A stretch of DNA of 64,000 nt from Stanieria cyanosphaera PCC 7437 (GTDB lineage Bacteria > Cyanobacteriota > Cyanobacteriia > Cyanobacteriales > Xenococcaceae): contig NC_019748.1 in the NCBI RefSeq assembly GCF_000317575.1, positions 1,876,001-1,940,000 of the forward strand. The letters run 5' to 3'. The notes under the pieces are model-generated. The model saw only the letters and a program-made list of their open reading frames with translations. It made no database searches and had not been told where the DNA came from. The position numbers and the translations under genes were made by a program. Each line of letters starts with the position of its first letter. Within the stretch, counting starts at the first letter, position 1. Positions 1-64,000 of this stretch are shown one piece after another.

Positions 1-836
1 TATTGCGCTTACCAGATGGCAATTCCACTCGCTTAAAGGTGCGATCATTGGTGGGCTTGTTATCCCTGATGGCAGTGGCTGTCTTCCCCCGCGAAGCCTT
101 CGACAAGCTGCCGCGCCTGAAGGAAGTGGCGCAAGAGTTCATTCAAAGGCATCCCGAACTGGCTCATAATGTTCACCTACCAATTCAGCCTGGACTCCGA
201 GGACGGCTGATGCTGTCTATCTTGAACGAACAGAAGTTGCGCCGTATTCTACAAAGAATGCTAGATGAATCTGAGTTTCTCAGCGATTATGGCATTCGTT
301 CTCTCTCGCGCTATCACCTCGACCATCCTTACTTTTTCTATCATGCAGGGCAGGAGTACAAAGTGGGATACGTTCCAGGTGATTCAACCTCAGGGATGTT
401 TGGTGGCAATTCAAACTGGCGCGGTCCGATTTGGATGCCAATGAATATTTTGCTGTTAAAAGGGCTGCTGCAATTCTATAGCTACTATGGTGATGATTTT
501 ACCGTGGAATATCCAACGGGGTCTGGCAAATATCTGACGCTGTATGAAATTGCCAATTGTATTAGCGAACGCATTGTCAGCATTTTTCTGAAGGATGAAT
601 CTGGTCGTCGTCCATTATATGGCGGTGCTGAGAAGTTCCAGACCGACCCTCACTGGCGCGGTCTGATTCTGTTCTATGAATATTTCAACGGCGATAACGG
701 GGCAGGAATTGGTGCTTCTCACCAAACCGGATGGACGGGTTGCGTCGCCCGAATCATCCAGGCTCTAGGCTACTTTACTCCAGAAATGATTTTAGATACT
801 ATTACACCCGGAGAACTGGCAAAGTACCGAGTTTAG
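1..836 (+). CDS. GH63-like glucosidase, C-terminal part (5' truncated by window edge)
   Basis: The reading frame is open from the first bases and stops with TAG at 834-836, so only about the last 277 residues are present and the true start lies upstream. The motifs GGNSNWRGPIWMP, LYGGAEKFQ and GASHQTGWTG, with many aromatic residues, are typical of the (alpha/alpha)6 barrel of the GH63 / mannosyl-oligosaccharide glucosidase-like family (established family knowledge). In cyanobacteria such proteins are usually cytosolic glucosidases of unknown physiological substrate, possibly glucosylglycerate or other small glucosides (inference). A hairpin terminator follows at 859-892. The family call is fairly secure; the substrate is not. 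Confidence 0.75.
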   Translation, partial: LRLPDGNSTRLKVRSLVGLLSLMAVAVFPREAFDKLPRLKEVAQEFIQRHPELAHNVHLPIQPGLRGRLMLSILNEQKLRRILQRMLDESEFLSDYGIRSLSRYHLDHPYFFYHAGQEYKVGYVPGDSTSGMFGGNSNWRGPIWMPMNILLLKGLLQFYSYYGDDFTVEYPTGSGKYLTLYEIANCISERIVSIFLKDESGRRPLYGGAEKFQTDPHWRGLILFYEYFNGDNGAGIGASHQTGWTGCVARIIQALGYFTPEMILDTITPGELAKYRV

Positions 837-858
837 TAGCAAACAGTAGAGAAGAGGG

Positions 859-892
859 TAGGAGGCACTGCATGAGGTGTCTCCTAATTTTT
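859..892 (+). terminator. Rho-independent terminator after the glucosidase gene
   Basis: Stem arms at 859-868 (TAGGAGGCAC) and 877-886 (GTGTCTCCTA) pair with one G-T wobble around an 8-base loop and are followed by a T-rich run. It sits 23 bases after the stop codon. Confidence 0.7.
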
Positions 893-1004
893 AATGCCAT
901 TGATTCCTAAAGTCTACAATAATTATCTAGCTCCGCATTGAAATCCTTAATGAGCAGTACAATTTCAACCCTCGATTTGATACTTTCAATCAGCAATAAC
1001 AATA

Positions 1005-2246
1005 TTATTTATTAGCAAGAGCGTCGCTTGGTAACAAACCAACTTGAACATTTAAATTCATGGTTTGATCTTGACGATATAACGTTAAAGGTAAGCTTGC
1101 TCCAACTTGAGTTTTTTCTACTGTTTGTTGTACTTGATCGGCAGATTTAATCGGTTGATTATTAATCATAGTAATGACATCACCACCGCGTAAACCTGCT
1201 TGAGCAGCAGGAGAATTGGGCAACACTTCGATGATTAATACCCCTTCCCTATCGCCTAAATCTAGGTTTTGGGTGGTTTTAAGTTGTTGTTTGACTTCTG
1301 GAGTCAAAGAAGCCATGCGAATTCCTAAGAACGGATGATCTACTCTACCTTTAGCAATTAACTGTTCGGCAATGTTTCTAGCCGTATTAATCGGAATGGC
1401 AAAACCCAATCCTTGGGCGCGTTGAATAATGGCCGTATTAATTCCAATTACCTCACCATTGGCATTTAGTAGAGGGCCACCAGAATTACCAGGATTAATT
1501 GCTGCATCAGTTTGAATAAAATCAATTCGTTTATCGCCAACCCCAATTTGAGAACTACTACGTCCAGTAGCACTGACAATTCCAGTGGTAACTGTATTAT
1601 CTAAACCAAGAGGATTGCCAATTGCGATCGCCCATTCCCCAATTTGCAGATTATCAGAGTCGCCAAAAGTAACTGTAGGTAAATTTTCTGCTTCGATTTT
1701 GACTACACCCATATCTGTAATCGAGTCAATCCCCATTACTTTTCCTTGAAAAGTACGACCATCTTTAAGCACAACACTAACCGAGTCTGCGCCATCAACT
1801 ACATGGGAATTCGTCAGAATTATTCCGTCGGCACTAACAATAAAACCCGAACCAGTACCTCGTTCTACTTGTGTTTCAGGTATTTGTTCCAATTGAGAAC
1901 CAAAAAATCTACGGAAAAAAGGATCGTTAAAAGCTTCTGGTAATCGAGTTTCTACTGTGCGAGCAGAATCAATTCTTACTACCGCAGGGCCTACTTTATT
2001 AACAACATCGATCACAAAGTTAGTTGGGGCAGGAATCGAGGCAATCTGTTGAGAAGAATTGGAGTTTAGTTCAGTTTGATTTGAAGTAGCTGGAATACTC
2101 GCATCCAATCGAGGAGTACTAAATAAATAATTTCCACCTAAAGCCAAACCTCCTCCTAATAGCATTAGAGAAAGAGAGGTTTTAACTTTACGCCATCGTG
2201 GAGATTGGTTTTGTGGTTCTAATTTAGACGAAAAGTATGTTTTCAT
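1005..2246 (-). CDS. HtrA/DegP-family serine protease (HhoA/HhoB/HtrA type)
   Basis: 413 residues. Residues 22-42 form a single hydrophobic segment (signal peptide or anchor) that places the protease in the periplasm or thylakoid lumen. A trypsin-like domain follows with His148 (TNSHVVDG), Asp178 (SITDMG) and Ser255 (GNSGGPL), which make the catalytic triad. One PDZ domain covers about residues 300-400. Cyanobacterial Deg proteases degrade damaged or misfolded envelope proteins (family knowledge); which of HhoA, HhoB or HtrA this is cannot be decided by eye. The ATG at 2246 gives a normal length. Two direct TTTTGATGACA copies lie about 140-170 bases upstream. Confidence 0.92.
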   Translation of the reverse strand: MKTYFSSKLEPQNQSPRWRKVKTSLSLMLLGGGLALGGNYLFSTPRLDASIPATSNQTELNSNSSQQIASIPAPTNFVIDVVNKVGPAVVRIDSARTVETRLPEAFNDPFFRRFFGSQLEQIPETQVERGTGSGFIVSADGIILTNSHVVDGADSVSVVLKDGRTFQGKVMGIDSITDMGVVKIEAENLPTVTFGDSDNLQIGEWAIAIGNPLGLDNTVTTGIVSATGRSSSQIGVGDKRIDFIQTDAAINPGNSGGPLLNANGEVIGINTAIIQRAQGLGFAIPINTARNIAEQLIAKGRVDHPFLGIRMASLTPEVKQQLKTTQNLDLGDREGVLIIEVLPNSPAAQAGLRGGDVITMINNQPIKSADQVQQTVEKTQVGASLPLTLYRQDQTMNLNVQVGLLPSDALANK

Positions 2247-2387
2247 TGAGCAAAAATCACCTCTAATGCCAATTAATCGTTAAAAATTCTAAACTTGTAG
2301 TGGGGAAAATCAGCCCAGGAAGTCTGAAGGAGCTTTGAGTGAAGTACCTAGAGCTGACATCTTTAAATTTAAATAAAAGATATGACG

Positions 2388-2420
2388 TTTTGATGACAGT
2401 CTAGTGAAATTTTGATGACA
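2388..2420. promoter_or_regulatory. Direct repeat upstream of the HtrA gene
   Basis: TTTTGATGACA occurs at 2388-2398 and again at 2410-2420, with starts 22 bases apart, close to two helical turns. It lies in the gap upstream of the minus-strand protease gene. Such spacing suits a dimeric regulator, but no known operator is recognised. Confidence 0.25.
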
Positions 2421-2480
2421 AATCTATTTTATCGCAATTCTCACTTCTCTGAAGTACATCGGTTCGATACTAATAGAGCG

Positions 2481-2530
2481 TTGATAGTTAATGGTTCATG
2501 GTTGATTATTGATTGGTCACTGGTCACTGA
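2481..2530. repeat. Cyanobacterial dispersed spacer repeat
   Basis: A low-complexity run of TTAATGGTTCATGG / GATTATTGATTGG / TCACTGGTCACTGAT type. Related strings occur at 48336-48440 and 51121-51157 between other genes, so this is dispersed filler repeat and not coding. Confidence 0.45.
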
Positions 2531-2541
2531 TATAAATAATC

Positions 2542-3282
2542 TTACCCAAACCAGAAAAACTGTCGTTGTTCCCAAAGAATTAAGATACTACTTAAAAGAA
2601 CAAATCCAACGACTAACTGGCGAAATCTCTGTTCACTAACTCTTTTTAATGCTTTTTGTCCAATCCAATTACCAGGAAAAGCAGCAATTCCCATCAGTAA
2701 GCCATATTCTAAATAATGGAAATTTAACACTCCCAAACAAGCATAAGTAATAATTTTAACCAAATGAACGACTAACAAATGAGCAGACTTGGTAGCAATC
2801 ATTTCTTCTTTAACTAACCCATAATTGAGATACAACGGGTTTAACATCGGGCCAGTACTGCCAATTAATCCTGAAAAAAAGGCAAAAATTAAGCCTGAAG
2901 GCAGAAAATACCAAGGACGAACTTGAAAGGTAGGTTGATCTCCTTTGATACTATAGCTCATGGTTGAGGTAATTAAAAATAATGCTAATAAAATCGGTAA
3001 CCATTCAATTTGAGTTTTAGTATAAACTAATGCACCAAGGATTGCGCCAATGATTGCTCCTGGTAAATACCACCACATCAACTGCCAATTGACTTTGTCC
3101 CAATAAAGAAAAAGGCGTTGAGGATGACCGCATAGCATGACTATAGTTAAAACTGGAGGTACGGCAGTCGAACCTAAAAAATATCCAATCAAAGGAATTA
3201 GGATTAAAGGAGTGCCACCTCCTGCTAAAGTGCTGATGAACCAACTACTAAAACTTGCCAGAGTTAAAAATAAAATGCTCAC
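2542..3282 (-). CDS. TauE/SafE-family membrane transporter
   Basis: 246 residues with about seven or eight hydrophobic helices. The N-terminal half carries a glycine-rich loop (STLAGGGTPLILIP) and the second half repeats the pattern (FSGLIGSTGPMLNP), the internal duplication characteristic of the TauE/SafE (DUF81) family. Members export sulfite, sulfoacetate or other small organosulfur anions across the inner membrane (family knowledge); the substrate here is unknown. No operon partner is evident, because gcvT downstream of its 5' end is on the opposite strand and diverges from it. The ATG at 3282 begins directly in the first membrane helix, as is usual for the family. Confidence 0.88.
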   Translation of the reverse strand: MSILFLTLASFSSWFISTLAGGGTPLILIPLIGYFLGSTAVPPVLTIVMLCGHPQRLFLYWDKVNWQLMWWYLPGAIIGAILGALVYTKTQIEWLPILLALFLITSTMSYSIKGDQPTFQVRPWYFLPSGLIFAFFSGLIGSTGPMLNPLYLNYGLVKEEMIATKSAHLLVVHLVKIITYACLGVLNFHYLEYGLLMGIAAFPGNWIGQKALKRVSEQRFRQLVVGFVLLSSILILWEQRQFFWFG

Positions 3283-3394
3283 AAAATTGAAGTGGTGTGT
3301 ATGCTGATTGAGGTATTGATCATTTAAACTTTTTTAAAAATTTTATTAAACAAACCTTAAGCTTAACAAAAATTTTAGATGAAGAATTAACATT

Positions 3395-4510
3395 ATGGAA
3401 ACATTATCTTGGTTACGTACTCCTTTATTTGAACTATCACAGCAACAACAAGCACGATTTACTTCTTTTGCTGGTTGGGAAATGCCAGTACAGTATGGTG
3501 GGTTAAAACAGGAACATCATGCAGTTCGTACCACAGCAGGAATGTTTGATATCTCCCACATGGGTAAATTTGGTTTACAAGGAGAAGATTTAATTAAACA
3601 GTTACAGGCTTTAGTTCCTTCTGATTTGAGTAGACTAGAACCAAATCAAGCACAATACACAGTTTTACTGAATCCTGAAGGAGGAATTATTGATGATATT
3701 ATTTTTTATTATCAAGGTAAGCAGCAAGATTTAGAACAGGGAATTTTAATTGTTAATGCTGCCACTACAGAGAAAGATAAACAGTGGTTATTGAAGCATT
3801 TAGCTGGTAGTTCGGTTGAATTGACAGATTTTTCTCAAGAAAAAGTTTTAATTGCGCTTCAAGGGCCAGAAGCCGTTACTTATTTACAACCCTTTGTAGA
3901 TAGTGATTTAAATTCTTTAGCAGTTTTTGGACATCAACAAGTACAAATTGAAGGAAAACCTGCCTTTATTGCTAGAACAGGCTATACAGGAGAAGATGGT
4001 TTTGAAATTATGGTTGAACCAGAAGTAGGCAAAAGCTTGTGGCAAAAATTTAGTGAGGCGGGAGTTATTCCTTGTGGTTTAGGTGCTAGAGATACATTGC
4101 GCTTAGAAGCAGCCATGTGTTTGTATGGACAGGATATTGATGAAACAACTACCCCTTTAGAAGCTGGTTTGGGTTGGTTAGTTCATTTGGATAAACCAGA
4201 AGACTTTATCGGTAGAGAAGTATTAGAACAACAAAAACAGGCAGGAGTACAACGTCGCTTGGTTGGGTTGCAGATGGAAGGCAGATATATCGCACGTCAC
4301 GGTTATCCAATTATTTCTGGGGGAGAAATGGTAGGAGAAGTAACTAGTGGTACTTTAGCACCTACAGTAGCAAAAGCGATCGCTCTTGGTTATGTGCCAA
4401 AATCTTTAAGTAAAGTGGGACAAAAATTAGAAGTGGAAATTCGCGGAAAAACCTATCCTGCGATGGTTGTTAAAAAGCCGTTTTATCGTTCTGCTCATCG
4501 CTCAATCTAG
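3395..4510 (+). CDS. gcvT: Glycine cleavage system T protein (aminomethyltransferase)
   Basis: 371 residues, the normal length. GcvT takes the aminomethyl group from lipoylated H protein and transfers the methylene to tetrahydrofolate, releasing ammonia; in cyanobacteria this is part of photorespiratory glycine breakdown. Diagnostic stretches are [12 protein letters not shown] near the N-terminus, [20 protein letters not shown] and [20 protein letters not shown]. The ATG at 3395 starts [12 protein letters not shown], as in other cyanobacterial GcvT proteins. gcvP and gcvH are not adjacent, so the gene is probably transcribed alone. The folate theme is shared with folD at 16905-17786, but the two are unlinked. 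Confidence 0.95.
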
Positions 4511-4551
4511 TAAGCTTTTACGCATCTAAATTTACTGGTTGAGAAATAATT

Positions 4552-4574
4552 GTAGAGACGTGTTACGTCTGTAT
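4552..4574. repeat. Degenerate copy of the GTAGAGACGT palindromic repeat
   Basis: GTAGAGACGTGTTACGTCTGTAT is an imperfect inverted repeat of the same family as the perfect copy at 10709-10736 and the copy at 25672-25697. It lies just after gcvT. Confidence 0.55.
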
Positions 4575-4730
4575 AGAAGGCAGTTCGTTGAGGGCAGAAG
4601 TACAGGTTGAAATGCAATTTATAGCAACCGAACTATAGGTTAAGACAAGATAAAATCTTAAAAAATTGTAGGGACGAATGACCATTTGCCTTTACAAGAT
4701 TGCGTGTCCTAATCTTTATTGCGACGGCTT

Positions 4731-5363
4731 TTATTTTTCTTCTTGGATAACTTGTACAACCAAAGTTTGTAAGTGTGTTTGTAAGATATTTGCAGCTTCT
4801 TCTTCAGTGAGGTTTTCTAAAGAAACAGACATATTAACCCAAAAACAACGCCAGTCTCTCAAATCTGATAAACCTAAAAACCAAGGTAACAGGTTTTGTT
4901 TAAGATTTTGGTTGGCAAGTTGAGCAAACTGTTGAGAAGTAAAAGCAGTTTTTCCTTGAGGATGAATGCAAGTAGTTAAGATAGTTTTTTTATCTTTAGT
5001 AAATAAAGCATAATTACCAAGGTTTTTATTTTCAATAACCGTTAAATTTTTGGGAACAGTTTGTAATTCTAGATATTTTTGAATTAGCTCTTGATTGCTT
5101 GTATTATTGTTAGAAATATAAAACACTTCTACCAGAAGATTATTAACAGAAGTTTCTGGTATGTAACGTTTTCCTTGAAGATTTTTCCCATAAGATTTAA
5201 TCTTGTCAGTTGTGATTGACTCCCATTGATCTGAAGTAAATTTATTAGGAAATGTGTAGGTGGAAGATTGAGCTAATAATTTAATTCCTAGGGTGATAAA
5301 GATACTTAAACTACAACATCCTAAAATTAAAAGTCTAGCTTTGTGCCAATGTTTATGATTCAT
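4731..5363 (-). CDS. Cyanoexosortase A system-associated protein
   Basis: 210 residues: one N-terminal membrane helix (about residues 12-32) and then a soluble, presumably extracytoplasmic domain with no obvious catalytic motif. The start overlaps the end of the exosortase gene by 11 bases, so the two are translationally linked. Genes of this size and layout directly after cyanoexosortase A are the exosortase-associated family, analogous to EpsI-type partners (family knowledge). It is probably an accessory factor for membrane processing or surface export of proteins with PEP-CTERM-like tails (inference). The identification rests mainly on context, and the family assignment by eye is moderate. 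Confidence 0.75.
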   Translation of the reverse strand: MNHKHWHKARLLILGCCSLSIFITLGIKLLAQSSTYTFPNKFTSDQWESITTDKIKSYGKNLQGKRYIPETSVNNLLVEVFYISNNNTSNQELIQKYLELQTVPKNLTVIENKNLGNYALFTKDKKTILTTCIHPQGKTAFTSQQFAQLANQNLKQNLLPWFLGLSDLRDWRCFWVNMSVSLENLTEEEAANILQTHLQTLVVQVIQEEK

Positions 5364-6213
5364 ATAATTTACTCAAATCTTCTTTTTGCTGTTGTTTTTG
5401 TCGACTTAATAACCAGTGAACTAAGGCAAATAATAAGATAGCAATAGTCGTAAATACTTCTGCACCACTACTACCATGCCAATATTCAAAAGCTTCTTGA
5501 TGATTATTTGCTACCAAAAGAGCCATCAAACAAAGGCGTATTCCATTCACAACTAAAGCAATTACAGTTGCCCAAAAACCAAGCAGTATTCTTTGAGATT
5601 TTTTAAGAGTAAAACACAAATAAATAACTAAACAAAATTGCCACATTAGCCATAACAAATTAAAGCTAGAGCAACGTCCTGCAATTTCAATTGAACCTGT
5701 AGGTAAAAAAACAAAATTATCTGTTTGAGTAACATCAAAACCGAGATACCAAAGTATTAATCGAGATATCTTAGCATCAAGAATAGAAATAGTTTGAGTG
5801 GGAGATAGCAATTTAAAAATATGCTCAAAAGGAATCCCTGTTAAACTAACAATTAGAATTGTTCGCCAATACTGAGTAACTTTGGTTATTTTAGTTGCCA
5901 GAAAACAAATTCCAAAAACAGAAACTAAAGGATAAATACGAGTCAAAATATCAGAGTATTCATTAGACAACAAAATACATCTAAGCAATACCCAAGTAAT
6001 TAATAACAGCCCTATAATAGTAGAGAAAATATTGCTATCAAAAGAATAATTATTTCGATTGCGCCAGATAATAGATAAAGCTGCACACCAAAAAATTAAA
6101 CTGGCAGAATCGTATTTAACGATATACCAATTTAAAGCAATTAATAAACTAGTTATAGTTAATAACCAAAAGCCATTATATTGAAGCTTGATTTTGTTGC
6201 GTAATTCAATCAT
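5353..6213 (-). CDS. Cyanoexosortase A (membrane transpeptidase/protease)
   Basis: 286 residues with about eight membrane helices. The exosortase catalytic set is visible: Cys181 in AGRCSSFN, Arg226 in VNGIRL and His246 in EYWHGSSG, each at the edge of a helix as in exosortases and archaeosortases. Exosortases recognise C-terminal PEP-CTERM signals, cleave them and pass the protein on to the cell surface (family knowledge). Two candidate substrates with the cyanobacterial tail type are encoded divergently at 7497-8129 and 8524-9153. The gene is the middle of a three-gene minus-strand operon, HpsJ-like, exosortase, associated protein. Confidence 0.88.
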   Translation of the reverse strand: MIELRNKIKLQYNGFWLLTITSLLIALNWYIVKYDSASLIFWCAALSIIWRNRNNYSFDSNIFSTIIGLLLITWVLLRCILLSNEYSDILTRIYPLVSVFGICFLATKITKVTQYWRTILIVSLTGIPFEHIFKLLSPTQTISILDAKISRLILWYLGFDVTQTDNFVFLPTGSIEIAGRCSSFNLLWLMWQFCLVIYLCFTLKKSQRILLGFWATVIALVVNGIRLCLMALLVANNHQEAFEYWHGSSGAEVFTTIAILLFALVHWLLSRQKQQQKEDLSKLYES

Positions 6214-6312
6214 TTTTAGGAGGCTAGATAATCTAAAAAATTTAAATGTTTTTTGAGTTATTAGCTAAATATTTAATAATAATGCCCATACATTACTTTT
6301 GGCTTCTGCTTT

Positions 6313-7068
6313 TTATAAAACTCTAGCCCATTTTGTATAATTCCAAATAAAAATAAAAGCTATCCCAGATACAATTGCACCAATTAACCATTTAAAAGTT
6401 GTTTTAATCAGATTAATTTTTTCTTGACTAAAATTATTTTGTAGTTGTTTTTGGGCAGTTTGTTGTTTTTGTTGAATTTGATTCAGTAATTTTTCTTTTA
6501 GTTGCTGAGGAGAAGAAACCGCAATTTCTGGAGCTTGCTGTTGATAGGTTTGTAATAAATTATTTAGTTGTTTGTTATTAGCTTGATTTAATTGTTCACT
6601 ATACTGTTGAACTTGAGTTTTTTGTTGATTGATTTGACCAATGAATTGAGCTTCTTGATTCCGATTAATTCTAAAAGCATTACCAATTAAAACAGGAGTA
6701 ATTAAAAAATATATTATTCCTAAAAGAAGAGCAAACCAAGAAAGTAAAGATAATAAAGTTAATTCTTTAGGTTTAATCGTATCTTGGTGACGACGATAGA
6801 AAATTAGTAAAAATCCAAGTAGGGGAGCCCAAACTGTTTCTACTAATCTACCTGCTGTTTCCCATCCCCAAACAGGATTAAACAACTTCGCATTAATTAA
6901 TAAAGCTGTGTAATCTAGTAAAGCCAAAAATAAGACTATATAACCAACCAAATTGATAATTTTTGTGGATTTTTGCTCTACTACCTCGTTAACTTGTTTG
7001 AAACTAACCGATTTTTTAGGTTTTAATTTAAGAATTTTACGTAGTTTTCGGGAATAATGCTTAAGCAT
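6313..7068 (-). CDS. HpsJ-like membrane protein with coiled coil
   Basis: 251 residues. Four hydrophobic segments are visible: about 39-61, 77-92 and 102-127 near the N-terminus and one at 225-243 near the C-terminus. Between them lies a Gln/Asn-rich region (about 135-215) with coiled-coil heptads. The stretch VETVWAPLLGFLLIFYRR matches what I recall of the HpsJ family, described in hormogonium polysaccharide secretion and often found beside cyanoexosortase A. It is first in the exosortase operon, 99 bases ahead of the exosortase start. A role linking the sorting enzyme to surface polysaccharide export is inference. Confidence 0.6.
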   Translation of the reverse strand: MLKHYSRKLRKILKLKPKKSVSFKQVNEVVEQKSTKIINLVGYIVLFLALLDYTALLINAKLFNPVWGWETAGRLVETVWAPLLGFLLIFYRRHQDTIKPKELTLLSLLSWFALLLGIIYFLITPVLIGNAFRINRNQEAQFIGQINQQKTQVQQYSEQLNQANNKQLNNLLQTYQQQAPEIAVSSPQQLKEKLLNQIQQKQQTAQKQLQNNFSQEKINLIKTTFKWLIGAIVSGIAFIFIWNYTKWARVL

Positions 7069-7344
7069 AAAAGTTTGAATAATTTAAAAATCAACTGAGT
7101 TGTTTATAGCTCAGAAAATTTACTACGCCAAGAAGTATTTTGTTTTAATTTGTGAAGATTAAGCAAATTAACTTAGGTGAAGATATTTGGTTAATTAAAA
7201 TATCAATGATGAATAATCAATCGTTAACAAAAACCAGGGAAATGAACTGTATCTCAATAATCTGATAACCGCTATATTGATGTTTTTCAACCCGATTAGA
7301 TTAAATTAAGGTTTTTAAATTTAAAAAAAATAGTTAAAGTTGCG
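7069..7344. other. AT-rich gap between the exosortase operon and its putative substrates
   Basis: This divergent spacer must hold promoters for both the minus-strand operon and the plus-strand substrate genes. No small gene is visible. It contains one copy (7212-7275) of a dispersed repeat that recurs at 27111-27252. Confidence 0.5.
7212..7275. repeat. Dispersed repeat, uninterrupted copy
   Basis: The left part AATAATCAATCGTTAAC (7212-7228) is followed almost at once by AACCAGGGAAATGAACTGTA and an ATCTGATAACCGC tail. The same two parts recur at 27111-27127 and 27212-27252, where 84 bases separate them. Confidence 0.65.
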
Positions 7345-7439
7345 AAAATATACTGACAAGAAAACCTCGCAAGAATACGGTGGTGATTGTTAAGCAGGTA
7401 AGTAAGAATTAAATAATTTCAATTATGTAAGTTTCTTAA
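7345..7439 (+). repeat. Conserved leader, copy 1, upstream of sorted-protein gene 1
   Basis: About 95 bases align without gaps to 8372-8466, with a block AAAACCTCGCAAGAATACGG identical in both. The two copies are exactly 1027 bases apart, the same offset as the coding regions. The block is probably promoter plus 5' untranslated region; no protein is encoded in it. Confidence 0.7.
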
Positions 7440-7496
7440 TTGAATAAATTCTTTATATTTAATCAAAGTTATTGTAGTAAAGTTACAGGTATTGAC

Positions 7497-8129
7497 ATGG
7501 TAACTACTAATGTAAATAAATTTTCTGCGTTATCTCAGAGTATTGCTTCTGTAGGGATAGCAACAGGTCTTGCTGTAGGCGTAAGCTTAAGTATCCAATC
7601 TAATGCCCATGCTCTCAGTGGTTTTCAAGGAGCTTATGCTCCTGCTAATTGGACATTTACTAATTCCAATGCTGATGGTTCTGTAAATACATCTTCAGCA
7701 CCTAATTCCATTACTTTGACAGGTGGTAATAATGGTTCAGGTTCTTCAGGGACAACTGATTATACTATTGCTGCGGTTAGTAATAGTACTATAGCTTTTA
7801 ATTGGAATTATTCAACCGTAGATGGTCCTAGTTGGGATCCATTTAATTTTTTATTAAATGGTACTCCAACTCAGCTAACAAATTCAGGTGGAGCGCAGAC
7901 TCAAAGTGGTTTAGCTAGTTTTAATGTTAATACTGGTGATATTTTTGGATTTCGTATTTCTACAGTGGATAATGTTTTTGGGCCTGGAGTTGTAACAATC
8001 TCTAATTTTCCTGATGCAACTGCAGTTCCTTTTGACGTATCTCCTACCACTGGTTTGCTGATGTTAGGCGGTATTTATGGTTTTAATCACATTCGTAATA
8101 GCAGAAAGTTAAAGGGTTTCTCAAAATAG
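7497..8129 (+). CDS. Secreted protein with cyanobacterial PEP-CTERM-type sorting tail, copy 1
   Basis: From ATG 7497 the product is 210 residues. A longer frame opens with TTG at 7440, but the ATG, with AGG about 7 bases upstream, starts directly before a good signal peptide (KFSALSQS, then a hydrophobic run ending near NAHALSGF). The mature part is rich in Asn, Thr, Ser and Gly with beta-strand character and no enzyme motif. The C-terminus has PFDVSPTTGLLMLGG, a hydrophobic stretch and then basic residues (RNSRKLKG), matching the cyanobacterial subclass of exosortase sorting signals (family knowledge). It is probably a surface or matrix protein processed by the exosortase at 5353-6213. Confidence 0.85.
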   Translation: MVTTNVNKFSALSQSIASVGIATGLAVGVSLSIQSNAHALSGFQGAYAPANWTFTNSNADGSVNTSSAPNSITLTGGNNGSGSSGTTDYTIAAVSNSTIAFNWNYSTVDGPSWDPFNFLLNGTPTQLTNSGGAQTQSGLASFNVNTGDIFGFRISTVDNVFGPGVVTISNFPDATAVPFDVSPTTGLLMLGGIYGFNHIRNSRKLKGFSK

Positions 8130-8159
8130 CTGAAAGTGTTTTAAGTAATTAGCATGAAT

Positions 8160-8198
8160 TACCCCTGATTTTAAAACTAGGGGTTTCTTGTTTTTAAT
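8160..8198 (+). terminator. Rho-independent terminator after sorted-protein gene 1
   Basis: ACCCCT at 8161-8166 pairs with AGGGGT at 8179-8184, followed by a T-rich tail. A near-identical hairpin follows the second copy at offset 1025, so the terminator was part of the duplicated unit. Confidence 0.75.
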
Positions 8199-8371
8199 TA
8201 TATATTTTAAATTTAAGTACAGGACAAAAACTATAAAGAGTATTGAAGTATTACTATTAATTTAATTTAGTTTGATTTAATTAAGTTTTTTGGATTTTAT
8301 TGAGGTTTTAATTAATAAATAATTTTTGGGATTAATAAACAATTTATTCAAAATAAATATTTGAATTTTCA

Positions 8372-8466
8372 AAAATATACGGATAAGAAAACCTCGCAAG
8401 AATACGGTAGTGATTGTTAAGCAAGTGAGTAAAAATTAAATAATTTTAGTTATGTAATTTTCTTAA
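8372..8466 (+). repeat. Conserved leader, copy 2, upstream of sorted-protein gene 2
   Basis: Collinear with 7345-7439, with a modest number of substitutions clustered outside the CCTCGCAAGAATACGG core. It presumably carries the same promoter or leader function as copy 1. Confidence 0.7.
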
Positions 8467-8523
8467 TTGAATAAATTCTTTATGTTTAATCAAAGTTATT
8501 GCAGTAAAGTTTCAGGTATTAGC

Positions 8524-9153
8524 ATGGTAACTACTAATATAAATAAATTTTCTAAGCTATCTCAAAGTATGGTTTCTGTGGGGATAGCGGTAGGTGTCAG
8601 CTTAAGTATCCAATCGAATGCTCACGCTCTCAGTGGATTTCAAGGTGTTTACGATCCTACTAATTGGACATTTACTAATACTGATGCTGATGGTTTTGTA
8701 AATACATCTTCCACACCTAATTCTATTACTTTGACAGGTGGTAATAATGGATCAAACACTCCAGGAACAACTGATTATACTACTATTGCTGTGAGTAATG
8801 ATACTATATCTTTTAATTGGAATTATTTAACCTTAGATATAGCTTCTTCGCTAGATCCATTTATTTTTTTATTAAATGGTACTCCAATTCAACTAACTGA
8901 TGATAGTGGAGCAAATACTCAAGGTGGTTTAGCTGACTTTCATGTTAATACTGGAGATACTTTTGGATTTAGTATCTTAACATATGACAACATTGGTGGC
9001 TCTGCTTCTGTGACTATCTCTAATTTTTCCGCTCCTGATACAATTGCTGTTCCTTTTGATGTATCTCCTACCACTGGTTTGCTGATGTTAGGCGGTATTT
9101 ATGGTCTTAACCACATTCGTAATAGTAAAAAGCTAAAGGGTTTCTTAAAATAG
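8524..9153 (+). CDS. Secreted protein with cyanobacterial PEP-CTERM-type sorting tail, copy 2
   Basis: 209 residues from ATG 8524. The frame can be opened at TTG 8467, but the ATG matches copy 1. It is a tandem paralogue of 7497-8129: same signal peptide (IQSNAHALSGF), same Thr/Asn/Gly-rich body and an identical PFDVSPTTGLLMLGGIYG tail ending in basic residues. Copy 2 differs from copy 1 mainly in the central body, while the N- and C-terminal signals are nearly unchanged, as expected if the sorting signals are under the stronger constraint. Putative exosortase substrate located at the cell surface (inference). Confidence 0.85.
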   Translation: MVTTNINKFSKLSQSMVSVGIAVGVSLSIQSNAHALSGFQGVYDPTNWTFTNTDADGFVNTSSTPNSITLTGGNNGSNTPGTTDYTTIAVSNDTISFNWNYLTLDIASSLDPFIFLLNGTPIQLTDDSGANTQGGLADFHVNTGDTFGFSILTYDNIGGSASVTISNFSAPDTIAVPFDVSPTTGLLMLGGIYGLNHIRNSKKLKGFLK

Positions 9154-9184
9154 TTCAAAATATTTGAAGTAATCAGCATAAACC

Positions 9185-9216
9185 ACCCCTGAGTCTTTAC
9201 ACTAGGGGTTTTTTGT
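9185..9216 (+). terminator. Rho-independent terminator after sorted-protein gene 2
   Basis: ACCCCT at 9185-9190 pairs with AGGGGT at 9204-9209, followed by TTTTTTG. It is a duplicate of the hairpin at 8160-8198. Confidence 0.75.
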
Positions 9217-9356
9217 TGTTTAAGTAGGTAAACAATAAGGCAGAGATGCAGAGTGGAATTTATGAACAATCATAGTGACTTTCTCCTTGTTTGATTTTTA
9301 GATTTAAAGGTTCACAATAAGTAAGGAAGGCGATATTATTTAAATTTTAATTATCT

Positions 9357-10712
9357 ATGTCTAACAAAGCGATCGCGATTAATCCGACTAACAATCACTC
9401 TCAAGATTTAGTTATTACTTCTCCTGCCTCTGGATTATCTCTACAAGGTACGATTACTATTCCTGGTGATAAGTCCATTTCCCATCGGGCATTAATGTTA
9501 GGCGCGATCGCATCGGGAGAAACTATCATTGAAGGATTGTTATTGGGAGAAGATCCCAGAAGTACTGCTAGCTGTTTTCGGGCGATGGGGGCAGAAATTT
9601 CAGAATTAAATACCGAAAAAGTAATAGTTAAGGGCATTGGCTTGGGAAATCTCCAAGAACCTCTAAATATCCTTGACGCTGGTAACTCTGGTACAACGAT
9701 GCGGTTGATGTTGGGGTTGTTAGCTTCTCATCCTGATCGGTTGTTTGTAGTGACAGGAGATCATTCCTTGCGATCGCGCCCAATGTCTCGGGTGATTAAA
9801 CCTCTAGCAGAAATGTCCGCAACTATTTGGGGTAGAAAAAACAATTCTCTTGCACCTTTGGCAGTAAAAGGACAAAACCTTAAACCTATTAACTATCATT
9901 CTCCCATTGCTTCTGCACAGGTAAAATCCTGTATTCTGTTGGCAGGTTTGATGACAGAAGGTAAAACCACTGTAACCGAACCAGCTTTATCTAGAGATCA
10001 TAGTGAAAGAATGTTACAGGCTTTTGGGGCAGAATTAGCGATCGATCCTGAAACCAATAGCGTGACGATTACAGGAAAGCCGACTTTAACTGGTCAAAAA
10101 GTAATTGTACCTGGAGATATTAGTTCGGCTGCTTTTTGGTTAGTCGCAGCAGCAATTGTACCTGGTTCAGAATTACTAATTACTAATGTCGGAGTTAATC
10201 CTACCCGTACAGGTATTTTAGACGCTTTAGAAATGATGGAAGCGGATATTACTCAAGAAAATCAACGCATGGTTGCAGGCGAACCCGTTGCAGATCTCAG
10301 AGTCAAATACAGTAATTTAAAAGCTTGTACCATCTCAGGTGGTTTAATTCCCAGATTAATCGATGAAATCCCAATTTTAGCAGTAGCAGCAGCCTTTGCC
10401 CAAGGTACAACTATTATTAAAGACGCAGCCGAATTAAGAGTTAAAGAAAGCGATCGCTTGGCGGTCATGGCGACCGAATTAAACAAAATGGGCGCAAAAA
10501 TCACTGAATTACCCGATGGTTTAGAAATAACTGGCGGTAACGATTTAACAGGGGCAGAAGTAGACAGTTACACCGATCATCGCATTGCTATGAGTCTAGC
10601 GATCGCATCTGTAAGGGCTACTGGTACAACCACTATTCATCGTGCTGAAGCAGCTTCGATTTCCTATCCCAACTTTATCAATACTCTTCAAACAGTTATC
10701 AGTTACCAGTAG
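9357..10712 (+). CDS. aroA: 3-phosphoshikimate 1-carboxyvinyltransferase (EPSP synthase)
   Basis: 451 residues. The enzyme joins shikimate-3-phosphate and phosphoenolpyruvate to make EPSP, the sixth shikimate-pathway step toward aromatic amino acids; it is cytosolic. Diagnostic motifs are [18 protein letters not shown] near the N-terminus, [26 protein letters not shown] and, in the C-terminal half, RVKESDRLA. The length and two-domain layout are normal. The GDKSISHRA form with Ala after His-Arg resembles the class II type enzymes more than the E. coli type (inference). The TAG stop lies inside a perfect palindrome at 10709-10736. Confidence 0.96.
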
Positions 10713-10736
10713 AGACGTTCCATGGAACGTCTCTAC
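10709..10736. repeat. Perfect 28-bp palindrome overlapping the aroA stop codon
   Basis: Half-site GTAGAGACGTTCCA is followed at once by its exact reverse complement. The aroA TAG (10710-10712) is within it. Related imperfect copies lie at 4552-4574 and 25672-25697, so it is a dispersed palindromic repeat that may also act as a transcription-end hairpin. Confidence 0.8.
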
Positions 10737-10761
10737 AATTAAATTAATTGAAAAACACGAA

Positions 10762-10935
10762 ATGAACGTCAAATCTGCTTTAAATAAAATTCAAGAACCA
10801 ATTACTACTGCCGATCCTCAGATACAATTGATTATCAAACGAGTCTTGCAATTAGAAAAAGACCGACTCGATCTTAAAGCACCGAGAAATATCAATGAAG
10901 ATATTCTCAAGATTATTAAAGAAGTAATTCAATGA
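10762..10935 (+). CDS. Small protein upstream of the DndD-like ATPase
   Basis: 57 residues from ATG 10762 (AACACGAA ATG AACGTC). A longer frame can be opened at 10642, but that would run through aroA and the palindrome and is unlikely. The product is helical, charged and has no recognised domain. Its TGA overlaps the ATG of the next gene (ATGA at 10932-10935), so the two are translationally coupled. It is most likely a small partner or regulator of the ATPase. It is too short to be DndE and shows no similarity to it that I can see. Confidence 0.7.
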   Translation: MNVKSALNKIQEPITTADPQIQLIIKRVLQLEKDRLDLKAPRNINEDILKIIKEVIQ

Positions 10936-13010
10936 AATTAATCGCTTTACAATTATGTAATTTCAGACAATTTTATGGAAAAACTCCAATAATCAAATTT
11001 GCTAGTGGACAAAAAAATACTACCGTTATTTATGGAAATAATGGTTCAGGAAAAACCACTATTCTCAATGCCTTTACTTGGGTACTATACGAAAAATTTA
11101 CAGCAGCTTTTGCTGCTCCCGAATTGTTAATTAATCAAAGAGCGATCGCGCAAGCTAATTTCGATCAAGCAGTAGAATTTTGGGGGGAAATTCAATTTGA
11201 ACATGAATATAAACGTTATCAATTAAAACGAAAAGGTTATGCAACAAAAACTCAAACAAATCAGATTCAATCTAACCAAACTAAACTATTTATTTTAATT
11301 GCTGCCGATGATGGACGTTGGTATCCTTCTGTAGAACCAGCGGAAGATATTATTGAAAGAATTTTACCTGTTAGTTTGCATCAATATTTCTTTTTTGATG
11401 GAGAAAGAATCGATCATTTTTTTAGAGCAGACCGCAATAGTAATATTGCTGAAGATACTAAAGAATTATTAGGAGTCAAAGTATTAGATCGAGCTATCGA
11501 TCATCTTAAAAAAGCAAAAAAAAGCTTACAAGAAGAATTAGAAGCGATTGGAGATTCAACTACCAAAAAATTGCTACAACAACAAATCCAACTAGAATCC
11601 GAACGCGATCGCTTGACCGCACGTCAACAAGAAATTATCCAAACTATTAAAGGATTAGAATCCAAAAAAAAAGTAATTACTCATCAGTTACTTGAATTAA
11701 GTGGTGCAGAAAAACTACAAAAGCTCAAAGAAAAATTGGTTTCTCAAGAACAATTAACGAGACAAAATTTAATCCAAGCCAAACTCAATCTGAAACAATT
11801 AGTTTCTAGTCAAGGCTATCTAGTTTTTTTATTATCAACCAAAAATAACTTTTTTCAATTTCTTCAACAATTAAGAAATGAACGACAATTATCAAGTGGG
11901 ATCAAACGAGAATTTATTGAAAAATTACTAGAAAATCAAACTTGTATTTGTGGAGAAAAACTTCAACCAGATACTCAAGCTTATCATCAAGTTCATAGTT
12001 GGTTAAATAAATCTGAAACAACTGAACTAGAAGAATCAGTTATTCGTCTCGAAACTCAGGTCAATCAATTTGAACTTCAACTAACAGAATTTTGGCAACA
12101 AGTTGATCGACTACAACATCAAATCAATCATCAATATACCGAAATAGCTAAAATCGAAAACGAACTAGATCGAATCAATAAGCAACTACGTAACTATCCT
12201 GACCGTGATATTCAAAAATATCAAGAAAACTTAGAATTCATTGAAGAAAAAATTAAAGAACTAACTTTAGAACAAGGAGTAAATCAACAACAACTTAGTA
12301 GCGATCGCAAAAATCTTGAAGAATTAACTCAACAAATAGAACGACATAAACTGAAAGAAAATAAACAGAATTTAGCAAAAAAAAGGATTACAGCAACTCA
12401 AGAAGCAATTCAAAGATTAATTGAAGTTAGACTTCGTTTAGAAAAGCAATTTCGAGTTTCTCTTGAACAAAAAATTCAAGAAATATTTAAATCTATTTCC
12501 TTTACTCCCTACATCCCAAAACTCAATTTAGATTATCAATTAACCTTAGAAGATAATATTTTAGAACAACCGACTATTGTGGCAGCTTCTACTGGTGAAA
12601 ATCAAATTCTTAGTTTATCCTTTATTGGTGCGATTATTGATCGCGTCCGAGAATGGAGTCAACGCAACACACTTATGGGACTTGATAGTAGCACTTTTCC
12701 AATTGTGATGGATTCTCCTTTTGGTAGTTTAGATGAAATTTATCGTAGACAAGTAGCCAAATCTCTTCCTCAATTAGCCAATCAATTAGTTGTTTTAGTA
12801 ACTAAAACTCAATGGCGTGGTGAAGTAGAAGCGGAAATTACAGATTACATTGGCAAGGAGTACGTGTTAATCTATAACTCATCTAAACCTAATTGTGAGG
12901 AAGATTGGTTAAAATTGAATCAAATTAATTATCCTCTAGTTAAATCAAGCTCCAACCAATTTGAATATACAGAAATTGTCGAAATAGAAAGAAAAGCCGA
13001 AGCTCATTAA
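10932..13010 (+). CDS. DndD/Rad50-like SMC-type ATPase
   Basis: 692 residues. Walker A is GNNGSGKT at about residues 35-42 in an N-terminus typical of RecF/Rad50/DndD proteins (LCNFRQFYG). Long Gln/Glu/Lys-rich coiled coils (about 190-320 and 350-510) flank a central CICGEKL (Cys337, Cys339), like the zinc-hook or cysteine motif of DndD. An ABC-type Walker B and D-loop IVMDSPFGSLDE follow near residue 590. DndD is the ATPase of the DNA phosphorothioation system (family knowledge), but no dndB, dndC, dndE or dndFGH is nearby, so participation in DNA sulfur modification is not supported here. DNA end binding or repair is a reasonable alternative. It sits between a tiny protein and a DEP-domain protein. 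Confidence 0.82.
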   Translation: MKLIALQLCNFRQFYGKTPIIKFASGQKNTTVIYGNNGSGKTTILNAFTWVLYEKFTAAFAAPELLINQRAIAQANFDQAVEFWGEIQFEHEYKRYQLKRKGYATKTQTNQIQSNQTKLFILIAADDGRWYPSVEPAEDIIERILPVSLHQYFFFDGERIDHFFRADRNSNIAEDTKELLGVKVLDRAIDHLKKAKKSLQEELEAIGDSTTKKLLQQQIQLESERDRLTARQQEIIQTIKGLESKKKVITHQLLELSGAEKLQKLKEKLVSQEQLTRQNLIQAKLNLKQLVSSQGYLVFLLSTKNNFFQFLQQLRNERQLSSGIKREFIEKLLENQTCICGEKLQPDTQAYHQVHSWLNKSETTELEESVIRLETQVNQFELQLTEFWQQVDRLQHQINHQYTEIAKIENELDRINKQLRNYPDRDIQKYQENLEFIEEKIKELTLEQGVNQQQLSSDRKNLEELTQQIERHKLKENKQNLAKKRITATQEAIQRLIEVRLRLEKQFRVSLEQKIQEIFKSISFTPYIPKLNLDYQLTLEDNILEQPTIVAASTGENQILSLSFIGAIIDRVREWSQRNTLMGLDSSTFPIVMDSPFGSLDEIYRRQVAKSLPQLANQLVVLVTKTQWRGEVEAEITDYIGKEYVLIYNSSKPNCEEDWLKLNQINYPLVKSSSNQFEYTEIVEIERKAEAH

Positions 13011-13037
13011 TTAATTATTTATTTATAAATTATTGAT

Positions 13038-13664
13038 ATGTTAATTTTAGATGCAGACCAAGTTCAATACTATCAAGTTAGTGCCGAAATTGCAGGACAA
13101 AGTAAACAAGCATCTGGACTAACTTATCAGGGAAATGTCTTTATTAAAGTAAAATCTTATACAGAAGAAGAATTAGATCTTGCAATTAAAGAGTGTCGTG
13201 AACAATATTTAGATAATCAAAATATTGAAATTCCTACCTTAATTGTCAAAGAAAAAAATGCGATAACTCTTTGGATTGAAGATAATCGTTTTAAACCGCT
13301 CAAACCTGCTGAATCTGTTAACGATACCCCAAGTAAAATAGAAGAAAAAAGCCAAGTCAATCCTCACAATTTTAATTTAATTAAAGTAGCCGACCAAATG
13401 AGAGGAGAACAAGGAGTAAAGATTAAAACTCGTCGCGACAAATTCAAATTATATCATCATTGTTTTTTAGGTAATGAAGCTGTAGATTGGCTAGTAGAAA
13501 ATCTTAAAATTTCGCGAACAGAAGCAGTTAATGTAGGAAAAAAATTAATTGATAAAAAAATTATTCACCACATCAGTGATGAACATTCTTTTAAAGATGA
13601 ACAACTATATTACCGCTTTTATCAAGATGAAAATAAAAGTATTTGGACAGATAAAATTATTTAA
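13038..13664 (+). CDS. DEP-domain protein
   Basis: 208 residues. The C-terminal half (about 118-200) is a DEP domain: KIKTRRDKFKLYHHCFLGNE, AVDWLVENLKISRTEAV, then KKIIHHISDEHSFKDEQLYY. The N-terminal 90 residues are a separate, unrecognised small domain. DEP domains mediate protein-protein or membrane contacts, mainly in eukaryotic signalling, and are scattered in cyanobacteria (family knowledge). It begins 27 bases after the DndD-like gene on the same strand and is probably co-transcribed. A functional link between the two is suggested only by this arrangement. Confidence 0.8.
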   Translation: MLILDADQVQYYQVSAEIAGQSKQASGLTYQGNVFIKVKSYTEEELDLAIKECREQYLDNQNIEIPTLIVKEKNAITLWIEDNRFKPLKPAESVNDTPSKIEEKSQVNPHNFNLIKVADQMRGEQGVKIKTRRDKFKLYHHCFLGNEAVDWLVENLKISRTEAVNVGKKLIDKKIIHHISDEHSFKDEQLYYRFYQDENKSIWTDKII

Positions 13665-13666
13665 AT

Positions 13667-14893
13667 TTAACTCCAAAAATTTAATGTTTCTGTAGTTTGA
13701 TAACCAGGAAAAATCTTGGTCAATTGAGACTTTGGTAATTGTAGATGTTGTGTCAAAACAGTTGCGATCGCTTCACGAAAATCTGTAGTAACTGGTAAAT
13801 CTCTTCCTTGATACAAGACAGACTCTGCCAGACCAGTCCATTCTCCATACATTTTACCACCCTTCAAAGAGCCACCCAACAACCAGACGGCATTTCCATG
13901 TCCATGATCTGTACCTCCGTTACCATTTTCTTTAACAGTACGACCAAATTCAGACAGTACCATAATTACTGTATCTTGATAAACCGAATCTAAACCTTTA
14001 ACTAAAGTAGCTAAACCTTTACTTAACGATTTGAGAGATTGATTTAAAAACTCTTTTTGATTAATATGAGTATCCCAACCACCAATTGCCATAAATGCTA
14101 ATTGGGTTTTAGCATCTCCTGCGATCAACTGAGCTACTTTTTTGGCATCATCGACAAATTGATTTGCTGAAGGCGCACCACGAGAAGCTGACATCATTTC
14201 TTGATTAAGCTGAGTTAAAATAATTTCTCTAGCTTCTACACCTTCTTGATAGGTTTTACTTAAAGTATCACTCTGAGCGTATAAACTCTTAAAAGCATTT
14301 CCAAGCGCAGTATGATCCACCGCTAAAGGACGAGTAGAACCTTTTCCTGGAGCTATAGTAGCAACTGGCATCGAACCCATTAAAATTCTTGGTGTAGTAT
14401 TACCAACATTTAAGGCTTGAATCGGACTTTTTTTAGGCAAACAAGCTAATAAACGATTCATCCAACCGTCAGAAGTACTTTTTTGTCCAGGCGTACCGCT
14501 CTCAAGATAATCTTGAGCATCAAAATGAGAACGAGTTTCTAAAGGTGAACCGCAAGCATTAAGAAAAGCTAGACTTTTATTTTTCCATAAAGGCATTAAA
14601 TCTGCCAAAGCAGGATGCAATCCAAAATAACCGTCTAAATCAAGGACACCTTCTGGTTCACCAGGATAGGGAATAGCAATTGTTGGTCTAGCTTCATAAT
14701 AATCAGGATCTTGATGAGGAACAACTACATTCAGTCCATCAACTGCTCCCCGCAACAAAATTACGATTAACTTTTTACGAGCGGGAATATTTTGAGCAAC
14801 TCCTCTAGCTACCCAACTATGCCAACCCACAGGAAAAATCATTCCTGCTGCCAATAAAGTGCTTGTTTCGATAAACCTTCTTCTGTTGATCAT
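13667..14893 (-). CDS. DUF1501 family protein with Tat-like signal
   Basis: 408 residues. The N-terminus NRRRFIETSTLLAAGMIFP looks like a twin-arginine export signal, so the protein is probably exported folded. Motifs LIVILLRGAVDGLNVVVPH, GGWDTHINQ and LSEFGRTVKENGNGGTDHGHG are the metal-binding signatures of the DUF1501 family, which is related to alkaline phosphatase/sulfatase folds. Its partner DUF1800 gene lies 15 bases upstream in the same operon, the usual arrangement across bacteria (family knowledge). The precise biochemical role of this pair is not established. Confidence 0.9.
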   Translation of the reverse strand: MINRRRFIETSTLLAAGMIFPVGWHSWVARGVAQNIPARKKLIVILLRGAVDGLNVVVPHQDPDYYEARPTIAIPYPGEPEGVLDLDGYFGLHPALADLMPLWKNKSLAFLNACGSPLETRSHFDAQDYLESGTPGQKSTSDGWMNRLLACLPKKSPIQALNVGNTTPRILMGSMPVATIAPGKGSTRPLAVDHTALGNAFKSLYAQSDTLSKTYQEGVEAREIILTQLNQEMMSASRGAPSANQFVDDAKKVAQLIAGDAKTQLAFMAIGGWDTHINQKEFLNQSLKSLSKGLATLVKGLDSVYQDTVIMVLSEFGRTVKENGNGGTDHGHGNAVWLLGGSLKGGKMYGEWTGLAESVLYQGRDLPVTTDFREAIATVLTQHLQLPKSQLTKIFPGYQTTETLNFWS

Positions 14894-14908
14894 CTGTTTA
14901 ATTTCCCA

Positions 14909-16396
14909 TTAACGATACATCATTTCTGGACTACCCAACATTAAAGCTGCACGCATTTTGGCTGAGCTTTGGTTAATTACTTGCTTAGTGTGCTGAGAAA
15001 AACTTTTACTGATGGTTTTTGCTAATATCTCCCCACTAATAGGCTCTTTTTGAGTTAAAATACCTCTAGCGATCGCAGTTGCCAAACTAACTCGATTTAA
15101 CATTCCATCAGGGTTTAGCCATGCTTCTTGTGTATTTTTGTAACCATTGGGAGTGGCACAACCATAAACTGGCATCCCTAACTGACTTAACATTCCTCTT
15201 AATCTTTTGTAGTCGGGATTTTTAATCTCACTAACTCTAACTACAGAAACTAAATACTGGTATGGTGTCTTAAATTTCTGGCCATAGTATTGAGGATCAT
15301 TAAATTCCTCGCTGTGAAACAGAGTGTTCAAAACTTGTTTAATATCTCCCGAACTTGCCAGAAACTTTTGTGCCAGTCGATCTACTAAACTTGATGGTGG
15401 TTGATCTGCGACAAAATATTGTGCCAACTTATAACTAAGAAAATGAGCCGTAGACGGATGAGTAGCCAAAATATCTAGAGCTTGTTCGCCTTCAGTAATA
15501 CCACTTCCTTTAATAGTTTGACCGAGAAAAACCTTATCGCCATAGTCATGACGCCTTTCAAAAAAGAAAAAGCCATTCTCATCACTACTAAATTTTTGTT
15601 GACGATCTATACCCCATCCAGTCAAAATTCTTGCTAAGGCAATTACGTCAGCTTGAGTATAACCTCCATCTACTCCTAGAGTATGAAGTTCCATTAACTC
15701 ACGAGCATAGTTTTCATTTAAACCATTGTATTTATCTCTTGCTCCTGGACTATTAGGAGCGGTATTCAATTCATTATCTAAATAAACCAACATGGCTGGA
15801 TGACGAGCAGTTACCTCTAGTAAATCTCGGAAATTACCCAAGGCATTCTCTCTAATTTCATTTTCATAATCTGCAATCCAAATATCGGTCAGATTTTTTT
15901 GTCCATAAACGTTAAAATGACTCAGCCAGAAATCCACCATTATTTCTTGCAACTGACGAGGAGAATTAACCGCTCTAGCTAAATGAGCATTAATGGCTTG
16001 TTCTTTAACAATTTTTCTTTTGCGACGTAATCTATTGATTTCTTCCTTGGACAAGTTTCTTTCTCTAGCATCTTTTAAAAGTTCACTAGGAGAATATTGT
16101 TGAAATAGTTCGATTGGACTCATTGCCAGAGTATCCAACTTGCCCAAATAACTAGTTAATTGTGATGAGTCTGGAATTGAACCAGGAGATAGTTGAGATT
16201 GAATAAAAGATTCAATTCCTTTGGTTTTGACTTGCTCAATTTCTTCAACTGTAGGCCCAAAACTAAGACGATTTAGAATATGGAGAATTTGAGTATCTTT
16301 TGCTAGACTAGTGGCTGGTTTTTGACTAATTAATCCCAACCACAACAGAACTCCACAAGTAGCTATCAATAAGCAGTAGGTGAGTTTTTTTTTCAT
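14909..16396 (-). CDS. DUF1800 family protein
   Basis: 495 residues from ATG 16396 (MKKKLTYCLLIATCGVLLWL), which gives a clean signal peptide or anchor. The frame extends to 16486, but that would add 30 residues before the signal. The body shows the family pattern: ILNRLSFGPTVEEIEQV, VDFWLSHFNVY, NENYARELMELHTLGVDGGY, ALARILTGWG and a C-terminal DGMLNR. DUF1800 and DUF1501 proteins are encoded together in many bacteria and are thought to act in the envelope, with no established reaction. This gene is promoter-proximal to the DUF1501 gene. Confidence 0.88.
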   Translation of the reverse strand: MKKKLTYCLLIATCGVLLWLGLISQKPATSLAKDTQILHILNRLSFGPTVEEIEQVKTKGIESFIQSQLSPGSIPDSSQLTSYLGKLDTLAMSPIELFQQYSPSELLKDARERNLSKEEINRLRRKRKIVKEQAINAHLARAVNSPRQLQEIMVDFWLSHFNVYGQKNLTDIWIADYENEIRENALGNFRDLLEVTARHPAMLVYLDNELNTAPNSPGARDKYNGLNENYARELMELHTLGVDGGYTQADVIALARILTGWGIDRQQKFSSDENGFFFFERRHDYGDKVFLGQTIKGSGITEGEQALDILATHPSTAHFLSYKLAQYFVADQPPSSLVDRLAQKFLASSGDIKQVLNTLFHSEEFNDPQYYGQKFKTPYQYLVSVVRVSEIKNPDYKRLRGMLSQLGMPVYGCATPNGYKNTQEAWLNPDGMLNRVSLATAIARGILTQKEPISGEILAKTISKSFSQHTKQVINQSSAKMRAALMLGSPEMMYR

Positions 16397-16904
16397 AGCT
16401 GCCAGTATTTTTTGTTCACTCAGTATAGACAAAGAAAATTGATTTGAGTTTCCCGACAGCAAGAAATATTGATTAACTGAAAGCAACTTTAATTAAAAAT
16501 AGTTAACAATCTTTATTAAAAAATGCAGTAATTAATCATTTAATAATGAATTTTGATTACTAATTCTAGGCATTAAAAATAAAATGGTTTACATTAATAA
16601 TTGAAGCTAAAAGAAAGCTTCATCTGGCAGATCAAACAGCCAAAATGTACATACAAGTAAACTAAAAACTAAGAAGAGGAAAAACAAAGCTGTTTAATCT
16701 AACATCTGTCTCATCTCAAAACAACACCGCTCTAGTCGAAATCGAAATCTTTCTCGCGTAGTTAACCAGAGAGCAATGTAGAAACTAGGTAGTTGATACC
16801 AAGTTATTCTAGAAACTCCATTTATTATCACTGAATATGAGAAAGAAAAATCGATAATGTAGAAATTGAGTGGTGTTGTTTGCCGTTTAGGTATTATTCA
16901 AAAC
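16397..16904. other. Intergenic region upstream of the DUF1800 gene
   Basis: About 500 AT-rich bases between two minus-strand genes. It should contain the promoter of the DUF1800/DUF1501 operon. No small gene, RNA gene or clear repeat was seen. Confidence 0.4.
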
Positions 16905-17786
16905 TCAAGCAATGCCAAAAGTGCGACTATAACTGGTAACAGTATTTTGTAACAACATCGCCACCGTCATCGGACCAATTCCACCAGGAACAGGAGTTAT
17001 ATATTGAGCTACCTCTGCAACTGCCTCAAAATCTACATCTCCTACTAATTGAGATTTGCCTTGCTCATCTTCAACACGATTGATACCAACATCGATCACT
17101 ACCGCACCAGGTTTAACCATTGCTGCGGTAATTAATTGTGGTTTACCTACGGCTGCAATTAAAAGATCTGCTTCTCGACAGACACCAACTAAATCTTGAG
17201 TACGGGAATGAGCAATCGTTACCGTGGCATTTTCTTCTAGTAACATCAATGCTAAAGGTTTACCGACTAAGATACTTCTGCCCACAACTACCGCTTTTTT
17301 TCCTGCTAGAGGAATTTGATATTCTTGCAATAATTTCATCACCCCAGCAGGCGTACAACTACGCAAACCAGTTTCAGAACGAACTAAGTGACCTAAATTA
17401 ACTGGATGAAGTCCATCAGCATCTTTATGGGGAGCGATAGTATGCAGTAAAGAAACAGCATCTAGGTGTTTGGGTAAAGGTAATTGAACCAGAATTCCAT
17501 CAACACGCTCATCTTGATTTAATTGTTGAATAACCTGTTCTAATTCTGCTTGAGAAGTATTTTCTGGAAAATGCTTTCCTAAAGAAGCAATTCCCACTTT
17601 ATGACAAGACTTTTCTTTATTGCGAACATAAACCGCACTAGCGGGATTATCTCCTACCATTAACACCGCTAAACCTGGAGGACGACCAATTTTAGTTTGT
17701 AGCGATCGCACTTGATTTTGTAACTGAAGCTGAATTTTTTGAGCTAAAGCTTTACCATCAAGAATTTGGGCTGTTTGAGCAGGCAT
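16905..17786 (-). CDS. folD: Bifunctional methylenetetrahydrofolate dehydrogenase / cyclohydrolase
   Basis: 293 residues. It interconverts 5,10-methylene-, 5,10-methenyl- and 10-formyl-tetrahydrofolate in the cytosol, supplying one-carbon units for purines and formyl-methionine. Motifs are [18 protein letters not shown] (active-site Tyr and Lys), [38 protein letters not shown] (NADP-binding) and the C-terminal [15 protein letters not shown]. Length and start ([13 protein letters not shown]) are normal. It is a single gene with divergent upstream neighbours. Confidence 0.96.
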
Positions 17787-17860
17787 GGGGTTGAATAATT
17801 AAATAAAAGTTAAGCTGGAGATGATTGATAGTTTTTTCTCTTAATTTAGGATATCTTAAG

Positions 17861-18244
17861 ATGCTTCTCCTCAACAGAGAAATTCAAACCTTTTATCTTA
17901 ATAGATTATTAATTGTGGGTATGTTTTTGACTACTGGATTTGGATTAGGCAGTTGTCAGCAACTCACTCAAACTCCTGTTGCGATCGCGAAAATTGCCCA
18001 AAAACAAACCGGAGCAAAAGTTTATCTTCAGGGAAAAGTACTCAAGCAAGCTCCTTTTTTGGATAGTGGTGCTTATCAACTTCAAGATGCGAGTGGCAGT
18101 GTTTGGGTTGTGACAAACTATAACCTTCCTCAACCAGGCGAACAAATTTTGATTCAAGGAGAGATTCAATCCGACATGATTTTTATCGCACAACAAACAT
18201 TAAAGGAAATTTATATCGTCGAGTTAAAACAGCTAGAAAAATGA
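17861..18244 (+). CDS. Small lipoprotein-like OB-fold protein
   Basis: 127 residues from ATG 17861; a TTG at 17825 could add 12 residues but is less likely. The N-terminal hydrophobic stretch ends in FGLGSCQQ, a lipobox-like site, so the protein is probably exported and lipid-anchored. The remainder (AKVYLQGKVLKQAPF, AYQLQDASGSVWVVT, GEQILIQGEIQ) has the strand pattern of a small OB-fold nucleic-acid or ligand-binding domain. The specific function is unknown. Its TGA overlaps the ATG of the following Nudix gene by 4 bases, so the two form a coupled pair. Confidence 0.78.
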   Translation: MLLLNREIQTFYLNRLLIVGMFLTTGFGLGSCQQLTQTPVAIAKIAQKQTGAKVYLQGKVLKQAPFLDSGAYQLQDASGSVWVVTNYNLPQPGEQILIQGEIQSDMIFIAQQTLKEIYIVELKQLEK

Positions 18245-18672
18245 ATCACTCACCTATTGCTGTTGCTTTAGCTATTTTCCATCAAGACGAGCAATTTTTA
18301 ATGCAGTTGAGAGATAATATTCCAGAGATTAAGTATCCTGGACATTGGGGTTTATTTGGTGGTCATCTTGAGGCAGACGAAACTCCTGAAGTAGGATTAA
18401 AACGAGAAATACTCGAAGAACTTAATTATCAAATCGTCAATCCGATTAAATTTCGCGCCTATGCTGATGCTCAAGTGATTCGTCACGTTTTTCACGCACC
18501 TTTAGAAGTAGCAATTGATACTTTAATTTTGGGAGAAGGCTGGGATTTACGGTTATTAAGTTTAGAAGATCTTCACGCTGGTTATGCTTATTCAGAAAAA
18601 GCAGGTGGCAATCAACCACTAGGTAAGATTCATCAACAAATTCTGTTGGACTTTTTAAAGTGGCAAAATTGA
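18241..18672 (+). CDS. Nudix hydrolase
   Basis: 143 residues. The Nudix box starts at GGHLEADETPEVGLKREI and continues through LEELNY, with the catalytic glutamates in the REILEEL part. Nudix enzymes hydrolyse nucleoside diphosphates linked to another moiety and often sanitise damaged nucleotides or cofactors (family knowledge); the substrate cannot be told from sequence. ATGA overlap with the lipoprotein-like gene upstream indicates co-translation. Confidence 0.92.
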   Translation: MNHSPIAVALAIFHQDEQFLMQLRDNIPEIKYPGHWGLFGGHLEADETPEVGLKREILEELNYQIVNPIKFRAYADAQVIRHVFHAPLEVAIDTLILGEGWDLRLLSLEDLHAGYAYSEKAGGNQPLGKIHQQILLDFLKWQN

Positions 18673-18944
18673 TCAGGTGAAACCAAATAAAATTTAGTAA
18701 TATTTAAAATATTAGGTATTAGGCATATTATTAATTAACAAGCAGACTGTTGGTGTAATAGATCAAACTCGGAAAATTCTCTTGTACAATACTATCCAAA
18801 AAAAAACCTTACCGAAATTTTCATCTCCAGCCGATAGTCTTAGACTTAATTAACTGTTTTAAGAGGAAAAAGCTGCTACGGCTGTTTTTATTCCACTGCC
18901 TTCATGGGTTGCACCTAATTGTATAAATATTACTAATTTTGCTC

Positions 18945-20309
18945 ATGAATCAGTCTTTTAAAAAATCTTCTCATGGTCAAGGGCTAAACCCCCCCTCTCA
19001 GTCTCGTAAAAATTCTTTTATTAGGTTAGGTAAACTTGTGCCGACGAAATTTATTGGTACTTTAGTTACAGCTTCTTTGGTTGTTGCCTATGCTAACTCT
19101 TCAGTCAAAGCAGCCTTAGAAGATAGTCCCAAAACTGTTGTTGATGAAGTGTGGCAAATTGTTAACAATGAGTTTGTCGACCGAGAATTTAATCATATTG
19201 ACTGGCAAAAACAACGCCAAGAATTACTCAAAAAAACCTATGGCGATCGCAAACAAGCCTATCAAGCCATTAGAGGATCGTTAAAAACCCTGGGAGACCC
19301 CTACACTCGTTTTCTTGACCCCGCAGAATTTGAAGAATTAACGAATCAAACTAGTGGAGAATTATCAGGTGTTGGGATTCGTTTAACTATTGATGAAAAA
19401 ACCAATGACTTAACCGTAGTTGAACCAATCAAAAATTCTCCTGCTGCCAAAGCAGGAATTCAATCAGGAGACAAAATTTTACGGATTAATGGTAAGCCTA
19501 CTGCTTTAATGAGTATTGAGCAAGCCTCAGAAGCAATTAAAGGAGACGAAGGCACAGAAGTTAGTTTGCAAATTGCTAAACCTAATCAAAAGGTTTTTGA
19601 CGTAACTTTAGTTCGAGAACAAATAGAATTACCTTCGGTTAATTACACTCTCAATCAAGAAGATCAACTCAAAGTTGGCTATATCAAGCTAGATGAATTT
19701 AGTTCTCATGCTGCTGAACAGATGAAAAAAGCCATTGAAGAATTAAGTAATCAGCAAGCTTCAGGCTTTATTTTGGATTTGAGAGGTAATCCAGGCGGAT
19801 TATTGTTTTCTTCGGTAGAAATTGCCCGAATGTGGCTTGAAGAAGGCTCAATTGTTAGCACTATTGACCGTAAAGGTGGTAATCAAAAGTTTTCGGCTGA
19901 TGGAAAAGCTTTAACACAATTGCCTTTAGTAGTTTTGATCGATCAATATTCTGCTAGTGCTAGTGAAATTTTAGCAGGCGCATTAAAAGAAAATGGTCGT
20001 GCTACACTGGTTGGAACTCGTACTTATGGAAAAGGAACGGTTCAATCAGTTCATTCTCTATCTGATGGTTCGGGATTAGCAGTAACTATTGCTCGTTACT
20101 ATCCTCCGAGTGGAATTGATATTAATCATAAAGGTATTTCACCTAATATTGAGGTGGATTTAAGCAAACAAGACCAAATTACACTCAATACCAATCCTGC
20201 TTTAATTGGAACAGATGCCGATCCTCAATACGCCAGAGCAGTGAATATTCTGCGTCAAAATGGCCTTAGTCGAGTTGATAGACCCCCAGCATCGATGAGC
20301 ATTCGCTAG
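18945..20309 (+). CDS. Carboxyl-terminal processing protease, S41 family
   Basis: 454 residues from ATG 18945. A TTG two codons earlier also fits the frame. After a signal or anchor segment (about 35-55) comes an N-terminal helical region, a PDZ domain (LSGVGIRLTIDEK to about 215) and the protease core with the Ser-Lys dyad: Ser in QYSASASEILAG near residue 336 and Lys in YGKGTVQS near 362. Cyanobacterial Ctp proteins act in the lumen or periplasm; CtpA matures the D1 protein of photosystem II, while CtpB and CtpC have other targets (family knowledge). I cannot tell by eye which paralogue this is. Confidence 0.93.
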   Translation: MNQSFKKSSHGQGLNPPSQSRKNSFIRLGKLVPTKFIGTLVTASLVVAYANSSVKAALEDSPKTVVDEVWQIVNNEFVDREFNHIDWQKQRQELLKKTYGDRKQAYQAIRGSLKTLGDPYTRFLDPAEFEELTNQTSGELSGVGIRLTIDEKTNDLTVVEPIKNSPAAKAGIQSGDKILRINGKPTALMSIEQASEAIKGDEGTEVSLQIAKPNQKVFDVTLVREQIELPSVNYTLNQEDQLKVGYIKLDEFSSHAAEQMKKAIEELSNQQASGFILDLRGNPGGLLFSSVEIARMWLEEGSIVSTIDRKGGNQKFSADGKALTQLPLVVLIDQYSASASEILAGALKENGRATLVGTRTYGKGTVQSVHSLSDGSGLAVTIARYYPPSGIDINHKGISPNIEVDLSKQDQITLNTNPALIGTDADPQYARAVNILRQNGLSRVDRPPASMSIR

Positions 20310-20414
20310 TCGAATTGATTCTCAATTAGCTAGATTAACTTATACTGAAATAATTCATGAAGATACAATGCTCTAAACTTGGTAGAGCCTAAAAATAGGA
20401 AAATTTGGCATAGT

Positions 20415-20636
20415 TTATAGCACTTCTAATTCATTTTCGCGAAAGTGAGCTTTAAATTTTTTATCAAATTTAACTAGCACCGGTAAATTGGGACTAATTT
20501 GTCTTCCTTGCCAATTAATCATAATATCAACAATTTCCCCTTCCATCCCTTTGAGATCGAAGGGTTCTTTTTTCTTCTGAGGATAGTGATAGACGACTAC
20601 GGATTCTTTAACTCGAACGCGATCGCCAATTTTCAT
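20415..20636 (-). CDS. ftrV: Ferredoxin-thioredoxin reductase, variable (alpha) chain
   Basis: 73 residues, an SH3-like barrel. MKIGDRVRVKESVVVYHYP, LKGMEGEIVDI and the ending FKAHFRENELEV are characteristic of FtrV. FtrV wraps the catalytic 4Fe-4S chain (FtrC), and the heterodimer passes electrons from photosynthetically reduced ferredoxin to thioredoxin, switching carbon metabolism in the light. It is restricted to oxygenic phototrophs, which supports the cyanobacterial origin of the window. ftrC is not adjacent here. Confidence 0.93.
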   Translation of the reverse strand: MKIGDRVRVKESVVVYHYPQKKKEPFDLKGMEGEIVDIMINWQGRQISPNLPVLVKFDKKFKAHFRENELEVL

Positions 20637-20781
20637 ATTGTCTCTCTCTCTTAATGATCTACTATGTAAATTTAATAATTAAGTGCAGTTTTTAAGCAAC
20701 CTTACTATTGTTACATGAGTCGGGACTTTCAAACATGGCTTCCAGACGATTTAGTTCAGAGAAAAAGCTTCAGAAATTGAT

Positions 20782-21174
20782 TTAAGCATCTTGAGCTAAT
20801 TGACAGCGATCGCAAACTCCAAAAAATTCTAAAGTATGATAGTACACTTTAAAATGATGAGACTGTTCTAGCTGATGTTCTAGATCATGAACAGGACATT
20901 CAGCAATGGGAATTGAATTACCACAATTAACACAGGTAAGATGATGTTGGTCTTGATGAATTGAACTATAAACTGATTCCCCATTAGGTAGAGTACGTAC
21001 CTGTATTTCTCCTTGAAGTTTAAGAGCTTCTAAAGAACGATATACAGTGGCTAACCCCATATTTTGGTTGCTTTTACGTAGTTTGATATAAAGATCCTGG
21101 GCAGAAATTGCTCTTTTAACATTTTTGAGTAACTGAAGAATGCGCTCTTGAGAACGAGTACGTTGAGCTTTCAT
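20782..21174 (-). CDS. Fur-family metalloregulator, Zur-like
   Basis: 130 residues. The N-terminal winged helix (RTRSQERILQLLKNV, QDLYIKLR, GLATVYRSLEAL) is the DNA-binding domain. The C-terminal dimer domain has the structural zinc motifs CVNCG and CDRC and a His-rich sensory site (HQDQHHLTC, HHFKVYYH). The family includes Fur (iron), Zur (zinc) and PerR (peroxide) repressors. The lack of PerR-like features and the general resemblance to cyanobacterial zinc regulators favour Zur, but this is a guess. No target operator was recognised nearby. Confidence 0.85.
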   Translation of the reverse strand: MKAQRTRSQERILQLLKNVKRAISAQDLYIKLRKSNQNMGLATVYRSLEALKLQGEIQVRTLPNGESVYSSIHQDQHHLTCVNCGNSIPIAECPVHDLEHQLEQSHHFKVYYHTLEFFGVCDRCQLAQDA

Positions 21175-21348
21175 TGCAAATTGAGATACTAAGCACGATT
21201 TATATATACTAAGCTATACCAGTTGAGTCGATAACTAATGATTATCTAATTACAACTGTCGTTGAGTAGTTAGACATAGATAAAATTTATTGGTAGAGTA
21301 AGAGAAAAGAAACTGGGGAACAAGAGCAAAAAAATTTTTAGTTCAGCT

Positions 21349-22173
21349 TTAGGCTGATTTAATTTGCTTAAATTGTTGAACTATGGTCAGAACATCGCTA
21401 CGACTAAGTTTTTCTTTGCCCATTGCGATCGCATCTAAAGTTCCGTGGGCTAAAACTAAAGGAATTTGACAAAAATCTAAGGCAGGACCAGGTTTTAATT
21501 GTTTAGTATATAGATCGGCTAAATGTAAGTTCCGACGAGCATAAACTTGCAAATCTTCCTTATTCCAACCTTGGGGTAGAAAATTGACTCCTCTGGTTAG
21601 ATCTTCACTATGATTACGAATAATATTAACCGCTTGTAAACCGCGACCAAACCCAATTGCGTAAGTACGATTAGTTTGGGTGTTATCATACCAAGCCCAC
21701 AAATCTGATAGTAACAATCCGACTGCACCAGCTACACTAAAAGTATAACGGTCTAGCTCTACTTCTGTTTCAATCTGCCAATTTTTTTCTGCCCAATAAG
21801 CCATGCGATCCGCCATAGCAGCAGTAGCATCCCAAATTCGAGGTGCGATAGTTTCTGGCGCTAGACTTGCCCATTCGTCAAGACGAAGTGTTACCTCGGG
21901 CAGAATATTTTGATAACTAGATAAGCTCTGAGCAATAGTACCAGCAGAAGAATGATTAACGATTTGCTGGAGTTGAAGACTAATTTGACGTAAAAGTTGG
22001 GCTTTGGTTGAGTTATCTAATTGGGGATGATCTTCGATTTCATCAATTGCCCGCATACATAGATAGCCTGATGCTACTGCTGCTTGCAACTGTCCCGGTA
22101 AACGAACAATGGGGATATAGAAAGTCCGACTGGTTTGCTTGAGAATTTCTAAAGCATTGGTAAGCACGGTCAT
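21349..22173 (-). CDS. Squalene/phytoene synthase-family protein with altered second aspartate motif
   Basis: 274 residues. The first Asp-rich motif of trans-isoprenyl head-to-head synthases is intact (Asp44-Glu-Ile-Glu-Asp48). The second motif reads RNHSED at 186-191, where canonical phytoene or squalene synthases have R-D-x-x-E-D, so the first metal-binding Asp is Asn187. The remainder (GFGRGLQAVNIIRN, TRGVNFLPQGW) is family-typical. The protein is shorter than standard CrtB (about 310). It might still make a C30 or C40 product or act on another substrate; naming it crtB is not justified. Confidence 0.85.
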   Translation of the reverse strand: MTVLTNALEILKQTSRTFYIPIVRLPGQLQAAVASGYLCMRAIDEIEDHPQLDNSTKAQLLRQISLQLQQIVNHSSAGTIAQSLSSYQNILPEVTLRLDEWASLAPETIAPRIWDATAAMADRMAYWAEKNWQIETEVELDRYTFSVAGAVGLLLSDLWAWYDNTQTNRTYAIGFGRGLQAVNIIRNHSEDLTRGVNFLPQGWNKEDLQVYARRNLHLADLYTKQLKPGPALDFCQIPLVLAHGTLDAIAMGKEKLSRSDVLTIVQQFKQIKSA

Positions 22174-22325
22174 TAATATTAGCTCCTCACGCTACGGACA
22201 TCTTTTTCACTTAGAACAATTCTAGTGACGTGTCCTTAACTTTTCGCTAGGATACACCGAATTACCAATCTCTAGATTAGGAAAACTTTAAAAATTAAGG
22301 ATTGATGAATAAATAAGGGTTTAAT

Positions 22326-22502
22326 TTAGATTAAATCGTACTTATGAGAGAGTACTGCAAAAATTACTGCGATCGCGGTAATTGCCAAAGCAATGATGGG
22401 ATGTTGTCCCTGGCTAACCGCAAAAGAAGTAACTATTCCTGCTCCTACAGCAGCAGTAAGACCAGCACCAATTAAATCTTTATCTGTTCCTTTGTTATAC
22501 AT
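22326..22502 (-). CDS. Small membrane protein (58 aa)
   Basis: 58 codons and a TAA, read from ATG 22502 to 22326. The product begins MYNKGTDKDLIGAGLTAAVG and has two hydrophobic segments (about 10-31 and 35-52), giving a hairpin membrane topology; it ends SHKYDLI. HIP1 sites in its body and clean codon use suggest a real gene. It is too short for ordinary ORF calling. Function unknown. Confidence 0.6.
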   Translation of the reverse strand: MYNKGTDKDLIGAGLTAAVGAGIVTSFAVSQGQHPIIALAITAIAVIFAVLSHKYDLI

Positions 22503-22697
22503 GAATTTGCTTTTTTAGTTAAAGTTATTCAAGGCAAAATAATAGAAAATAAATTATCATTACCTAGTCTTTTGACCAAGAGAAAACTGAGTTATTGCAA
22601 TTAAGCTTTAAATTTGGCTAATTTTCTTTACAAAAAACTCTTAAGAGGTGGGAAAATAATAAATTTAGTGAAGCGTTCAAATTTATCTTAACTTTAA

Positions 22698-23018
22698 ATG
22701 TCTCAAAGTTATCAAGTTACAATTAACCACCAAGGAAAAACCCAAACTATAGAGGTTCAGTCAGAACAAACTATTCTTCAAGCAGCTTTAGATGCGGGAA
22801 TAGAATTACCTTATTCCTGTAGTGCTGGAGTTTGTACCACCTGTGCAGCAAAATTGAGTGAAGGTGAAGTTGAACAAACTGATGGGATGGGACTTTCTCC
22901 CGAATTACAAGCAGAAGGTTACGCCCTTTTATGTGTCTCTTATCCGCGTTCAGATATTCAATTAGTATCGGAACAAGAAGAAATAGTTTATCAAAGACAA
23001 TTTGGGCAGCCTTCTTAA
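22698..23018 (+). CDS. Plant-type [2Fe-2S] ferredoxin
   Basis: 106 residues. The ligands are Cys41, Cys46, Cys49 and Cys79 in SCSAGVCTTCA and LLCVSYP, the C-x4-C-x2-C-x29-C pattern of photosynthetic ferredoxins. The C-terminus is longer and differs from PetF (SEQEEIVYQRQFGQPS), and the surface is less acidic than PetF, so it is probably a specialised paralogue and not the main photosystem I acceptor. It stands alone between convergent or divergent neighbours. Confidence 0.92.
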   Translation: MSQSYQVTINHQGKTQTIEVQSEQTILQAALDAGIELPYSCSAGVCTTCAAKLSEGEVEQTDGMGLSPELQAEGYALLCVSYPRSDIQLVSEQEEIVYQRQFGQPS

Positions 23019-23051
23019 CAGTTACCAGTTATCAGTTATCAGTTATCAGTT
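23019..23051. repeat. Heptanucleotide tandem repeat
   Basis: Units of AGTTATC repeat three to four times directly after the ferredoxin stop codon. It belongs to the short tandem heptamers common in cyanobacterial spacers. Confidence 0.6.
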
Positions 23052-23149
23052 TTTTACTTTTTACTTTTCCAATTAATACATGAATATTACCTGAAACCTT
23101 AAACTTTAGTATTATTTTTAATAAAATCTCCTCTGGCCTGGTATATTTA

Positions 23150-23575
23150 TCATTCATCTTTTAAGATTGTTTCCAACGGTTCAAAAATGTCCTTGGGAAG
23201 ATCAAACTCTTTTGCCATTGCTTTAACAGATTTTCTGAACCAATCTTGATAGTTTTCTTCTAAGTAGCTATTGAGACTGGGGGAATCTTTGAGAATATCC
23301 TTAATTTCCTCTCGAAAATTAACTATTTCTTTTTCCCAATGTTTTTGGTTGTATTGTCTTTCTGATTCCCAGTATTTTAATTTGAGAATATGCTCAATCA
23401 ATCTTTTAACATAGCTTCTTAAAGCTCTTTTTTCGCTTGCTCCCATATCCTCAATTGTTTCTAGTAATCCTTCCCAGTCCATATTTGCTACATCTTGGTT
23501 TTTAATCGCGATCGCTGTTTGTTCTAGCCAAAGATTGAAATCTTGATTGTATAATCTTGCTTCATTAACCATCAT
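23150..23575 (-). CDS. DUF29 family protein
   Basis: 141 residues. The pattern YNQDFNLWLEQTAIAIKNQD, NMDWEGLLETIEDMG, RSYVKRLIEHILKLKYW and LEENYQDWFRKSVK is the DUF29 helical fold, which is very abundant in cyanobacteria. The function is unknown; the family is sometimes discussed as toxin-antitoxin-like, but no partner gene is visible here. Confidence 0.9.
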   Translation of the reverse strand: MMVNEARLYNQDFNLWLEQTAIAIKNQDVANMDWEGLLETIEDMGASEKRALRSYVKRLIEHILKLKYWESERQYNQKHWEKEIVNFREEIKDILKDSPSLNSYLEENYQDWFRKSVKAMAKEFDLPKDIFEPLETILKDE

Positions 23576-23689
23576 GTTTATTACTTCATTTAGTTTTAAT
23601 CAAAAAAATGGATTGAGTAAAAAGCTTTACGATCATAGGAAGAGGAGTGAAAGTAGAGATAAAGTCTTATTCTTGCTTTACTATAAATT

Positions 23690-24529
23690 ATGACCTTGAT
23701 TATTAACGAACCTTTAAAAATCGAGAGAATTGCGATCGCGATTGCTAATTTACCTCAGTCTTTACAAGGCAAAAAAATTGTTCAATTTTCCGATCTACAC
23801 TATGACGGAATTCGTTTATCAGAACATTTATTAGCTGAAGCGATCGATTTGAGTAATCAAGAAAATCCTGATTTGGTTGTATTAACAGGAGATTTTGTTA
23901 CAGACGATCCCAGTCCGATTGAAAATTTAGCACTGAGGTTAAAACGTTTAACAGCTAAAACAGGTTTATATGCTTGTTTGGGTAATCATGATTATTGTCG
24001 TCGTTATCCCAATTCTCAACAACAAATTACCGATGCACTTACCGCAGTAGAGATTCAGGTACTTTGGAATGAAATTGCTTATCCTTGGGGACAAGACTTA
24101 GCTTTAGTGGGATTGGCAGATTTTTGGTCACGAGAATTTCAACCTGAACTCGTATTTAACCAAATTGCGCCCGAAATACCTCGAATTGTTCTATCTCATA
24201 ATCCTGATTCGGCAGAAATTTTAAAACCGTGGCGAGTTGATTTACAACTTTCAGGTCATACTCATGGTGGTCAATTTGTGATACCTGGTTATGGTGCTGC
24301 ACCAATTTTATTACAGCAGATTAGAAAAGCTACTCCCAAATCTATCAGTAAGCATATTCCGTTTTTGCGAGAATGTTATCGGGTTGTCAAATATTGGCAA
24401 TGGTCGGAAGGATGGCATCAAGTAGGCAATAATCAGTTATATGTTAATCGTGGTTTAGGAACTTATGCCCCTGGTAGACTTTTTTGTCCGCCAGAAATGA
24501 CAGTGATTACCTTAGAATCAAGAGAGTAA
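23690..24529 (+). CDS. Metallophosphoesterase (YaeI-like)
   Basis: 279 residues. The dimetal phosphoesterase motifs are all present in order: FSDLHYDG, GDFVTD, GNHDYCRRYP, LSHNPD and SGHTHGGQFV. Proteins of this class hydrolyse phosphodiesters or lipid phosphates; the YaeI-like group has been linked to lipid A-type or other membrane phosphates (family knowledge), but substrate here is unknown. No signal peptide is present. hisC begins 21 bases later on the same strand, so the two may share a transcript without a known functional link. Confidence 0.9.
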   Translation: MTLIINEPLKIERIAIAIANLPQSLQGKKIVQFSDLHYDGIRLSEHLLAEAIDLSNQENPDLVVLTGDFVTDDPSPIENLALRLKRLTAKTGLYACLGNHDYCRRYPNSQQQITDALTAVEIQVLWNEIAYPWGQDLALVGLADFWSREFQPELVFNQIAPEIPRIVLSHNPDSAEILKPWRVDLQLSGHTHGGQFVIPGYGAAPILLQQIRKATPKSISKHIPFLRECYRVVKYWQWSEGWHQVGNNQLYVNRGLGTYAPGRLFCPPEMTVITLESRE

Positions 24530-24550
24530 ATGCTTAATGACTAAGGATTA

Positions 24551-25660
24551 ATGCGCGATCGCTTTCTATTTATTCGTTCAGATTTGGCTCAATTAGCAGC
24601 TTATGTTCCTAATCCTGGAGGAGAGGTTACGACAGCTTTAGATTGTCTTGATGCTAATGAAAGTCCCTTCGATTTACCTAGTCAATTAAAAGAGAAATTA
24701 GCTTGGCATTATCAGCAAGAGATTTCTACTAATCGCTATCCAGATGGTTCTCATCAAGTTTTAAAAGAGTTAATTGCCCAATATGTTAATGAGTCTGCTG
24801 AGATTAATCCTGGAGTGACAAAGGATCATATTTCGGTGGGCAATGGTTCTGATGAATTGATTCGTTCTTTGTTGATTGCTACTTGTCTGGGTAACGAAGG
24901 TTTGATTTTAGTTGCTAACCCAACTTTTTCGATGTACGCAATTTTAGCCAAAACATTAGGAATTTCCATTGTTAGTGTTGAGCGTTTAGAAACTGATTTT
25001 TCAATTGATTTAGATGCAGCCCAAAAAGCGTTGAATTCTGCTCAAAATCCACCAATTAGAGTTGTTTTTGTGGTTCATCCCAACTCTCCTACTGGTAATG
25101 TTTTAACTTCTGCCGAATTGAATTGGTTAAGAAGCTTACCAAAAGATATTTTAGTAGTCATTGACGAAGCTTATTTTGAATTTAGTAAAACTTCTGTCGT
25201 TTCAGAACTTCAGCAACATCCAAACTGGGTTATTCTCCGCACCTTTTCTAAAGCCTTTCGTCTAGCTACCCATCGAGTAGGTTATGCGATCGCTCATCCT
25301 GAATTAATTATTACCTTAGAAAAAGTTCGTTTACCCTACAATCTACCTGCCTTTTCTCAAGCAGCAGCTACTATTGCATTACAACATCGTGATTTGATTT
25401 TACCTTCTGTGGCAGACATAATTCAAGAGCGAGATCAATTATGGCAAGCTTTAGCAGAAATACAACAGATACAAGTTTGGCGAAGTAGGGCAAATTTCCT
25501 TTATCTGAAGTTGCCAGATCGTAATTTAGAACAAATTGTGCAACAGCTAAAAAGTCAAGGAACTGTAATTCGCCATACAGGAGGAGGATTAAGAATTACA
25601 ATTGGCACTCCAGCAGAAAACCTCAGAACTTTAAAAAGATTAAAAGCAGTTTCTGTTTAA
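24551..25660 (+). CDS. hisC: Histidinol-phosphate aminotransferase
   Basis: 369 residues, fold type I PLP enzyme. It transfers the amino group from glutamate to imidazole acetol phosphate in histidine biosynthesis. Asp205 (VIDEAYFEF) and the PLP Lys234 ([10 protein letters not shown]) are in the right places, as is [10 protein letters not shown] near the N-terminus, where LDANE.P is typical of HisC. The family also includes related aromatic transaminases, so a broader specificity is possible, but the motif set fits HisC best. Possible co-transcription with the upstream phosphoesterase. Confidence 0.9.
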
Positions 25661-25671
25661 GAAAGATCAGT

Positions 25672-25697
25672 AGAGACGTAACGTGTTACGTCTGCAC
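25672..25697. repeat. GTAGAGACGT palindromic repeat, imperfect copy
   Basis: GTAGAGACGTAAC is followed by GTGTTACGTCTGCAC, nearly its reverse complement. Same family as 4552-4574 and 10709-10736. It lies in the convergent gap after hisC. Confidence 0.65.
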
Positions 25698-25722
25698 AAA
25701 AGCAAAGGTTTTGATTTTCAAG

Positions 25723-26112
25723 CTAATTAGTTTCTTCTGAAGCTAAAAATTGGCGGAGTCTGATTAAACTAAAAGTTTGACCAACACTAAGAGGTAATAA
25801 AGAAATACCTTCTAAACGAGACTGTACCCAACCTTCTCCCCAATACCATTCGTGATAACCATCAATTCCCTTACTCAATAACAGACGCAAACAATTATCG
25901 TTGGCTACTTGTACCTGATGTTCAATTTCGATTAATCCAAACCAACTCTTATAAGTTAAGCCTTCCTGAAGCTGCTGAGGTAAACTTGAGGAAAACCTTT
26001 GTGGCCACATCCACTTACTTAATTGATCGGTTTGAATTAAACTATCGCGAATCTTTTCTTCGCTAGCTTCAAGTTCAATTCGTAAGTGACTTTGTTGAAA
26101 AGTTCCTAACAT
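25723..26112 (-). CDS. Conserved hypothetical, SRPBCC-like
   Basis: 129 residues from ATG 26112. The pattern of a charged N-terminal helix, LSKWMWPQRF, alternating strands and a final helix (VGQTFSLIRLRQFLASE) resembles a small START/SRPBCC ligand-binding fold. It was recognised only at the level of fold guess. No function can be given. It lies between hisC and rph, convergent with hisC and divergent from rph. Confidence 0.65.
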   Translation of the reverse strand: MLGTFQQSHLRIELEASEEKIRDSLIQTDQLSKWMWPQRFSSSLPQQLQEGLTYKSWFGLIEIEHQVQVANDNCLRLLLSKGIDGYHEWYWGEGWVQSRLEGISLLPLSVGQTFSLIRLRQFLASEETN

Positions 26113-26254
26113 AGTAGTAGCAATTATTGTTTAGGTCTATAGGTAATTGTAAAAATTAATTTTTATCTTGGTTATCGAGAGAATAGAAAAAACTGCTTTA
26201 AAACTCAGCCAATAAGCTAAACTGAGAACTTGGCAGACTTTTTGGAGGTAAATT

Positions 26255-26968
26255 ATGTCTTGGCAACGCCCAGACGGACGAAAATTGGATCAAATGCGTT
26301 CTCTTGTGTTCCAATGCGATTTTACTTCTTCTGCTGCTGCTTCTGTTTTAACTCATTGGGGTAATACCAAGGTTCTCTGTACGGCTAGTATTCAACCAGG
26401 AGTACCCAGATTTCTAATCGATAGTGGACAGGGATGGTTAACTGCCGAATATAGAATGCTTCCTAGTGCAACTGTACCACGTCAACAACGAGAATGGCTA
26501 AAATTGTCTGGACGTACTCAAGAAATTCAAAGATTAATCGGAAGAAGTTTAAGGGCTGCGATCGATCTTAAAGCACTTGGAGAAAGAACAGTTACGATTG
26601 ATGCAGATGTTTTGCAAGCTGATGCAGGAACTCGTACCGCTTCAATTACTGGGGGTTATGTAGCTTTAACTCAAGCAATTAATAAGTTATTGCAACAAGG
26701 AGAAGTTCAATCATCTCCAATGATATCTCCTGTCGCTGCGGTTTCTGTGGGTTTAATAGAAGGAGAGGTTTTTTTAGATTTAGACTATCCTGAAGATGTG
26801 GCTGCTGATGTAGATTTAAATGTGGTGATGAATGGCAACTTGAATCTAATCGAAGTACAAGGTACAGCAGAATCAGGTAGTTTTTCTCGTCAACAAATGA
26901 ATCAAATGTTGGATTTGGCAGAAAAAGGTATTAAAGAATTATTGGCATTGCAACAACAAGTAATATGA
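26255..26968 (+). CDS. rph: Ribonuclease PH
   Basis: 237 residues. The phosphorolytic 3'-5' exoribonuclease trims the 3' ends of tRNA precursors and other RNAs. Diagnostic motifs are [54 protein letters not shown] and [19 protein letters not shown]. Length is normal, and GGAGGT (26244-26249) is a good Shine-Dalgarno for the ATG. Confidence 0.96.
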
Positions 26969-27110
26969 AGTCTTGTTGAATAGTTACATCTTAATGAGGA
27001 CAAAGTAACAAGTAACCAGAAAGAGGTCAGGGCTTTGCTATATATATATCCTTTCTCGCTCTTGGTGAGGTACACCATTATCAGTTACTAATTACTAATT
27101 ATTAGGAATT

Positions 27111-27252
27111 AATAATCAACCATTAACATAAGCGAAGCGCACTACCGTAGGTCTCAACTCCGATGATGAGGCGTCATCATCAGCCGAAGGCGCAGCGCGC
27201 CACCAACGCTCAACCAGGAAAATGAACTGTATCTCATTAATCTGAGAACCGC
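27111..27252. repeat. Dispersed repeat, copy interrupted by an 84-base element
   Basis: The left part (27111-27127) and right part (27212-27252) match 7212-7228 and 7232-7274, but here 84 bases separate them. The insert is GC-richer, contains AGCGAAGCGC, an inverted repeat GATGATGA / TCATCATC and GCGCAGCGCGCC, and has no counterpart in copy 1. It looks like a small palindromic element nested in an older repeat. Confidence 0.6.
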
Positions 27253-27331
27253 ACCTTGAAATAAAAAAATAAAAACCCCAATGGAAATTAACCATCGAGG
27301 AGAAAATTTTAGATAGTAACAATTAACTGGA

Positions 27332-27763
27332 TTAGTAATTGTTATAATTAGCTTTTTTGTTCTTTTTAATTCGTCGTCGCTTGATTGTTTGAGGAAATCC
27401 CAAATTTTCAATTACCTGATACTTTCTTTCTTCTTCTAGTTGTTTTAACCGAGTAAAATCAACCCAGTGAATGCAATTAACAGGACAAGTATCAATTGCT
27501 TCTTCAACTAATTCTTCAGAATCTCCATTTTGATTAAAAACTCTCGCCCGTCCGTAATTTGGTTCGATATAAAAAGTATTAGGAGCAGTATGAGCGCAGT
27601 GCTTACAGCCGATGCAAGTAGTCTCGTCGACATAAGCACCTTTTTGCCTTAATAATCCACCTAACTCTGGTTCAAATCCAGTTCTTTCGGGCGCATCTCG
27701 CAAAATCCCACCTAATTCTGGTTCAAAACCAGAACGAGAGGGAGTGGAAGCAAAATCGGACAT
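27332..27763 (-). CDS. 4Fe-4S ferredoxin, third gene of the Ycf35 operon
   Basis: 143 residues. Cys50, Cys53 and Cys56 (CIGCKHC) and a distal CPVNC (Cys93, Cys97) bind a single 4Fe-4S cluster. The N-terminus carries a direct protein repeat: RSGFEPELGGILR (10-22) and RTGFEPELGGLLR (27-39). The C-terminus is very basic (TIKRRRIKKNKK). Its ATG overlaps the stop of the DUF1257 gene by one base. In cyanobacteria this ferredoxin is encoded with Ycf35 and DUF2997 proteins; it is presumably an electron carrier for an unidentified partner. Confidence 0.88.
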   Translation of the reverse strand: MSDFASTPSRSGFEPELGGILRDAPERTGFEPELGGLLRQKGAYVDETTCIGCKHCAHTAPNTFYIEPNYGRARVFNQNGDSEELVEEAIDTCPVNCIHWVDFTRLKQLEEERKYQVIENLGFPQTIKRRRIKKNKKANYNNY

Positions 27764-28149
27764 TACGCACTCCAGCGTTGCACAACTAAGCGAATTGAAC
27801 CGTCTTCTTGTTTTTGTTGTTCAGAAATTTCAAATCCTTGTTTGCTAGCTTCGTTAACCACAGTATGGTAAGCATAGCGTTGGCTAACCTTTCTCAGGAA
27901 ACCATCAACAGTTAAAGGTTGTTGCCAATATTGTAAGTCAGCAACTAGCTCGTATTCGCTACCATTCCAACTAAAGCCGATATCGTAGCTGTTATTTTGT
28001 TCTACTACTACATCAGCAGTCAAAGTTTGACCTTGATAACCCCTAACTTTACTAGGACCAGATTTCCAATCAATTCCCAAATCATCTAAAGCTGCTTTAA
28101 GAGAAGTTAGATTCCGAATTTTAGTTTTGATATTGCTGAAATGTGACAT
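27763..28149 (-). CDS. ycf35: Ycf35 / DUF1257 protein
   Basis: 128 residues. MSHFSNIKTKIRNLTSLKAA, GYQGQTLTADVVV, GFSWNGSEYELVADLQ and FLRKVSQRYAYHTV are the conserved core of Ycf35, a protein found in cyanobacteria and many algal plastids. The function is not established. It sits between the DUF2997 gene (57 bases upstream) and the ferredoxin (one-base overlap) in a conserved trio, which suggests a joint redox or iron-sulfur role (inference). Confidence 0.92.
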   Translation of the reverse strand: MSHFSNIKTKIRNLTSLKAALDDLGIDWKSGPSKVRGYQGQTLTADVVVEQNNSYDIGFSWNGSEYELVADLQYWQQPLTVDGFLRKVSQRYAYHTVVNEASKQGFEISEQQKQEDGSIRLVVQRWSA

Positions 28150-28205
28150 ATTGCTATTAACTAAATTGAACTAGATTGAACAAAAACCAGATGTAAACAA
28201 ATCAT

Positions 28206-28421
28206 TTACCAATCACTAAAGCTATTTTGATTGGTAACTTTAGCTGATTGATTAACCTCTTGAGCATAATATTCAGAGGTTTTGGCAGTTGAAATAACTA
28301 CCCCAAGTTGTTCTTCAATTGCTGCCGTCACCTCTTGACAAGATGACCCAACAATACCTGTTACTGTCTCTTTAACCCGACCATCGGGATAAATGATAAA
28401 TTCTAGTGTTTCCATGTTCAT
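28206..28421 (-). CDS. DUF2997 small protein
   Basis: 71 residues, or 69 from the second ATG at 28415. METLEFIIYPDGRVKETVTG followed by SCQEVTAAIEEQLG is the DUF2997 family pattern. It is the promoter-proximal gene of the DUF2997-Ycf35-ferredoxin operon. Function unknown; the constant gene order suggests the three proteins work together. Confidence 0.88.
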   Translation of the reverse strand: MNMETLEFIIYPDGRVKETVTGIVGSSCQEVTAAIEEQLGVVISTAKTSEYYAQEVNQSAKVTNQNSFSDW

Positions 28422-28773
28422 GGTCGATCCCTAGGTAGTTAGAGTTGTCCTGGGGTTTGCAGCTATGGGAGTTAAGGCTTTGAAGAAGCTTTAACTCTTT
28501 TTAATATAGCTATCTTTAGCAATCGCAGTAATATGAATCGAATTTTATCAAAAATTAATAATAGGTATGGTTATTACTTTATTATTTTCTAAGTTTTCCT
28601 TAGCTTGTACTTTCAGTCAAGACATAAAGGGATAAAAAAACCTAATCGCTTAACAAATGTATACAAAAAGAACAATCGAATGATAAAACTAGACAAATAA
28701 TTTTTGAATTAGTCTTATTTGATGCCATCAAACCAGATAATAAAAATCTGTTCTCTTCGATAAAAAATGCAAA
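28422..28773. other. Divergent promoter region between the Ycf35 operon and bioU
   Basis: 352 AT-rich bases that must carry both promoters. No small gene, repeat or RNA structure was identified. Confidence 0.4.
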
Positions 28774-29775
28774 ATGATCGTAGATAAGATTACAAATCCT
28801 CTGAAAGTAGGTGTTTTAGGTTTTGGTGGTTTAGGACAAGCAGCAGCAAGAATTTTGTCCTGTAAAGGAGAAATGGTTTGGGTAGGTGCAGCAGATCAGC
28901 AAGGTTATGCGTATAATTCTTCTGGGTTAGATGTTCAAGCTGCGATCGCGACTTATTCCGCTCATGGTTCATTGGGTTATCTTCCAGAAGATGGCACTCT
29001 TAGTCAAACTAGTATCAAAGATTTAACCAATTATGCTGCGTGTGATGGCTATTTTTTGGCTTTACCCAATCTTCCTAATACTTTTATGGCAGATGTCGCT
29101 AGACAATTTATTCAATCTGGTTGGCAGGGTGTATTAGTAGACGCATTAAAAAGAACCAGTGCCGTCGAACAGTTATTAGAATTACAAACTCAATTACAAG
29201 AAGCAGGAATTACTTATGTAACTGGTTGTGGTGCAACTCCAGGTTTATTGACTGCTGCTGCTGCTGTCGCTGCTCAAAGTTACGTCGAAATTCATAGTGT
29301 GAAAATTACTTTTGGAGTGGGGATTGCTAATTGGGAAGCTTATCGTGCCACGATTAGAGAAGATATTGCTCATTTACCAGGATATGATGTCGAAACAGCT
29401 AAGGCAATGAGCGATAAGGAAGTGGAAGCTTTACTGGCTCAAACGAACGGCATTCTTGCTCTAGAGAACATGGAACACGCAGATGATATTATGTTGGAAT
29501 TGGCAGGAATTTGCAGTCGCGATCGCGTTACGGTTGGTGGTGTAGTTGATACTCGTAATCCTAAAAAACCTTTAAGTACTAATGTTCAAATTACGGGACG
29601 TACTTTTGAGGGCAAAATTTCTACTCATACTTTTACTTTAGGTGATGAAACTAGTATGGCTGCCAATGTTTGCGGGCCGGCTTTTGGTTATCTCAAAGCT
29701 GGAATGGCGCTGCATCGTCGTGGTTTATTCGGTTTATTTACCGCAGCCGAAATTATGCCTCAGTTTGTTAAATAA
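28774..29775 (+). CDS. bioU: BioU-like (S)-8-amino-7-oxononanoate synthase
   Basis: 333 residues. The N-terminus is a Rossmann dinucleotide fold ([17 protein letters not shown]), resembling saccharopine-dehydrogenase-like oxidoreductases. Lys126 lies in [12 protein letters not shown], close in position to the reactive lysine (Lys124) of the cyanobacterial suicide enzyme BioU, which donates its side-chain amino group to make 7,8-diaminopelargonate in biotin synthesis (established for Synechocystis slr0355). [18 protein letters not shown] and [14 protein letters not shown] follow. The overall length matches. The identification is by memory of the family and is good but not certain. Confidence 0.78.
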
Positions 29776-29831
29776 CTATTTTAGTTAAATTTGGCGCGAT
29801 CGCTTTTAATTAACAATACCCAAATTGGTAA

Positions 29832-29851
29832 GGGCGAATCACCGTTCGCCC
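29832..29851. repeat. GGGCGAA hairpin repeat
   Basis: GGGCGAATCACCGTTCGCCC has 7-base arms around 6 bases. A diverged form (AGGGACGAATGACCATTTGCC) lies at 4671-4691. It is a dispersed cyanobacterial repeat that may double as a transcription-end hairpin for bioU. Confidence 0.5.
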
Positions 29852-29995
29852 AACTTGACTGGTTCTAGTGTTTTAAGAATTAAGAGTTGAAAACTAATCT
29901 CAATTTATTTGTTTTTTGTTTGCTACAGATCGTAAGTACTGCCAAACCCGTACATAAATTTATTCGTAGCAGAAATTTAGCAATTTGAGCGAACA

Positions 29996-30187
29996 ATGTT
30001 TATTTATAGCGATCCTAAATCATTTGTGAAAATAACTTCTGCCATCTGCCTTTCCTCTTTAACAATTTTCATGACTCAAATAGGATTGCTATATCAAGCT
30101 AAATCAAAAGAATTTACATCAGCAAATCGAATCTTAAATCTCACTTTTCTTGCTTTAACGAAATCTAGTGAATATCCTGGTCTATAA
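29996..30187 (+). CDS. Doubtful small hypothetical protein
   Basis: 63 codons from ATG, with a moderately hydrophobic N-terminal part (ITSAICLSSLTIFMTQIGLL) that could be a signal or membrane helix. No clear Shine-Dalgarno, no known family. It may be a real short secreted peptide or a chance frame in the spacer. Confidence 0.25.
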   Translation: MFIYSDPKSFVKITSAICLSSLTIFMTQIGLLYQAKSKEFTSANRILNLTFLALTKSSEYPGL

Positions 30188-30494
30188 TTGATATTTGATG
30201 GTTAATAGTGACTTTTTGATTGTTAACTGATTTGTAGCCATATCGGCGACACTTCTCTACTAATAACTGTACAGACGTAACATACATATCTTGATAATCC
30301 AACAAAGATTAAGTATCAAAAGATTTAATCTCAAGAAAAGATTAATAAAATTTAATTAATAATTTAGATAAATGTATCAGGCTGAGTGATGCTGGAATTT
30401 AGAATTGCGATTAGATAGCTGCATAAAATGCTAGCTCAAATCTAAGAATCTCAGTTTCATCATTTTTTACCTTAGTTACTCAATCACAAGTCTC

Positions 30495-32384
30495 ATGTTT
30501 AAATCTCAGAGTCAATTGCAAAGCTATGGATTGGCGATTTCAGCAACATTCCTCGCTCTTGTTTTGATGCTGGGACTCGATCCTTGGTTTGAAACTTCTC
30601 AGACTCCCTTTCTACTTTTTTTTGGTGCGGTTACTGTTAGTGCTTTGTTTGGAGGAACAAGGTCGGGATTTTTAGCCACAGTCTTATCTGCTTTGTTAAT
30701 TAACTACTTTTTTTTGGAATTAAAGCGAGCAATTAGCTTTGAGCTAGTCAACAATGTACGACTGTTGTTGTTTATTTTACAAGGATTTGGCATCAGTTAC
30801 TTGTGTGGAGCATTCCGTACAGCCGAAAAGAAAGCTCAAGTTAGTCTGAAACAGTTGCAAAGAAGCCAGGAAGCACTGCGAGAAAGCGAAGAGCAATATC
30901 GCCAATTGGCAGAAAATCTAGTTGAAATTGGCTTTTGGCTCTCAGAACCCCAAAAAGCTCGACTTATCTACGTTAGTCCTGCTTATGAAAGAATTTGGGG
31001 ATGTTCGCGCACCAATTTGTACGCCAATTTTATGGCATGGAGTGAGGCAATTCATATCGACGACCGAGAGCGAGTACAAAAAGCTTTCTATGAACAAGCA
31101 CTTTGTGGGGGTTATGACCAAGAATATCGCATTGTTCGTCCGGATGGTTCGGTGCGGTGGATACACGATCGCGGATTTCCCATGAAAGATGAGTCTGGTG
31201 AACCTTATCGAGTAGTTGGATTGGTAGAAGATATTAGTGAACGAAAAGAAACAGAAATCTCTCTTCAAGAGACATTAGAACGGTTGAATCTGGCTCAAGA
31301 CTCTGCTCATGCGGGATGGTGGAACTGGGATATGGTTAACAATCATGTTATTTGGTCAGAAGAATATCGGGATCTGTTTGGGCTAGATTCTACAATAGTG
31401 CCTTCTTATGAAAATTGGCTTGCTTGTATTATTGAAGAAGACCGCGAGCAAACAGACTGTAAAACTCGTCAAGCTTTAGAAAAGCAAACTGAACTCAATG
31501 TTGAGTTTCGGATACAACATCCGAGCAAGGGGATGCGATGGTTAATGGCGATTGGTCGTCCTTTTTATAGTAGCGAAGGGAAACCAGTACGTATGGCTGG
31601 AATTACTTTGGATATTACTGAGCGCAAACATTCAGAAGAAGCCTTACATCAAAGTGAAGCGATCGCTCTTGCCTGGGCAAAGGAATTAGAAACTTTTATG
31701 GAAACTGTTCCGGCTGCGATTTGGGTTGCTCGTGATCCTCAATGTTATCAGATGAGTGCTAACCGAACTGCTTATGAACTGATGCGAGTTCCCTTCGGCT
31801 CAATTGCTACTTCTACTCCTGCTAGTGGTCAGTATCCTTTCTCCTTCAAAACATTTAAGAATGGGCAAGAAGTTCCACTAGAAGAGTTACCTATGCAGCG
31901 TGCTGCTCGAACAGCACAAGAAGTAGAAGAAGAAATAGAATTTGTTTTTAGTGAAACTGACATACGTTACCTCTATGGTAAGGCTGTACCACTTTTAGAT
32001 GAGTTTGGTAAAGTACGAGGAGCGATCGCTGCTTTTCTTGATATTACCGAACGCAAGCAGATGCAGGAAGCACTTCGCAGAAGAGAGGAAGAATTACGCT
32101 TGGTTACCAATCAAGTACCCGTTTTGATTTCTTTTGTCAATTCACAACAGCGTTACCGTTTTAATAATCTGACTTATCAAAAGTGGTTTGGTCGTTCTCC
32201 AGCAGAAGTCTGTGGCAAGCATTTGCGGGAGGTTTTGGGTGAATCTGCCTATCAAAAAATTCTTCCTTACATTGAGCAAGTATTAGCAGGGCAGCAAGTT
32301 TCTTACTCTAGCCAAATTCCTTATCAAGATGGGGGAACCCGTTATAGGGACAGGGAACAACTGTTACAGTTCAACTGCCGTTAA
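30495..32384 (+). pseudogene. Membrane multi-PAS sensor, remnant of a hybrid kinase lacking its catalytic core
   Basis: 629 residues: an N-terminal DUF4118/KdpD-like membrane region (about 10-110, four helices), then four PAS/PAC domains starting near 130, 262, 395 and 520. The last PAS ends abruptly in QDGGTRYR and then a foreign tail DREQLLQFNCR. The bases of that tail, read in the frame of the next gene, encode GQGTTVTVQLPLM, which is the normal end of a histidine-kinase ATPase domain. So the rest of the PAS, the HisKA and nearly all of HATPase_c have been deleted and the frame shifted at about 32341-32350. It may still be expressed as a truncated sensor. Confidence 0.8.
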
Positions 32385-32827
32385 TGGAATCACCACGTCA
32401 TCATGAAGCGATCGCTAGGGAGTCAGAAGTTGCTCTTCATCTTGATGGATTTAAAATATTAATTGTCGATGATGAAGTTGACAGTCGAGAATTACTTTGT
32501 GTAATGCTTGAAGAATTGGGAGCGCAAGCGATCGCTGTAGGTTCGGCACAAGAGGCTCTACAAATTATCAGCCAAACCAAACCAGATTTACTTGTTAGCG
32601 ATATTGGAATGCCAGAAATAGATGGTTATATGTTGCTACGTCAAATTCGTTCGCTGCCACCAGAGTTAGGAGGAAACATTCCTGCGATCGCTGTAACTGC
32701 TTATGCTGGAGAAATGAACCAACAGCAGGCATTAGCTGCTGGATATCAGAAGCATATTGCTAAACCGATTAACTCAGATCAATTATTAAAATCTATTGCA
32801 GAGTTATTAATCAAACCTGCTCATTGA
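32384..32827 (+). CDS. Receiver domain detached from the truncated hybrid kinase
   Basis: 147 residues. A 20-residue linker precedes a complete CheY-like receiver: FKILIVDDEVDSRELL, phospho-acceptor Asp in LLVSDIGMPEIDG, AIAVTAYAG and the Lys in HIAKPINSDQ. The ATG overlaps the stop of the PAS protein by one base (TAATG), so translation could restart here. The frame upstream of the ATG still encodes the tail of an ATPase domain before meeting a TAG, showing that this was the C-terminal receiver of a single hybrid kinase. As a free receiver it could still act if another kinase phosphorylates it. Confidence 0.82.
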   Translation: MESPRHHEAIARESEVALHLDGFKILIVDDEVDSRELLCVMLEELGAQAIAVGSAQEALQIISQTKPDLLVSDIGMPEIDGYMLLRQIRSLPPELGGNIPAIAVTAYAGEMNQQQALAAGYQKHIAKPINSDQLLKSIAELLIKPAH

Positions 32828-33060
32828 CGCTCCCGTAACTAAAAGTCAGGGATTCCTGGACTCACCATAGCCCGTTCAAGTTTCCTTTACTATTGGTCTT
32901 ATGCGGTGATACCTAGTCTAGTCTAATGATGACGCGTCATCATCTTTCAACTAGCTTCTCAGGCGTTAATTTCCGTCCGCCCGACGGTATGTAGTTAATT
33001 ATAGCACAAATTCGCTATCATCTCGTCACGTCCAGGTGAGGGTCTTCTCGCTCAGTGAGA
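32822..33060. mobile_element. Possible IS200/IS605-type end fragment (scar)
   Basis: The block begins TGACGCTCCCGTAACT, contains GATGACGCGTCATCAT, a GTCCGCCCGACGG string and a small hairpin TCTCGCTCAGTGAGA near its right end. I recall this layout from the 3' flanks of TnpB-carrying IS200/IS605 elements in cyanobacteria. No transposase remains. It lies directly behind the detached receiver gene. The call is from memory and is tentative. Confidence 0.35.
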
Positions 33061-33126
33061 TAAAAATTTGAATATATCAACAATTTTGAATCTTGTGGCA
33101 ATCTCGATAAGATTGAACAAGAGCCA

Positions 33127-36100
33127 ATGACAACCAAAATGAAGACAATTGTTGCTGAATATAACCTGATTGAAGTTCTTTACGAAAATAATACCACCCG
33201 TGTTTACCGTGCTTCAAGAGAATCAGAGCCAACTTCGGTAATTATTAAAACTCTTAAAACTGAATATCCTTCCCTAGAGCAAATCGCTCGCTTGAGACAC
33301 GAATATCAAATCCTTCAATCTTTGAACATAGAAGGAGTAGTTAAACCTTTAGCTTTAGAAAATTATCAAAATGGTTTGGCATTAATTCTGTCAGATTTTG
33401 AAGGAGAAACATTAAAAAACGCGATCGCTTTCGGGAATTTTCAATTAGAAAATTTTTTACAAATTGCAATTCAACTTGCTTCGATTTTGGCTCAATTGCA
33501 TCAAAACAATATTATTCATAAAGATATTAAACCTCAAAATATCCTCATTAATCTTCAAAAAAATCAAGTTGAAATTATAGATTTTAGTATTTCATCACGT
33601 CTATCTAAAGAAGAGCAAACGATTAGTAATCCCGATTTATTTGAAGGTTCTCTTGCTTATATGTCACCAGAACAAACTGGCAGGATGAATCGTTCAATTG
33701 ATTATCGAACTGATTTTTATTCTTTAGGAATTACTTTTTATGAAATGCTAACTGGTCAATTACCTTTTCAAGCTACTGATGCTCTGGAATTAATCCATTG
33801 TCACATTGCTAAAACGCCTCTAACGCCAAAAGAAATTAATCGGCAAATTCCCCAAGTAGTTTCAGATCTTGTTATTAAATTATTGAGCAAAACGGCTGAA
33901 GAAAGATATCAAAATGCTTTGGGATTAAAAGCTGATTTGGAAGAGTGTTTAACTAAGTTAAAAAAGACTGGAAAGATCGACACCTTTGTCATTGGAAAAC
34001 TCGATCAATATAGTCAATTTATCATTAGCCAAAAACTTTATGGTCGCGAACAAGAAGTTGCCAATTTAATTAATGCTTTTGAGCGCGTGACGCTTGGCGC
34101 AACTGAAATGATTTTAGTAAGTGGTTATTCAGGAATAGGTAAATCTTCTTTAGTCAATGAAGTTCATAAACCGATTGTTCGTCAGCGAGGATATTTTATC
34201 TCGGGAAAGTTTGACCAATTTAAACGCAATATTCCTTATGCTCCTTTTATTCAAGCTTTTCAAGAATTAATCAGACAATTATTAACAGAAAATCAGGAAA
34301 AAATAGTAATTTGGCAAGCAAAACTTTTAGAAACTCTTGGTACAAACGGTCAGATTATTATTGATGTTATTCCTGAAGTAGAATTGATTATTGGTTCTCA
34401 ACCGCCACTACCCGTCTTAGGAGCGATCGAAACTAAAAATAGATTTAATCGAGTATTTCAACAATTTATTCAAGTTTTTTGTCAAAAAAAGCATCCGTTA
34501 GTACTTTTTTTAGACGATCTGCAATGGGCAGATTCCGCATCGCTAAAATTAATCCAATTACTAATCAGCAACTTAAAAAGCCAGTATTTATTAATAATTG
34601 GTGCGTATCGCAATAACGAAGTTAATGCCACTCATCCTTTAAGCTTGAGTTTAGAAAAAATTCAAAAATCGGGTGTTATTGTCAACAATATTATTCTTCA
34701 GCCTTTGCAAATCGCTCATATCAATCAATTAATCAGTGATACTCTCCACACCGATCCAAAAAAATCACTTTCCTTGGCTGAATTAGTCTTAAAGAAAACT
34801 CAGGGAAATCCCTTTTTTCTAACACAGTTGCTCAAATCTCTTGATCAAGAAAATCTCTTGAAATTTAATTTTGACTCTGGTTGTTGGCAGTGGGACATCG
34901 AAAAACTGAAAGACATTGATATTACTGATAATGTCGTTGATTTAATGATCAAACAAATTCAGAAGCTGTCATCAAAAACGCAAAATGTCTTAAAGTTAGC
35001 AGCTTGTATTGGTAATAAATTCACTTTAGATGTTCTCAGTATCGTTCATCAAAAAACTTTATCAGAAACAGCAACAGATTTATGGGAATCTCTACGGGCT
35101 GGTTTGATTTTACCATTTAATGAATCTTACAAAATACCTTTAGTTATTAGTAGTCAAGCAACAAAGTTTTTAAACGACAACCAAATCCAACCGACTATTA
35201 CTTATAAGTTTTTACATGACCGAGTTCAACAAGCAGCTTATTCCCTAATTGCCGATTCTCAAAAAAAAGCAACTCACCTAAAAATTGGTCGTTTGCTACT
35301 CAAAAATACACCTTTTGAAGAAAGAGAAGAAAATATTTTTACTTTAGTGAATCAATTAAATTATGGGATTGATTTACTAACATCTAATTCCGACAAAATT
35401 GAGCTAGCTGAACTAAATTTTATTGCAGGACGAAAAGCGAAAGCAGCGACAGCTTATGAACCTGCTATCCGTTACTTAAAAGAAGGCTTGGGATTATTAC
35501 CCACCAAAAGCTGGAAAAATCATTATCAACTAACATTGGCACTTTATGAATCAGCCATAGAATCAGCTTACCTCAATGGCGATTTTGAGCAAATGGAGCA
35601 ATGGGCAAAAGTTGCCTTGAAACAGACCAAAACTCCTCTTGACAAAATGAAAGTCTATGAGGTCAAAATTCAAGCCTGCATGGCTCAACTGAGACAAATC
35701 GATGCAGTTAAGATTGGTTTACAAGGATTAGAGTTGCTGGATATTAAATTACCAGAGTCGCCTAGCCTTTTGGCAATCGAGCAAACAATGACCGAAACGG
35801 CAACCAATTTGACTGGAAAAAAAATAGAAGACTTAATTAATTTACCTTTAATGACGGAGGCAGATAAGCTAACAGCGATGAGGATGCTAACCAATATGGG
35901 TTCTCCTACTTATCAAGCTGCGCCTGCATTATTTCCTTTAGTTGTCTGCCAACAAGTTAATTTATCGCTCAGACATGGCAATTCAGTATTTTCCGCTTAT
36001 GGTTATGCTTGTTACGGAGTCATTTTAAACGGAATTGTTGAGGATATTGAATCAGCTTATCAATTTGGTCAGTTAGCTTTAAACTTAATTGACAAATTCA

Positions 36101-39100
36101 AAGCTTTAGAACTTAAAACAAATGTATTTTTTGTCACAGGATCATGTACGATTCATGGAAAAGTTCATGCGAGGGAAACTTTACCCCTCTTACAAGATAG
36201 TTACTCTAGTGGACTAGAAAACGGGCAGTTTGAATATGGTTCTTATGCTGCTGCGCAAAAATGTTTATATTCCTATTTAATTGGTCAAGAATTGCCAAGA
36301 CTAGCACAAGAAATGGCAACAACTAGTCATGCTCTTGCTCAACTTAAACAAAAAAATGCCTTGAGTTGGAATCAAATTTTCCAGCAGTCGGTTCTCAATT
36401 TACTAGAACCTTCACAAAATTCCTGTGGTTTACTGGGTGAAGCTTATCACGAAGAAAGATCATTACCGCTACTTGAAGAAGCCAATGACAGAACCGGACT
36501 CCACTATTTTTATTTAAATAAGTTGATTCTTTGTTATTTGTTTAAAGACTATCAACAAGCTTTGGAGAATGGATGGCAAGCAGAGCATTATTTAGATGGG
36601 GTAAAAGCGTTTTTTGTTGTGCCAGTGTTTCATTTTTATGATTCTTTAGTACGATTAGCTCTCTATCCATCAGCATCACCTTCACAACAGCAACAATTTC
36701 TGAATCAAATCAAAAAGAATCAAGAAAAAATGCGAAAATGGGCAGACCATGCCCCAATGAATTATCAGCATAAGTATGAACTGGTAGAAGCCGAAAAAGC
36801 GCGGGTATTAAGTCAATATTGGCAAGCAATGAATTATTATGATAATGCGATCGCACTAGCTTCAGAACAGGGATATATCCAAGAAGCAGCCTTAGCAGCA
36901 GAACTAGCAGCAGAATTTTATTTTTCCCTTGGTAAAGATAGATTTGCCCAAGAGTATTTAAAGGAAGCTTACTATGGTTACGTACGTTGGGGTGCAACTG
37001 CCAAAGTTAAAAGTATAGAGACACGTTATCCCGATATTTTTGCAAGAATACAACAGTCAGAAAACTCAAGTTCTCCTACACAACCAACTTCTAGTTCTAG
37101 TAGTGGGAATCATTCCCAAACTTTAGATTTGGCGACCGTTATGAAAGCGTATCAGGTACTTTCTAGCGAAATTGTTTTGGATAAACTGTTGACCAAGTTA
37201 ATGCAGATCGTACTCGAAAATGCAGGTGCGGAAACAGGAATTTTACTACTAGAAAAGGCAGGAGAACTACAAATTGAAGCCTTTGGAGCTTTCAACAGCG
37301 ATAATGTCACGATCACAGAAACAAAGCAAGAACAAGAATTAGCTTGCACCTATCCCACCTCGATAGTTAATTACGTTGCTAGAACCCACAAAGCTATTGT
37401 TCTCGATCATGCCTTTAATGAAGAAGCTTTTAGTTTTGATGAGTACATTATTCGACAGCAACCCAAATCGATCCTTTGTCTACCAATTTTGCATCAAGGT
37501 AAACTCACAGGCATCCTTTATTTAGAAAATAATCTGACTGAACGCGCTTTTACTCCAGAACGATTAGAAATTCTTCAATTATTATCTTCTCAAGCAGCGA
37601 TCGCAATTGAAAATGCACGTCTTTATGCCTCTTTAGAAGAAATCAATCTAACTTTGGAAGCCAAAGTACAGGAACGAACGCTTCAATTACAGGAAAAAAA
37701 TCTGCACCTGCAACAGGAAATACGCGATCGCAAACGAGCAGAAGAGGCAGCCGAGGCAGCTAACCAAGCGAAAAGTCAATTTTTGGCGAACATGAGTCAC
37801 GAACTGCGGACTCCTCTTAATGGAATTTTGGGTTATACCCAAATACTCAACAAAGAAAAAACTTTGACCGAGAAACAAAAGAATGGTTTGAATATTATCG
37901 CTCGCTGTGGGAAACACTTACTTACCCTGATCAACGATATCTTAGACCTCTCCAAAATCGAAGCTCAGAAAATGGAACTTCAGCCCAGTGATTTTTATTT
38001 TCGCCAATTTTTGGAAAGTATTATTGAAATTTGTCGCCTTCGTGCCGAACAAAAAGGAATTTCTTTAATTTACAAACCTCTTTCCACTTTTCCTACTTTG
38101 ATTCACGCTGACGAGAAAAGATTAAGGCAAGTTTTGCTTAATTTACTAGCTAATGCAGTGAAATTTACCGACCAAGGCAGTGTCACGTTTAAAGTAGGCA
38201 CTCACGAAGGAAAACTCCGGTTTGAAGTAAAAGATACAGGTATCGGTATTGCAGCAGACCAATTAGAAGCAATCTTTTTGCCCTTTCAACAGGTAGGTGA
38301 ACAAAGTCGCAAGACAGAAGGTACAGGATTGGGATTAGCCATTAGCCGTCAATTAGTGCAAATGATAGGCGGTCAACTACAAGTCAAAAGTACTCTCGGT
38401 GTTGGTAGTGTTTTTTGGTTTGAGCTAGATTTGCCTGAAGTAAATCAAGAAAATAATGACCTGAAAGCTTGGAAACGCAATATTATCGGGTTTCAAGGCT
38501 CAAAACGAAAAGTTTTAGTTATAGACGACCAATGGGAAAATCGCTCTGTCTTGGTTAATTTACTAGAGCCTTTAGGATTTGAAGTGATGGAAGCAACGGA
38601 CGGCTTAGATGGTATTGCCAAAGCACGTAAATTTCAACCCGATCTAATTTTTATGGATTTAATCATGCCGAAACTGAATGGTGTAGAAACTACCCGTCAG
38701 TTAAGAATGTTACCAGAACTTGCCAATGTAGCGATCGTGGCTATTTCCGCCAGCGTAATAAATTTCGATCACAAGCAAAGTTTGGCAGTCGGGTGTGACG
38801 ATTTTCTACCCAAGCCATTTTGGGAAGAAGATCTTTTAGAAAAACTACAAATTTATTTGGGATTAGAATGGATTTATGAGGACGAGGAAAAAGGGACAAA
38901 TAAACTGGTCAAAAACAGAGTAAATAAGCAAGAAATTCTTTCCTCTGATGTCACTACTTTCCCAATTCCTGCAACCGAGGAAATAGCTGCTTTACTAGAT
39001 TTGGCTATGAGAGGTGATCTTAGAGGCATTGTTACGCGAGTCAATCGACTTGAAGAGTTAGATCGGCAATGGATACCATTTGCGACTCATCTTCGTAAAC

Positions 39101-39153
39101 TTGCCAAAGATTTTAAAGGAAAACAAATTCGGGAATTTTTAAAACAATTGTAG
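33127..39153 (+). CDS. Giant Ser/Thr kinase - AAA-like ATPase - GAF - histidine kinase - receiver protein (HstK type)
   Basis: 2008 residues. Domains in order: Hanks-type Ser/Thr kinase (catalytic HKDIKPQN near residue 131; the DFG motif is DFS); an AAA/STAND-like ATPase with Walker [11 protein letters not shown] near 331 and FLDDLQWAD; a long helical TPR-like region; GAF (about 1331-1490); coiled coil; HisKA ([11 protein letters not shown] near 1555); HATPase_c (about 1659-1770); and a receiver (VLVIDDQ near 1794, Asp in [11 protein letters not shown]) with an extra C-terminal helical segment. Such fusions are cyanobacterial and myxobacterial signal integrators (HstK in Anabaena). Input signals are unknown. 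The next kinase gene starts 8 bases later, probably in the same operon. Confidence 0.92.
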
Positions 39154-39161
39154 AGGCATGA

Positions 39162-41519
39162 ATGAGTACTGTTAGTTCTGACCAAAGTGTCATTTTAATT
39201 GTTGATGATACTCCCACTAATTTAGAAATATTACTCGATTTGTTAGAAAATTCTGGCTTCAAGGTTGTAGTGTCAGAGGAAGGAGAAAGTGCGATTGAGA
39301 TGGCGGAGTATGCTCCACCAGACTTGATTTTACTAGATATACTCATGCCTGAAATGGACGGTTTTGAAACTTGCCGTCGCTTGAAAATGAAGCCCACTAC
39401 TAAAGATATTCCGATTATCTTTATGACTGCCCTCAGCGATCGCGTTGATCGGGTTAAAGGATTGAATCTGGGAGCGGTTGACTATATTACCAAGCCATTA
39501 GAGCATGAAGAAGTTTTAGCCCGTGTCAACATTCACCTGCGTCTCCAAAACCTAACTAAACGATTAACAGAACAAAATGCTCACCTGCAACAAGAAATTG
39601 AAAAACGCAAACAAGCACAAGCAGAAAAGGAGCAAGCTTTTCAGGCACTACAACAAAGCGAAGCTCGATTTAGAAGATTAGTTGAATCTAATATTATTGG
39701 TATTATTTGTTCACATCTAAACGGCAAAATTACAGAAGCCAACGATGCCTTTCTCAAAATAGTAGGCTATGATCGCAATGCTCTCCAAATGGGTTCTTTA
39801 TCTTGGCACGAAATGACCCCATCAGAATACCAACATTTAGACCAAGCTGCGATCGCTCAATTACTTAAATCTGGAGTTTGTAATCCTTTTGAGAAGGAAT
39901 TTATCTGCCAAAATGGTACTCGTGTACCTGTTATGCTCGGAAGTGCGCTTTTGGAAGGCTCTCAAACTGCTGTCAGTTTTGTTCTTGATTTGACCGAACA
40001 TAAGCAAGCACAACAAAAAATCTTTGAACAAGCTGCGCTACTTGATATTACAACCGATGCAATTCTGGTGCGGGATTTGGACAACAAAATTCGATTTTGG
40101 AATCAAGGAGCAGAACGTTTATACGGATGGAAAGCCTCCGAAGCGATCGGCAAGAATGCTAACGAGCTTTTGTACCGAGAACAAGCAATTATCAACCAAC
40201 TTCCCGACATTCAAGCAAGTTTAACTGAGAATGGTTCTTGGCAGGATGAACTGCACCAAGTTACTAAATCTAATCAAGAAATCATCGTTTCTAGTCGCTG
40301 GACACTAGTGCGTGACGATGAAGGACAACCAAAATCACTCCTCGTTGTTAATACTGATATCACAGAAAAGAAACAACTCGAAATGCAGTTTTTCCGCGCT
40401 CAACGCTTGGAAAGTCTCGGTACTCTTGCTAGTGGTATTGCCCACGATTTCAACAATATCCTCACTCCAATGCTGGCAGTCTCTCAACTGCTACCGTTAA
40501 AATTGCCCGATCTTGACGAGCAAAGTAAGAATTTACTGAAAATACTAGAAACCAGTGCTAGACGTGGGGCTGCTTTAGTTAAACAAATTCTTTCATTTGC
40601 CCGCGAAGAAGAAGGTAGAAAACATCGAGTCCAAGTCAGACATCTATTGTCGGAAGTGGCGCAAATCGCTCAACAAACATTTCCAAAATCTATCGAAGTG
40701 ATCAAAGATGTTCCCAGCCAAAACCTTTGGACAGTTTGGGCAGATGCGACTCAACTGCATCAAGTCTTGATGAATCTCTGTATTAATGCTCGTGATGCCA
40801 TGCCTAATGGCGGTACTTTAACTATTGCTGCTGAAAATATTTTCCTTGACGAACACTATGCCAAAATTGATCTTGATGCTCAAGTTGGATCATATATTGT
40901 CATTAGTATTGTCGATACGGGAACAGGTATTCGACCAGAAATATTAGAAAGAATTTTTGAGCCTTTTTTTACCACCAAAGAACTAGGACAAGGAACAGGA
41001 CTTGGTTTATCAACGGTATTGGGTATTATCAAAAGTCATGGTGGTTTTCTAAAAGTATATAGCGAGCTAGGAGAAGGCACTCAATTTAAAGTATATCTAC
41101 CAGCAAGCGAAGATCCTCAAATAAAGCAAACAGAAAACTTTAACTTACCAAAAGGACATGGAGAGTTGATTCTTGTGGTAGATGATGAACTTGCGATTCG
41201 GGAAATCACTAAAACCTTGCTCAAAAAATATAATTATAATGTTATCACCGCTAAGGATGGCATTGAAGCGATCGCTTTTTACGCTCAACATCAAGATCAA
41301 ATCGCTGTCGTATTAATGGATATGATGATGCCAGCTATGGATGGTTCGAGTACTATCCGTGCTTTGCGCAAAATTAATCCTCAGCTTAAAATTATTGCTA
41401 CCAGTGGATTAGCATCAAATGAGAAGTTAACTGAAAATGCAGACGTAAGAATTACTACTTTTTTGCCTAAACCCTACACTGCCAAAGATTTATTAGAAAG
41501 TCTGGAAAAGTTAATTTAA
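39162..41519 (+). CDS. REC-PAS-PAS-HisKA-HATPase-REC hybrid histidine kinase
   Basis: 785 residues. An N-terminal receiver (ILIVDDTPTNLEILL; Asp in LILLDILMPEMDG) is followed by coiled coil, two PAS domains (about 165-285 and 290-405), HisKA with the phospho-acceptor in GIAHDFNNILTPM near 425, HATPase_c (about 515-650) and a C-terminal receiver (ILVVDDELAIREI near 670). Having receivers at both ends suggests it receives phosphate from another kinase, plausibly the giant kinase whose gene ends 8 bases upstream, and passes it on (inference). Confidence 0.93.
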   Translation: MSTVSSDQSVILIVDDTPTNLEILLDLLENSGFKVVVSEEGESAIEMAEYAPPDLILLDILMPEMDGFETCRRLKMKPTTKDIPIIFMTALSDRVDRVKGLNLGAVDYITKPLEHEEVLARVNIHLRLQNLTKRLTEQNAHLQQEIEKRKQAQAEKEQAFQALQQSEARFRRLVESNIIGIICSHLNGKITEANDAFLKIVGYDRNALQMGSLSWHEMTPSEYQHLDQAAIAQLLKSGVCNPFEKEFICQNGTRVPVMLGSALLEGSQTAVSFVLDLTEHKQAQQKIFEQAALLDITTDAILVRDLDNKIRFWNQGAERLYGWKASEAIGKNANELLYREQAIINQLPDIQASLTENGSWQDELHQVTKSNQEIIVSSRWTLVRDDEGQPKSLLVVNTDITEKKQLEMQFFRAQRLESLGTLASGIAHDFNNILTPMLAVSQLLPLKLPDLDEQSKNLLKILETSARRGAALVKQILSFAREEEGRKHRVQVRHLLSEVAQIAQQTFPKSIEVIKDVPSQNLWTVWADATQLHQVLMNLCINARDAMPNGGTLTIAAENIFLDEHYAKIDLDAQVGSYIVISIVDTGTGIRPEILERIFEPFFTTKELGQGTGLGLSTVLGIIKSHGGFLKVYSELGEGTQFKVYLPASEDPQIKQTENFNLPKGHGELILVVDDELAIREITKTLLKKYNYNVITAKDGIEAIAFYAQHQDQIAVVLMDMMMPAMDGSSTIRALRKINPQLKIIATSGLASNEKLTENADVRITTFLPKPYTAKDLLESLEKLI

Positions 41520-41987
41520 TAGCAAAAACAAGAAGTAAGTATGTCATTCTGACCGCTAGGGAAGAATCTCTTCAACTTGCAATTGCTCAATCTAGCTTGA
41601 GAGATGTCTCGTTATATCAAGTACGAATAATTGGTTGAAATAAAAAAGCCTGGTTGCATTTGCTAATTACTAATTACTAATTACTAATTACTAATTACTA
41701 ATTACTTGTTATAGCGTTTCTCGAATCCACGAGGTACACTTAACACCTGCCTCCTGCCTTAAATCCAAATACTTTGTACCTCACCAGTATGAGAACTGCT
41801 ATATCTGACCTCAACTTTAATATAATTATTCAACCGAACTTCATATTACCTAGGCATGACAAGCAAGTCACGATGTCATATAGCTAACAGCTTATTTTTA
41901 TCTGGTCTACTACTAATCTAAAAACTGCTGTAAAATAAAATTATTGAGCGGTTTCATATCATTGCTTCAAGCAGCAAGGAGGAAATT
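41520..41987. other. Repeat-rich gap after the kinase operon
   Basis: About 470 bases, including a perfect heptamer array (41663-41704) and a GTACCTCACCAGTATGAGAACTGC string similar to parts of other dispersed repeats. A strong Shine-Dalgarno (AAGGAGG, 41977-41983) precedes the next gene. No hidden gene seen. Confidence 0.45.
41663..41704. repeat. Heptanucleotide tandem array, six perfect copies
   Basis: CTAATTA repeated six times without error. A shorter run of the same unit occurs at about 48379-48393. Seven-base tandem repeats are typical of cyanobacterial spacers and are expected to vary in copy number. Confidence 0.85.
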
Positions 41988-42347
41988 ATGAAAGCTCAAA
42001 GTGATTCTCATTCAAATATTCCTCACTACGATCCACATATTATTCCAGCTGAAACTGGAGCGCGAGAAGCCAGAGAAGGTGAACATTTCGGTCATGTCGA
42101 GCATGATAACCCTGCCGATAAAGAACATATTCACACCCGAGATGGCTATACTATCGATCAAGAAGGACTAATTAATAACTACGCAGTTGAACCTGAAATT
42201 TACGTTTCTCAACCTGGAGATTTAAAAGAACAAGAATTAGAACGAAAAGCCGAACGTCGTCACCTACTTGAAGAATTATCGGAAGATGAAGAAGGTAAAT
42301 TAACCCTCGAACACGACTGGCGACATAAAGGCCCTGGACTAATCTAG
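41988..42347 (+). CDS. Acidic, His-rich conserved hypothetical protein
   Basis: 119 residues. A strong AAGGAGG lies 4 bases before the ATG, so it is well translated. The product is hydrophilic, rich in Glu, Asp and His (HFGHVEHDNPADKEHIHTRD; EKAERRHLLEELSEDEEG in near form), with no membrane helix and no known enzymatic motif. It looks like a small soluble, partly disordered protein, possibly stress-related, but I do not recognise the family. Confidence 0.75.
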   Translation: MKAQSDSHSNIPHYDPHIIPAETGAREAREGEHFGHVEHDNPADKEHIHTRDGYTIDQEGLINNYAVEPEIYVSQPGDLKEQELERKAERRHLLEELSEDEEGKLTLEHDWRHKGPGLI

Positions 42348-42586
42348 TAACAAGAAAGGAATAATTTATTAAAAAAGCGATCGCGTCTAATTATTACTCT
42401 TTCATCTCTAAAAATCAAGTCCAGTAAAACCAAGGTGTTTGCTATCTACTTCAGGAAAGTTGAACCTTGCGTTTTCAATAATTAAACTGATGGTTAACAG
42501 TTTCTCAAAATATGAGAAACTGTTTTTTTATAGCGATATAGCGTTACGCATATACATATTTAAAGATTTGATGAAGTAGCTTGACT
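42348..42586. other. Gap with a strong hairpin
   Basis: Between the acidic protein and the integration scar. The only clear element is the terminator hairpin at 42497-42529. Confidence 0.45.
42497..42529 (+). terminator. Strong rho-independent terminator
   Basis: ACAGTTTCTCA (42497-42507) pairs perfectly with TGAGAAACTGT (42513-42523) around AAATA, followed by a run of seven T. It probably ends transcription of the acidic-protein gene about 150 bases upstream. Confidence 0.82.
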
Positions 42587-42628
42587 TGGTATCCTGGTAT
42601 CCGTGTTTGGGGAATAGTTGGGGAATAG
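42587..42628. repeat. Two tandem direct-repeat pairs beside the att scar
   Basis: TGGTATCC is repeated perfectly at 42587-42594 and 42595-42602, and TTGGGGAATAG at 42607-42617 and 42618-42628. They lie 80-120 bases from the tRNA fragment. Direct repeats of this kind often serve as arm-type binding sites for tyrosine integrases (inference). Confidence 0.55.
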
Positions 42629-42709
42629 ATGTAAATCCCAATTTATTTCTAAGTAGTTAGCAAGATTGGTGAGAGGCTGCTTTGGAGTCAGTGAGCAGGT
42701 TTGATTAAA

Positions 42710-42754
42710 TCGGGATGACAGGATTTGAACCTGCGACATCCTGCTCCCAAAGCA
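42710..42754 (-). other. 3' half of a tRNA-Pro(UGG) gene, probable attachment-site copy
   Basis: Read on the minus strand, the sequence runs from the anticodon loop (GCTTTGGGAGC, anticodon TGG) through the T arm (GCAGGTTCAAATCCTG) to the acceptor end (TCATCCCGA). The 5' half is absent: to its right lies unrelated sequence. Anticodon loop to 3' end is exactly the segment duplicated by tyrosine-recombinase elements that integrate in tRNA genes. On this orientation the element would lie to the right, where the truncated integrase is. It cannot be a functional tRNA. Confidence 0.75.
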
Positions 42755-42813
42755 AGAAAATAACGCTATATCAATACTTTCAGCGTTTATCCTCTACAAT
42801 TTCATTAACTATT

Positions 42814-42851
42814 TTGGTCGCAACTTGGTCGTAAATTGAAAACACGACCAA
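42814..42851. promoter_or_regulatory. Repeat cluster before the integrase operon
   Basis: TTGGTCG occurs at 42814-42820 and 42825-42831, and its reverse complement CGACCAA at 42845-42851, ending directly before the ATG at 42852. The direct plus inverted arrangement resembles a repressor operator or integrase arm sites. Confidence 0.4.
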
Positions 42852-43052
42852 ATGCTAGAAAAACATAATTATCTACATAATCTTCTCAAGGGACTAATAG
42901 CTGATACCAGTCCTGTCAGCTTAATTTGTTTACTCAGAGATACAGCCAGAAAAGAGGCACAATGGGCTGAAACTGAAGAAGAACGAATTAAGTGGTCAAG
43001 AAAAGAACGGTTGCTTGACTCAATGCTTTCTCGCTTTGAGGAGGTTGACTAA
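42852..43052 (+). CDS. Small hypothetical protein upstream of the integrase
   Basis: 66 residues, helical and charged (LRDTARKEAQWAETEEERIK, WSRKERLLDSMLSRF), no recognised family. Its TAA shares a base with the integrase ATG (TAATG at 43050-43054), so the two are coupled. Small genes in this position can be excision or control factors, but nothing in the sequence proves it. Confidence 0.7.
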   Translation: MLEKHNYLHNLLKGLIADTSPVSLICLLRDTARKEAQWAETEEERIKWSRKERLLDSMLSRFEEVD

Positions 43053-43657
43053 TGTACACCAGGGGACAAGAATACGCTAAAGTAGGCAGAGTAACAGTAG
43101 AGATAGATGACAGGTCTTACAGAATAAGATTTACCTATCCTAAGGGCAAAAGGTACTCAATTAGTGTCGCTAGAGTGTCCCCCGAAGGCTGGACTACTGC
43201 TATTAAGGCAGCACAGTTAATTAATAGGGATATCGATTTAGGCGACTTTGACGATACCTATGCTCGTTATTCTCCTAAGCACGCTAAAAGGCTAGAAATA
43301 GCTAGTCAAGTCAAAGAATACAATCTACTTGAGTTATGGGAGAGATACAAGGGATTGAACAAAAAAAGAATAGCTCAGACTTCTCAAAATAATCTCTGGA
43401 AAGACTGCGATCGCTATTTAACTAAAACGCCTAAAAAGCTTTTAAGTCTTAATAATGCTCAGGAATTTATTGATTACTTACAGGGGCTGTATGCAGCTAG
43501 TACTATTGCTACTTTGTTTAGATCCTGTCTTCATTCTGCGGTCAATCAAGCTCTTGAAGCGGGGTTAATAAGCAAAAATCCATACGCAAAAATTATTCTA
43601 CCGAAGCATACCAAGAAAAAGCCTGAATGTTTTACCAATATTCAGTGTTATTACTGA
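43052..43657 (+). pseudogene. Truncated tyrosine-recombinase integrase (N-terminal part only)
   Basis: 201 residues. The N-terminal arm-binding domain (RVTVEIDDRSYRIRFTYPKG, YSISVARVSPEGW) and the SAM-like core-binding domain (LLELWERYKGL, TLFRSCLHSAVNQALEAGLI, KNPYAKI) are present. The frame then ends in a short foreign tail (CFTNIQCYY) right where the catalytic domain with the Arg-His-x-x-Arg and Tyr residues should start. The tail falls in a repeat that recurs inverted at about 43758-43774, so a rearrangement cut the gene. It lies beside a tRNA-Pro half, as expected for a decayed integrative element. Confidence 0.78.
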
Positions 43658-43927
43658 TGTAATTTGAGAGGCTCATTTGCCAAACTTATCAATCTCGGTT
43701 GATTATTGAAATATTTTACTTGCCTTATCCCATTTGACAAAAACATCAATTTATATTCTCAGTATTGGTAAAAATTACTATATAAAGTTAGCTTCAAGAA
43801 GTTGTGTACTGAGGGTTATTTGCGATTCTAGGGGGGGCTAAATGCTTCAGGTAGTATGATGCCTTATCCCGATTTGACAGAATGACCTAGTTGTGTTCTG
43901 AGTAATGGTAGAAATAACTATATTAAG
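43629..43927. repeat. Direct and inverted repeats after the truncated integrase
   Basis: Copy A (43721-43787) and copy B (43860-43927) both start TGCCTTATCCC, share TTTGACA, a CAGTATTGGTA-like and an ACTATAT(A/T)AAG block, and lie 139 bases apart. The integrase end at 43629-43645 carries the TTTTACCAATA string in inverse orientation. Origin unknown; this looks like remnants of the former element. Confidence 0.5.
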
Positions 43928-44064
43928 ACTTGTTACTTAGCTACTTGATTTAGCTTTTTGGGTAGGAGTAAAGTGATGGTAATTGAGCGAATTTTGAGCG
44001 GATAATCGTGGTTGATAAGCCTCATCGATGGTGAAAAACCCGACCATCACCGAAAAGTTTGAAA
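43928..44064. other. Short spacer before tRNA-Ser
   Basis: With the repeats above this completes a 407-base gene-free stretch (43658-44064). No small ORF or other structure was identified in this part. Confidence 0.35.
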
Positions 44065-44154
44065 CGGAGAGGGAGGGATTCGAACCCTCGATGGGGTTAT
44101 CAACCCCATAACTCCTTAGCAGGGAGCCGCCTTCAACCGCTCAGCCACCTCTCC
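44065..44154 (-). tRNA. tRNA-Ser(GCU)
   Basis: Read on the minus strand the gene is 90 bases: acceptor GGAGAGG pairs with CCTCTCC, discriminator G, D arm TGGCTGAGCGGTTGAAGGC, anticodon stem-loop CTCCCTGCTAAGGAG (anticodon GCT), a long variable arm (TATGGGGTTGATAACCCCAT) and T arm GAGGGTTCGAATCCCTC. The long variable arm is diagnostic of serine tRNAs. Confidence 0.97.
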
Positions 44155-44876
44155 AAGGCCACGATTTAGAATTATAACAGACTAGTGCCAGTATTAGAAG
44201 TATAAATTTAAATTATTGTTGCTGGACTTTATGCAATGGAAATTCGCGAAACTTGTACTTCTGGTTGTACCTATAAAAAAAATAATCTGTAGACTATTAT
44301 TTTGGGTTTTTATACCAAAGATATCTGCAAAAGAAAATAAATTTCAGCTACAATCTCGCAAACATAAATACATCTTTTAGTTAAACTGCTTTTGATTTAA
44401 AATTTAAAATTAACCTTAAGCAAACCTTAAATTTTGTTGATCAGCTTATTGAGAATAACATACTAAAATGACGAAATTTGGTAGTATAAAAATAGGGTGT
44501 GACCAATCTTGTATAAAATTAATCTAAATTTGCTACAATGAAAGATTGTAGATTTATTAAATTAAATGCAATCGCTTATCACTGTGATTGGTTAATCATC
44601 GGCTTTTCAGGGTTAAAGATCAAAAGTAAAATTTTAAAAGTCTTATTGACTAAGTATAATTACCAGGATTGACAAAAGAAAATAAATTTAATCGCGATCG
44701 CTTGACAAGTCTTTGGTAAAGATTATTTCGAGTAATTTTTCTCAACAAAATCCTTTAAATTAGACAATAAAAAATCCCAGACATTCAACATTTGCGAGTG
44801 CATTTTTTCTGATTTAAAGAAAGAAACTTGCATAATAAATAAATAGTAGTTTGTAAAATTAGCTAATTAAGAACTA
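44155..44876. other. Long gap upstream of aminopeptidase P
   Basis: 722 AT-rich bases holding the promoters of tRNA-Ser (minus) and of the peptidase gene (plus). A 49-codon frame from 44231 was judged noise. No structured RNA was recognised. Confidence 0.4.
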
Positions 44877-46199
44877 ATGGGGATTGAACTAAACGAATAT
44901 CGTTTACGCCGAGAACAGTTGATGGCAAAAATTGGTAATGGAACGGCTATTTTTCGCTCTGCACCAATGGCAACAATGCACAATGATGTTGAGTATGTTT
45001 TTCGTCAGGATAGTGATTTTTATTATTTAACAGGATTCAACGAACCAGAAGCAGTAGCGATATTAGCACCTCATCATGAAGAACATCGCTTTATTTTATT
45101 TCTCCAACCAAAAGAGCCAGAAAAAGAAACTTGGACTGGTTATCGTTGCGGTGTTGAAGGAGCAAAAGAAATTTATGGTGCAGACGAAGCTTATTCTATT
45201 GCCGAATTAGATGAAAAGTTACCCCAGTATCTCATTAATGCCGATCGCATTTACTATCATCTGGGCAAAGATCGGCACTTTAATCATGTCATTCTTTCCC
45301 ATTGGCAAAGATTAATGAGTCAATACCAAAGAAGGGGAAAGGTTCCAGTCGCGATCGAAGACACTCGCCCGATTACCTATCCAATGCGGTTAGTTAAAAG
45401 TACTGCGGAAATTGTCCTGATGCGTAAAGCAGCCGAAATTTCTGCTCAAGCACACAACCGCGCCAGAGAATTTGCCCAACCAGGGGTTTATGAATATCAA
45501 GTTCAAGCAGAAATCGAACATACTTTTCGTGTAAAAGGTGCAATGGGAATTGCTTATCCTTCCATTGTTGCTTCTGGTGCTAATGCTTGCATTCTTCATT
45601 ACATCGAAAATGATCGGCAAATGCAGGATCAAGAATTATTGTTAATTGATGCTGGTTGTTCTTACGGCTATTACAACGGCGATATTACTCGTACTTTTCC
45701 TGTAGGTGGAAAGTTTACTCCAGAACAAAAAGCTCTTTACGAACTTGTTTTAGAAGCACAATTAAAAGCGATCGCAGAAGTTCAGCCAGGAAAACCGTAT
45801 AATGAGTTTCACGACATCGCTGTTTGTGTATTAGTTCAAGGATTAATTGATTTGGGATTATTGAAAGGAGACTTGGAAGAAATTATTCAACAAGAAAAAT
45901 ATAAACCTTTTTATATGCACCGTACTGGACATTGGTTAGGTTTAGATGTGCATGATGTCGGTGTCTATAAACACAATGAAGAAACTTGGCAAATTTTACA
46001 ACCAGGACATATTTTAACTGTTGAACCAGGAATTTATATTTCCCCAAACATTCAATCTGCCGAAGGACAACCAGAAGTTCCTGAAAATTGGCGAGGTATC
46101 GGAATTCGGATTGAGGATGATCTGTTAGTCACTGAAACTGGACATGAAATTTTAACTGCTGCCGTACCAAAATCAGTTGATGCGATGGAAAATAAATAA
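44877..46199 (+). CDS. pepP: Aminopeptidase P (Xaa-Pro aminopeptidase)
   Basis: 440 residues. It removes the N-terminal residue from peptides with proline in second place. The N-terminal creatinase-like domain (FRQDSDFYYLTGFNEPEAVA) precedes the pita-bread metallopeptidase with the dimetal ligands: Asp in LLIDAGCSYGYYNGDITRTF, His in YMHRTGHWLGLDVHDVG, Glu in LTVEPGIYI and Glu in GIRIEDD. Length and start are typical. No operon partner. Confidence 0.94.
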   Translation: MGIELNEYRLRREQLMAKIGNGTAIFRSAPMATMHNDVEYVFRQDSDFYYLTGFNEPEAVAILAPHHEEHRFILFLQPKEPEKETWTGYRCGVEGAKEIYGADEAYSIAELDEKLPQYLINADRIYYHLGKDRHFNHVILSHWQRLMSQYQRRGKVPVAIEDTRPITYPMRLVKSTAEIVLMRKAAEISAQAHNRAREFAQPGVYEYQVQAEIEHTFRVKGAMGIAYPSIVASGANACILHYIENDRQMQDQELLLIDAGCSYGYYNGDITRTFPVGGKFTPEQKALYELVLEAQLKAIAEVQPGKPYNEFHDIAVCVLVQGLIDLGLLKGDLEEIIQQEKYKPFYMHRTGHWLGLDVHDVGVYKHNEETWQILQPGHILTVEPGIYISPNIQSAEGQPEVPENWRGIGIRIEDDLLVTETGHEILTAAVPKSVDAMENK

Positions 46200-46295
46200 T
46201 AATGTTTACCATCACTTTTCACAACACGATCAAATCACACTCAAGTTTTTTTGAACAAATTACCTTGGAATCAATTAATTCTAAGCTAATTTTTT

Positions 46296-46418
46296 ATGAA
46301 TAACTATCAAAAATCAATTTCCAATCAAAATGACTGGTCTTTTGTATCTTGTGCTTTGAATGGTTTTGCTGGGATAGTCATCGGTCTTATTATTGCTAAT
46401 TATTTAGGGTGGTTTTAA
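46296..46418 (+). CDS. Small membrane protein (40 aa)
   Basis: 40 codons from ATG 46296 to TAA 46416-46418. A polar N-terminus (NNYQKSISNQNDWS) is followed by one membrane helix (GFAGIVIGLIIANYLGWF) at the extreme C-terminus. Size and topology are like single-helix subunits of membrane complexes, but it is not one I recognise. It lies about 100 bases after pepP and is followed by a terminator-like hairpin at 46502-46532. Confidence 0.5.
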   Translation: MNNYQKSISNQNDWSFVSCALNGFAGIVIGLIIANYLGWF

Positions 46419-46811
46419 TTAGCAAAGGATTCAGCTTAATTTTATTGCATCTGTGCTAATAATCAATAAACTAACTGCTAAATAAATATTTGTAATTCAT
46501 GGGTAGGTTTAAAAAATAGCCTACCTATTTTAATTGATGTATTTTGTGATAGTATAATATGTTTTTAATAATTCACTTAAATTGTGGTACTTAACAAAGC
46601 CTAAAAATCCAGCAAGTCGAGGTACACCCCAAATAAAATACACCTATAATTCATAATTTTGGTGGCAGAAAAATAATCAAAGATAGTAGCGGGGTTGCTA
46701 TGGACAGGGATATCAATGGAGGGTGTGAAATTTTTCTACGCTCATCGTAGAAATACCAGTCTAAAAGACTGCATGATTAATTTTAGTTAGCAAAATTCTA
46801 TCGGTATAGTA
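46419..46811. other. Gap with two hairpins
   Basis: 393 bases. It holds a terminator-like hairpin (46502-46532) and a perfect small hairpin TTTCTACG / CGTAGAAA at about 46733-46753. No gene seen. Confidence 0.4.
46502..46532 (+). terminator. Hairpin terminator after the 40-aa gene
   Basis: GGTAGG (46502-46507) pairs with CCTACC (46520-46525) across an A-rich loop, followed by TATTTTAATT. It would end a pepP and small-gene transcript. Confidence 0.55.
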
Positions 46812-47021
46812 ATGACTATTTGGGTAAACGAACAAATTGATCCTGGTGGCATTGTCTACTCTTGTATTGCTTGTTGTGACGAAGCAGCAGCTAAAGATTG
46901 TCACGAAACTTGGCAAAAAAATTTAACCGAACAACAGAAACAACAAGGTTGGATTGCTCGTCTTAGGACAGTAAAGTCTTGGGATGAAGTACCTGTCAAT
47001 GCCTTGAAATTAAATTATTAA
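46812..47021 (+). CDS. Conserved small hypothetical protein
   Basis: 69 residues from ATG 46812. The product (MTIWVNEQIDPGGIVYSCIA, CCDEAAAKDCHETWQ, GWIARLRTVKSWDEVPVNAL) is soluble with a CC and further Cys residue in its middle. I recognise it as a cyanobacterial type of hypothetical but no function. A clear hairpin upstream may belong to its leader. Confidence 0.65.
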   Translation: MTIWVNEQIDPGGIVYSCIACCDEAAAKDCHETWQKNLTEQQKQQGWIARLRTVKSWDEVPVNALKLNY

Positions 47022-47136
47022 ATAAATTGATTTTAGGAATAACACTTTATGATTATTTCCTAAGCTTAATCAATGAACAAAAACCAAGGTATCTACTTTA
47101 TTTCATCTTACTTTGGTTTTTAACAAATAATTGATA

Positions 47137-48264
47137 ATGGAAATCAAAAAAATTTTATTTATTTTCTTATTTAGTTTAGCTGTATTTATTGCTTGTAGCG
47201 ATCGCTCTCTTAACTCACAAAGTTTTCAACAAATAGCAGCAGACAATAGTAATTTTCAATACATTGGTAGAGTTGACCGACAAAATCCTCAAGCTCCAAT
47301 TTTTAGTTTTCCTGCTACAGCTTGTCTGTTTAATTTTGAAGGTACAAGTTTAAAACTTAAATTAGCTGATGATAATTGGGGAGAAAGTAATTATATTGGT
47401 GTTTATCTTGATAATAATCCCAAACCGATTATTATTCATTTAAATAGTGGCAACGAACCCCAAGTTTATGAAGTAGCGAAAAAATTAGAAGACAAAAATC
47501 ATCAAGCTTTAATAGTTAAAAGAAATGATTATATTACAGGGGAATTCTCTTTTCATGGCATTCTGATTGATAACAATAAAAACTTACTTTCACCACCACA
47601 ACTAACTAATCGTAAAATTGAAGTTTATGGAGATTCAATTTCAGCCGGTTCAACAGTAGAATACGAGCAAACAGGTACTCAAGATCCATCAGGAGATACA
47701 AATCATTTATCTAATAGTTATCTTTCCTTTGGAGCAATGTTAGCTAGAGATTATCAAGCTCAATTGAGTTTAGTTGCTCAAGCAGGAATAGCTTTAGTAG
47801 ATGGTTATGGTTTTTGGCATGATGGTATTGGCATGGAAGCAGTTTACGATCAAATAAAACCTCTTAAAGATGCACCGAGTTGGGATTTTAATCAATATAT
47901 TCCTAATTTAGTTATAGTTGCTCTGGGACAAAATGATGCCTCAAGCATCGATCTCAACTCTGATCTAACCAGTACAGAATGGAAACAGCATTATAAAAAC
48001 TTTGTGGCTAATCTTCGTAGTAAATATCCTAATGCTTATTTTATTTGTATGTTTCCTAATATGTATCACGACCGCGCTTGGGATAATTATTTAAACGAAG
48101 CAGTAACAGAATACAAAAATGAACAACAAGACAATAAAATTCATTCTTTAATTACAGAACAAGTTACGCCCGGTCATCCTAGAGTAAGCGAACAACAATT
48201 AATGGCAGATGCTCTTAAAAATTTAATTGATACCACCTTAGTTCAAGATGGTTTTAGTTGGTAA
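47137..48264 (+). CDS. Exported SGNH/CE2-type carbohydrate esterase
   Basis: 375 residues from ATG 47137. A lipobox-like LAVFIACSD indicates an exported lipoprotein. An N-terminal beta-sandwich (about 40-150) is followed by the SGNH hydrolase core: catalytic Ser in VYGDSISAGS, Gly/Asn in VALGQNDASS and His in TPGHPRVSE. A sandwich before an SGNH domain is the layout of carbohydrate esterase family 2, deacetylases acting on polysaccharides (family knowledge). The polysaccharide substrate is unknown. The Pel-like cluster begins about 2 kb away on the other strand, which is suggestive only. Confidence 0.85.
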   Translation: MEIKKILFIFLFSLAVFIACSDRSLNSQSFQQIAADNSNFQYIGRVDRQNPQAPIFSFPATACLFNFEGTSLKLKLADDNWGESNYIGVYLDNNPKPIIIHLNSGNEPQVYEVAKKLEDKNHQALIVKRNDYITGEFSFHGILIDNNKNLLSPPQLTNRKIEVYGDSISAGSTVEYEQTGTQDPSGDTNHLSNSYLSFGAMLARDYQAQLSLVAQAGIALVDGYGFWHDGIGMEAVYDQIKPLKDAPSWDFNQYIPNLVIVALGQNDASSIDLNSDLTSTEWKQHYKNFVANLRSKYPNAYFICMFPNMYHDRAWDNYLNEAVTEYKNEQQDNKIHSLITEQVTPGHPRVSEQQLMADALKNLIDTTLVQDGFSW

Positions 48265-48375
48265 ATTGATTCAGAACAACAAATAATATAGCGTTTTTCA
48301 CATTAATGAAATACAGTAAAGCTGCTGGTTATTTTTTATGGTTAATTGTTAATAGTTGATTATTCATCCCTCATA

Positions 48376-48420
48376 ATTACTAATTACTAATTGGTAATTG
48401 ATAACTGGTAACTGATAACT
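48376..48420. repeat. Heptamer and related spacer repeats
   Basis: CTAATTA units followed by GGTAATTGATAACTGGTAACTGATAACTG. Same families as 41663-41704 and 51121-51157. Confidence 0.6.
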
Positions 48421-48422
48421 GT

Positions 48423-49829
48423 TTATGGTTGACTGTTGACTGCCGACTGATTGATACTTTCTCCTTTGACAACTTCTAAGGCAGTAATTCCATCTCCTTG
48501 AAAACCAAAGTACCAAAGAGAAGCAGCAGCTTCAGCGCGAGTTACTGGTTTTTTTGGTTGAAATAAAGTTGTGTAACCAAACACACGCTTCATATTTGAG
48601 TTGTCACCATTTTGAAAATCGGCAAATAACGCTTGCAATGCTTGAGGTGAGATATTTGCTGTATCTTGAAAACCCCAACTTTGCTTAATTGCATCAATTG
48701 AAGCAGTAGGTAAATTTTTTCTTAAATCTAGAGGTACTTTCCAAGTTAATAAATCTTCTCTGGTTAAAGGTGCATCGGGTTGAAATAATAATTTGCTACT
48801 ATTATCGGTTAGCATGGAAGGGATTAATCCTGCTTCTGCCAATCCTTGAATAATCTCAAAATCAGGGTCATTAACGCTAATATCTTGAAAAGCTGGACGA
48901 TCGCTTTTAGTTGCTAAATGAATTTTTTCTCCAGCAGCGTTGCCATGAAATTGATTGTTAGCTTCTACTAACCAGCGAGCAAAATCTCTACGAGTAATAG
49001 GTTCATTCGGTGCAAATTTATTGGCTTCAACTTTGCCTTCTTTAGAGTAAGCTGTTAGTATACCTAATTTTGCCAAATCCTCTATATAAGGACGTAGTTG
49101 TTCTGAAGTTTGATCGAGATCGCTAAAATAAACTGCTGATGCTGTAGTTTCTATATTAGGTTCTAGATCAGTTAAATTTTCAGATGAGTTAGTTGTTTCT
49201 GAAGTAGTTAATTGAGGTAAATCTTCAATCGGTTGATACGCGATCGCAAATTGATTGGAAATTAAATTATCTTTATTATCCGTGGTCGGTTGACTAAGAG
49301 AAACTGTTACTTTTAAGTTTTCCCTACTAGCAGTTAAAGCATTATTTCCTTGTTGAACATTCTCAGGAAAAGATTTGATAATTTTCCAGCCATTGGCTTT
49401 GAGTTGTTGTTGATAATAACTAGCTATTTGAGTCAAAGAGTCTGGTGACTCCCAGTTTGTTTTGCCTTTTTCTGTAGTTAAACCTGGTTGTACTTTGGTT
49501 AATTGAGCTTTGGGATAAAGAGGAATTTCAATGGGAAAATCGTCCGGTAAACTGATAGTCTGTTCCGAAGTAGGATTAGAAGAATTAATTGCAGAGTTAG
49601 AAGAGCTAGAATTTCCAATCGCAGTAGTAGCTGAAGTTGCTATTTGTTCAGGAACTTGACTACTAGCTAAAGTTTTTTTAAGTTCAGGATCGGCAGCTAA
49701 CCAATTTTCAATCGTCGCACCATTACTACAAGCAGAAACCAAAAAGAGCAAACTGCTAGCGACCACGCAGTGCCTCGCTTTCGGTGAGATCGCCCAGCGA
49801 TAAAAGTTGTGTGGTTGATTTGAAAACAC
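48423..49829 (-). CDS. SLH-domain lipoprotein
   Basis: 468 residues. The lipobox LFLVSACSNG places Cys34 as the lipid anchor. A middle domain (about 95-200, FPIEIPLYPKAQ, YYQQQLKANGWKI) is followed by three S-layer-homology-like repeats (VYFSDLD, FQDISVNDPDF, WGFQDT) that include TRRDFARWL and TRAEAAASLWY. SLH domains bind cell-wall polymers (family knowledge), so it probably links the outer membrane to peptidoglycan. Such proteins are common in cyanobacterial envelopes. No operon. Confidence 0.87.
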   Translation of the reverse strand: MFSNQPHNFYRWAISPKARHCVVASSLLFLVSACSNGATIENWLAADPELKKTLASSQVPEQIATSATTAIGNSSSSNSAINSSNPTSEQTISLPDDFPIEIPLYPKAQLTKVQPGLTTEKGKTNWESPDSLTQIASYYQQQLKANGWKIIKSFPENVQQGNNALTASRENLKVTVSLSQPTTDNKDNLISNQFAIAYQPIEDLPQLTTSETTNSSENLTDLEPNIETTASAVYFSDLDQTSEQLRPYIEDLAKLGILTAYSKEGKVEANKFAPNEPITRRDFARWLVEANNQFHGNAAGEKIHLATKSDRPAFQDISVNDPDFEIIQGLAEAGLIPSMLTDNSSKLLFQPDAPLTREDLLTWKVPLDLRKNLPTASIDAIKQSWGFQDTANISPQALQALFADFQNGDNSNMKRVFGYTTLFQPKKPVTRAEAAASLWYFGFQGDGITALEVVKGESINQSAVNSQP

Positions 49830-50293
49830 AGTTACTTGCTTAATAATCGGACTCCCAAATTTTATCGAAAAATGACATTTATTCTCAGGATAGACAAATT
49901 AAAGACTTTAATTATTTGATTATTTTAACGTTTTCCAAAAGCGATCGCGATCCCAACTTTTGTAAGCTTTCATTGAGACAAATTCTAGTTATAGTAACAA
50001 AAACTTAGTTTACCAAATATCCAACCATCGGCTGTTTACCACCACAAAATGGCAATCATTAAAATTTTCTTTATAATTACAAAAATTTAAAATTTGTAAC
50101 AAAATGCATAATAATTGAGCAACTCAAAAATTCTTAATTTGTTTAACTTTTAGATCTACTTCACTCCCAGCAGAAAAAGTAATACTACGACGTATAAATT
50201 TGAGAGGATGCCGATGCAGTAATTCTAATACTACTTGAGATCAAATAAATTTATGCCACCTTTCGATGCAGCGTAGTGATTGCCTCTACCAAA
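49830..50293. other. Gap between the SLH gene and the Pel-like cluster
   Basis: 464 AT-rich bases containing the SLH gene promoter and the end of the minus-strand cluster. No gene, repeat or clear terminator hairpin was found. Confidence 0.4.
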
Positions 50294-51115
50294 TCACTTT
50301 GAAGACTCGTTTAAAGACCGAATATACTCTATTTCTTCTTGCCAATAGGAGGGTAAACTGTTCCAAGGATCACCATCATCACTAGTTGGACTATCATCGG
50401 TAACATAGATATAACCAATCTTACAAGCGATCGCGTGGTCAATATAACTTTTCATCGTAGTAGCATCAGCAACAGAATGAATTAAACTAGCAAAATACTT
50501 ACTTTGATATTTATTGACATAAGATTTAGGTTTGTATCCTTTCCACGCTTGAGAATAATCTTCAAAAATTACTGCTAGATCTGCTGCGGGACGATTTAAA
50601 TAACTTTCATCAGTATCAGTACCAGGGTTAATTATTACTTGGTCTAAATTAGTTTTAGTTTTAATGTAGTTATAAAGCTCCTGATAATAATTAATTTGTT
50701 TGATATCGCTCGCGCTTTCATCAAGAAAAATTCCGTCCACATCATAATAGTTGTTATAAAGATCGATATCTTGTTTGACTTCTTCAATCGAGCGATCGCC
50801 GTATTGGGTATAGACATAGCCTAAGATAGTAATATTTGATTGTCTTAAATCTTTTAATCCTCTTTGATAGTCTTGGTTTGGTGGTTTACCGTCAGGGCCG
50901 TTATTAGGATTAATGATTGCCATAATAGGCACTCGCTGTGCTGCTGAGGCAACATCCGACCATACATAAGTTTTAGGTTCATACCAATTAGGATAAATAT
51001 AAAGAGGAAGCAGAATTTTAAGCGAATTACCCACCACTGCTTGTGATTGACAAGATAACATGATACAAACAACTAAAATTGCTGTTAAAAATCTGCCAAG
51101 GTTCAATACTTTCAT
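50294..51115 (-). CDS. Spherulin-4-like glycoside hydrolase, exported
   Basis: 273 residues. A signal peptide (FLTAILVVCIMLSC) leads into a TIM-barrel-like domain with KILLPLYIYPNW, VPIMAIINPNNGP, ITILGYVYTQYG, VDGIFLDESASD and VIINPGTDT, the pattern of the spherulation-specific family 4 (Spherulin4). Related fungal enzymes (Sph3, GH135) cut galactosaminogalactan, and the hydrolase domain of PelA cuts the similar Pel polymer (family knowledge). It is the last gene of the minus-strand cluster with PelF- and PelG-like proteins, so it is probably a periplasmic or surface enzyme that trims or releases the polymer made there (inference). Confidence 0.85.
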   Translation of the reverse strand: MKVLNLGRFLTAILVVCIMLSCQSQAVVGNSLKILLPLYIYPNWYEPKTYVWSDVASAAQRVPIMAIINPNNGPDGKPPNQDYQRGLKDLRQSNITILGYVYTQYGDRSIEEVKQDIDLYNNYYDVDGIFLDESASDIKQINYYQELYNYIKTKTNLDQVIINPGTDTDESYLNRPAADLAVIFEDYSQAWKGYKPKSYVNKYQSKYFASLIHSVADATTMKSYIDHAIACKIGYIYVTDDSPTSDDGDPWNSLPSYWQEEIEYIRSLNESSK

Positions 51116-51120
51116 TTATG

Positions 51121-51157
51121 TAATTACTGATAACTGATAACTGCTCACTGGTCACTG
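51121..51157. repeat. TGATAACTGATAACTG spacer repeat inside the cluster
   Basis: Tandem CTGATAA units plus CACTGGTCACTG between two genes of the cluster. Dispersed spacer repeat. Confidence 0.55.
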
Positions 51158-52699
51158 CTAATACCCTCCCAGATAGTAAGCATAATCTGGTTTTTGCATT
51201 GCTTGTAACACTTTGCGTCGAGAAAGCAGCATAAATACTAAAGAACCTACAACTAAACCAAGCACAGCCCATTCAGGAGCGATCGCATTAGCTGCAAGAT
51301 ACCCTATTACAAAATTAACTATTAGACTGGGAAAAATTGATGCGATCGCAGAAGAGGCAAGATTGAGATTAAACAATACCACTGCATTTAATAAACCTAG
51401 AACTAATAATAGATATCCTAGACAACCTATTAAAGTTAAAACAGGATTAGTTGATGCCCAAGGTTTTGGAGTTGGTATGCCGATGATAGAAGCTACTAAT
51501 AAACCAAAAAATAGTAAAATTACACCTATTAAGAGTAAATAACGCAAATTTAATTGCTTAGATAACGTACTCATGTTTTCCAATTTTGCTATCTGAGCTT
51601 GTTTGTACCAATAACGAATTAAGCGATAAGCTAAATATTCACTCAAAGGTACGGCTAATAAAAAATTAAGCAAAGCCAAATCCATTGCTCGTTGATAGGC
51701 AGAGTCAATCGCAAAAATTAACCCAGAAGCAGCATCTACTGCCCAACCAGCTACCAAACGATCTGCAAAAATAAAGCAAAAATAAGTAATTCCATAACCA
51801 AAAAAGGAAGCGAGTAGATAGATAGTAGCACTGAGGTTGGGTAATTCGATTTTTCCTTCAATAGGATGAGCAAGTTGTCGTTTTCTCAACAAAATTACTA
51901 CGGCGATCGCTAGAAAAATTAAAGTCACAAAGATAGCTACTATTTGAGCTTCCAATGCACCGAGGTTTGCTTTGAACCTAACCATCCAAAACAAGACAGT
52001 TAAACCGATCAAAGTTAAAGGTGTTCCCCAAATCGATAACAGAGATAGGATTGATAACAACATCCACAGTAAGCTGAGAACGAGGTAATAAAAAGCCCCT
52101 AAAACCAAATATTGATCGGGAAATAAATTTCGATAAAAGCCAAACCACAAACTCATTACAGCTAGGACAAAGCTAGTCAGCATTCCCAAACTCAACAAAG
52201 AAACACAGGCTTTTCTTGCTTGTTGTGGAAAACCCAACCCGAAATAAAATTCTCCTCTACGAGCGATCGCTTGAACGAATCCACCACTGGTAATTAAACT
52301 AGCTAAAGTTGCTAGGGTAAATAAAGCAGCTAGTTGAGGTGGGATAAATTTCCAACTATCACTAGGTTCTAAATTACTTAAAATTAACAAAGAAATTAAA
52401 GGAATAGCATAGACAAAACTACGGGAAAATTGCTCGACAAAGGCATATAATTCGGCAATAATTGTTTTTTTCCAGTTAGTATCTTGCGGTGTTTCTAGAG
52501 TTAATAATACAGGATTATTCTGTTGATAAATATATTCTCCAATTGCCAAAACATCAGCAAAACCAAACTCTTCAGCGATAATGCGATCGGTATAACCTAA
52601 AGATTCTATAATTGCCATAGTTTGCCAACGATCTACTAGTCTAGGACTAACTTGTTCTACTTGAGCAATTAGTTTTAAAAGTTTTTGTTCGTTGGACAT
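51158..52699 (-). CDS. PelG-like polytopic membrane protein
   Basis: 513 residues with about 12 membrane helices after a soluble N-terminal region of about 90 residues. The size and layout resemble PelG, a Wzx/MOP-type inner-membrane protein that works with PelF in Pel polysaccharide synthesis and export (family knowledge). I do not see a motif that proves PelG, so the call leans on its place 61 bases after the PelF-type gene. The other neighbour is the spherulin-4-like hydrolase. Alternative: an unrelated membrane protein recruited to the cluster. Confidence 0.6.
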   Translation of the reverse strand: MSNEQKLLKLIAQVEQVSPRLVDRWQTMAIIESLGYTDRIIAEEFGFADVLAIGEYIYQQNNPVLLTLETPQDTNWKKTIIAELYAFVEQFSRSFVYAIPLISLLILSNLEPSDSWKFIPPQLAALFTLATLASLITSGGFVQAIARRGEFYFGLGFPQQARKACVSLLSLGMLTSFVLAVMSLWFGFYRNLFPDQYLVLGAFYYLVLSLLWMLLSILSLLSIWGTPLTLIGLTVLFWMVRFKANLGALEAQIVAIFVTLIFLAIAVVILLRKRQLAHPIEGKIELPNLSATIYLLASFFGYGITYFCFIFADRLVAGWAVDAASGLIFAIDSAYQRAMDLALLNFLLAVPLSEYLAYRLIRYWYKQAQIAKLENMSTLSKQLNLRYLLLIGVILLFFGLLVASIIGIPTPKPWASTNPVLTLIGCLGYLLLVLGLLNAVVLFNLNLASSAIASIFPSLIVNFVIGYLAANAIAPEWAVLGLVVGSLVFMLLSRRKVLQAMQKPDYAYYLGGY

Positions 52700-52760
52700 G
52701 GATTTAAGTAAAAAGTAAAAAGTAATTACTAATAGGTTTTAATTTTTAAACCATGAGCAA

Positions 52761-54227
52761 TTACTTTAATAATTTGTAATAGGTATTTAAATGTTCTGAT
52801 AAAAAAGTCTTCTGGGTGAATAATTTTAAGGAACGTTCCAAAGCTCTTTTCCCATATTGCGTCCGCTCTTCTTGGGGAAGTGAAAGTAATTGAAGTATGG
52901 CTTGAGCCATCTGTTCTGGTTCTCCTGCACGCACCATTAATCCTGTATCTGCGATCGCTTCTCGGACTCCTCCGACATCAGTAGCGACAATTGTTGCGCC
53001 AGAAAGCATGGCTTCGATGATGGCAAAAGGAAACCCTTCGGAAATACTAGACATGGCTACAACATCGGCTTCACTGTATGCCCGCCAGGGTTCACTGGTA
53101 AAACCAGCAAAATTAATCGTTTTTTCTAAATCATGTTGCTCTACTACTGCTTGACATTGAGCGAAATAGTTTTCATCAGAGGCTTTTCCGTAAAACCGAA
53201 ATTCAACATCGGGAATCTGATCTCTGACAATTACCGCAGCTTTAATTAAGTCTAATTGACCTTTTAAGGGAAAGATTAAGCCCATATTCATTACTTGAGG
53301 GCGTTCTTTCTTGACAGGTGGTGTAGGATGAAATTTATTTGGATCTGCCCCGTTATAAATTACCTTGATTTTTTCTGGTGGTACTCCCCACCAACGTTCC
53401 CAACGGGCATTATACTCACAGACTGGAGCAACTAAATCGGCAAAATGAAAGTTAACTTTCACTACTGCCCCCATTAAGCGATACAAAAACTTGCGGACAA
53501 ATAAGGAAGGAATATTTTGATTAAGGTTTAAATATTGCTCTCGAATATTAATGCCATGTTCGGTTAGTAAATAAGGCGTTCCGCGCTGTAATTTGGCAAT
53601 CACACAGGGTAAACCACAAAATGCTGCTGCTGAAGAGTGAGTGATGTCTGTTTCTGGTACGGGTACGTGAATGGCAATTAAAAATCGATATAACAATCGC
53701 ATTGCTTCAGTTACTTCAGCTAGAGTTACTTCCACAAGAGAATCTTCTTGCTGACAATAATCCCAAACTAGATGCTTAAAAGTTGACCACATCCAAACCG
53801 AATTCATGGTTTTGTGATAGTCGTAATCTAGAAAATATTGGTGAATTCCCAACAGCAGTTTACCTAATGATTCTGCTTCTACTTCACTCAGTAATACCAT
53901 CCGTAAAAAAGATTCAAACAGAGGAATAAATTTAGTTTGAATTAAACTAACGGTTACTTGCTGTTTACTTTTAAGAGCCAGAGAAAAAGGCGATCGCCAG
54001 GTGTATTCTACTGGATCATCTGTTCCCCACAATGGTATTTTGATAACTTCTAAAACGTTGGGTGATAATTCATAATTGATTTTTTGATAAGGATTAGCCA
54101 CAATCGCTAATAGTTTAAAATCTATTTCTGGTAACTGTTGAGTTAACACATGACACCAGGTACTGACACCACCTTTAGCAAAAGGATAAGTTCCTTCTGT
54201 TGTCAGCAGTACACAAGGTCTAGCCAA
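52761..54227 (-). CDS. pelF: PelF-type GT4 glycosyltransferase
   Basis: 488 residues. The N-terminus LLTTEGTYPFAKGGVSTWCH is the PelF signature, as is the TEHGINIREQYL segment. The C-terminal GT4 nucleotide-sugar part has MNMGLIFPLKGQLDLIKAA and EGFPFAIIEAMLSG, with the catalytic Glu pair. PelF polymerises the Pel exopolysaccharide, rich in GalNAc and galactosamine, from UDP-sugar in the cytosol (known from Pseudomonas). It starts 2 bases after the receiver-HlyD gene, so they are tightly coupled. The sugar specificity of this cyanobacterial enzyme is not known. Confidence 0.86.
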   Translation of the reverse strand: MARPCVLLTTEGTYPFAKGGVSTWCHVLTQQLPEIDFKLLAIVANPYQKINYELSPNVLEVIKIPLWGTDDPVEYTWRSPFSLALKSKQQVTVSLIQTKFIPLFESFLRMVLLSEVEAESLGKLLLGIHQYFLDYDYHKTMNSVWMWSTFKHLVWDYCQQEDSLVEVTLAEVTEAMRLLYRFLIAIHVPVPETDITHSSAAAFCGLPCVIAKLQRGTPYLLTEHGINIREQYLNLNQNIPSLFVRKFLYRLMGAVVKVNFHFADLVAPVCEYNARWERWWGVPPEKIKVIYNGADPNKFHPTPPVKKERPQVMNMGLIFPLKGQLDLIKAAVIVRDQIPDVEFRFYGKASDENYFAQCQAVVEQHDLEKTINFAGFTSEPWRAYSEADVVAMSSISEGFPFAIIEAMLSGATIVATDVGGVREAIADTGLMVRAGEPEQMAQAILQLLSLPQEERTQYGKRALERSLKLFTQKTFLSEHLNTYYKLLK

Positions 54228-54229
54228 GT

Positions 54230-56053
54230 TTACTTACCTCCCATAACTGTCTGGGGCAAAAATTGTACTTGAGCTAATTGACTAATAATTAAAGAGTTAG
54301 TCGGGTTGGCAAATTCTATTTCAACTAAATAGTCCAATTTTTCGGTAGGTAAAGGATTAACAGTCGCAATCTTACCCTCAAATTTTTGGGCTGTCACTCC
54401 CGAACCTATTTGAATTACTGCTGGTTGATTAGGACTCAAGACATTAATTAAACGAGAGTTTACTGCCACTTCAATTTTGAGTTGTTCTAATCTAGCTAAC
54501 CCAATTACTGCATTACCACCATAAATTTGATCGCCAATGGTAACTGGTATTTCTGTTATTATTCCTGCTTCAGTTGCGGTAATGACTTGATTGATTTGAG
54601 GAATTTGATATTGATTAAGTTGGGCTGCTTGCTGTTTTAACAGTTCTAGTTTTTCTGTGGCTTGTTGATATTCAAGCTGAGCCTTTTGCTTCTGTTTTTC
54701 TAATTGTGCGATCGCATCTTGTTGTTCTTGAATCGCTAATTTTTCTTGTAGTTGAGATAATTCTGTTTGACTTTGTTCTAATTTAGTATTGGCATTCGCT
54801 GCTGCGATCGCTGTATCATAATCTGCCTTAGCTATTTCTAATTCTACCTGCGCTTGTTCTAATTGCTCTTGAGAAATTGCTCCCTGTTGATTAAGAGTAT
54901 CTAAACGATTAAAACGTGCTTTGGCTCGTTCATACACAGCTTTAGTTCTCGGTACTGAATCTTGTCGTTGACGCAGAGGTAGTTTTTCTGCCTGACTTTG
55001 AGCTAGAGAAACCTGTAAATTTGCCTCAGCAATTTTCGCTCGTAAAGGAGCTAAATCATACTTAAGACGATTAATCTTTTGTTCTAAATCAAAAATTTGT
55101 TGTTGAGCAATCTGTTGTTGCTGAAATACTGCTTGTTGTTGCTGTTTGGTTGATTGCTGTTCTTGAATAATTTGTTTTTGCTCATTTTCTGCTGCTAAAT
55201 TCTTGAGAGTAAGTAAAGTTTGACCAACTTCTACCTTCTCACCAACCTGTACGGAAATCTGATCTACCACACCAGGATTAATTGCTGCAATCTTAAAAGT
55301 CTTGGCTGGTTTTACCTTACCTGTAAACTGAGTCTGGGCAATGGTAGCAGATTGCTCCTCATAACTAAGCACGGGTAGGGGTTTTCTCAGCCATTGACGC
55401 ATGACATAAATTCCAGTTGTGAGACTCAAAGCAACTATCAACCAAGCTAAGGTTTGCTTGAGACTATTTTGTGTTGTCCAAGGTTGAGACTCAATCGCTA
55501 TAGGATTAGGAGAGGTAAGTACAATCTCTTCTTTGGTTAACGAAGTAGAAGTAAGTTTAGCTTTTCTCTGAAGAAGTACTTGAGAATGACTATCTAAGTT
55601 GTTTTGTTTGTGCTCAAGAGAGTCAACAGTTGATTTTTTAACCACAGGAAGTAATTTTTCAAATAATCCAGCCCCCATGTGGGTAAAACCTTTGTTAACA
55701 AATCTAATCGCTTGTTCTATCTCTTCGTCAGACGATCCCTTCAGTAAATATCCTGTCGCTCCAGCAGACATCGATTCTGTCACATATTTATCTTCATCAT
55801 GACTACTAAGCACTAAAATTTTCGTCTCAGGACACTCTTCGGCAATTAGTTTTGTAGTGACCAAACCATTTAGTTGTGGCATTTCCAGATCGAGTAAAAC
55901 GATATCAGGATGTAGCTCTTTAGCAAAAGCGATCGCATCTAGGCCATTGTTGGCAAGACCAATTAATTTAAAATCTGAAATTGAATTAACTAAACATTCA
56001 AGTCTAGCACGTACGAATTTTTGATCATCTACAATTAAAATTTTAATCATCAC
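54230..56053 (-). CDS. Receiver domain fused to membrane-anchored HlyD-type adaptor
   Basis: 607 residues. Residues 1-125 form a NarL-type receiver (KILIVDDQKFVRARLE; acceptor Asp55 in VLLDLEMPQLNG; Lys105 in GYLLKGSS). A Gln/Ser-rich linker (about 130-195) leads to one membrane helix (about 200-217, TLAWLIVALSLTTGIYVM). Beyond it comes an HlyD/RND-adaptor region: barrel-sandwich hybrid (INPGVVDQISVQVGEKVEVGQTLLTLKN), long coiled-coil hairpin (about 285-490), second half-sandwich (TATEAGIITEIPVTIGDQIY) and beta-barrel. The usual DNA-binding domain of NarL proteins is replaced. The order predicts a cytosolic receiver and a periplasmic adaptor. It is the first gene of the PelF/PelG-like cluster. 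Confidence 0.9.
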   Translation of the reverse strand: MMIKILIVDDQKFVRARLECLVNSISDFKLIGLANNGLDAIAFAKELHPDIVLLDLEMPQLNGLVTTKLIAEECPETKILVLSSHDEDKYVTESMSAGATGYLLKGSSDEEIEQAIRFVNKGFTHMGAGLFEKLLPVVKKSTVDSLEHKQNNLDSHSQVLLQRKAKLTSTSLTKEEIVLTSPNPIAIESQPWTTQNSLKQTLAWLIVALSLTTGIYVMRQWLRKPLPVLSYEEQSATIAQTQFTGKVKPAKTFKIAAINPGVVDQISVQVGEKVEVGQTLLTLKNLAAENEQKQIIQEQQSTKQQQQAVFQQQQIAQQQIFDLEQKINRLKYDLAPLRAKIAEANLQVSLAQSQAEKLPLRQRQDSVPRTKAVYERAKARFNRLDTLNQQGAISQEQLEQAQVELEIAKADYDTAIAAANANTKLEQSQTELSQLQEKLAIQEQQDAIAQLEKQKQKAQLEYQQATEKLELLKQQAAQLNQYQIPQINQVITATEAGIITEIPVTIGDQIYGGNAVIGLARLEQLKIEVAVNSRLINVLSPNQPAVIQIGSGVTAQKFEGKIATVNPLPTEKLDYLVEIEFANPTNSLIISQLAQVQFLPQTVMGGK

Positions 56054-56461
56054 TGATATTTTAAATTATTAAAAATCAAGAGAATTTTTGGTTTAACAAA
56101 AAAATAGTTTTATTATTTGAATAAATAATTTAAAACTCAATTATTATTGGTTTAAACCAATTTTTAAGGTTTATTTGATAAATTTAAATACCTATTTGTA
56201 TATTGATGAATTTCATCTGCAAGATTTTACTTACGTCAATACTAATTTGCCTTATGAACAGAAGATTTACATCAAGAATCAATAAAACTTAGATAAAGAT
56301 TTGCCTAATTTTTTCTTAACTATCTCAACAATCAACTTATGTATCTGTCTCATCGAAAGGTAGCAGCATCCGCGATCGCGTATAGTTAAAATCTTAGAAA
56401 TGTTATCCTATAAAGTTGAGCTAAAAATTACAATAGTGAAATCGTTATAGATTAATAATCA
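56054..56461. other. Divergent promoter region of the Pel-like cluster
   Basis: 408 AT-rich bases between the minus-strand cluster and the DUF3134 gene. It contains one CGCGATCGCG site at about 56371-56380. No structured element or small gene was recognised. Confidence 0.45.
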
Positions 56462-56689
56462 ATGAAAAATCCAGCGTTAAATCAAGAACCTCGTTACGAA
56501 CCAGCTATTGTTATTCCTTTAAAACAAGAAGCTTCCTTAATCGATTGGTTAAAGGCAAATAATCGACTAATTGCTCGTGAAGCTGTAGAGAAGGATAGCT
56601 ACAATGGTGATGATCCTGAAATCGATGAATTGATGGGTGGAGAAGAAGATTTTGAAGAAGATGATGATTTTGATGATTTAGAAGAGTAG
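56462..56689 (+). CDS. DUF3134 small acidic protein
   Basis: 75 residues. NPALNQEPRYEPAIVIPLKQ followed by EASLIDWLKANNRLIARE is the DUF3134 core, conserved in cyanobacteria; the C-terminus is a run of Glu and Asp (EEDFEEDDDFDDLEE). Function unknown. It precedes mraY by 64 bases on the same strand, possibly in one transcript. Confidence 0.88.
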   Translation: MKNPALNQEPRYEPAIVIPLKQEASLIDWLKANNRLIAREAVEKDSYNGDDPEIDELMGGEEDFEEDDDFDDLEE

Positions 56690-56753
56690 ATCGAGTTGCA
56701 ATCTATTGGAGAGCAGATTAGAATAGTCAGGCATTTACGGGGATAAGCAAATT

Positions 56754-57857
56754 GTGAATGCTAAACTATTCTCTCTAAGAAATTTCAAAAATCCTTCTGG
56801 GATTACTCTGCTTCTATTACTTATTTCGATCTTAAGCGTTGTGGCACTAGCTTTTGATTGGACTACCAATAGATTTACTTTATTAACCAATCAACTTACT
56901 CTGCCTCTTCTTACTTGTGCCTTGATCACAAGTGTTTTAGGCTATTTTACAGTGCCAATTTTACGCAGGTTAAAAACAGGACAAATCATTCAAGAAGATG
57001 GTCCCAAAACCCATCTTAATAAAGCTGGTACTCCGACAATGGGGGGTATTTTTTTTATACCTGTAGCAGTGGTACTCGCTTTAATTTGGGCAAATTTTAC
57101 ACCTGAAGTAATTGCAGTTGCTTTATTGACTCTAGCTTACGGTGCGATCGGTTGGTTTGATGACTGGCAAATTTTAATACAGCAATCTAATAAAGGCATT
57201 TCTCCCAGAATGAAATTAACTTTACAAATTGCCGTAGCATTATTGTTTTGTATTTGGCTGATTTGGTATGAACCAGCTAATATTACCACTGTAGCTTTAC
57301 CTGGAGGAATTAATCTTTCTTTGGGGTTACTTTTCTTGCCTTTAGCTGGATTTGTCCTAGCAGCAGAAAGTAATGCTACCAATTTAACCGATGGTGTAGA
57401 TGGTTTAGCAGCAGGAACAGGTGCGATCGCATCTTTGGGATTGGGTATTTTAATTGCTGCCCAACATCCCGATTTAATGCTCTTCTGTGCTTGTTTAGCA
57501 GGTGGTTGTTTAGGTTTTGTCGTTTATAATCGTAATCCTGCCACTGTTTTTATGGGTGATACTGGTTCATTGGCGTTGGGAGGCGCACTTGCTGGTGTCG
57601 GCATTTTAAGTAATAATCTTTGGGGTTTATTTATTGTTAGTGGTCTTTTTTTTGTTGAATCTCTTTCGGTAATTGCTCAAGTTAGTTATTACAAAGCGAC
57701 TAAAGGGAGAGATGGAAAAGGTAAGCGTTTGTTTAAAATGGCTCCGATTCATCATCATTTTGAACTGAGCGGTTGGACAGAAACGCAAGTTGTAGGCGCA
57801 TTTTATTTAATGAATACTTTATTAGTCTTGCTCGCTTATTTTGTTAGCTACAATTAA
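56754..57857 (+). CDS. mraY: Phospho-N-acetylmuramoyl-pentapeptide-transferase
   Basis: 367 residues from a GTG at 56754, with ACGGGGATAAG upstream as ribosome site. MraY moves phospho-MurNAc-pentapeptide from UDP to undecaprenyl phosphate to form lipid I in peptidoglycan synthesis. About ten membrane helices are visible. Signatures are GPKTHLNKAGTPTMGG, the Asp pair in FDDWQIL, ESNATNLTDGVDGLAAG and MAPIHHHFELSGW. It is isolated from the usual mur cluster, as is common in cyanobacteria. Confidence 0.95.
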   Translation: MNAKLFSLRNFKNPSGITLLLLLISILSVVALAFDWTTNRFTLLTNQLTLPLLTCALITSVLGYFTVPILRRLKTGQIIQEDGPKTHLNKAGTPTMGGIFFIPVAVVLALIWANFTPEVIAVALLTLAYGAIGWFDDWQILIQQSNKGISPRMKLTLQIAVALLFCIWLIWYEPANITTVALPGGINLSLGLLFLPLAGFVLAAESNATNLTDGVDGLAAGTGAIASLGLGILIAAQHPDLMLFCACLAGGCLGFVVYNRNPATVFMGDTGSLALGGALAGVGILSNNLWGLFIVSGLFFVESLSVIAQVSYYKATKGRDGKGKRLFKMAPIHHHFELSGWTETQVVGAFYLMNTLLVLLAYFVSYN

Positions 57858-57936
57858 AATAATCTTGATAATTAATGATAAGTAATAAAGAGCCGTTTTT
57901 TATTAATAGTTGATTTTTGCTCAAATCATTGATCGT

Positions 57937-58452
57937 ATGTTTAATCTGCAAAAACTAACGCTCAAAAACCGTCTTTTAAACGATCCTTACTATCGTTTAC
58001 AATCCCTTCAAGAAGTACAAATTGCTGCCGAATTAGGCATAAAAATAGATGTTAATCAAGCAGGAATTGATGATTGGTTAAGATTACCAGGTATTTCCAT
58101 TAATCAAGCGCGATCGCTTGTAGAATTAGTAGGAATGGGAGTTCAATTATTTTGTCTAGAAGATGTAGCAGCAGCAATTAGTCTTCCTGTACAAAGGTTA
58201 TTACCTTTAGAACCAATCTTACATTTTGAATACTACGATCCCATTAGTCCTCTAAGTCCTCAACGAGTTAATCCGAATGAGGCTTCTATAGAAGAAATAA
58301 TCCAAATTCCAATTTTAAATCAAGATTTGGCGCAAAAAATTGCTGAAAATCGGCGAATAAATGGTAAATATCGCAATTTAGCTGATTTCCAACGGCGACT
58401 TCAGCTTAATAGTCAAGTAACTTCTCAATTGATGTACTATCTAAGATTTTGA
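57937..58452 (+). CDS. Helix-hairpin-helix (ComEA-like) protein
   Basis: 171 residues from ATG 57937; a TTG at 57910 could add 9. Two helix-hairpin-helix DNA-binding motifs are visible: VNQAGIDDWLRLPGISINQA and VNPNEASIEEIIQIPILNQD. No signal peptide is seen, unlike the exported ComEA DNA receptor, so a role in cytosolic DNA binding is possible. It follows mraY by 79 bases. Confidence 0.8.
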   Translation: MFNLQKLTLKNRLLNDPYYRLQSLQEVQIAAELGIKIDVNQAGIDDWLRLPGISINQARSLVELVGMGVQLFCLEDVAAAISLPVQRLLPLEPILHFEYYDPISPLSPQRVNPNEASIEEIIQIPILNQDLAQKIAENRRINGKYRNLADFQRRLQLNSQVTSQLMYYLRF

Positions 58453-58460
58453 TCATCAAT

Positions 58461-59177
58461 TTAGAATAGAGTTTGTCTTTCACAAACAAAACCCTTCTTT
58501 TGCCAAAACGATAAATCGACCTCACTTAATTGATCGACTCGATCACAAGTAGGATGAAATAATTGACTTAAATAAGACCAGCCCAAACTACGAATTACAT
58601 CTATTATTGTCTTAAGAGCAAATTCTTGATTACCAGGAATACCTTTTTCTGGAGCAAGATCTAAATCAATCCAAATACCATGAGAACCCAGAATAATATT
58701 AGCTAACCATTTTGCTCTAGGTAAATGAGTCTTAGAAGTAATTAATTTAACTTTATGTACCTTCCAATTAGTTAAAATAGGTAAACTAAAGAAAAAATTA
58801 CCAAAAGTTGATTCGGCACATTTTTCTAAGATAACTCGTTCCAAATTGATTTGTTCTTTTTGAAAAACCTTGAAAAGACAAGGAGCTTCAGAACCTTGAG
58901 AAATTAAAATTGGGAGCTTAGGATATTGTTTGGCGAGTTTAGCTGCATAAATCTCACGATTAATACTTCCTCCCAAAACTAAAAAGGCATCAACTGGCAT
59001 AGCAGCATTGCTAGATAATTTAACCGTAAAATTAAACAATAAACTTAAACTTAATATCCCTACAATTAACAAAATTACCAGTTTAAGCGATCGCGAATAG
59101 ATTTGTACCATAAATCTAGATGCCAATATTTGATCAAAATTTTGACGAAGCTGAAGCAGGCGCATAGCGTACCCCAT
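58461..59177 (-). CDS. YdcF/SanA-family (DUF218) membrane protein
   Basis: 238 residues; a second ATG at 59165 could also be used. One membrane helix (about 32-52) anchors a DUF218 domain with DAFLVLGGSINREIYAAKLA, LPILISQGSEAP and LITSKTHLPRAKWLA. Members are thought to act in envelope biogenesis, including a SanA-like role in permeability (family knowledge). It is convergent with the helix-hairpin-helix gene. Confidence 0.85.
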   Translation of the reverse strand: MGYAMRLLQLRQNFDQILASRFMVQIYSRSLKLVILLIVGILSLSLLFNFTVKLSSNAAMPVDAFLVLGGSINREIYAAKLAKQYPKLPILISQGSEAPCLFKVFQKEQINLERVILEKCAESTFGNFFFSLPILTNWKVHKVKLITSKTHLPRAKWLANIILGSHGIWIDLDLAPEKGIPGNQEFALKTIIDVIRSLGWSYLSQLFHPTCDRVDQLSEVDLSFWQKKGFVCERQTLF

Positions 59178-59294
59178 TCCGTCTCAAGTTTCTTTCGGAA
59201 AACCGTATTTTACTCAAATTTTCTTCTGACTTAAAATAAAAATTAGCTAAAAAAATATATAAGCAAAAAAAGTATATATAAAGAGTAAAAATAT

Positions 59295-59612
59295 ATGGGA
59301 TTTTTTGATTCTGAAGTAGTACAACAAGAAGCAAAAAAATTATTTGAAGATTATCAGTCTCTCATTCAGTTGGGAAGCGAATACGGTAAATTCGACCGCG
59401 AAGGCAAAAAAATCTTCATCCAACAAATGGAAGCTTTGATGGAACGATATCGCATTTTCATGAAGCGTTTTGAACTATCTGAAGATTTTATGGCACAGAT
59501 GACCATTCAACAATTAAAAACGCAACTTGGTCAATTTGGCATGACTCCCCAGCAAATGTTTGAACAGATGAATATGACCTTAGAACGAATGAAATCTGAA
59601 ATTGAGCGATAA
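59295..59612 (+). CDS. DUF1825 family protein
   Basis: 105 residues. MGFFDSEVVQQEAKKLFEDY, IFIQQMEALMERYRIFMKRF and TPQQMFEQMNMTLERMK are characteristic of DUF1825, a helical family nearly confined to cyanobacteria. Function unknown. It is convergent with the class A PBP gene, 11 bases apart at the stops. Confidence 0.92.
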   Translation: MGFFDSEVVQQEAKKLFEDYQSLIQLGSEYGKFDREGKKIFIQQMEALMERYRIFMKRFELSEDFMAQMTIQQLKTQLGQFGMTPQQMFEQMNMTLERMKSEIER

Positions 59613-59623
59613 TTTATCTAATT

Positions 59624-61540
59624 CTAAGGACGAGGAAATTTAGAAGCTGAAGGAAAATATTGCATCGGCTCATTATCAAGAGCTTTGAGCATAAAAGAAC
59701 GCCAAATAGGTGCAGCATAACTTCCGCCGGTAACTCCTCTACCTAAGCTTTGATAATTATCATTACCAATCCAAACAGCTGTAGCTAATTGAGGAACATA
59801 ACCCACGAACCAAACATCTCTCTCTGAAGAAGTTGTTCCTGTTTTACCTGCTGCTAGTCGACCAATACTAGCATTTTTACCAGTTCCTTCAGCAATAACT
59901 CCTGTTAGTACACTAGAAAGATTAGCAGTTGCCCAAGGGTTTAATAACAACTTGGGTTGAGGTCGATTGTCTAATAATAAATTACCTTTACTATCTGCTA
60001 CTTGAACAATAATAGTCGGGTCGCTATGCCAACCGTTACTAGCAAAAGTCGCATAAGCTCCTGCCATCTCTAATGGTGTTACGCCAATTGAACCTAAAGG
60101 CAAAGATATAACTGGTTCTAGTGGACTTTTAATTCCCAGAGAGCGACACACTTCAATTACTTTATCTAAGCCAACCGCTTTCCCTAGTTTAACTGCTGGT
60201 ATATTAGCAGACTGAATTAAAGCTGTTCTCAATGACATTAAACCCGAAAAAGAACCGCCATAATTTTTGGGAGTATAATAACCAGAAGGTACGCGATAGG
60301 TAATCGGAGAATCATCAATAGTAGAATATGGTGTGTACTTTCCACTAGCAAAAGCCGTATAGTAAACAAACGGTTTAAAAGAAGAACCTGGTTGACGACG
60401 AGACTGAATTGCACGATTAAATTGACTTTTATCGTAACCAACTCCACCCACTAAAGCTTTAACAAAATGAGTACGTGGATCAACTGCCACTAAAGCTACT
60501 TGATCTGCACGAACTCCTGCTCTTCTTAAATTTTGATGTCCTTGAGTAACGGTTTCTTCTGCCATTTTTTGGAAATTATAATCAATGGTAGTTTGAACGC
60601 GCATACCACCTTGAGTCACTGCATCTTGACCAAATCGTTCCTTTAATTCCGTGATCACCGCTTCAGTAATAAAAGGTGATTTACTAGTCCGCCAGGCAGT
60701 TGGTTTAGCTACCAGTAAAGGTTCTTGACGAGCTTGTTTTTCTTGTTCGGGACTGATCCATCCTAATTCTCTCATTCGCTTGAGAACTAAAGCTTGTCGT
60801 TGTTTAGTTTCAGTGTAATTAATATAGGGACTATACTGTTCTGGAGCTTGTATTAAACCAGCCATCATGGCAGCTTCCGCTAAGTTTAACTCAGAAGCAC
60901 TTTTATTAAAATAAGTCTCTGCTGCGGTTTGGACTCCATAATTATTATGACCCCAATAAATATTATTGAGATACATATTTAAAATTTCATCCTTACTAAA
61001 AACTTGCTCGACTCGAATGGCAAGAATTGCTTCTGCTAGTTTACGAGTAAAAGTACGTTCTCTAGTCAAAAATAGATTTTTAATCAGTTGCATCGTTAAC
61101 GTAGAAGCACCTTCTGCTACACCTCCTCTTTGCCAGTTAACCCAAACAGCACGACCAATACTATAAGGATTGATTCCCTGATGTTGATAAAAATGACTAT
61201 CTTCGATCGCAATAACTGCTCGTTTTAATTCGGGAGAGATTTGGTCTAGAGAAACTACTTCTCGATTGGCTTCACCATGAAGACTGGTTAGTAGTCTACC
61301 TTTGATGTCATAAATATAACTTGTTTCTGAAGGTTGATAGTTACGCAATACTCTGACATCAGGAAGATTACGAAAGCTAATTGCCAATCCGACTAATCCC
61401 CCCGCAGCAATGGCACTAGTAATCATCGCAGTTCCAAGAATAGTTCCTCCTGCTGCTTTTACTGTGCCAACCAGGAAGGAAGCAATATTAGTAGAGTCTT
61501 TTGAAAATTTTGGTTTTTGTCCAAGAGCTTTAGACGACAC
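59624..61540 (-). CDS. Class A penicillin-binding protein (GT51 transglycosylase / transpeptidase)
   Basis: 638 residues. One membrane helix (about 30-55) is followed by GT51 (catalytic Glu in IAIEDSHFYQHQGIN; GASTLTMQLIKNLFLT) and a transpeptidase domain with the active-site S-x-x-K in QPGSSFKPFVYY, SAN in QSANIPAVK and KTG in AAGKTGTTSS. It polymerises and cross-links peptidoglycan in the periplasm. Cyanobacteria carry several class A PBPs; which one this is cannot be said. The C-terminus is compact, without extra domains. Confidence 0.95.
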   Translation of the reverse strand: MSSKALGQKPKFSKDSTNIASFLVGTVKAAGGTILGTAMITSAIAAGGLVGLAISFRNLPDVRVLRNYQPSETSYIYDIKGRLLTSLHGEANREVVSLDQISPELKRAVIAIEDSHFYQHQGINPYSIGRAVWVNWQRGGVAEGASTLTMQLIKNLFLTRERTFTRKLAEAILAIRVEQVFSKDEILNMYLNNIYWGHNNYGVQTAAETYFNKSASELNLAEAAMMAGLIQAPEQYSPYINYTETKQRQALVLKRMRELGWISPEQEKQARQEPLLVAKPTAWRTSKSPFITEAVITELKERFGQDAVTQGGMRVQTTIDYNFQKMAEETVTQGHQNLRRAGVRADQVALVAVDPRTHFVKALVGGVGYDKSQFNRAIQSRRQPGSSFKPFVYYTAFASGKYTPYSTIDDSPITYRVPSGYYTPKNYGGSFSGLMSLRTALIQSANIPAVKLGKAVGLDKVIEVCRSLGIKSPLEPVISLPLGSIGVTPLEMAGAYATFASNGWHSDPTIIVQVADSKGNLLLDNRPQPKLLLNPWATANLSSVLTGVIAEGTGKNASIGRLAAGKTGTTSSERDVWFVGYVPQLATAVWIGNDNYQSLGRGVTGGSYAAPIWRSFMLKALDNEPMQYFPSASKFPRP

Positions 61541-61760
61541 GATAGTTCCCTTCCTTTGCGATCAAGATTAGCCAATATATTATGGCCGAATAGTACATTA
61601 TATTTAGTTAAGTTAGAAATTAAAATAGCCTCTGACTAAGCGATCTTAGCTAAAAAAATTTAGCCCAGTGTGGCTGGAGCAAAAATTTTTCCAATATCTT
61701 TGAAGAGATTTTTTGAAATTCTTCTTTTTTTGTTTTGATTATGTTATTATTTTGAAGCAC

Positions 61761-61832
61761 GGGCGATTAGCTCAGCGGTAGAGCGCCTGCCTTACAAGCA
61801 GGATGCCACTGGTTCAAATCCAGTATCGCCCA
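61761..61832 (+). tRNA. tRNA-Val(UAC)
   Basis: 72 bases: acceptor GGGCGAT pairs with ATCGCCC, discriminator A; D arm AGCTCAGCGGTAGAGC; anticodon stem-loop CCTGCCTTACAAGCAGG (anticodon TAC); T arm CTGGTTCAAATCCAG. CCA is not encoded. Confidence 0.97.
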
Positions 61833-61964
61833 TTTAAAACAACCAGCGTCATAGCTTGGGATTATGTCCTCTTTCGGATTGTTCGGTACTTTGAATTTGG
61901 TTTATTTTTCTCATAGTAGTACCAGATGAGTACCAAGTCTAGATACTTTACGTATTAATTACAT

Positions 61965-62269
61965 AATCCGCGATCGCTAAAACACATCATAACCTTGACA
62001 ACAACACGGACTATGCTTTCTCTGGACTATTTTATCGACTGCTAAGTTTTCCCTTGTTCAGCCGTTACTTGGATGAAGACCTACTGCAACAGCAAGGAAT
62101 TCAAAATAGCCGTGCGATGAGAAATTTGGCAATCTTTTCTCAGCTACTCGATAAGTTTGAATATCTCTACAACCTCACCGTCTTAAGCCCTGGCTTTTTA
62201 GATAAACATCTTAGGAATTTATTCAATCAGTTTTTCCGCTTCCTCAAAGATGGCGGTATTGATGAGTAT
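61965..62269 (+). pseudogene. Fragment of a UvrD/Rep-like DNA helicase
   Basis: An open frame, without its own start, reads TDYAFSGLFYRLLSFPLFSR, YLDEDLLQQQG, RNLAIFSQLLDKFEYLYNLT and FRFLKDGGIDEY, which I recognise as an internal segment of cyanobacterial UvrD/Rep-type helicases. It ends at 62269 where IS-like sequence begins. The 5' and 3' parts of the gene are not present nearby, so this is a relic. Family call by memory, moderate. Confidence 0.6.
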
Positions 62270-62398
62270 AGTCATTTCAATTTAGAGTGAGACAATCTCT
62301 TCTTGCTAAGAAAGGCTTTCAGCCGAAAAAATGTTTCATTCTTATTTGAAACAACTATATGAAGATAAATTCTTTGTAATTCATACCAATTGGAGATT

Positions 62399-62455
62399 AT
62401 TTTGCTCACTTCAAGCATTTGTTCGTTTAGAAAAAATGCTTGAAGTGAGCAAAAT
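62399..62455. repeat. Perfect 22-bp inverted repeat within the transposase gene
   Basis: ATTTTGCTCACTTCAAGCATTT begins at 62399 and its exact reverse complement ends at 62455, with a 13-base loop. The outer 13 bases also occur at 63455-63467 near the right end of the element. Confidence 0.75.
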
Positions 62456-62791
62456 ATATGTGTTCTAATTGCATGACTATCTCTCACCATAAAGCGACAA
62501 ATACCACATACTTGTTTAATGGGAAAACTTTCAATTTGCCAATGAGTATCATGAATGGTGATAAATTCATGCCTAGTTATCTGCTCGATATTTTCTGGTT
62601 CGGGTGAGTAGAAAATATAGTGTCTAGAGTCTTCTTTTTTGAAGACTTTCCTAAACAATTTAACAAACCCAAATTCCCTCAAATGAGTTATCAAACCTTG
62701 GTCTGGAAGCTATAGAATACTCACTTGACAATACTTTTTCGGTTCAGTGGAGACAGTTCGGTTTTTTTCAACACCGAATAGAAAACCTAAC

Positions 62792-62835
62792 AGGGTGATT
62801 AGAGATGGCGAGGAAACCTCGCCCTCTCTCACCCT
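62792..62835. repeat. Palindromic repeat inserted in frame in the transposase gene
   Basis: AGGGTGA ... TCACCCT outer arms and GGCGAGG AAA CCTCGCC inner arms form a long imperfect hairpin. Read on the minus strand it encodes about REGEVSSPSLITL, an insertion that the surrounding transposase sequence (LKFLRNQ... GFLFGVEKNRT) does not need. Confidence 0.7.
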
Positions 62836-63506
62836 CAATTTCTGGTTTCTTAAAAATTTCAAGTTTTCTGTTCTTGAGTACCAACTATCACCTGTTACTA
62901 ATTTTGGTTTTAAACCCCAATCTATCACCTCCAGCAACATTTCTTGAAAATAATTATTCTTCGTTTTTCTCTCTTTTTTGTCATATATTCTGTAATTAAT
63001 TGGAACTGAATGACCATGAATATCACTGTAATATAAAGTTATTAAATTCAATCCTTTGATACTTTTATGGTATTTACCTGACCAAAAATAGTCGATTAAC
63101 TCGGCATTTTTGGGCTGGCTATACACCTTTTCTATTACTGTGTCATCAACACTTAAAATCCCACCATTCACATTGATTATGCTGGTTACCAGATTGAACA
63201 AATCTTTTGGTTCGTATCTTTCTCTGAGCAAAAAGCGGTTCACACTATCATGGGAAACGTTTCCAAGTATTTCTGCTAATCTACTGCAACCCCCATGCTT
63301 TGGTTCTGATAGCAAAAATAGGGTATAGTGTTCCAGATTGCATTGTGCTGTCGAGGTTTTGCTAATTTCTCTAATGTTCTCATCCCTCAAGGTAGACAAC
63401 TCTCGTTTTTAACTGCACTATTTTATCATTCTGTCAATGCGTAAGTTCTATTTAATTTTGCTCACTTACTTAAGAAATTGCATAAATTAAGATAAAAATA
63501 AACTCC

Positions 63507-64000
63507 ATGAACGAAGATCGCAAAGCTATCAATGGTGAACCAAATCAGGATACCCCTAAAATGGGCGGAGGTTTACCAGTTGTTGAATATTGGGCAAGAC
63601 ATACTCTTTCTCCAGAAGGATTAAAATTGTGGCAAACTCTATTTCATAAAAGTGCTTGTCTTTCTTGTTCTTGGGGAACAGGAGGACAAAAAGGAGGTTT
63701 TACTAATGAGGTAGGGGAAAAAGTTCAGCGTTGTATGAAGAGTGTGGAATCGATCTCCGCAGAAATTCAACCTCCCATCTCAACTCAATTTTTTGCCCAT
63801 CAAACTATTACTCAATTACAACAACTTTCTTCTTTAGAGGCGGATCGATTAGGTAGATGGAGTTTTCCTATTATTTTGCGTTCGGGTAAATCTAATTACG
63901 AACATATTTCTTGGTCAGAAATTTATCAAATTGCTACGGCAGCTTTTCAAAAACCACCAGAAAGAGTTGCTTCTTATAGTTCTGGTCGTTCTTCCAATGA
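63507..64000 (+). CDS. FdhF/YdeP-type molybdopterin oxidoreductase (3' truncated by window edge)
   Basis: From ATG 63507 the frame is open to the window end (about 164 residues). MGGGLPVVEYWARHTL, ACLSCSWGTGGQKGGFTNE (Cys motif with a GGQKGG signature) and later FPIILRSGKSNYEHISWSEI match the start of FdhF/YdeP-family oxidoreductases, formate-dehydrogenase-like bis-MGD enzymes of uncertain substrate, with an iron-sulfur or Cys site in the N-terminal part. The catalytic domain lies beyond the window. Confidence 0.75.
   Translation, partial: MNEDRKAINGEPNQDTPKMGGGLPVVEYWARHTLSPEGLKLWQTLFHKSACLSCSWGTGGQKGGFTNEVGEKVQRCMKSVESISAEIQPPISTQFFAHQTITQLQQLSSLEADRLGRWSFPIILRSGKSNYEHISWSEIYQIATAAFQKPPERVASYSSGRSSN

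Follow-up and report, generated by a model that had tools for sequence, protein, structure and literature searches.

The window, a stretch of 64,000 nucleotides from Stanieria cyanosphaera PCC 7437 (NC_019748.1), contains a cluster of four same-strand genes. The open reading frame list and the Pfam and NCBIfam searches confirmed the cluster described in the sequence-only reading, with all four frames on the minus strand and intergenic gaps of 2, 61, and 42 bases. The genes, together with one neighbor on the opposite strand, are as follows.

54230..56053, minus strand: receiver-HlyD fusion, 607 aa (Pfam Response_reg and HlyD_D23)
52761..54227, minus strand: PelF-type GT4 glycosyltransferase, 488 aa (DUF3492 and Glycos_transf_1; NCBIfam PelF model)
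51158..52699, minus strand: MOP-fold exporter, 513 aa (predicted fold; resembles PelG in position and fold but not in sequence)
50294..51115, minus strand: spherulin-4 (GH135-type) exported hydrolase, 273 aa (Pfam Spherulin4; hydrophobic N-terminus)
47131..48264, plus strand, opposite to and near the cluster: CE2-type GDSL esterase (Pfam)

The fusion gene is listed from a GTG codon, with ATG as the next codon, and pelF starts with TTG. The scan for promoters and terminators performed no better than shuffled sequences (26 promoter-like sites, as compared to a mean of 23.4, and three terminator-like sites, as compared to 4.0). It is uncertain whether the CE2-type esterase is part of the system. 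A CE2-type protein likewise adjoins the exporter gene at locus L019.

The family models bear out the assignments of the two enzymes as a PelF-type glycosyltransferase and a spherulin-4-type exported glycosidase. PelF matches DUF3492 (1.3e-43) as well as Glycos_transf_1 in Pfam, and scores 145.9 bits with the NCBIfam model NF038011, for which the cut-off is 100. The E-x7-E motif, known from GT4 enzymes, is present in SEGFPFAIIEAM. In the PelF tree, the cyanobacterial sequences split with the Deinococcus/Streptomyces group and not with the Pel group (100/100), although the tree is unrooted with flagged long branches and thus does not prove a sister relationship. The hydrolase matches Spherulin4 (PF12138, 5.7e-53, 180 bits). 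Its residues D132, E133, and E185 are invariant in all nine aligned sequences, and align with the FDE and FE motifs seen in the spherulin-4 structures 5d6t and 5c5g.

How closely does the 12-helix membrane protein resemble PelG? The structure prediction consists of a small N-terminal helical domain of about 70 residues, followed by a 12-helix MOP fold (MATE/Wzx/MurJ). In the VIA comparisons, the model aligns with MATE1 (Z 23.7, rmsd 4.5, 410 residues aligned) and WzxE (Z 21.3, rmsd 4.1, 374 residues aligned), which places the protein inside the MOP fold. At the sequence level, no Pfam model matches it over the cut-off, including PelG (PF16933), which has no match anywhere in the window's genome. 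The hhalign comparison with four canonical PelG proteins gave a probability of 0.5%, with no significant homology. Therefore, the “PelG-like” description holds for the superfamily fold only, and not for the sequence. The exporter profile yielded a single irrelevant match (E 0.33) among the PDB sequences. The N-terminal domain is common to the counterparts from Deinococcus, Streptomyces, and Thermus (hhalign 96.2%, E 2.3e-9, columns 6–159). In the viral contigs, one stretch matched an exporter pattern, and none encoded a relative.

The first gene encodes a CheY-like receiver joined to an RND-type periplasmic adaptor, in agreement with its reading as a receiver-HlyD fusion. Response_reg (2.6e-24) and HlyD_D23 (2.2e-12) are over the Pfam cut-offs, and the NCBIfam model RND_mfp, at 89.8 bits, is just below its cut-off of 94.9. 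The receiver residues D9, D10, D55, S83, and K105 are present. A hydrophobic stretch lies at approximately residues 200–220, but is too weak to register in a simple hydropathy scan, which 14 of the 17 aligned adaptors pass. The receiver is missing from three of these 17 adaptors, the phospho-Asp is lost in one of the 14 receiver-bearing ones, and the receiver in genome G062 is below the Pfam cut-off.

We surveyed 39 distinct genomes (G018 and G450 are identical and were counted once), of which 16 are PelF-positive and 23 are PelF-negative. Twelve were chosen because one of the genes had already been found in them, and the other 27, belonging to the window's family, were not so chosen. Among these 27 genomes, five have both PelF and the exporter and 22 have neither (Fisher p 1.2e-5, uncorrected for kinship). 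Every PelF-positive genome matches the exporter, the spherulin-4 hydrolase, a giant protein, and a protein of about 600 residues, with the parts located on different contigs in several cases, while 20 of the 23 PelF-negative genomes have none of these four. The adaptor gene lies directly before pelF in 15 of the 16 PelF-positive genomes, and the contig ends in the sixteenth; the spacing is 2 bp in six of 14 measured loci. The co-inheritance of the adaptor is known from these neighborhoods only. The complete four-gene order at one site is found in three genomes, including that of the window, and the Nostocales exporter gene, seemingly absent at first, was found about 10–16 kb off. The linkage is thus conserved among the relatives, as anticipated. 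The four genes form one half of a two-locus cyanobacterial system that is conserved but patchy in its distribution. The cluster is accordingly not “self-contained” or “minimal”, as it had been described, because the giant PelA-like protein and the 600-residue membrane protein accompany PelF in all 16 genomes and are encoded elsewhere in this one.

The patchy distribution could also be produced by gene loss from an ordinary pel operon, leaving a decaying or borrowed fragment. Of 386 genomes sampled across the phylum, only three, including the window's, yielded PelF relatives, a figure that may be an undercount as only four candidates were scored per genome. Remnants occur in three PelF-negative genomes: G084 has a 42-residue exporter piece and a spherulin-4 gene with an inner stop, G015 has two spherulin-4 pieces, and G024 has the giant protein and a 600-residue-protein gene with two stops. 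Furthermore, the exporter frame is broken in G078, G174, G452, and G455, the giant protein in G321 and G455, and PelF in G455, and the 600-residue-protein gene is partial in G321. However, the exporter gene is intact in the other 12 of the 16 genomes, the aligned exporters are 36–85% identical to that of the window, the same non-canonical partners occur in all 16 genomes, and PelF separates from the Pel group in the unrooted tree. We consider such decay to be very improbable.

The second locus, about 480 kb from the cluster in the window's genome, encodes the giant RTX-tailed protein and the 600-residue membrane protein. The predicted core of the giant protein aligns with PelA (9cgy; VIA Z 19.5, rmsd 5.1, 538 residues aligned), such that residues 5–679 of the model superpose on PelA 270–926, corresponding to PelA without its hydrolase. 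Among the matches listed, the next longest alignment covers 405 residues (9f6z, Z 13.9), and the second row is a GH42 enzyme with Z 19.2 over 262 residues. Most of the best 50 Foldseek rows are GH42 enzymes, other glycoside hydrolases, or ThuA-like proteins, aligned across some 260 columns, and PelA is not among them. R259-x-D261-x-D263, H337-x3-H341, and H492 (core numbering) are invariant in all 15 copies from 14 genomes. The two Asp and three His residues share columns with D513, D515, H585, H589, and H749 of canonical PelA, and the D-x-D, H-x3-H, and acid-His pattern matches that of PelA, which is D528/D530/H600/H604/H761 in PaPelA according to an excerpt of PMC12022489. By sequence, hhalign detected no significant homology between the core and PelA (0.8%). 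The core profile had five matches among the PDB sequences, the best being weak CE4-type matches around HSYTH, and the matches of two whole giant proteins were confined to the RTX region.

In canonical PelA, the GH166 hydrolase resides on one chain with the CE21 deacetylase. Since the giant core matches PelA without the hydrolase and retains the catalytic pattern, these two activities appear, as judged from the models, to be split between the spherulin-4 hydrolase and an RTX-tailed PelA-like deacetylase. The candidate identification of the core as Agd3 was dropped. Three giant proteins had no match to PF25115/PF25116 (CBM87 and CE18) at E values up to 10, as compared to at least weak matches for all five Agd3-type proteins from the Deinococcus, Thermus, Kocuria, and Streptomyces loci, three of them over the cut-off; the hhalign probability against the Agd3 type was 9.5%, which is not significant (E 0.0034 around the H-x3-H motif).

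RTX repeats, a usual mark of type I secretion, end the giant protein in all ten copies scanned. This raises the question of whether the adaptor is the type I conduit for the co-inherited, putative giant deacetylase, with the polymer leaving the cell by another path. An ABC exporter gene (606 aa) adjoins the adaptor gene in G056 and G078, and in G096 a partial ABC-like frame is located roughly 5 kb away from the exporter gene. In contrast, the 606-residue query found no relative beside the adaptor in the other examined loci, and the sole transport-adaptor model among the best 25 of 94 matches listed is RND-type. Moreover, the adaptor gene is closely linked to pelF and, in the window's genome, distant from the giant gene. 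We regard this secretion role as unlikely.

The 600-residue protein is polytopic and a member of no known family, with no Pfam or NCBIfam match better than E 6.6 and no PDB sequence match. Its provisional label, “glycosyltransferase C-like”, came only from inspecting the sequence by eye. The occurrence of such a protein in all 16 PelF-positive genomes suits a Wzx-like, lipid-linked route, in which PelF would act on a lipid carrier, the MOP-fold protein would flip the product, and the 600-residue protein would polymerize or transfer it outside the membrane. The exporter fold, about as near to WzxE as to the MATE proteins, and the missing sequence link to PelG point in the same direction. On the other hand, no Wzy or Wza/Wzc-type gene was recognized among the scanned neighbors, which are a minority of all neighbors, and PelF is the polymerase in the characterized systems, according to excerpts of PMC13254593 and PMC12345266. 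This route therefore seems quite improbable.

Based on the gene content, conserved linkage, co-inheritance, predicted folds, and conserved catalytic residues, we favor, with reasonable confidence, a cyanobacterial two-locus Pel/GAG-type exopolysaccharide system in which the adaptor stands in for PelB and PelC; we infer the substrate, the export route, and the phospho-control. Such a system probably produces a sticky slime rich in galactosamine, exports it, and trims it. PelF would polymerize the amino-sugar chain in the cytoplasm, with UDP-GalNAc from a GalE-type epimerase as the probable precursor. Twelve of the 16 PelF-positive genomes have an epimerase homologue in the fetched loci, and that of G001 scores 475 bits against the GalE model (cut-off 262); none was found in the fetched loci of the other four (G000, G056, G078, and G096), which include both loci of the window's genome. 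The MOP-fold protein would then move the chain across the inner membrane, and the RND-type HlyD adaptor, which probably works together with a TolC-type channel, would replace PelB/PelC and take the polymer out of the cell. The exported spherulin-4 enzyme would cut the polymer, and the secreted giant protein would remove N-acetyl groups outside the cell.

The receiver part of the adaptor would face the cytoplasm, where a histidine kinase may tune export or assembly through it. In the proposal that a phospho-relay replaces c-di-GMP, the lack of PelD is supported: PelD (PF16963) was found in none of the 16 PelF-positive genomes at E 0.01, as compared to three of three pel plasmids in the positive control. 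The relay itself is still conjectural, as some adaptors have no receiver or no phospho-Asp. Phospho-gating of export is plausible. A more ambitious and tentative possibility is a phosphorelay-gated Pel/GAG-type exporter, in which the adaptor-fused receiver switches the conduit directly and post-translationally, with no need of a PelD-type c-di-GMP receptor, and GAG-type synthesis and hydrolysis are combined with the RTX-tailed PelA-like deacetylase, possibly as an intermediate between Pel and fungal GAG. The excerpts retrieved in a literature search on receiver-HlyD fusions contain no account of such proteins.

The Pel systems, represented by Pseudomonas pelABCDEFG and the pelDE-ADA-FG of Bacillus cereus and Streptococcus, likewise combine PelF with a 12-helix exporter of the MOP fold and a hydrolase from a class with known activity on GalNAc polymers; the PelA-like deacetylase would be a further shared part. 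The cyanobacterial system differs in that the sequence tests made show no homology of the exporter to PelG, the functions of PelA appear divided, and the cluster contains an HlyD adaptor; no PelB, PelC, or PelE was recognized among the scanned neighbors. The fungal galactosaminogalactan cluster (uge3, gtb3, agd3, sph3, and ega3, according to an excerpt of PMC4817252) shares the epimerase, GT4, deacetylase, and spherulin-4 functions. Bacterial agd3 operons were described by Bamford et al. 2020 (PMC7229062), in the excerpts of which cyanobacteria are not named. In Deinococcus, Streptomyces, Kocuria, and Thermus, plasmids carry related loci with PelF, an unnamed frame following it, and various sets of Agd3-type, spherulin-4, and GH114 genes (in part known from the deposited annotation only). 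Unlike these GAG-type clusters, the cyanobacterial set has a deacetylase predicted to be PelA-like and not Agd3-like, has no GH114 gene among the scanned neighbors, and adds the HlyD adaptor, mostly with a receiver.

The cyanobacterial cellulose system XcsA-XcsB-TolC was reportedly first described by Maeda in 2018. Its HlyD-like adaptor is proposed to join the inner-membrane synthase to the TolC channel, a model that lacks experimental validation according to the excerpted review (PMC12430437). As far as those excerpts describe it, this system resembles ours in the HlyD-like adaptor and, in some species, an adjoining hydrolase gene, but differs in its synthase and polymer, and in bearing a PilZ domain on XcsA as compared to the receiver on the adaptor here. 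Among the open-licence papers listed in our searches, none was seen to describe a Pel- or GAG-type system from a photosynthetic cyanobacterium. If our interpretation is correct, then this system adds a third architecture to those of Pel and GAG, characterized by split PelA activities, an HlyD adaptor in place of PelB/PelC, and usually a receiver on that adaptor, and it would make adaptor-mediated polysaccharide export in cyanobacteria, thus far an unproven model, testable on one compact gene set.

The four same-strand genes proposed in the sequence-only reading lie at exactly the coordinates claimed, with intergenic gaps of 2, 61 and 42 bases. The window corresponds to C1:1876001-1940000 (C1, a contig) in a 5.54-Mb genome.

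54230-56053, minus strand: receiver-HlyD fusion (adaptor), named by Pfam and NCBIfam
52761-54227, minus strand: PelF, named by Pfam and NCBIfam
51158-52699, minus strand: polytopic membrane protein (exporter), no Pfam or NCBIfam match above the cut-off
50294-51115, minus strand: spherulin-4, named by Pfam and NCBIfam

An SLH-domain protein is encoded immediately downstream on the same strand (48423-49829, minus). A CE2-type GDSL esterase lies nearby (47131-48264, plus), and another adjoins the exporter gene in genome G056 (locus L019:6733-9264, plus); the system may thereby have a second esterase for its polymer. Two neighbouring genes some 13 kb away from that of the receiver-HlyD fusion (33127-41519, plus) encode large signalling proteins: a Ser/Thr kinase-AAA-GAF-histidine kinase-receiver protein of 2008 aa and a PAS hybrid histidine kinase of 785 aa.

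How widely is the cluster conserved? The PelF N-terminal domain (PF11997) was found under 17 of 40 genome handles, and since G018 and G450 are one genome with identical coordinates, this amounts to 16 of 39 distinct genomes. The sample is non-random: 27 genomes were drawn as relatives in the window's family, and 12 were chosen because the exporter or PelF had already been found there. All 16 PelF-positive genomes also encode the exporter and spherulin-4, and within the family PelF and the exporter are both present in five genomes and both absent from 22. Gene order is conserved in related genomes to differing degrees. In the neighbourhoods examined, the adaptor directly precedes pelF in 15 of 16 (the G096 contig stops at that point). 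The exporter adjoins pelF in 10, lies about 10-16 kb off in four (G451, G452, G454, G174) and is on another contig in two (G004, G018). The complete four-gene order at one site occurs in three (the window's genome G000, G001 and G020). Waterburya agarophytonicola KI4 carries the nearest locus (PelF identity 84%) among those returned by a contig scan that may omit records very close to the window's own.

Among the 23 PelF-negative genomes, 20 have none of the four partners searched and three (G084, G015, G024) have pieces, as expected for a module lost as a unit; these counts are not independent, because the genomes are related. Spherulin-4 also turns up in two PelF-negative genomes, interrupted by an inner stop in G084 and split into two pieces in G015. 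The G001 match includes one stop as well, but the ORF listed for it is intact at 270 aa. Apparent remnants comprise an adaptor accompanied by 42 aa of the exporter (L021, G084), a giant protein without PelF (L067 and L097, G024) and spherulin-4 fragments (G015:C7:3759893-3760263). In the metagenome assembly G455, the reading frame of PelF is broken. The exporter is intact in 12 of 16 genomes and frame-broken in four (G078, L020; G174, L057; G452, L061; G455, L028), which may reflect sequencing error, phase variation or decay alike. An uncontrolled inspection of three breaks, which differ in position, shows six or seven consecutive A or T within 60 bases of each; such stretches are frequent in AT-rich DNA anyway.

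The proposed PelG-like membrane protein stands by position and predicted fold, and not by sequence. An AlphaFold2 model of the exporter (input, nine orthologues; mean pLDDT 76) matched a MATE protein in Foldseek (E 1.2e-5) and, in VIA-align, MATE1 (Z 23.7, rmsd 4.5, 410 aligned), WzxE (Z 21.3, rmsd 4.1, 374 aligned) and MurJ (Z 18.2, rmsd 4.3, 385 aligned). The predicted structure thus matches MOP-superfamily transporters and does not fall outside the MOP/PelG fold. In contrast, a profile search for PelG (PF16933) found no match in the window's genome, and hhalign against four canonical PelG sequences gave a probability of 0.5%. Across 386 genomes of the phylum PF16933 was found four times, three above the cut-off, and those three genomes are related to the window's only at phylum level. 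The N-terminal domain of about 70 residues is, however, common to the protein encoded behind PelF in plasmid loci of Deinococcus, Streptomyces and Thermus (hhalign against all three, probability 96.2%, E 2.3e-9; BLASTP 1e-5 for Deinococcus, 8e-7 for Streptomyces).

A giant protein recurs near the cluster in the scanned neighbourhoods. It measures 1175-2011 aa where unbroken, ends in C-terminal RTX repeats in 10 of 10 copies scanned, and gives a weak polysaccharide-deacetylase match. A query of 930 N-terminal residues from G001 located it in 17 of the 39 genomes, namely all 16 PelF-positive ones and G024, which has no PelF match; it is frame-broken in G321 and G455. A polytopic membrane protein of about 600 aa and no known family occurs in the identical 17 genomes, though only partially in G321 and with two inner stops in G024. 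The window's genome encodes the two next to each other at C1:2415.5-2421.7 kb, some 480 kb away from the cluster. Of the 16 PelF-positive genomes, 12 have a GalE-type epimerase homologue in the loci retrieved; the loci of the other four (G000, G056, G078 and G096) showed none. Calothrix brevissima NIES-22 (G454, L055) encodes two giant PelA-like proteins in tandem and, elsewhere in the genome, a second spherulin-4 match within an 810-aa open frame (C1:6945291-6945998). In a Leptolyngbyaceae MAG, a GlmS-like gene (glutamine amidotransferase and SIS domains) adjoins the cluster (L028:7965-9866), consistent with amino-sugar supply.

The core of the giant protein spans about residues 185-880 in G001; a model of the G000 core was built with 15 sequences from 14 genomes as input (pLDDT 81, pTM 0.84). 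In VIA-align it scores highest with Pseudomonas thermotolerans PelA (9cgy; Z 19.5, rmsd 5.1, 538 aligned), model residues 5-679 falling on PelA 270-926. PMC12022489 places a mixed alpha/beta domain at 293-498 and gives PelA a deacetylase domain and beta-rich regions besides its hydrolase; on that layout, the aligned span is essentially PelA minus its hydrolase. A GH42 enzyme comes second at Z 19.2, over just 262 residues, and the best 50 Foldseek rows, mostly GH42, other glycoside-hydrolase or ThuA-like proteins, do not include PelA. Accordingly, Z alone does not single out PelA, but aligned length does: among the matches listed, the runner-up in length, to human N-deacetylase/N-sulfotransferase 1, covers 405 residues (Z 13.9, rmsd 9.2). 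Residues R259-x-D261-x-D263, H337-x3-H341 and H492 (core numbering) are invariant in 15 of 15 sequences. D261/D263, H337/H341 and H492 fit the PaPelA pattern D528-x-D530, H600-x3-H604 and H761, and R259 occupies the position of H526, which that paper proposes as a substitute for the usual base-activating arginine. In MAFFT the D, D, H, H and H share columns with three canonical PelA sequences. Motif spacings (70 versus 74 and 157 versus 151 in PelA) are closer to PelA than to Agd3, for which PMC7229062 gives 132 between D378 and H510. Since profile-profile comparisons were not significant with either PelA (0.8%) or Agd3-type proteins (9.5%), it is the predicted fold and the active site that connect the core to PelA, and by these it would be PelA-like.

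The adaptor would provide both control input and export route. The window's receiver carries the expected D9, D10, D55, S83 and K105. The 17 adaptors aligned come from PelF-positive genomes (15), Tolypothrix (one) and the G084 remnant (one). A receiver is present in 14, in some cases as judged by alignment alone, and 13 of the 14 keep the D55 equivalent, which is N in G004. G451 and G452 carry changes in the acidic pair, the G062 receiver falls below the Pfam cut-off, and the adaptors of G321, G453 and G455 lack a receiver. With three adaptors lacking the receiver and one the D55 equivalent, the phospho-input appears, judged from these alignments, to be common but dispensable. PelD, proposed to be absent, was not found in any of the 16 PelF-positive genomes, while the positive control matched in three of three pel plasmids. 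A simple hydropathy scan gives one membrane segment in 14 of 17 adaptors, the window, G001 and G453 copies being below threshold. For the outward step, the cyanobacterial cellulose model XcsAB-TolC, which PMC12430437 presents as unproven, offers the closest precedent. The main rival, in which the adaptor exports the RTX-tailed protein, seems to us improbable.

We therefore regard this as a real, conserved, two-locus Pel/GAG-type (galactosaminogalactan-type) system, which most likely works like Pel and which the profile searches for PelG and PelD would place outside the Pel family. The proposed Pel-type system is thus upheld in part, but it is neither minimal nor self-contained, the giant and ~600-aa proteins being encoded about 480 kb off.

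Relatives further afield include plasmid loci of the GAG type. The best full-length PelF matches on plasmids (Deinococcus, Streptomyces, Thermus, Kocuria) have 28-35% identity. In seven such loci an unnamed ORF (420-516 aa) lies behind PelF; its homology to the exporter was examined in three. By gene identities taken partly from deposited annotation alone, these loci also carry epimerase-type SDR, Agd3-type deacetylase, spherulin-4 and GH114 genes in varied combinations; Agd3 models exceed a cut-off in loci L106, L108 and L112 and are merely weak in L107 and L114. By contrast, PelG is annotated in all six canonical loci opened, PelD in three and a GAF protein in two. In an unrooted PelF tree of 25 rows, with long branches flagged, six canonical Pel rows split from 12 cyanobacterial and seven GAG-type rows with support 100/100. 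Bacterial agd3 operons, described by Bamford et al. 2020 (PMC7229062) in passages that do not name cyanobacteria, are already known to combine a glycosyltransferase, a multi-spanning membrane protein, GH114 and sometimes spherulin-4.
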